Shown here: positions 1 to 23,833 of the stretch, one piece after another
How the letters are laid out: each line of letters opens with the position of its first letter
Position numbering within the stretch: position 1 is the stretch's first letter
DNA from: a virus
Length of the DNA: 23,833 nt
Virus record (IMG/VR): IMGVR_UViG_3300037264_001053
Coordinates: 1 to 23,833 of that record
Reading direction: 5' to 3' (one strand)
The notes under the pieces: generated by a model
What the model was told of the DNA's origin: nothing
Database searches by the model: none
The model's input: the letters and a program-made list of their open reading frames with translations, nothing else
Position numbers and translations under genes: made by a program

Positions 1-1128
1 AATATTTTGGAAATTATAAAGAATCCAGAAGAATACATCAGTGGTTATCCGCTACACACATGGTATAGAGGCATAGTAGAGGATAACCAAGACCCAGAGC
101 TTCGTGGACGCGTGCGCGTGCGTGTTGAGAGCGTGTATAGAGCCGCGCAAGGTAAAAACACAAGCAGTGAGCCAGACAAGGCGGCTCCTACAAGCTTAGC
201 TCCTCATAAAGAAGGGGAAAATAAGGGAGATAGTGTTAAAACAGAGGAACTACCGTGGGCCGATGTTGTGTCTCATGGGCAGGCTAATAAAATAGGCGTA
301 GTTAACATTCCCTGTATAAATGATGCTGTAATTGTTGTATTTGAGTTTGGTCGCCCAGAGTTTCCACTAGTAATAGGAGGGTGGTGGGGAGAACATACAG
401 ATGAGACAGATAAAAAAACAAAAAGTGAAGTTCCTTTAGCAGCGCTAGGAGGAGACCAAACAGGCGAGACAGGTAATGACAATAAAGGAAATGATACAGG
501 CGTTACAAGCGTAATAGGCGCAACCTTAGATGAACCTGCAAATCCATACGCTGCCAGTTACCCAAACAATCAAGTATTAAGGACTTCATCAGGGCACCTT
601 GTTGAGTTGGACAATACAGAGGGATCTGAACGTATCAACATTGTGCATAAGTCAGGAACTTGGATAGAGTTTCATCCAGATGGTTCTCTTGTATTTGGTG
701 TACAAGGTAGACGGTATACATTAATAGAACAAAATGATGAACAGCACATAAAAGGAGACAGACATATTGTTGTAGATGGTGATGATACAAAAAAAGTAAC
801 AGGAAATATAATTGAAGAGATAACTGGAGATTTTACTGTAGAAATAACTGGAGATGGAAATACTAATGTTACTGGAATGCAAACATTAGAATCTACAGGG
901 ACTACAACAATTAAGTCTACAGGAGATATGACTGTTCAATCTGTGGGCGGAGCATCTACAGTAAAAGCTATGACAAAAGTTACAGTATCTGCTCCTACAG
1001 TTCAAATTACAGGAGTTATAGCTACACCTGCAACAGGCGGCGGTGAGGTTGTTACAACACTGACACATCCTGTAGACTATATTACTGGTATACCTATTTT
1101 AGGTGTAGCTGGATTTAAGGTGATCTAA
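1..1128 (+). CDS. Baseplate spike / gpV-like protein with OB-fold and beta-helix (5' end possibly outside window)
   Basis: Likely the central spike below the tail tube that helps pierce the host envelope. From the TTG at 7, residues 19-45 (WYRGIVEDN...GRVRVRVESV) and 82-128 (LPWADVV, VVVFEFGRPEFPLVIGGWWG) look like the gp5/VgrG/gpV N-terminal OB-fold. Residues about 245-335 are short GD/TG-spaced strands (for example GDFTVEITGDGNTNVTG), as in a trimeric beta-helix needle. The C-terminus (THPVDYITGIPILG) resembles ends of gpV/gp45-like baseplate proteins. I see no lysozyme domain. The frame is open to the left edge, so the true start may lie upstream; TTG at 7 is only the first possible start inside the window. 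The stop TAA shares bases with the next ATG at 1128. Fold class is fairly sure; the exact name is not. Confidence 0.82.
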   Translation, partial: NILEIIKNPEEYISGYPLHTWYRGIVEDNQDPELRGRVRVRVESVYRAAQGKNTSSEPDKAAPTSLAPHKEGENKGDSVKTEELPWADVVSHGQANKIGVVNIPCINDAVIVVFEFGRPEFPLVIGGWWGEHTDETDKKTKSEVPLAALGGDQTGETGNDNKGNDTGVTSVIGATLDEPANPYAASYPNNQVLRTSSGHLVELDNTEGSERINIVHKSGTWIEFHPDGSLVFGVQGRRYTLIEQNDEQHIKGDRHIVVDGDDTKKVTGNIIEEITGDFTVEITGDGNTNVTGMQTLESTGTTTIKSTGDMTVQSVGGASTVKAMTKVTVSAPTVQITGVIATPATGGGEVVTTLTHPVDYITGIPILGVAGFKVI

Positions 1129-1556
1129 TGGTATTACAATCGTTTATACCAGATGCTGCAACAGCATTAGCAATACAAGTATGTGTATCAAATAAAACTT
1201 GCTTAATGAAAGAACTAGATGTTTCTAGTTTATCAACAGGAATTACAGCCGGAGTGGACTTAGCTATTAGTCTTGATGTTAGCTTAAGTGCCTCAGGCCC
1301 AAGCTCTCCTCCTGGCGTTGATACTTTATTAATTGCTGCAGTAACAGAAGCATTTAGTATTGCGGGAGAGACGCTTCCACCACTCCCGCCTCCTCCTGCC
1401 GTGCCAGATATGTCTGCTAGTGCTTCAGCCGCTGCGGATTTATCTGTAGCAGTAAGCGCTATTGTTGATCCTCTAGGTGCTTTAGGCGGTGTTATTGATA
1501 TTACATTTGATGTAACTGGTTTACCTACTTTAATTGAATGGGATGATGGTATGTGA
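1128..1556 (+). CDS. Unrecognised 142-residue protein, Ala/Ser/Val-rich with a polyproline stretch
   Basis: I do not recognise this protein. Its ATG overlaps the stop of the spike gene (TAATG), so it is probably translated by coupling and belongs to the baseplate operon. The sequence is low in charge and rich in Ala, Ser, Val and Leu, with an ETLPPLPPPPAVPDM stretch near residues 82-96 flanked by two repetitive segments (STGITAGVDLAISLDVSLSA and SASASAAADLSVAVSAIVDP). It has no convincing transmembrane helix or enzyme motif. Its place after the spike suggests a tail or baseplate accessory, but that is inference from position only. Confidence 0.7.
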   Translation: MVLQSFIPDAATALAIQVCVSNKTCLMKELDVSSLSTGITAGVDLAISLDVSLSASGPSSPPGVDTLLIAAVTEAFSIAGETLPPLPPPPAVPDMSASASAAADLSVAVSAIVDPLGALGGVIDITFDVTGLPTLIEWDDGM

Positions 1557-1594
1557 TGTTCACGGCTTTACGCACACTAACAACACGGATTTAA
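1556..1594 (+). other. 12-codon ORF in the same frame as the next gene, ended by an ochre stop
   Basis: An ATG at 1556 overlaps the preceding TGA (TGATG), the coupling arrangement used by many genes here. It reads MFTALRTLTTRI and stops at TAA 1592-1594. The same frame then stays open through the ATG at 1619 to 2338. It could be a coupling peptide that carries ribosomes to the poorly marked start at 1619, a decayed N-terminus, or chance. Confidence 0.3.
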
Positions 1595-1618
1595 CCTCTA
1601 TGCAACGAGCTTCACAAC

Positions 1619-2338
1619 ATGGCCCTAGATTCAACACTAATGAGTACAGCTATGGTAGCCCGCGCTGTAGGAGCAGGGTGCCAACCTCCGACAATACAAA
1701 ATCCACACTTACAAAGAGTAATGGATGTCATAGCAAAGGGTGTAGTAGCGACTCTATTAGATCCTGCAGAGACGATAGTAACGGTCCTATACTCAGGCCC
1801 TCCCGCAGTTACAGTTGGTCTTGCTGGGCCTACTACAGGATGGAACGACCTAGATCCAGACCAGTTTTGGCCAACAACACAACCACCGACACACACAGGC
1901 CCTTTCTCTATAGCCTTCTTCACAGGGATGGCGGGAATAATAGACCACATAGCTCCGAACGTAACAATGACGGACTTCTTTGCTCCGACAGGAACGGGTG
2001 GTACTGGGCAATTGACGGCTGGAGGCGTGTTGTTAAGCCCAACAACACTTTACGACAACATGAAAGCGGAAGCAGAGAGCGAAGACATCATGGTCGTAAA
2101 CGTAAATACACACCTAGGAGGAGACTCAGGGGGAACAATAGCCGACCCAACAACCGGCGCTCCCCTGGGTGAAGGCGATCTTTTTGTTCAAGCTGACGTA
2201 TTCTTAACTTTACTTTCTACTGCTTTACCTGCACATCTTCTTAATGCTACAAATTCGGCTATTATTACAATAGGTGCCATCATTCCTTTGGCTCCTCCAT
2301 TAGTGAACGTTCCGACTGTAACTACTATACTGACGTAG
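1619..2338 (+). CDS. Unrecognised 239-residue protein of the baseplate cluster
   Basis: I do not recognise the family. The frame is preferred over the overlapping frame from 1534, whose product is a Ser/Arg/Asn-rich composition artefact, because this one has protein-like hydrophobic patterning and ends just before the wedge gene. Visible segments are a helical start (STAMVARAVGAG), a Gly/Pro/Thr-rich middle with Trp (TTGWNDLDPDQFWPTT), a possible hydrophobic segment (FSIAFFTGMAGIIDHIA), NVNTHLGGDSGGTIADP, and a hydrophobic C-terminus (SAIITIGAIIPLAPPLVNVP). The start is uncertain: no good Shine-Dalgarno precedes 1619, and an in-frame TAA at 1592 separates it from the overlapping ATG at 1556. 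Codon choice changes near 2165 from A/C-ending to T-ending codons. Probably a tail or baseplate component, by location. Confidence 0.65.
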   Translation: MALDSTLMSTAMVARAVGAGCQPPTIQNPHLQRVMDVIAKGVVATLLDPAETIVTVLYSGPPAVTVGLAGPTTGWNDLDPDQFWPTTQPPTHTGPFSIAFFTGMAGIIDHIAPNVTMTDFFAPTGTGGTGQLTAGGVLLSPTTLYDNMKAEAESEDIMVVNVNTHLGGDSGGTIADPTTGAPLGEGDLFVQADVFLTLLSTALPAHLLNATNSAIITIGAIIPLAPPLVNVPTVTTILT

Positions 2339-2347
2339 GATTACATT

Positions 2348-2731
2348 ATGGGCGATAGATGGCACGGACTACGATATCCCTTTAAGCGCACAGCACAGGG
2401 ACAATTTAATGAACCAGAAGAAGATCAAGAATTAATTGATTCTTCTATTAGATTCATTTTATCCACAGCACCAGGAGAGTATATTACTTTACCAGAATTT
2501 GGATGTAAATTAATAGAAGATTTATTTGAACCAAACGATAGTGTACTTGTTGCTAGAGTAAAATCGCACGTTAATGAATCGCTATTTAGATGGGAATCTC
2601 GTATAGATGTTACAGAAATAAATGTAATTATATCTGAGGATGAGTTAAGGTTATTTATAGGATATTTCATTAAAAGTAACCCGGCACAACTTAGATTCTT
2701 TGAAGACACGTTTGAGAGACGCCCTGCATGA
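2348..2731 (+). CDS. Baseplate wedge protein, T4 gp25 / P2 W family
   Basis: Small baseplate wedge component that in contractile tails joins the sheath-proximal hub to the wedges. The 127-residue length fits the gp25/GPW family, and the sequence shows its pattern: an N-terminal helix region with a conserved acidic start (EDQELIDSSIRFILSTAPGEYITLPEFGCKL), followed by the family's hallmark small-residue-to-FG region, then alternating strands (RIDVTEINVIISEDELRLFIGYFIK). An AGGA at 2337-2340 lies 7 bases before the ATG. The stop overlaps the next ATG (ATGA at 2728-2731), typical of the fixed W-J-I gene order of P2-like baseplates, which is kept here. Confidence 0.88.
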   Translation: MGDRWHGLRYPFKRTAQGQFNEPEEDQELIDSSIRFILSTAPGEYITLPEFGCKLIEDLFEPNDSVLVARVKSHVNESLFRWESRIDVTEINVIISEDELRLFIGYFIKSNPAQLRFFEDTFERRPA

Positions 2732-4164
2732 CAAACCTCACCTTGCCTAAAATAGATTACGCATCAAACGACTTCAGCACGTTCCTGGATAACTTGTTGA
2801 ATTTCCTTGAAACAGAGTTGCCATCTTCGGATTTTAACGAATTTGTGGCTAGTCAACTCACTATGTTTATGTTGAGGATGAATGCCTACGTTTCTGGAGT
2901 ACAGTCTTACAAGTTAGACATCATAGCCAATGAAATTTTTCTTCCTACTGCAAAACAGCGTAGGTCAATTCTAAGGTTTGCCAAAGCTGTAGGCTATAAA
3001 GTTTCAGCAGCCACAGCCTCTTCAGTAACTGTGGTTGCCAGTATACCTACGCCAAACCCAAGTCCTATAACAATACGAGAAGGAACAACTTTCACTGCCG
3101 ATAATGTAATATTTGAAGTAGATCAAGATTACATCCTTCCAGCAGGATCTTTAACAGTAAATGTAGGGGCGTCTCAAGGACAATCTTATACACAAGATTT
3201 TCTAAGCGATGGTCAACCGAATCAAATTTTTGAGTTATTGCAGTTTCCTGTAATTCAAAACTCTCTTACTGTCTTTGTTGATGATATACAGTGGACAGAG
3301 TTTGATTTTATTGTATTTGCTGCTGCAACAGATAAAGCATACGTTCTATCTTTTGATGAAAACAACAAAGGCACAGTTACAACAGGAGATGGAACTTTTG
3401 GATCTATTCCACCAAACGGCGTAACTGTTAGAGTTAATTTTAGAGTAGGAGGAGGCTCTGAAGGTAACATAACTGCTGGTGCTATAAATACTTCTATACC
3501 AGCATTTATCAACGATATTACATTAACATCTATATCAATTACTAACCCTCAAGCTGCATCAGGTGGTTCAGACGCAGAATCTATAGATCATGCTAAATTA
3601 TTTATACCTAAACACTTAAAGACTATAGACCACGCAGTTACAGATGATGATTATGACACACTATCTGCAGGATTTTCTGACCCTACTGTAGGTACTGTAG
3701 CTAAAGCTAATGCCACACTTAGAGGAGGTGAGCTTAATAAAATAGACATATTTGTGTGGACTAGGCTGCCTGATGAAACATTAACTGGCGCTTCGTTGGC
3801 ACTAAGAAACGCACTTAAAGGCTACATACAAGAACGTAATGTAATCAGTCATGACATTGCTGTATTTTCTGGAGTAACTCAATCTGTAAATATAGAGGCC
3901 AACGTTATTTATCAAGCAGCCAGAACTGAAGCGGAGATGACAACATCCTTAGATTCTACGGTAGCTGACTTCTTTAAGTCAGTTGATTTAAACCCTGGAG
4001 ATGATATTTTTCTATCGCAGCTTTACGCACTAATTCAAGCAGTACCTGGAGTAAAGTCTCTAATTATGGTCACCCCTACAACAGATGTAGCCGTTCCTAG
4101 CTCACAAATAGCTGTTTTAGGTACAACAACCTGGAATCTAGCGGCGGCTGAACTAGGAACCTAA
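2728..4164 (+). CDS. Baseplate J-like protein
   Basis: Main baseplate wedge protein of the P2 gpJ / T4 gp6 group, which forms the ring that changes shape when the tail contracts. The 478-residue length is in the usual range. The N-terminal helices (about 1-90) are followed by the characteristic beta segment (SSVTVVASIPTPNPSPITIREGTTFTA, about 98-125) and later by GGGSEGNITAGAIN (about 241-254), which matches the G-x-x-GN segment of this family. A SDAESIDHAKLFIPKHLKTIDHAVTDDDYDTL stretch (near 280-312) is also typical (R/K..AVT..DY). It overlaps its neighbours by four bases (ATGA) upstream and one base (TAATG) downstream. Assignment is firm. Confidence 0.92.
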   Translation: MTNLTLPKIDYASNDFSTFLDNLLNFLETELPSSDFNEFVASQLTMFMLRMNAYVSGVQSYKLDIIANEIFLPTAKQRRSILRFAKAVGYKVSAATASSVTVVASIPTPNPSPITIREGTTFTADNVIFEVDQDYILPAGSLTVNVGASQGQSYTQDFLSDGQPNQIFELLQFPVIQNSLTVFVDDIQWTEFDFIVFAAATDKAYVLSFDENNKGTVTTGDGTFGSIPPNGVTVRVNFRVGGGSEGNITAGAINTSIPAFINDITLTSISITNPQAASGGSDAESIDHAKLFIPKHLKTIDHAVTDDDYDTLSAGFSDPTVGTVAKANATLRGGELNKIDIFVWTRLPDETLTGASLALRNALKGYIQERNVISHDIAVFSGVTQSVNIEANVIYQAARTEAEMTTSLDSTVADFFKSVDLNPGDDIFLSQLYALIQAVPGVKSLIMVTPTTDVAVPSSQIAVLGTTTWNLAAAELGT

Positions 4165-5996
4165 TGACACTAAACATTAATTTCAGAGATTTGCTGCCAG
4201 AAGTAGCTATTACAGCAAGAGATAGGGGTGAGATAGTCCGTAATGTTATGGACGCTATGCAACAGAATTATGAGATTCTAGATGCAGAGATAGATGGACT
4301 ACTTGTAATTACTGATGTAGATGTGTGTCCAGAATTCTACTTAGACTATATTGCAGGACTTTTGGGTATAGAGCTTCTTGGTTTAGATACTCCAGAACAG
4401 AAACGTACGCTAATAAAGAACATAGTAGCCATCTATAAAATAAAGGGAACACTAACTTCATGGGAGATAATCTTTAAGTCCATAGGATTTGGTGCAGATA
4501 TAGTTGAGCTTTGGTGGGACGCCGCAGGCTTGCTTGTAGATACAGACCCTATGCTAGGACACCTATTTACAGGATTAGATCCTATTAACCCTGATGTAAA
4601 TCTCTTAGGCCGCTTTACAGTAGCCGAAATAAACAACCCGTTAACTAATCCACTAAATCGTTTAACACAAGAGCAAATCAACGCACTATTGAATCCAGTA
4701 TCTGGTGATTCTTATGAAATCGAAAATAGTGGATTAATTAACCCAGGCGCTGTGCCCGTTGTAGCTAATGACATTATACAGTGGAATGGTGTTGCTTGGA
4801 TTAAAATACCCCATTACAAAACAATAAATGCACTTACAGCAGACTTAACTCGCCCGTTACCTTCAGATGGTATTTTTGCATCTGTACTAATTAACGATAT
4901 AACATCACCTGGAACACTACCAACATTAACCGTAACAGCAGGCGATGTAGGACCCTGGGGTAACTTAATTTCTGTTGAAGTAGAGGATGGTACTGAACCA
5001 TTAACAGACTTTAATCTCATAGTGTATTTCGATGCTGTAGAAGTAGTCCGTTTTGATGATTTGTCTAAAGACCTTAATGTAGGATTAGATAACATTGAGG
5101 TAAACGTAAATACAGAAACATTTTATATAACGGTATCTTCTATAGATACTTTTGGTGTAGAGCTTAGACCGTTAAACGGGGTGTACCCACTTATAGGCGG
5201 CGATAATCCTAGAAACACTAAAAGTCCTTATATTGACATCATCCTATCTGTTGAATTTATAGACTGCCTAATAGAACCAGATGTAATAAATAAAGCAGCC
5301 TTCTTTGATGGACGTATTAAAGAAGTAAAACCTGCGCATATACGGCTACGGGCTAAAAGAATAGACATCACTGTATCAGAAAACGCAGACTTGGAATTAA
5401 ATGATGATGACCTAACTGTAGAGATTCAGGCAGAGTTAGTAGATATTCTACAGCCTCAATGTAATCCTCCTGCAGGCGCTATCATCGTATTCTTCCATAA
5501 CGGATTTATAAGAGGTAGAACCGGCATATTCACTCGGGGTCTATCTATCAATTTCCCTAATGGAATACCTAATGATCCTGGCGCTATTGGTGGGGGCGCA
5601 GGTTATATCTACGCTTATGATGGTCTAGACTTTGGCAGTCATGGATTAACTTATGGAGATTTCGTAGACAACATCTTCAATCCTTTTAAGTACGGATTTG
5701 TCTTTGACGAGGATGTATGCGCTGTAGATACTATCACAGCCTTAGTAAATAATGATGCTATACCCTTTCAAGATGACAATTTTTACGGTGTTTCAATACC
5801 ATCTAGAATAACGTATAATAGCACGTTCAATTATAATGGATATATGCCGTATCACGATGCTCCTATTAATCCTGCAACTGTAGATGGTGACCCAAATGAT
5901 AATGCTGACCCTCAAAGTGGGGTAACGGTAATCCGATGTTTCCCAGCTACTAACGAGTGCATCACTGTGTTAGACTGGAAGTTCGCAGACACGTAA
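4164..5996 (+). CDS. Enlarged tail protein I (P2 gpI-like) with inserted and C-terminal domains
   Basis: Baseplate protein that usually follows J and links the baseplate to the fibres. Residues 1-120 look like Tail_P2_I: LLPEVAITARDRGEIVRNVM, then DYIAGLLGIELLGLDTPEQKRTLIKNIVAIYKIKGTLTSWEIIFKSIGF. The matching C-terminal element of that family (AAFFDGRIKEVKPAHIRLR) appears only near residues 377-395, so about 250 residues are inserted between the halves. A further 200-residue Gly/Asn/Asp-rich extension follows. P2 gpI itself is under 200 residues. The insert holds beta-rich text (TLPTLTVTAGDVGPWGNLISVEVEDG) also seen in sheath- and fibre-like proteins. The ATG overlaps the stop of the J gene. 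Family is fairly sure; the role of the extra domains is unknown. Confidence 0.82.
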   Translation: MTLNINFRDLLPEVAITARDRGEIVRNVMDAMQQNYEILDAEIDGLLVITDVDVCPEFYLDYIAGLLGIELLGLDTPEQKRTLIKNIVAIYKIKGTLTSWEIIFKSIGFGADIVELWWDAAGLLVDTDPMLGHLFTGLDPINPDVNLLGRFTVAEINNPLTNPLNRLTQEQINALLNPVSGDSYEIENSGLINPGAVPVVANDIIQWNGVAWIKIPHYKTINALTADLTRPLPSDGIFASVLINDITSPGTLPTLTVTAGDVGPWGNLISVEVEDGTEPLTDFNLIVYFDAVEVVRFDDLSKDLNVGLDNIEVNVNTETFYITVSSIDTFGVELRPLNGVYPLIGGDNPRNTKSPYIDIILSVEFIDCLIEPDVINKAAFFDGRIKEVKPAHIRLRAKRIDITVSENADLELNDDDLTVEIQAELVDILQPQCNPPAGAIIVFFHNGFIRGRTGIFTRGLSINFPNGIPNDPGAIGGGAGYIYAYDGLDFGSHGLTYGDFVDNIFNPFKYGFVFDEDVCAVDTITALVNNDAIPFQDDNFYGVSIPSRITYNSTFNYNGYMPYHDAPINPATVDGDPNDNADPQSGVTVIRCFPATNECITVLDWKFADT

Positions 5997-6006
5997 AGGG
6001 TACATT

Positions 6007-6609
6007 ATGGCTGAGCCGATTATTGACTTGAAAGACTTTCCTAAAAAGTGGGGTCATTACCTAGTAGACAAGTGGAAAGAACCTATTGGTTTTGTTAGAA
6101 TTAGGAGGTATCACCCTGTACACGACGTATGGGTAGAGGTACTACCTTGGGATAAAAACTTAATAGTAAACTCTGGCCGCGATTCAATGTCTGACCAGAT
6201 TTCAGGAGCTATTTCTGGAACACTGTGGACAACGCTGGCAGAGGCTCAAACATTTTCCGTATCTAGAGCACTTGTAGGCGATGGTGGTCATGGTAACCCT
6301 GGCCCAGTTGATCCATTTCCTCCTGCACTAGGCGACACTGATCTAGGTAACTTCGTCTATGAATTACCCTTCGATGCTATCATAAGACCTTCAGCAATCT
6401 CTGTAGGTTTCCAGTTTACCATACCTGCTGTAGGCCCTAATGATCCATTTTCAGAATTTGGATTAGGAACTACAGGAGACGGCACTAATCCAACTTGGTC
6501 TCCACCGCCTACAGATTCTACACATAAATTAGTCGCCCGTAAAACATTTGGATTAATTACAAAAATTCCGGGATGGGAATATTCGATAAGTTGGATTATA
6601 ATCTTTTAG
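6007..6609 (+). CDS. Probable tail/baseplate-associated protein, 200 residues
   Basis: I do not recognise a named family. It starts at an ATG 10 bases after the gpI-like gene, with AAAGGG at 5995-6000. The N-terminal 65 residues are charged and aromatic (WKEPIGFVRIRRYHPVHDVWVEVLPWDKNLIVNSGRDSMSDQ), a type often seen at the start of phage structural proteins that begin with a short strand and a 'NLIVN.GRD' segment. The remainder is beta-rich with Gly/Pro loops and ends in a hydrophobic strand (EYSISWIIIF). It lies at the junction of the baseplate and fibre clusters, so a baseplate-to-fibre connector is a reasonable inference. It ends 69 bases before the endonuclease-like gene. Confidence 0.72.
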   Translation: MAEPIIDLKDFPKKWGHYLVDKWKEPIGFVRIRRYHPVHDVWVEVLPWDKNLIVNSGRDSMSDQISGAISGTLWTTLAEAQTFSVSRALVGDGGHGNPGPVDPFPPALGDTDLGNFVYELPFDAIIRPSAISVGFQFTIPAVGPNDPFSEFGLGTTGDGTNPTWSPPPTDSTHKLVARKTFGLITKIPGWEYSISWIIIF

Positions 6610-6667
6610 TCCGTCTCTACACTTACGCTTATCTCTCCTTATACTAGATGCTAAACTTGTAGTAGTC

Positions 6668-6673
6668 AAGGAG
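6668..6673 (+). promoter_or_regulatory. Ribosome binding site of the endonuclease-like gene
   Basis: AAGGAG with a 5-base spacer to the ATG at 6679. It is a strong site in a 69-base gap, so this gene has its own translation start instead of a stop/start overlap like most neighbours. A TATACT at 6640-6645 could be a -10 element, but no -35 is visible at the right distance. Confidence 0.6.
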
Positions 6674-6678
6674 ACAAA

Positions 6679-7809
6679 ATGACTGCTACAGACAAAATTG
6701 AATGTTTACTTTGCAACAAGATGTATAAAACACTAAACGCGCATATGAGAACACACGGCATAAAACTAGATGATTACCGTATTAAGTTCCCTGATGCGCC
6801 TGTGATATCAGAAACAGCGAGTAATACTGTATCGAAACAACTCTCTAAACGAAATAAAGATAAGTGGACAGACCCTAACTACCGAGAACAAATGTCTAAG
6901 ATGCGCTCTGAGGCTAATAAGCGTAATTGGAAGAAGAATGGTTATAGAGAAGCTAGAACTAAGGAAGCACAAGAGAGATTTACATCAAAAGAGTTTATAG
7001 ACTCAGTTAGGGATGTAAGGCGAGAGACAGGTAGACGAGTCATTAAAAAGCGCGGGGAAGAGAATCCAGAGAAGATGCGCGAATTAGCCTCTAAAGCTCT
7101 CAAAGATTGGTGGAAAGACCATTACGATGAAGCTGTAGAGCAATCTAAGAAATTTTGGGAGTCATCAGAATTCAGAGAAAAAATAAGTAAAGCTGTATCA
7201 GAATCAAATAAAGAGAGATGGAAAGATCCTGAGTTTAGAACAAAGCTTATAGCTGCTGTTAAAGCCAAGTGGGAGGATGAAGCCTACAAGAGTATGATGG
7301 TAGAAACTGCTAGAGAAACTTGTAATGAGCGTTGGAAAGATCCTGAATTTAGAGACAAGATGGAAGCTATTTGGGGCAGCGCTGATTACAAAGAAAAGGT
7401 ATCTAAACGTATACTACACCTATGGGCTACTCAAACCGATAGAATGCTAGCTGCCACAAAAAAAAATGGTTACGGAATCAAAACAAAACACACATCATCT
7501 AAAACAGGAGAAACATTTACAACACGATCTAAACTTGAAGCTACATTTGCTCAACAATTAGATGAAGATGACAATGTAGTTTACTATGCTTATGAATCAA
7601 CACGTGCTCCCTACTTGTATGAAAATAAAGAACATACCTATATTGTAGACTTCTATATAGTTACAGTAGATGGACAGGAACATCACATAGAGTTAAAACC
7701 CAACAAATTCTCTCCAAATGACCAAACACAAACTAAATGGAAGGTAGCTCAAGTTAAGTTAAGTAATTTTCACATTCTTAATTTTCCAATCGAGCTATTT
7801 GAAGGATAA
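6679..7809 (+). CDS. Free-standing homing-endonuclease-like protein: zinc finger, helical repeats, PD-(D/E)XK nuclease
   Basis: Predicted site-specific DNA endonuclease. Residues 9-26 form C-x2-C-x9-H-x3-H (C9, C12, H22, H26), followed by GIKLDDYRIKFPDAP, which recalls the Ros/MucR zinc finger. Residues about 55-255 are eight to ten copies of a charged helical repeat of 22-25 residues with a W/F-x-x-x-x-Y/F core (KWTDPNYRE, ERWKDPEFRT, ERWKDPEFRD, IWGSADYKE), similar in style to NUMOD3-type DNA-binding repeats of homing enzymes. The C-terminus has a PD-(D/E)XK arrangement: E287, D324 (VDFYIV), E338 and K340 (IELK). Such genes are known in phages as selfish elements. It separates the baseplate genes from the fibre genes and has its own ribosome binding site. 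Domain reading is by eye; nuclease function is well supported, target unknown. Confidence 0.75.
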   Translation: MTATDKIECLLCNKMYKTLNAHMRTHGIKLDDYRIKFPDAPVISETASNTVSKQLSKRNKDKWTDPNYREQMSKMRSEANKRNWKKNGYREARTKEAQERFTSKEFIDSVRDVRRETGRRVIKKRGEENPEKMRELASKALKDWWKDHYDEAVEQSKKFWESSEFREKISKAVSESNKERWKDPEFRTKLIAAVKAKWEDEAYKSMMVETARETCNERWKDPEFRDKMEAIWGSADYKEKVSKRILHLWATQTDRMLAATKKNGYGIKTKHTSSKTGETFTTRSKLEATFAQQLDEDDNVVYYAYESTRAPYLYENKEHTYIVDFYIVTVDGQEHHIELKPNKFSPNDQTQTKWKVAQVKLSNFHILNFPIELFEG

Positions 7810-7815
7810 AAACTA

Positions 7816-8205
7816 ATGCCTGGCGTAAACGGAGATTTAGTAGCTATAACATTGTATACAAGTACAACACCTGTACACTTCAGTACATCCAATGTTCCTT
7901 TCTCTGAAATGGACATTAACGTACTTCTATTAGATCAAAAATTAGAAGGCTGGATAGCGTCAGGAGATGAGGCATATAGTGAGGCTGGGGATGGAACTTT
8001 TACAACTCCTGTAGTCTTTGCTACTGTTATGAATACTGTTCCTAGTATATCTGTAAGTAAGGCAGATATTGTTGGAACTGGTGTAGCAACCCTTTACGTA
8101 TCTATAGCAAACAGAACAGTTACTGGGTTTGATTTAACTGTAGATGGTATAGGAACAGCGGGGGCATGGACAGCAAATATAGCGTGGATTGCTGACGGTA
8201 GATAA
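7816..8205 (+). CDS. Short fibre-like protein, paralogue 1 of the shared N-terminal module
   Basis: Residues 1-43 (GVNGDLVAITLYTSTTPVHFSTSNVPFSEMDINVLLLDQKLE) match the opening of four other genes downstream (G-x-x-x-DL-x-x-I-x-x-Y, a short loop, then a 'N-x-L-x-x-D-x-K' helix). The rest (about 85 residues) is a compact beta domain (TVPSISVSKADIVGTGVATLYVSIANRTVTGFDLTVDG) and lacks the GFMS repeat. At 129 residues it is the shortest member and could be a minimal fibre, an adaptor or a decoration protein. GAAGGA at 7801-7806, inside the end of the endonuclease-like gene, is 9 bases before the ATG. The stop overlaps the next ATG. Structural role is inferred from the paralogues and location. Confidence 0.75.
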   Translation: MPGVNGDLVAITLYTSTTPVHFSTSNVPFSEMDINVLLLDQKLEGWIASGDEAYSEAGDGTFTTPVVFATVMNTVPSISVSKADIVGTGVATLYVSIANRTVTGFDLTVDGIGTAGAWTANIAWIADGR

Positions 8206-9095
8206 TGGTACAGGGCGTTGAGAACGATCTACTTAACATCAGTTATTATACAAATACGAGTGAAATTTACTTTGTAGAAGATAATAGACCTGTTGTAGAT
8301 TTAAATAAAAACATCCTAACTGTAGATAATAAAGCAATCTTAGCAAAGACTACAGCAGTCCAAGCACAAACAGATTTTGCAGCGCACCAAGGAGGGGGAG
8401 GTTCTGGTGTGCATGGCCTAGCTACTCCTAGTGTTGCTGGCTTCATGTCCGCTGCAGATAAAATAAAAATAGATGGAATACAGGCAGGAGCAAGTGTAAA
8501 TATAATTTCACCTACAGATGCCCTTGAGCTTGTAGGCAAGGGTATTACTACACTACATAGACATCCCGTTGTGGATACTGCTCGTAAAGGATTCATGTCT
8601 TTCGTAGATAAAGTAAAAATGAATGGTATAGAACTTTTAGCTGATGTAAATAATATTTCTGATATAGATGCTACTACTCTTGTTGGCGGCCCGTCTAGTA
8701 ATGCGACACTTTTACACACGCACGTACAGCCTTCTTTTACAGAAACGTTCACGCAGGCTGTTCACTTTACGCACGATCATACAGGATTACCAGGGATAAC
8801 ACCGTATACAGGAATAAATACATCACTATTCAATATCAGTAATGAAATAACTACTACTGGCCCTTTAGTAACTGAAGTTTATTCACAACCGTTCGGATTT
8901 CAAATCAGTGCTATGTGCTGTGGAATCCATACATTTGGAACAGTAGGAGCAGGCGGCGGATACAAACTGTTCCAAATAGAAAATGTCCAAGTTACGGCAG
9001 GAAACGTTGGAGTAGTAACATTCTCTATACAAGAAACAATTCCAACTGGTGGTTCTTGTAAACTTCGTGTTTGGTTAGCTGCAGGAGGATTGTAA
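8205..9095 (+). CDS. Tail fibre-like protein, paralogue 2 (two GFMS...LHxH repeats)
   Basis: The 296-residue protein starts with the shared module (MVQGVENDLLNISYYTNTSE, then NILTVDNKAILAKTT). After a Gly-rich hinge (HQGGGGSGVHG) come two copies of a roughly 50-residue repeat: GFMSAADKIKIDGIQAGA with LHRHP, and GFMSFVDKVKMNGIELLA with LHTHV. A TETFTQAVHF.HDHTGLPGITPYT segment follows, and a C-terminal beta domain that differs from its paralogues. Repeats of this kind occur in trimeric tail fibres, and HxH motifs coordinate metal in the T4 gp37 tip. Start and stop both overlap neighbours (TAATG). Fibre assignment is likely; receptor is unknown. Confidence 0.8.
   Translation: MVQGVENDLLNISYYTNTSEIYFVEDNRPVVDLNKNILTVDNKAILAKTTAVQAQTDFAAHQGGGGSGVHGLATPSVAGFMSAADKIKIDGIQAGASVNIISPTDALELVGKGITTLHRHPVVDTARKGFMSFVDKVKMNGIELLADVNNISDIDATTLVGGPSSNATLLHTHVQPSFTETFTQAVHFTHDHTGLPGITPYTGINTSLFNISNEITTTGPLVTEVYSQPFGFQISAMCCGIHTFGTVGAGGGYKLFQIENVQVTAGNVGVVTFSIQETIPTGGSCKLRVWLAAGGL
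9084..9088 (+). promoter_or_regulatory. Ribosome binding site deciding the start of paralogue 3
   Basis: GGAGG lies 6 bases before the ATG at 9095. An earlier in-frame GTG at 9071 would add eight residues not shared with the paralogues, so the ATG at 9095, which overlaps the preceding TAA, is chosen. Confidence 0.7.
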
Positions 9096-9982
9096 TGTCC
9101 CAAGGAGCAGAGAACGATCTATTTAACATTAGGTACTATCAAGAGTCTTTTTCTGTACTAGGTATTGTTGGCGGTACTGGGCCAGATAACGACCCTATAG
9201 TAGACCTTAACTTAAACACATTACTAGTAGATAACAAAGCTATTTTTGCAAGAGATACTGCAGATACGGTAACTTTAGATTTATCAAACCATATTGGGGC
9301 TTTTGGTCCATTAGAACACGCAGATGTAACAATAACTGACGCTGGTTTCATGTCATCTGCAGATAAGATTAAATTAGATGGAATACAAAATAAAGCACAG
9401 AATAATATCCTAGCTCTTGATGACGAATTATCTCTAATCTCTAGGAAAGATAGTATCTTACATCAACACCCACAGGTAACAACAACAGTTGATGGTTTTA
9501 TGTCTGCCGCCGATAAGACCAAATTAAATGGAATAGAAACTGGTGCGCAGGTAAACAATATAAATACGTCTCAAGCTTCGATATTAAAGGGCGGTGGACT
9601 AGCTGATACATTACATATACACGATCATGATTCAGGTACAGAGACGTTTACTCAAGCAGTACACGCTCTATTAGACCACACAGGTGTAACTGGAGTACCT
9701 GGCTTTCCTGGATTTACCACAGCAGAATCATATTTTATAAGCAGTGATGTATCAGGAACATTTGCAGTACAAATTTTTTCACATGCATATTCATTTGCGC
9801 CAGAACTTGTACAAGCAGGATGGAGGAAATTTAAGATTGATGATTGGGATTATGATGAATCATGGAAAATTGATAATATTGCTATTTCAGGTAACTCTGG
9901 TGTAGTAACCTTTAGCCGCGCAGGAACAGGACCAGGAGGATATTCATCTACTATTGGTTTGTGGCAGGGAGCGTTTGGATAA
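9095..9982 (+). CDS. Tail fibre-like protein, paralogue 3 (two GFMS...LHxH-type repeats)
   Basis: The 295-residue protein opens with the shared module (MSQGAENDLFNIRYYQESFS ... LNTLLVDNKAIFARDT). This copy has an extra loop (GIVGGTGPDNDPI) inside the module. Two repeats follow: GFMSSADKIKLDGIQNKAQ with LHQHP, and GFMSAADKTKLNGIETGAQ with LHIHDHD. The next segment (TETFTQAVHALLDHTGVTGVPGFPGFTTAESYF) is shared with paralogues 2 and 4, and the C-terminal domain (WRKFKIDDWDYDESWKIDNIAISGNSGVVTFS, ending GLWQGAFG) is closest to that of paralogue 4. It overlaps both neighbours by one base. Probable trimeric fibre or fibre segment. Confidence 0.8.
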   Translation: MSQGAENDLFNIRYYQESFSVLGIVGGTGPDNDPIVDLNLNTLLVDNKAIFARDTADTVTLDLSNHIGAFGPLEHADVTITDAGFMSSADKIKLDGIQNKAQNNILALDDELSLISRKDSILHQHPQVTTTVDGFMSAADKTKLNGIETGAQVNNINTSQASILKGGGLADTLHIHDHDSGTETFTQAVHALLDHTGVTGVPGFPGFTTAESYFISSDVSGTFAVQIFSHAYSFAPELVQAGWRKFKIDDWDYDESWKIDNIAISGNSGVVTFSRAGTGPGGYSSTIGLWQGAFG

Positions 9983-10872
9983 TGGCTCAAGGTGCAGAAT
10001 TAGATTTGGTGGATATTAGCTTCTTTACAGAAGATAGAGCAGTCTATTACATCAATGATAACGTAACATTTCAAGAAATAAATACAAATGTACTTACAGT
10101 TGATAATAAAGCCATCTTAGCCAGAAACACAGCCCAAACTGTAACAGCAGATTTAGCGGCACACATAGGATCCGTAGGGTTACCTGTACACGCAGGAGCC
10201 ACTACAGCGTCATCTGGTTTTATGTCGGCTACTGATAAGCTGAAACTAAATAACATAGCAACTGGCGCTAAAGTAGGTATTTTGTCGCCTGCTGATGCTC
10301 TAGAGCTAACTACACGTAAAGATACTTTTTTGCACCTACACCCTGCAGCTACAACAGCAGCAAATGGTTTTATGTCTGCTGTAGATAAGGTTAAATTAGA
10401 TACTGTTCAAACAGGTGCACAAGCAAATAGATTAAATGATGCCAACGCCTTAACACTAACAGATGGTTCTAATGCTGATTCTCTACATACACACTTTTTT
10501 GGTTTAATAACAGAGACTTTTACAGCAACAGTACATAATTCTATATCTCACGCAGGTATACCAGGTACAGCAGGTTTCACACCTTTTACTACAACGGAAT
10601 CCTATTTTCCAGGACCTTTAATAGACAATAGTACAGGCACTACTATACAGATATTTAGTCATACGTACCCGTTTCTTCCAGAAGTCCTTTCAGGGGATTG
10701 GCGCTATCTACATACTACAGGTTTTAATTCAAAAGATACGGCGTTAACTACAGGTTTTGCCATTTCAGGTAATGATGGTATAATCACGTATTCAGCGGAA
10801 GATACTAATGCTGGTGGCACGGATATATTAACTTTATCTTGTTGGCAAGGCGCTTACGGAATTACACCATGA
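9982..10872 (+). CDS. Tail fibre-like protein, paralogue 4 (two GFMS...LHxH repeats)
   Basis: The 296-residue protein begins MAQGAELDLVDISFFTEDRA with NVLTVDNKAILARNT, the clearest copy of the shared module. The start at 9982 overlaps the previous TAA; an in-frame GTG at 9961 gives unshared extra residues and is rejected. Repeats are GFMSATDKLKLNNIATGA with LHLHP, and GFMSAVDKVKLDTVQTGA with LHTHF. The tail (TETFTATVHNSISHAGIPGTAGFTPFTTTESYF, then TGFAISGNDGIITYS and SCWQGAYG) aligns with paralogue 3, so these two are the most recent or most exchanged pair. The end overlaps the next gene by four bases (ATGA). Confidence 0.8.
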   Translation: MAQGAELDLVDISFFTEDRAVYYINDNVTFQEINTNVLTVDNKAILARNTAQTVTADLAAHIGSVGLPVHAGATTASSGFMSATDKLKLNNIATGAKVGILSPADALELTTRKDTFLHLHPAATTAANGFMSAVDKVKLDTVQTGAQANRLNDANALTLTDGSNADSLHTHFFGLITETFTATVHNSISHAGIPGTAGFTPFTTTESYFPGPLIDNSTGTTIQIFSHTYPFLPEVLSGDWRYLHTTGFNSKDTALTTGFAISGNDGIITYSAEDTNAGGTDILTLSCWQGAYGITP

Positions 10873-11450
10873 GACATTTTTTTGGATATAAAGATGATGG
10901 AACGCTATTCATACAAATTGTGCACACAGGAGGACATGCAAATGATTGTAATATTGATGATCCAGACTGTACTCATGAATTAGCGCAAACTATTAGAGTA
11001 TCAGCACAAGCAGCGGCAGATAATAACGGGGTAACACTACAAGGCATAGTAGAGTATATCTGCCCTTGTCCATCATCTATGGCTATATGTAACTGCGTTC
11101 CAGCAAAGCGGGCAAACGCATATTACTGCCCTATTAATGCGTGTCTAGTAGATAAACCAGATACTCAAGTAGTAGTAGATGGCGTAACTATGACTAACTT
11201 GGCAGAGTTGATTAGACCACCAGGTTCCTTATTTACTGTAAAAGTCCTAGGAGAAACTATTAATGATGGCGAAACTGTAGAATTACGACAAGCATACCTA
11301 CATCCTACAACAACACACACACTTACTTTTACAAATGGCGTATCAGCAGAACTAACCTTAACCGTGCCAGCACAAGGATTAACAGGATTTTTTAATGTTT
11401 GGGGTAAATATGTCAGCCCTATTATTGTTTACGTTAAGGCATTTGCTTAA
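10869..11450 (+). CDS. Cysteine-rich protein inside the fibre cluster
   Basis: I do not recognise a family. The start is taken at ATG 10869, overlapping the previous TGA; an earlier in-frame alternative start at 10839 would only add residues inside the preceding gene. The 193-residue product has eight cysteines within residues 27-94 (NDC, PDC, YICPCP, AICNC, YYC, NAC), with a CPC and a CNC pair. The C-terminal 100 residues (TLAELIR-like helix, then LHP-containing strands such as TTTHTLTFTNGVSAELTLTV) look like a beta domain with none of these cysteines. Cysteines at this density suggest metal binding or disulphides formed after release. It lacks the shared fibre module, so it may be a fibre accessory, adhesin or chaperone; this is inference from position. 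Confidence 0.7.
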   Translation: MRHFFGYKDDGTLFIQIVHTGGHANDCNIDDPDCTHELAQTIRVSAQAAADNNGVTLQGIVEYICPCPSSMAICNCVPAKRANAYYCPINACLVDKPDTQVVVDGVTMTNLAELIRPPGSLFTVKVLGETINDGETVELRQAYLHPTTTHTLTFTNGVSAELTLTVPAQGLTGFFNVWGKYVSPIIVYVKAFA

Positions 11451-11461
11451 AGGATTGATGT

Positions 11462-13081
11462 ATGGGACTAGGCGCACACGGGGATCTATTCGACGTTAGA
11501 TTATACCAACAGATTACACCAGTCAATTACGTTGAGTCTAATGAGCCTCTGCGTGATATGATTGCTAACATCCTTATATTGGATGGAAAGCTAGCTGAAC
11601 ATCTTGCTAATCATCCTATAAGTATTAACGGAGGTGGAGGCGGGACTGTTAATACAACAGGAATTCTTAGTAGGTTTACAGATACATTTGACAACATTGC
11701 CGGAGGAGGTACCCCACCTACACCAGGAACCATTGGCACAGATATAGATGTCTTGATTTTTGCTGATGGTAATGATGAAAACCAAAAATTTGAAATAACT
11801 GTACCTCAAGATTACGCAGAAGGTGATCTTACATTCTACGTTCAATTTTCTATGAGCGGCACCGGTGGCGGTGATGTAGATTTTGATATCTCCGGTGAAG
11901 TTGCTCAAATAAATGGAACTATTGTTTCTTTTGGACCAACAACTGTGGGTTTAGTAGTTACTACTACCACAAATCCACAAGAACTAGCAATGTTCGTTTT
12001 AGCTTCAACTAGTTTTTCTGCTGGGGACCGTATTCGTATAGATTTTGAGCGCCAAGGATCCACAGATGCAAACGCAGATGATTTTAACCTTCTTGGAATT
12101 GACATGCGTTTTACAGGGTTCCTACTAGGAAATCGCGCCAGTACTCAAGAAATTAAAATAACATCTCCTACAGATGAACCATCAGCTACACCAGGGATTA
12201 TTGGAACAGATATAGATACTCTAGACTTTGATGCGGCTACTGATAGAGAAGAGAAATTCCAAGCAATAGTTCCTGAAGAATGGGATGGTGAGACTGATCC
12301 TGTTCTAAAAATTACTTACGCCATGTCCACAGCAGTTGGCGGCTCTATTGCACGTATAGCTACAGAAGGTGAAGTAGCTAATATATCTACAGGTGTTCAA
12401 ACATTAACGACACAACAAACTGACATCGCTGTTCCTGCTGATACTGAGGCAGAGCGTAGTGTATCTATACCATTTCCTGCTGGTTTGTTCTCCAACGGCT
12501 CTGTATTCCTTATTAAGGTAGCACGTAGAAATACAGGAGTGCCTAGCAACCATACAGGAAGTTTCAAGATATTAGCTCTTGAAATGATATTTAATACACC
12601 AGGTGTTGGAGGAACAACCGGAGGAGGGTTTACAGAAGAGTATCTTTCATCTGGTGTATTCGGAAACGTCTCAGGCGCTCCTACATTTGCCGTTGACTAC
12701 CCTGTATTTGCTAGCGATTTTGAAGTTCTTCATTCAATGCTAGGAACTGCACCGGCGGATCGAGTAGATATAGCTTTCCAAGGAAGGGTACCTGATGGGT
12801 TTAGCGAAATAGATGAACTTACTGTAAAGATTAAAGGATCAGGGGCATCACCAGAATATGTATTACGGGTTTACGCTGAAGGTTCTGGAGCTACACCTGT
12901 TTACGATCCAACATCTGGAACTCCTATAGCCGCTCCTGGTACACTAGGAACAGTAACTATACCAGCTAGTTCACTAAGCGCTCAGCCAATATCTGGTAGA
13001 GTTTTCCACGTTGTAGTAGAAGCCTATATTGATACTGGAGAGACTGTGTTTTCCAGCCTGCCCTATGTAAAGTACATTTAA
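11462..13081 (+). CDS. Large fibre-like protein, paralogue 5 with duplicated beta domains
   Basis: The 539-residue protein begins with the shared module (MGLGAHGDLFDVRLYQQITPVNYVESN ... NILILDGKLAEHL), then a Gly-rich hinge (SINGGGGGTVNTTG). Two tandem domains of about 140 residues follow, each opening PTPGTIGTDIDVLIFADGNDENQKF / SATPGIIGTDIDTLDFDAATDREEKF and then a long run of strands (about residues 75-215 and 235-375). A third, more divergent beta domain fills 385-539 (VDIAFQGRVPDGFSEIDELTVKIKGSG). It has no GFMS repeat. AAAGGA at 11449-11454 precedes the ATG at 11462. The design fits an adhesive fibre sharing one docking end with its paralogues. Confidence 0.78.
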   Translation: MGLGAHGDLFDVRLYQQITPVNYVESNEPLRDMIANILILDGKLAEHLANHPISINGGGGGTVNTTGILSRFTDTFDNIAGGGTPPTPGTIGTDIDVLIFADGNDENQKFEITVPQDYAEGDLTFYVQFSMSGTGGGDVDFDISGEVAQINGTIVSFGPTTVGLVVTTTTNPQELAMFVLASTSFSAGDRIRIDFERQGSTDANADDFNLLGIDMRFTGFLLGNRASTQEIKITSPTDEPSATPGIIGTDIDTLDFDAATDREEKFQAIVPEEWDGETDPVLKITYAMSTAVGGSIARIATEGEVANISTGVQTLTTQQTDIAVPADTEAERSVSIPFPAGLFSNGSVFLIKVARRNTGVPSNHTGSFKILALEMIFNTPGVGGTTGGGFTEEYLSSGVFGNVSGAPTFAVDYPVFASDFEVLHSMLGTAPADRVDIAFQGRVPDGFSEIDELTVKIKGSGASPEYVLRVYAEGSGATPVYDPTSGTPIAAPGTLGTVTIPASSLSAQPISGRVFHVVVEAYIDTGETVFSSLPYVKYI

Positions 13082-13084
13082 GGA
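13079..13084 (+). promoter_or_regulatory. Ribosome binding site of the lipoprotein gene
   Basis: TAAGGA overlaps the stop of the fibre gene and lies 6 bases before the ATG at 13091. This spacing favours 13091 over the in-frame TTG at 13085 and ATG at 13088. Confidence 0.55.
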
Positions 13085-13090
13085 TTGATG

Positions 13091-13324
13091 ATGAATAAAT
13101 TACATGTATTACTGCTATCACTTGTATTTTTAGTTCCAGGATGTTGCGGCAACTACGCTTTATACGTAAATAGTATGGAAAAGGATCTTCAAGAACTACG
13201 TCCTATGGTGGAAGACTATGTTCTAAGAGATGAAAGACTTAGCGATGCTGACCGTAAAGCTCGTCTATCCGTTTTAGATGAAATGGATAAGAAAACAGAA
13301 GTTGCTAAGAAGGATGTAGAATAG
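13091..13324 (+). CDS. Small predicted lipoprotein
   Basis: Residues 1-18 form a signal peptide with a hydrophobic core (LHVLLLSLVFLVPGC) ending in a lipobox-like VPGC, so C18 would be lipidated and the mature 59-residue chain anchored in a membrane. The mature part is highly charged and helical (NSMEKDLQELRPMVEDYVLRDERLSDADRKARLSVLDEMDKK), probably a short coiled coil. Small lipoproteins in phages are often outer-membrane spanins or superinfection-exclusion proteins. I see no partner i-spanin or endolysin here, so neither role is shown. Its TAG stop overlaps the next GTG. Confidence 0.72.
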   Translation: MNKLHVLLLSLVFLVPGCCGNYALYVNSMEKDLQELRPMVEDYVLRDERLSDADRKARLSVLDEMDKKTEVAKKDVE

Positions 13325-13695
13325 TGGCTCTTAACATAGATCCAGTACTTCTAAAAGAAAGTCTATTTAGCGCAGCAAAGGACGCAACAGAAGTGCACCT
13401 AGCTGAGGCGTTAGATGAGACTAAAGCGTTACACGTTAAGTATTTAGAAGAACTTAGAGCTTACACAGATAACCTTGCTGTTCTTAAATTAGAAATAGCT
13501 GAAGCGTCTACGCCAGAATTAAAGATGGTTAAACTGCAAAGCATTAAACTACAACAACGCTCTATTAACGGATTAGTAGACAGATATCAGATGATATTTC
13601 AACAAGAAGCTATAGAGCGTGTAAAGGAGGTACTGAAAACGGTGGCATTGACTATCGGGAAAATTGCTTTCTCGATGGCAATTGCCGCCGTTTAG
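13324..13695 (+). CDS. Unrecognised 123-residue helical protein with a C-terminal hydrophobic segment
   Basis: It starts at GTG 13324, overlapping the preceding TAG, with AAGGA at 13310-13314. Residues 10-100 are strongly helical and charged (HLAEALDETKALHVKYLEELRAYTDNLAVLKLEIAE), probably a coiled coil. The last 18-20 residues (VALTIGKIAFSMAIAAV) form a hydrophobic segment cut by the amber stop at 13693. Reading continues in the same frame (VGLAVDLEDVPTNEL...) into the next gene. On its own it looks like a tail-anchored membrane protein. It may work with the lipoprotein before it. I do not recognise a family. Confidence 0.68.
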   Translation: MALNIDPVLLKESLFSAAKDATEVHLAEALDETKALHVKYLEELRAYTDNLAVLKLEIAEASTPELKMVKLQSIKLQQRSINGLVDRYQMIFQQEAIERVKEVLKTVALTIGKIAFSMAIAAV

Positions 13696-13722
13696 GTAGG
13701 CTTAGCCGTTGACCTAGAAGAT
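13693..13722 (+). other. In-frame amber junction between two ORFs
   Basis: TAG at 13693-13695 is followed by nine sense codons (VGLAVDLED) that lead in the same frame to the GTG at 13723. No convincing Shine-Dalgarno serves that GTG; AGAAG at 13716-13720 is only 2 bases away. The hydrophobic segment runs across the stop. Possible readings are stop-codon readthrough, a recent nonsense mutation splitting one gene, a sequence error, or two genes that happen to be in phase. Confidence 0.45.
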
Positions 13723-14130
13723 GTGCCTACAAACGAATTAGCAGATAAACTATTTGATGATAAAGTAGAAATATCAACAGTAGCGGAGAAGGCTATGGCA
13801 AAAGTTAGCACAGAAATGGTTAATAAAGAAGCAAAAGATCTAAATGAACTTTTTGCAGATGGGTTTCAGGTATCTGACTTATTTAAAGCTATCACACATT
13901 TAATGGAAATAGCTGAGATTATGGAAGGAACTACAGGAGAAGAGAAGAAAGAATTTGTAATCTCTGCTTTCAAAAAATTCTACGATAAGCAAAACATAGA
14001 CCTATCTAGATGGGTTCCGCAGTGGCTTGAAAAGAAAATTATTAACGTAGCAATTGATGTTGCCCTACCTGCAGCTATTGATTGGATTGTTGATGCTACT
14101 AAAGGTAAACTACAGTTAAATAAGGATTAA
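13723..14130 (+). CDS. Unrecognised 135-residue acidic helical protein
   Basis: I do not recognise the family. The product from GTG 13723 is acidic and mostly helical (LFDDKVEISTVAEKAMAKVSTEMVNKEAKDLNELF), with a Trp-containing part (DLSRWVPQWLEKKIINVAIDVALPAAIDWIVDATKG) that could be an amphipathic or short hydrophobic helix near residues 100-125. The start is weakly marked, and the next in-frame ATG (13795) would cut 24 residues. It shares its frame with the preceding gene, separated only by the amber codon at 13693, so it may be the C-terminal half of a longer protein. AAGGA near its end serves the next gene. Confidence 0.62.
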   Translation: MPTNELADKLFDDKVEISTVAEKAMAKVSTEMVNKEAKDLNELFADGFQVSDLFKAITHLMEIAEIMEGTTGEEKKEFVISAFKKFYDKQNIDLSRWVPQWLEKKIINVAIDVALPAAIDWIVDATKGKLQLNKD

Positions 14131-14134
14131 CCAA

Positions 14135-15745
14135 ATGGTTATTAGTACCAATAGGTTTCATGAAAAAGGAGGAACAGATGTACCAGTTACAGATGGAGGT
14201 ACTAATGCATCTACATCTGCTGCTGCGCGTACTAACCTTGGTATTACTGTTTATGATTCAACAACACATGCTTCGCTTAACCACGAAAGCATAGCATCAG
14301 TACTTAGTCCTACAGAGCATGCTGCTATAGACCACTCATTAATTGAGAATCGTCCAACACCAGCAGGATGGGGCAATAATCGTCAAGTTTTAACGGGCAA
14401 TCTTACACTATTAAACACCAGTCCGGCTATTCAATTCTTAGATCCTGATGGTGTTGAAAGATATGTTTTCCTGCCTGCAGTTTCAACAGCTAATCCAATG
14501 TCCATTATATTTAACATTGGTGTTGTAGGCTGTTTGATAATATCAGCCCCCGATGGCGCACTATTATGCTTAGAGCCCGCGCAAGGAACTAGAATATACA
14601 CAGACGGATTAAACTACGCTATTGAAGAATTAGGAGATATTTTTTCAATTTTAACAATTTCTCAGACGTACCCATTTGGAGGCAGGATTAACTTAAATGG
14701 AGATTATCTTTGGGCTAAAGGTAAAACTGATGATACGCCTACTGGAGCGGATGTTACTAACAATTATCATCCAGCCACTCGTGATGGTACACTACTTAAC
14801 ATCTCGTGGATATCAGACACTTTGCAAGATGGTAATTATTTTACTGTTCGTGTAAATAGTGTAGTTACTGGGTTTACTGGAACACTTTATGGATTTTCTG
14901 GAGTGACTAAAGTATTTGGTTCAGGAGGCGCTTCATCTGTAGTTTCTGTTAATGCCGGCGATAGTATATCTATGTTAGAGGCTGGAAACGGTACCCTTCC
15001 TCAGGATATAAACGTAACTTTAGGCGTTCATTCGAGTGGAGGACAAACTTATTGTTGGGGAGGTGATCCTGGTGGTGTAGGAGCACATTTCGTAACTAAT
15101 GAACTTGCAGGTACAAGTATAGGAACTCCAGGAATAAATCAATCTACAGAACACACTGTAGTAAGTGCTAGTACTGCTGTAATACTTGGGTACACTACAC
15201 AGAGCGGCAATGGAACTACACAACTTAAACTTGTTAAAAACGGTGTTGTAGCAGAAACCTTTTTTATAGCCGCTGGAACTGGTGTGGTTGCGCTATCTAC
15301 CGCTTTTAGTGCCGGGGATACTATAGCAGTAGAATATGATGCCGGAACAGCGCCTGCGGACGCTACAGTAGTAGTAGAATTAATTACCCAAGGACAGCTA
15401 TACTTCTTTGGAGGAAATACAGGCGCTACTAGTGCTTTCTATAAAGTTAACGCTATATCTGCAGATGCTGTAACTTCAACAACTTTTAACCAAGCCAATT
15501 CTGTAAACGTAATGCACAGCGGAACATTAAAAGTTTCGTGGCGATCTGCAGGTACTGGTACAGGACAGTTTCAGCTTGTTAAGGATGGAGTATCTGCAGA
15601 ATTATTTGGGAATATGGCTACGACTTCTGGAGTAGCTACATTAACTACAACTGTACGCTCTGGAGATAAGGTTGGTATTAGAGAAGGCTCTGGCGCGGGT
15701 ACAGATGCTGGGGCTACTACATTAATTTTAGCTGTTGAGCAGTAA
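14135..15745 (+). CDS. Fibre-like protein with GGT..AARTNLG motif and three C-terminal domain repeats
   Basis: Probable tail fibre or receptor-binding protein of 536 residues. Residues 16-36 (VPVTDGGTNASTSAAARTNL) carry the GGT-x-AA-x-ARTNLG motif found at trimerising segments of many phage tail fibres, such as lambda-type side fibres. A middle domain (about 75-190) includes VLTGNLTLLNTSPAIQFLDPDG and a globular part. The C-terminus has three tandem beta domains of about 115 residues, starting near DYLWAKGKTDD, TYCWGGDPGG and LYFFGGNTGATS. The second and third are the most alike (TTQLKLVKNGVVAETFF / TGQFQLVKDGVSAELFG). It lacks the shared module of the five paralogues, so it would attach differently. 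AAGGA at 14122-14126 precedes the ATG. Confidence 0.8.
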   Translation: MVISTNRFHEKGGTDVPVTDGGTNASTSAAARTNLGITVYDSTTHASLNHESIASVLSPTEHAAIDHSLIENRPTPAGWGNNRQVLTGNLTLLNTSPAIQFLDPDGVERYVFLPAVSTANPMSIIFNIGVVGCLIISAPDGALLCLEPAQGTRIYTDGLNYAIEELGDIFSILTISQTYPFGGRINLNGDYLWAKGKTDDTPTGADVTNNYHPATRDGTLLNISWISDTLQDGNYFTVRVNSVVTGFTGTLYGFSGVTKVFGSGGASSVVSVNAGDSISMLEAGNGTLPQDINVTLGVHSSGGQTYCWGGDPGGVGAHFVTNELAGTSIGTPGINQSTEHTVVSASTAVILGYTTQSGNGTTQLKLVKNGVVAETFFIAAGTGVVALSTAFSAGDTIAVEYDAGTAPADATVVVELITQGQLYFFGGNTGATSAFYKVNAISADAVTSTTFNQANSVNVMHSGTLKVSWRSAGTGTGQFQLVKDGVSAELFGNMATTSGVATLTTTVRSGDKVGIREGSGAGTDAGATTLILAVEQ

Positions 15746-15750
15746 TGATA

Positions 15751-15755
15751 GGAGG
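15751..15755 (+). promoter_or_regulatory. Strong ribosome binding site
   Basis: GGAGG sits 6 bases before the ATG at 15762 in a 16-base gap, marking a fresh translation start after the fibre gene. Confidence 0.65.
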
Positions 15756-15761
15756 TATTAG

Positions 15762-16106
15762 ATGAACTTATTTGATGAAGAAAAACCTGTTAGCGGAACA
15801 ATTATTAGACCAGCTAGGATTGAGCAATTTGATCCAGAACTAAAATTGATGTCTCCATCTTATGAAGATTTAGCTGTTACACCACATGGGCGCTCTCCTA
15901 AAGGTGACTGGATATATCGTGTACGTAAAATTGAGGGAATTTGGAGAGCTATTAGGCCGGCTGATAGAGAAGGCGGTTTGATTGTTTTCGTACATGAAGA
16001 TCAGCCACCGCTTTACAGCTTTGTTGCCCAAAACAAAAAACTACTACTAAGAGTTGTAAAAGTACTTAACAACTCTGCCGTAGGTGTCCTTTTTCAAGGT
16101 AATTAA
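15762..16106 (+). CDS. Unrecognised 114-residue protein
   Basis: I do not recognise the family. The product is a mixed-charge soluble protein with a strand-rich centre (GDWIYRVRKIEGIWRAIRPADREGGLIVFVHEDQPPLYSFVAQNKKLLLRVVKVL). It has no transmembrane helix, metal-binding cysteines or enzyme motif that I can see. A strong ribosome binding site precedes it. The TAA overlaps the ATG of the next gene (TAATG), so the two are probably co-translated. It lies between the last fibre-like gene and the end of the structural cluster. Confidence 0.7.
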   Translation: MNLFDEEKPVSGTIIRPARIEQFDPELKLMSPSYEDLAVTPHGRSPKGDWIYRVRKIEGIWRAIRPADREGGLIVFVHEDQPPLYSFVAQNKKLLLRVVKVLNNSAVGVLFQGN

Positions 16107-16501
16107 TGTCTAAGTGGGAACATCTATTAGAGTTGATGCAGCCTACACATAAGATGTTGTATGTAGGACTAGTTGACCAATCTAGTGCCACTCTACAAGC
16201 TCTTGGTATGTACCCGTTTGACAGGAAAACACTTACTGAACTTCTGAAGAGATTGAGGATACCCTACCAACATTTTGAGGACATAGATAATTTATCAGGT
16301 AATCGTGAATATTCTTTTTTGCTAATGATGAATAATAGACAAGATGCAAAGAATGCTGCCGACACTGTATACCATCATGTATTTAACGCACTAGGCAACA
16401 CAAACGGTAAAATAACAATTAATGCTATTGAGTCAATTAATCCAGACTTCTACGACACAGGTATGTCAGGTAGTGTCTGGGAATACAACAGGACAATTTG
16501 A
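16106..16501 (+). CDS. Unrecognised 131-residue protein
   Basis: I do not recognise the family. It begins at the ATG that overlaps the stop of the preceding gene. The sequence alternates helix and strand (HKMLYVGLVDQSSATLQALGMYPFDRKTLTELLKRLRIPYQHFEDIDN, then YSFLLMMNNRQDAKNAADTVYHHVFNALG), consistent with a small alpha/beta domain. I see no catalytic signature. An overlapping frame on the same strand from 16422 belongs to the next gene only from its ATG at 16509. Confidence 0.7.
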   Translation: MSKWEHLLELMQPTHKMLYVGLVDQSSATLQALGMYPFDRKTLTELLKRLRIPYQHFEDIDNLSGNREYSFLLMMNNRQDAKNAADTVYHHVFNALGNTNGKITINAIESINPDFYDTGMSGSVWEYNRTI

Positions 16502-16508
16502 GATAACG

Positions 16509-16829
16509 ATGATAAATATTAATGATATTATACACAACCTTTTATCAGGTTCTCCTATTGATGTTACCCTAGATAGGATGTCAATAACAGAAGCTGATGA
16601 CCTATGTGAAATATGTTACATACATAGGAAATCAAAGAAATCTTCTGCCTGTTTAAAATGCCTGAAAGAGCTTAGTGCAGAGGTACATGGTGAACCGCTA
16701 TGTCCTGTGTGTGCTAAAAACCCTAAACCCGGTAATGCTAATGCTTGTAAAGAATGTTTACAGGCATTAGAAGATGAACAAGCTAAAACAATTAAAAAGA
16801 AACAATCCAAATACATTCCAGAAGAATGA
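16509..16829 (+). CDS. Small protein with a duplicated zinc ribbon
   Basis: The start is set at ATG 16509 (MININDIIHNLL), 7 bases after the previous stop; the in-frame extension back to 16422 lies inside the preceding gene and gives unlikely residues. The 106-residue product has two copies of C-x2-C-x11-C-x2-C: CEIC...CLKC and CPVC...CKEC, each followed by a similar helix (LKELSAE / LQALEDE). This is an internal duplication of a zinc-ribbon unit of about 35 residues. The C-terminus is Lys-rich (KTIKKKQSK). Such proteins usually bind nucleic acid or act in transcription. As the last gene before the palindrome-rich gap it is a candidate regulator of that region, by inference. Confidence 0.75.
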   Translation: MININDIIHNLLSGSPIDVTLDRMSITEADDLCEICYIHRKSKKSSACLKCLKELSAEVHGEPLCPVCAKNPKPGNANACKECLQALEDEQAKTIKKKQSKYIPEE

Positions 16830-16852
16830 TTTGGATGTCACCGCCAAGTACA

Positions 16853-16876
16853 AGTACAGTACTATAGTACTGTACT
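16853..16876. repeat. Perfect 24-bp palindrome
   Basis: A perfect inverted repeat centred between 16864 and 16865, with a central ACTATAGT and GTAC at both ends. The two halves meet without a spacer, which suits a dimeric protein site better than a simple hairpin. Its right half (TATAGTACTGTAC, 16863-16875) recurs exactly at 16940-16952. Confidence 0.85.
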
Positions 16877-16904
16877 AAATATAGTACATTAATGTACTAT
16901 ATTT
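16877..16904. repeat. Perfect 28-bp palindrome
   Basis: A perfect inverted repeat centred between 16890 and 16891 (core AGTACATTAATGTACT, flanked by AAATAT and ATATTT). It abuts the 24-bp palindrome without a gap. All but four of its bases (two GTAC) are A or T, so it would also be an easily melted site. Confidence 0.85.
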
Positions 16905-16942
16905 GTTTTAGTATTGTACTGTACATTATACTATATCTTTAT

Positions 16943-16958
16943 AGTACTGTACAGTACT
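16943..16958. repeat. Perfect 16-bp palindrome
   Basis: AGTACTGTACAGTACT, centred between 16950 and 16951, made of three overlapping GTAC steps. A short T run (16958-16961) and a T8 run (16968-16975) follow, so a weak intrinsic terminator for the upstream operon is an alternative reading. Confidence 0.8.
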
Positions 16959-17004
16959 TTTGTAATGTTTTTTTTGGCATCTAAAGTCTCACTCTTTCAG
17001 AACT

Positions 17005-17010
17005 TATAAT
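17005..17010 (+). promoter_or_regulatory. Possible -10 element for the replication operon
   Basis: A consensus TATAAT 73 bases before the helicase gene. The best -35-like hexamer, TTGGCA at 16974-16979, is 25 bases away, which is too far for a standard sigma-70 promoter. The -10 match alone is weak evidence in AT-rich DNA. Confidence 0.3.
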
Positions 17011-17082
17011 CATGCACACAAGATTGTAGGTGTATGCAGTACAGTTCATGTGTGGTCAAATACACATGGAATATAAAAATTC

Positions 17083-18618
17083 ATGGGTACATCTACTGAA
17101 AGTCCAATTATCCCCATGGTTATAATTACTGAAGGTCCAGTAATTTCCTCTATAGAAGGAGATAAAGAACTTCTTGAGAAGATAGAAAAACTTCTCACTC
17201 TTATCAGAGATAAAGAGGACAAAGTACTTGAACTTTGCATCAATGTAGATGAATCTAAGATAGAGTTCTATTCTGGTCTTTGTTCCTATATTGAACAAAC
17301 TCTTCAGGATAATAGTATTTCCTTTTGCAAAAAAGGACTGGATCCTCTTCCTATTGAGGATGTAGATAGTGACCTGCTTAGTTATGGACCTACCCCCATC
17401 TCTCTCAGAGACTATCAATGTATTTCCATCAGGAAGGCTTTATCATCTTATAGAGGAATATTCAATATAGTGACAGGAGGTGGTAAAACTGAAATAATTA
17501 TTGGTATAGCTCTGTTGATGGAAGTCCATAGCACTAAAAATTACACTAGTCTAACAGTAGTACCATCCACCAGTTCTTTGATACAGCTATACAAGAGATT
17601 TAAAGATAGGGGTGTAAAGAGTGTTGGACGGCTAGGAGGAGGGTATACAGAGTGGGGTAAGAATCACACGGTAGCTACAGCTTCTATGCTTGCGTCTCGT
17701 ATTAGGTCTGAAGATGTACATGTAGGAAAGTTTTTGAGGAATGTCTATATTTTAATGTTTGATGAAGTACATCATCTGGGCACTGCACCGTCATGGCAGA
17801 CTGTAGCCACACATTGCACCGCCCCCCGCCGTTACGGCTTCTCAGGGTCTCCCTGGGCCTCAGGGATGCCCTCTGTTGACTTGTTTGACGAGGAGGATTC
17901 ACAGTACGCAGATTTTATTGTGACATCACATGTAGGACAAACATTACTGTATTTGCCTTCAAGGTTGTTAAGAGATATCGGTGTCATCGTAGACCCAAAA
18001 ATCTATGTGTTACCTGTTGATAAACCTAACCTTAAGGGTAATCCGTTTCCAAAATGGCGCTGGGTTTATAAGAATGGTATAGTGCTAAATGACGCGCGCA
18101 ACGCGTTAATAATTGATACAGTATGCAAACTAAACGAGCGAGGGCACAGAGTTGCTGCGCTCGTTGTTTCTATAGAGCACGGAAATAATCTAATTAAGAT
18201 GTTGCATGATAGAGGACTTACAGCCGCCTTTACAAAAGGAAATGGTGAGGCGCATATATTTGATGGAAAAAAGATACGTAAATACAAAAATGCAGGTGAG
18301 CGCTATAGAGATGATTTTTTAGCAGGAAAGATAGATGTCCTTATAGGTTCTGTTGTTATTGATGAGGCTATGGATCTACCTGCTATGAGTGCTTTAGTTT
18401 TAGCAGGGGCTATGAAATCGCCCGTTAGAGCCGTTCAACGAATAGGTAGAGCTATTAGAACCGCAGCAGGTAAGGATGAAGCTATCATAGTGGACTTTAG
18501 GGATAGGCAACATTACTTCTTGAATAACCACACTAATAAAAGATTGCGTATATATGATGCGCACGATTATGTTTACGAAGAATTAGACTACGAAGAATTT
18601 GTGGAGAGATTGTCTTGA
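17083..18618 (+). CDS. SF2 DNA helicase, XPB/UvsW-like
   Basis: ATP-dependent helicase of superfamily 2, probably acting in recombination-dependent replication, fork restart or repair like T4 UvsW. In the 511 residues, LRDYQ (108-112) is the Q-like motif, VTGGGKT (130-136) is Walker A, DEVH (227-230) is motif II, FSGSP (253-257) is motif III, and VQRIGRAIR (451-459) is motif VI. The second RecA domain includes ALVVSIEHGNNLIKMLHDRG and DVLIGSVVIDEAMDLPAM. The first 100 residues are acidic and unrecognised. No clear Shine-Dalgarno precedes the ATG at 17083, the first gene after the palindromic gap, so the start is less certain. A GC-rich patch covers the motif III codons. The stop overlaps the TTG start of the next gene. 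Confidence 0.88.
   Translation: MGTSTESPIIPMVIITEGPVISSIEGDKELLEKIEKLLTLIRDKEDKVLELCINVDESKIEFYSGLCSYIEQTLQDNSISFCKKGLDPLPIEDVDSDLLSYGPTPISLRDYQCISIRKALSSYRGIFNIVTGGGKTEIIIGIALLMEVHSTKNYTSLTVVPSTSSLIQLYKRFKDRGVKSVGRLGGGYTEWGKNHTVATASMLASRIRSEDVHVGKFLRNVYILMFDEVHHLGTAPSWQTVATHCTAPRRYGFSGSPWASGMPSVDLFDEEDSQYADFIVTSHVGQTLLYLPSRLLRDIGVIVDPKIYVLPVDKPNLKGNPFPKWRWVYKNGIVLNDARNALIIDTVCKLNERGHRVAALVVSIEHGNNLIKMLHDRGLTAAFTKGNGEAHIFDGKKIRKYKNAGERYRDDFLAGKIDVLIGSVVIDEAMDLPAMSALVLAGAMKSPVRAVQRIGRAIRTAAGKDEAIIVDFRDRQHYFLNNHTNKRLRIYDAHDYVYEELDYEEFVERLS
18603..18608 (+). promoter_or_regulatory. Ribosome binding site supporting the TTG start of the helicase
   Basis: GGAGAG lies 6 bases before the TTG at 18615, which overlaps the preceding TGA. 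This supports the TTG over the first in-frame ATG at 18666. Confidence 0.55.
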
Positions 18619-20990
18619 TACAGCAACGAGTATATCCATACGATAGAGATTTCCAAACAGGCGTGATGGCTTTATATTGCCAAGACCCTGGGTTTAGACG
18701 ACAGTATGACGATGTAGTAAATAAAAGCTACTTTGATGATGCTGGACTTATTGAGGTGTGCAGCCTAGCCAAGAAGTTAAATAAACGTGGTGGCGTAGTT
18801 ACTAAAGATGCCATTGAAGCAGAATACGTAGGAAGTGCTAAGAAGTTTAAGCATAGTAAGAGCCACGCGCTTAGGGTGCGCAGTACTGTGACAGACGTAT
18901 TTGAGATGAGTCTTGAACACTTAGACTACATCCCAGAAAAGATAGTTAAGTTTGCGCAGACACAAGCTGTAGCTACTGCGTGCCAAAAGATTGCTGGAAT
19001 TCTTGAAGCTGATGGGGACATAGATCAGATTAAGTCAATCATGGATAGCGCACTACAAGTAGGTTCTGAGCGTAATCTAGGTAATGACTTTTTTGAAGCT
19101 GCTGCAGACATAGGCATGCTTAAGAAAAGTATGATGCACGATGTTGCTAACAAAATTCCAACAGGCTTAAAAACACTAGATGAAACGATGCGCGGAGGTC
19201 TGAGTATAAGTGAGCTTGGAATGATTATTGGCCCCACAGGACGCGGCAAGTGCTTTAGTAAAGGCACGCGAGTTTTAATGTATGACGGAACTACAAAAGC
19301 CGTAGAGGACGTTATAGTTGGTGATTTACTAATGGGGGATGACTCTACTTCTAGGAGGGTTCTAGAAGTTACACAGGGTCACGGGCCTTTGTATACTGTA
19401 AACCAAATAAATGGAAATTCTTATACAGTTAATGATAGGCATGTGCTTTCTTTATACCGCACTAAAGCATCTATAGATGGCAAACCATCTAATGATAGTG
19501 GCTTTGTAGATATACCTATTACTGATTATTTAAACAGTAGCAAATGGTTTAAGCATAGACATAAAGGCTACAAAGCAAAAGCAACTTTTCCAACAAAGGG
19601 ACTGCCCCCATTTAGTCCTTATTTCATGGGGTTGTGGTTAGGAGATGGCACAGCAAGAACAATGGCTGTTGAGGTTAATGACACAGATGCTGAAATAGTA
19701 GAGTTCTTAACAGAGTTTTGTAGTGAAGATAGTTTACAACTTGAAATTAAGAACTTTATAAAAGATGCTGGGCTTAGTAGTGTTAAGCACATTCCTGATG
19801 TATTTAAATTTGCGTCTGAAGAGGATAGGTTAGAGCTACTTGCAGGGTTTATAGATGCTGATGGCCATAAACATTACAATGGCTACGATATAGTTCATAG
19901 AGATACACCTTTAATTCACGATATAGTGTTCGTAGCCCGTTCTTTGGGGTTTAGAGTCGCATCTTCAGAGTGCACTAAATCTTGTCAAAATAATTTTACT
20001 GGTAACTACATTAGAGTAAGTATATTTGGAGCCACAGATAAGATACCCGTAAAACTCCCATATAAACGATGCGCTCCACTATCAAAAAGAAATCCGCTGG
20101 TTTACGGTATTAGTGTTACGCCAGCCGGTAATGGAGATTATTTTGGGTTTGAAGTAAGCGGAAATCACAGGTTTCTTTTAGAGGACTTTACAGTTACTCA
20201 TAATTCCATCGTACTTGTAAACCTAGCCGCAGAGGCTTTAAAGGCAGGTAAAAACGTTGTTTACGTTACCTTTGAACTGTTTGAGCATGAGGTATTGTTG
20301 AGATTTTTTCAGAAGCTCACGGGTTCAACAGATGCAGAGGTTCTTGAGGAGTCACCAGAATTCAGAGAGAAGATGAATAAATTCCTTAAAGACAAAAAGC
20401 ATAAGTTAAGGATTAAGTATTTTCCTCCTGCTACGTTATCAGCCACACAACTCCGTGCTTACCTTTCAAGATTACAAGCACAGGAAGGTTGGTCTCCTGA
20501 TCTTTTAATTCTTGATGATGCTGACTCAATGCGTATACCTAAGCCCGGTAACTCCGATAGTGCAACCGCAGCAACATATCAGGCACTTGGTGTGTTATAC
20601 TCGGATATCATTTCAATTCTTGTAGATTTTACTTGTGGATCTTGGGTAGCTTGCCAAGCAACTCGATCCGCCTTCGATTCAGAAATGGTGGGGCTGGAGC
20701 ATACAGCAGACTCATTCAAGAAAGCACATAAAGCAAACATGGCTCTAGCTCTTTGCCAAACTCCTGAAGAAGGGGAAAGAGATGAAGGTAGATTGTTTGT
20801 GGCTAAAGCTCGCGCTTATAGAAGTGGTTTTTTAATTCCCATCAAATTCAATAAGCCAATAATGCAAGTTATAGAAAAACCTTTAGTCATAAGATCCAGA
20901 CCAATCACAAATGGAACAGGCTTAGACGGCGAAGCTCGTAAGAAAAAGGCACACCGCAGTGGGGCAACCTCTAGCAGCAATTCTAGGTGA
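18615..20990 (+). CDS. DnaB-type replicative helicase precursor containing an intein
   Basis: Hexameric 5'-3' helicase that unwinds DNA at the fork and pairs with the primase encoded next. The N-terminal domain (about 1-150) resembles DnaB_N/T4 gp41. The RecA core starts at IPTGLKTLDETMRGGLSISELGMIIGPTGRGK (181-212) and resumes at residue 531 with SIVLVNLAAEALKAGKNVVYVTFEL. After removal of residues 213-530 the P-loop reads GPTGRGKS and the helicase is 473 residues, a normal length. Walker B is LLILDDAD, and AKARAYRSG near the end fits the arginine-finger/DNA-binding region. The TTG start has its own GGAGAG site. The gene overlaps the primase start by 32 bases. Activity would depend on protein splicing, since the intein separates K212 from the P-loop serine. 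Confidence 0.9.
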   Translation: MIQQRVYPYDRDFQTGVMALYCQDPGFRRQYDDVVNKSYFDDAGLIEVCSLAKKLNKRGGVVTKDAIEAEYVGSAKKFKHSKSHALRVRSTVTDVFEMSLEHLDYIPEKIVKFAQTQAVATACQKIAGILEADGDIDQIKSIMDSALQVGSERNLGNDFFEAAADIGMLKKSMMHDVANKIPTGLKTLDETMRGGLSISELGMIIGPTGRGKCFSKGTRVLMYDGTTKAVEDVIVGDLLMGDDSTSRRVLEVTQGHGPLYTVNQINGNSYTVNDRHVLSLYRTKASIDGKPSNDSGFVDIPITDYLNSSKWFKHRHKGYKAKATFPTKGLPPFSPYFMGLWLGDGTARTMAVEVNDTDAEIVEFLTEFCSEDSLQLEIKNFIKDAGLSSVKHIPDVFKFASEEDRLELLAGFIDADGHKHYNGYDIVHRDTPLIHDIVFVARSLGFRVASSECTKSCQNNFTGNYIRVSIFGATDKIPVKLPYKRCAPLSKRNPLVYGISVTPAGNGDYFGFEVSGNHRFLLEDFTVTHNSIVLVNLAAEALKAGKNVVYVTFELFEHEVLLRFFQKLTGSTDAEVLEESPEFREKMNKFLKDKKHKLRIKYFPPATLSATQLRAYLSRLQAQEGWSPDLLILDDADSMRIPKPGNSDSATAATYQALGVLYSDIISILVDFTCGSWVACQATRSAFDSEMVGLEHTADSFKKAHKANMALALCQTPEEGERDEGRLFVAKARAYRSGFLIPIKFNKPIMQVIEKPLVIRSRPITNGTGLDGEARKKKAHRSGATSSSNSR
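19251..20204 (+). mobile_element. Intein with LAGLIDADG homing endonuclease, inserted in the helicase P-loop
   Basis: A 318-residue intein, from C213 to N530. Block A is CFSKGTRVLMYDG. The block B region ends in NDRHVLSL (H276); the usual TxxH threonine is Asn here. Endonuclease motifs are FMGLWLGDG (337-345, D344) and LLAGFIDADG (408-417, D416), both with their acidic residue. Block F is GDYFGFEVSGNHRFLLED, and the end is THN followed by Ser531. All nucleophiles for class 1 splicing (C1, HN, +1 Ser) are present. The insertion lies exactly between GK and S of Walker A, a known favoured site for inteins in P-loop ATPases. The endonuclease would cut intein-free alleles and copy the element by homing. 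Confidence 0.93.
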
Positions 20991-21903
20991 TCCTTACCCA
21001 CATAGTTACGGTAAGGAGATTAGATACAATTGTATTTATTGCTCAGTTAACGGTAAATCTTCTGACATAAATTACCATCTGTATGTTAACCAAGAATCAG
21101 GTTTGTTCTTCTGTCATAGATGTGAGATGCGCGGGCATATATCAAAATTTGACGACTCTGTGGTATGTGACAAAGAATACACAGTTAGTCGTGTGGAAAT
21201 GTTAGCAAGTAGTTTTAGGCCGCACACTGAGCCTAAGCTACCTAAAATAGCTACTGCATCATTACCTGATGATTATATAGCTATAGAGGACTTACCTAAC
21301 TCTAAAGCAATGGCTTATCTTGAGGGGCGTGGTATACCTTTTGAGTTAGCGGTACAGCGTGGTATTGGTTTTGGAATTAAAATAAATAAAGGTCGTATAA
21401 TATTTCCTGTGTTTAACTATGAGCATACAGAATGTATTTATTGGGTAGCTAGGAGTTATACAAATACAGATCATCCTAATGATTGTGAATGTATTTTGTG
21501 TAAAGCTAAATACTTCAATGCTCCTAAAGCTCGACGTCGTTACTTTTTATACGGTGTTGAGTTTGTAGATTCAGACACTTGTTGTCTTACAGAAGGATGT
21601 ATTTCTGCATTATGCAGCGGTCCTGGTAGTGTAGCAGGCTTCGGGAAATACATTACTTCAGACCAATTGGATATTTTGTCTGATAGGTTTGATAGGATAC
21701 AGGTAGCGCTGGACCCTGACGCTACAAAAAATTCTATAGACGTTATGAGAGAACTAATGGCTAGGAGAAAGCATGTAGAATTCATCCCACTTCCTAATGG
21801 AAAGGATCCAGCAGATATAGGAACAGATGGAATGCTGTATTTAAGAGAGCACGAGGCACTACAGATTAATCGCGCAAATTTAGGAACAGTGTTGTTTTAT
21901 TAA
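20959..21903 (+). CDS. DNA primase with zinc-binding and TOPRIM domains
   Basis: Makes RNA primers for lagging-strand synthesis together with the DnaB-type helicase. The start is GTG 20959, 32 bases inside the helicase gene; AAGG in 20943-20949 is a weak site for it. Residues 25-55 hold a C-x2-C ... C-x2-C zinc ribbon (C25, C28, C52, C55). A DnaG-like core follows (MAYLEGRGIPFELAVQRGIGFG, then GRIIFPVFNYEHTECIYWVARSY). The TOPRIM motifs are E212 (TEGCISAL), the DPD at 252-254 and GKDPADIG near 281-288. An extra C-x-C-x2-C (C176, C178, C181) lies between core and TOPRIM. No helicase domain is attached, in line with the separate helicase gene. At 314 residues it is much shorter than bacterial DnaG. 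TAA overlaps the polymerase ATG. Confidence 0.88.
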   Translation: MGQPLAAILGDPYPHSYGKEIRYNCIYCSVNGKSSDINYHLYVNQESGLFFCHRCEMRGHISKFDDSVVCDKEYTVSRVEMLASSFRPHTEPKLPKIATASLPDDYIAIEDLPNSKAMAYLEGRGIPFELAVQRGIGFGIKINKGRIIFPVFNYEHTECIYWVARSYTNTDHPNDCECILCKAKYFNAPKARRRYFLYGVEFVDSDTCCLTEGCISALCSGPGSVAGFGKYITSDQLDILSDRFDRIQVALDPDATKNSIDVMRELMARRKHVEFIPLPNGKDPADIGTDGMLYLREHEALQINRANLGTVLFY

Positions 21904-23833
21904 TGCCTGCACCAGCTTGTACTAAGTGTCCATTATTTGAAAATGTTAACACTATATTAATTCCTGGTAAGGGTTCTGATGCGCCCAAGATACTATTCGT
22001 AGGAATTTCCCCAAGTTGGCAAGATGATAGGAAAGGAGAGTGTTTTACAGGTGCACCAGGTAGAGAACTTATCAAAATATTAAATACAGCAAAGATAGAC
22101 TTGGAAGAGGTAAGGTTTACAAATTTAGTTAGATGTGCACCTTGGCAGAACGTTAAAACTAAAGGAAAGATAAGGCACCCTGTAGAGAGTGAAATAGTAA
22201 AATGTTCACCATACCTATTAGATGAAATAGGTAAAGTAAAACCTAAAGTAATTGTGCCTCTTGGGCCGATACCTACGTACTTCTTTTTGCCCCACTTAGG
22301 CGCTAACTTAAGAATAACTAAATACTCTGGTACGCCTTTTACATGGCAACATCCCGCTACAGGTGATGACTATACTGTAGTTCCAACTATACATCCGGCT
22401 GCTCTGTGCAATTCGGATAGGTACGTATCTAACATTCTCAATGCTTTGGAGATTGTAAAGCAAGCGGCTACAGGAAAGTCTGTCGATATATTTGATGACT
22501 GTACTTACATGTACTTAGACTCTGAAGAAAAGATAGAGAATTACGTTGATATGGTGATTGCTAAGTACTTGGCAGATCCAGATGACCCATATAACGTAAT
22601 ATCTGTTGACGTTGAAACAGGGTTTTCAGAGCCTTTGCCAGAGGATTGCCCTTACAGTCAAAAAGATATAGCACTCAGCCCTTACAACCCATATAACATT
22701 GTAGTATCAGTGCAGTTAAGTCATGCTCCTAAGTACGGGGCGCTTATACCTCTCTGGCACAAAGACTCGCCTTTACGGGATTATAATGATTTGAAGATGG
22801 TAGGATATCATCTTCAACGTTTATTTGATGTAGTTCCTGTTATAGGGCAAAACTTCAAGTTTGATTTTCAAGTTTTGTACGTGAAACTAGGCGTAGAAGT
22901 AAGACGTGTAGCTTTCGATACTATGCTTGGCCAATTTCTCGTGTACCAGAAGTCTCAACCTTTAGGTTTGGAAGATATGGCAGGTATTTACGTAGATATG
23001 CCTATGTTTAAGCAGGAGATGCATAAAGCCTTAGAAAGCCTACCTGAAAATGTTATGCATATGGGGAATGTGGACTTAGATAAGTTAATTAGGTATGGCT
23101 GCGGTGACGCCGATGTAGTATTTAGACTTTACATTGTATTTCGTGAAAGTTTAATAGAATGCGGGCTTTGGGAGACGTACCAAACAGTAATAGCTGATTC
23201 CACTAGTGCGCTGAGTTGGGTAGAGATTGCAGGAATGGTAATAGATCCTGAACGCCTAGAAACATTACGTGATGCTTTTATTGAAGACTTAAATACGTTA
23301 CTCAACGATATACGTAGTAGTTGGCTTATTGATGATTTTGATGAATTAGTAATGGATACACATATTAAAAATGTAGAAGCTGAAAAGAAAGAGAAAGAAG
23401 AGAGGAGACAAGAAGAAGGTAAGAAACAATTAAAGGATAGGAACTGGTCGGCAGGAGTAATCGCAAAAAGAGAGGAAAAGCTTAAGCAGAAATTAAGTTT
23501 CAATCCAGGGTCATCTGATAATCTTAGTAAATTGTTTTTTCATCATAAATTGATGGGGTTCACGCCTACAAGTAAGACAAAAACAAAGAAGCCATCAACA
23601 GATAAAAAAGCTAGAAGAGAGATACTAGAGCAGGCCGTTAAAAAGATTGATACTTTGCGTAAAAGTGGTGCGAGTGAGAATGAAATAGGTTTTTACGAGG
23701 ATGCTATAGAACTAATAGAGAAAATAAGTGAATGGACAGGGCAAAATAAGTTGCACTCTGCTTATATCAAGAGTGCTGCAAAATTGATACACGATACAGG
23801 TTCTATAAAATCTCCGTGGCCTATTGAACTGCC
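21903..23833 (+). CDS. UDG-like / 3'-5' exonuclease / family A DNA polymerase fusion (3' end outside window)
   Basis: Replicative polymerase of the phage; about 643 residues are visible and the palm/fingers lie beyond the right edge. Residues 1-190 resemble family 4 uracil-DNA glycosylase: four possible Fe-S cysteines (C6, C9, C78, C101), GISPSWQDD...GECFTGAPGREL (34-55), FTNLVRC and PTIHPAAL (161-168). The usual GE-x-PG glutamate is Ile here. Residues 230-410 are a DnaQ-like exonuclease with VDVET (D236, E238), IGQNFKFD (N317, D321) and YGCGDAD (Y398, D402), so proofreading looks intact. The polymerase domain begins near SWVEIAGMVIDPERL (438-452), with FNPGSSDNLSKLFF (533-546) and STD (565-567). 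A charged stretch (EAEKKEKEERRQEEGKKQLK, 492-511) lies in the thumb. Similar UDG-polymerase fusions are known in SPO1-like phages. Confidence 0.88.
   Translation, partial: MPAPACTKCPLFENVNTILIPGKGSDAPKILFVGISPSWQDDRKGECFTGAPGRELIKILNTAKIDLEEVRFTNLVRCAPWQNVKTKGKIRHPVESEIVKCSPYLLDEIGKVKPKVIVPLGPIPTYFFLPHLGANLRITKYSGTPFTWQHPATGDDYTVVPTIHPAALCNSDRYVSNILNALEIVKQAATGKSVDIFDDCTYMYLDSEEKIENYVDMVIAKYLADPDDPYNVISVDVETGFSEPLPEDCPYSQKDIALSPYNPYNIVVSVQLSHAPKYGALIPLWHKDSPLRDYNDLKMVGYHLQRLFDVVPVIGQNFKFDFQVLYVKLGVEVRRVAFDTMLGQFLVYQKSQPLGLEDMAGIYVDMPMFKQEMHKALESLPENVMHMGNVDLDKLIRYGCGDADVVFRLYIVFRESLIECGLWETYQTVIADSTSALSWVEIAGMVIDPERLETLRDAFIEDLNTLLNDIRSSWLIDDFDELVMDTHIKNVEAEKKEKEERRQEEGKKQLKDRNWSAGVIAKREEKLKQKLSFNPGSSDNLSKLFFHHKLMGFTPTSKTKTKKPSTDKKARREILEQAVKKIDTLRKSGASENEIGFYEDAIELIEKISEWTGQNKLHSAYIKSAAKLIHDTGSIKSPWPIEL

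Follow-up and report, generated by a model that had tools for sequence, protein, structure and literature searches.

A dense array of GTAC palindromes as a probable terminator-type boundary between the structural and replication modules of a deeply divergent phage

The window analysed here, i.e. the whole 23,833-nucleotide stretch, is a 23.8-kb virus fragment (IMG/VR record IMGVR_UViG_3300037264_001053; 40% GC) with all of its main genes on the + strand. Structural genes extend to ~15.7 kb and include a baseplate hub/tail lysozyme, a baseplate wedge, a tail protein and repeated tail-fibre-like genes, after which come three small ORFs. The last of these, and the last gene of the structural side, is a small double zinc-ribbon-like ORF (16509-16829, + strand) whose translation contains paired CxxC motifs; it has no Pfam or PHROG family match and no relative among solved structures. 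It is followed by a 253-bp intergenic gap (16830-17082; 30% GC), the only long gap of the window (the next longest is 69 bp), and then by an SF2 helicase (UvsW-like; 17083-18618, + strand), which is the first gene of a replication operon that continues with an intein-split DnaB-like helicase, a primase and a UDG-exonuclease-PolA protein. Gene order is similar in SPO1-like phages (helicase, then DnaB) and in Pseudomonas phage QdP_Psa3 (helicase, DnaB, primase), but amino-acid identity of the relatives to this phage does not exceed about 35%. Scans by tblastn and alignment-based methods recovered distant relatives only, and no close relatives were found by single-protein scans of viral contigs or genome contigs, nor by blastn of the locus; by these comparisons the phage is deeply divergent.

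Several other features of the window were recorded. The DnaB-like helicase ORF (18615-20990) carries an in-frame intein with a homing-endonuclease domain (Hom_end_hint, Hom_end), inserted at the Walker A region (GPTGRGK|C...HN|S), and the PolA-type polymerase with 3'-5' exonuclease at 21903-23831 has an N-terminal uracil-DNA glycosylase domain, as in SPO1-like phages. Between the tail genes, ORF 6679-7809 combines a ROS/MUCR-like zinc finger with a TnsA-like nuclease domain and is possibly a free-standing homing endonuclease; it precedes a run of related tail-fibre-like ORFs (7816-10872) with the common repeats 'GFMSA.DK.KLD.I..GA'.

The first half of the gap is filled by an array of GTAC palindromes (16848-16958; 25% GC), in which twelve GTAC tetramers lie within 110 bp (16848-16957). 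A perfect 24-bp palindrome with centre TATA (P1, 16853-16876) directly abuts a perfect 28-bp palindrome with centre TTAA (P2, 16877-16904), and a perfect 16-bp palindrome lies further on (P4, 16943-16958). The 13-mer TATAGTACTGTAC is present at 16863-16875 and 16940-16952, with its reverse complement at 16854-16866. The tetramer count, the three perfect palindromes and the 13-bp direct repeat had all been given in a preliminary description of this DNA and were confirmed, while a fourth, imperfect palindrome (P3, TAGTAtTGTACtGTACAttaTACTA, 16909-16933), read directly from the sequence, was absent from it. One outlying near-copy, GTACAGTTC, is found in the leader of the helicase gene (17039-17047, + strand). 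The centres of the array sites are spaced 13, 49, 28 and 5 bp apart and helical phasing is absent.

The palindromes and the GTAC density greatly exceed chance expectation and have no equal in the window. Fewer than one GTAC had been expected by chance in such a length; the rate outside the gap is 0.40 per 110 bp, and the maximum in 20,000 simulated 110-bp stretches of the local dinucleotide make-up is 8. Similar GTAC palindromes scattered elsewhere had been named as evidence against a special role, and no comparable cluster or palindrome occurs in the rest of the window: outside the cluster no 110-bp stretch has more than 4 GTAC, and the longest perfect palindrome is 12 bp (at most 18 bp in 20 random order-2 Markov sequences of window length). 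Furthermore, 1.67 Mb of relatives and reference phages contain no other perfect palindrome of 24 bp or longer and at most 6 GTAC in any other 107-bp stretch. Searches gave no Rfam match and no tRNA, blastn of the array alone gave chance-level matches only, and a literature search on GTACTGTAC operators or such GTAC arrays found nothing relevant.

As RNA, the + strand of 16830-16985 is predicted to fold with -57 kcal/mol, compared to -29.8 +/- 3.7 for shuffled sequences (z = -7.3). The predicted fold consists of three hairpins: H1 and H2 coincide with P1 (16853-16876, -12.6 kcal/mol) and P2 (16877-16904, -10.5 kcal/mol), and H3 (16916-16957, + strand, -18.9 kcal/mol) has a two-part stem to which P4 contributes the 3' part. 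An outer helix that encloses all three hairpins (GATG..GCCAA/TTGGC-ATC) is short and probably due to chance, and was discarded. H3 is followed by the U-tract TTTTGTAATGTTTTTTTT (16958-16975, + strand; tail score 3.82), a broken tract (TTTTGTAATG...) that is interrupted after four U, and H2 by GTTTT on the + strand, a weaker terminator-like site; the array hairpins have U-rich tails on the + strand only. H2 lies 48-75 bp past the stop codon that ends at 16829; in viruses, the frequency of perfect inverted repeats is highest about 50-80 bp past stop codons (PMC13155455).

Sites were scored with our own implementation of a standard idea, i.e. dG - 3 x tail score, where the tail score discounts later and interrupted U. 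H3 with its tail scores -30.4, better than any other intergenic terminator-like site of the window; the best scores were -27.3, -24.1 and -25.5 in three random sequences of equal length and only -15.7 on the minus strand of the gap. The single site of the window that scores better ends at 13690, inside a coding region. Among local RNA folds of the window, the strongest lies at 13630-13725 (z -5.5) and covers the 3' end of ORF 13324-13695, where a stem at 13636-13690 on the + strand is followed by TTTAGG. A stock consensus-type scan, for which a stem needs three or more G-C pairs, a loop of 3-8 nt and a compact T-run behind it, found no terminator; it misses H3 because the stem is AU-rich and the scan's loop and tail rules are strict. 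A stable predicted stem-loop is present, as is a U-tract that immediately follows it on the strand that is transcribed, but the stems of the array are only about one third G-C and depart from the strict intrinsic-terminator consensus of GC-rich stem, short loop and compact U run, so the array is classed as terminator-like and not as a textbook intrinsic terminator.

The same position was compared in 23 loci that have a distant relative of the helicase, an upstream gene in the same direction and, between the two, a gap of at least about 70 bp. In 17 of the 23 the helicase is preceded by a + strand terminator-like site with a score of -24 or better, as opposed to 2 of 72 random stretches from these loci; five (L040, L041, L043, L044 and L047) are near-identical and one has a dubious long weak stem (L029), so that the 17 represent about a dozen independent cases. 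The typical site is a textbook hairpin followed by a long run of U, e.g. TCCCTTGGAAATCCATCCAAGGGATTTTTT in SPO1, and in both SPO1 (L007) and EalM-132 (L008, in which the terminator is annotated) it stands exactly before the same helicase, while many other helicase relatives have no gap upstream at all. The search for the same palindromes in related phages that had been proposed went against the origin reading: the array is absent where the flanking helicase is kept, an outcome that had been named beforehand as refuting, albeit in relatives that are distant rather than close. The position is therefore often a boundary in relatives, with the palindromes a lineage-specific way of filling it. A close parallel comes from SPO1-like phages (Herelleviridae), in which an intrinsic (Rho-independent) terminator precedes the gp19.5-type helicase and occupies the same place, i.e. 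past the last late gene and before a UvsW-like helicase, with a + strand U-tract and then a leader. However, the SPO1-like terminator has one GC-rich stem and a long uninterrupted U run, whereas the array has three AU-rich hairpins, abutting perfect palindromes and a broken U-tract.

Dense GTAC arrays are also found in other phage contigs (L183, L195/L258, L205, L220, L230/L261, L176/L263 and others), and a pattern scan for arrays of three GTACWGTAC sites returned only 13 stretches in all of IMG/VR. A looser scan (two GTACWGTAC sites within 34 bp) was compared with a composition-matched control core, CATG, with a dense cluster defined as at least 10 cores per 110 bp. Among the matches listed, dense clusters made up 17 of 119 for GTAC and 2 of 120 for CATG, or 9 and 2 without tandem repeats, and removal of duplicate contigs lowered the number among the matches listed further; the greater frequency of GTAC clusters among these matches is suggestive only. 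The arrays neighbour a helicase-bearing segment, a clamp loader, a replication-initiation gene, a terminase or unknown genes, with no common context among the flanking genes compared, and a wider class of GTAC arrays is a lead, not a finding. One of these phage contigs has a very strong intergenic GTAC-rich hairpin complex (L183:13081-13290, -88.9 kcal/mol) about 1.5 kb from a helicase gene. In the Bacteroidales MAG RGIG5467, a ~90-bp GTAC-rich palindromic repeat (GTTGTACAGTACTTGTACAGTA...) recurs on many contigs (L290, L294, L295, L297 and others) and looks like a multi-copy palindromic element.

The array is probably a transcription boundary between the late structural genes and the replication module, built from tandem terminators. 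The preliminary description had offered a replication origin, a cooperative operator or a terminator/insulator between late and early genes, and the last is the best supported, by the + strand U-tracts after H2 and H3, the best intergenic score and the hairpin in 17 of 23 relatives. Sequence, predicted fold, strand asymmetry of the U-tracts, position and the hairpin in most relatives form its basis, and from these we infer termination in vivo, differing expression times of the modules and a promoter. Transcription running out of the structural genes on the + strand would pass through the three hairpins in succession; H3, and to a lesser degree H2, with a U-rich tract would act as an intrinsic-type terminator, and H1 and H2 would add back-up termination or protection of the 3' end. 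The replication operon would then start from a separate promoter within the 125 bp of leader that remain, where TATAAT (17005-17010, + strand) is a candidate -10 box of the helicase operon, with no good -35 and outside the consensus list of the stock scan. The replication genes of Listeria phage CKA15 reach their peak at 15 min, ahead of the structural genes at 40 min (PMC12282133), so a boundary between such modules is to be expected. The AU-rich stems, in an array of 25% GC, and the broken H3 U-tract count against a terminator. Furthermore, P1, P2 and P4 are perfect through the loop, which a terminator does not need, and this hints at a function at the DNA level as well.

Such a function could be that of an operator, in which a phage- or host-encoded dimeric repressor or activator binds TAGTAC/GTACWGTAC dyads that lie immediately 5' of the helicase promoter; this is a less likely, tentative possibility, and the bound dyads would time the replication operon and may coexist with the terminator as a second layer. 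Perfection through the centres, which has a chance of about 1/16 per 4-nt loop, the use of the half-site TATAGTACTGTAC at least three times, the TATAAT 47 bp downstream of the array and the further near-site in the leader all point this way. The unphased spacing of the centres does not, and with sites at this locus only the fragment shows no regulon; nor was a DNA-binding regulator recognised in the window, and the relatives lack the array. The zinc-ribbon ORF as the ligand is a guess, as it has neither family nor structural match. The repressor or initiator palindrome and iteron arrays of phages and plasmids (operators, iteron origins) likewise consist of iterated dyads adjoining replication genes, but the GTAC array is unphased, comes with no known gene for an initiator or repressor and is confined to a single locus.

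Use of the palindromes as initiator sites, with the 22%-GC stretch 16877-16985 as unwinding element beside the helicase, DnaB, primase and polymerase, appears quite unlikely. The array is AT-rich, iterated and adjoins the replication module, and in an unrelated phage contig (L241) a similar GTAC array is located inside a replication-initiation gene; nevertheless, cumulative GC skew over the 23.8-kb fragment rises monotonically across the site with no change, the irregular spacing lacks the about-helical period of iteron-type origins, relatives keep the helicase and not the palindromes, and GTAC arrays elsewhere have terminase, clamp loader or unknown genes as neighbours, so the origin proposed earlier found no support from skew, spacing or relatives. 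The telRL telomere-resolution sites of linear plasmid-phages such as N15 have a long perfect palindrome and flanking repeats. The array shares these traits, but it has several short palindromes in place of one long site and no protelomerase was recognised in the window. Non-functional or selfish expansion, by hairpin-templated duplication of the GTAC motif or as a small mobile palindromic element, is also improbable: sporadic, non-homologous GTAC arrays in unrelated phages and the multi-copy repeat of the Bacteroidales MAG are in its favour, but the array occurs once in the window, lies exactly at the boundary that carries terminators in relatives and has strand-asymmetric U-tracts. It is unlikely, though conceivable, that GTAC arrays have arisen repeatedly and convergently in phages as a control element with two readings, one at the DNA level (dyads bound by dimers or sensitive to methylation) and one as RNA (AU-rich terminator hairpins in tandem); here such an element would stop late read-through and time the replication operon.

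The GTAC array is thus a real and striking element, probably of ordinary, terminator-type function, and it is unusual as a boundary of that type in having abutting GTAC palindromes in place of a single GC-rich stem. For now it is chiefly a regulatory region, well placed, in a deeply divergent phage. If the array terminates transcription, it shows that a boundary between phage modules can persist when its sequence gives way to a wholly different design, here an AU-rich, multi-hairpin one that escapes standard terminator finders. If the palindromes also bind protein, the array would form a compact late/early switch.
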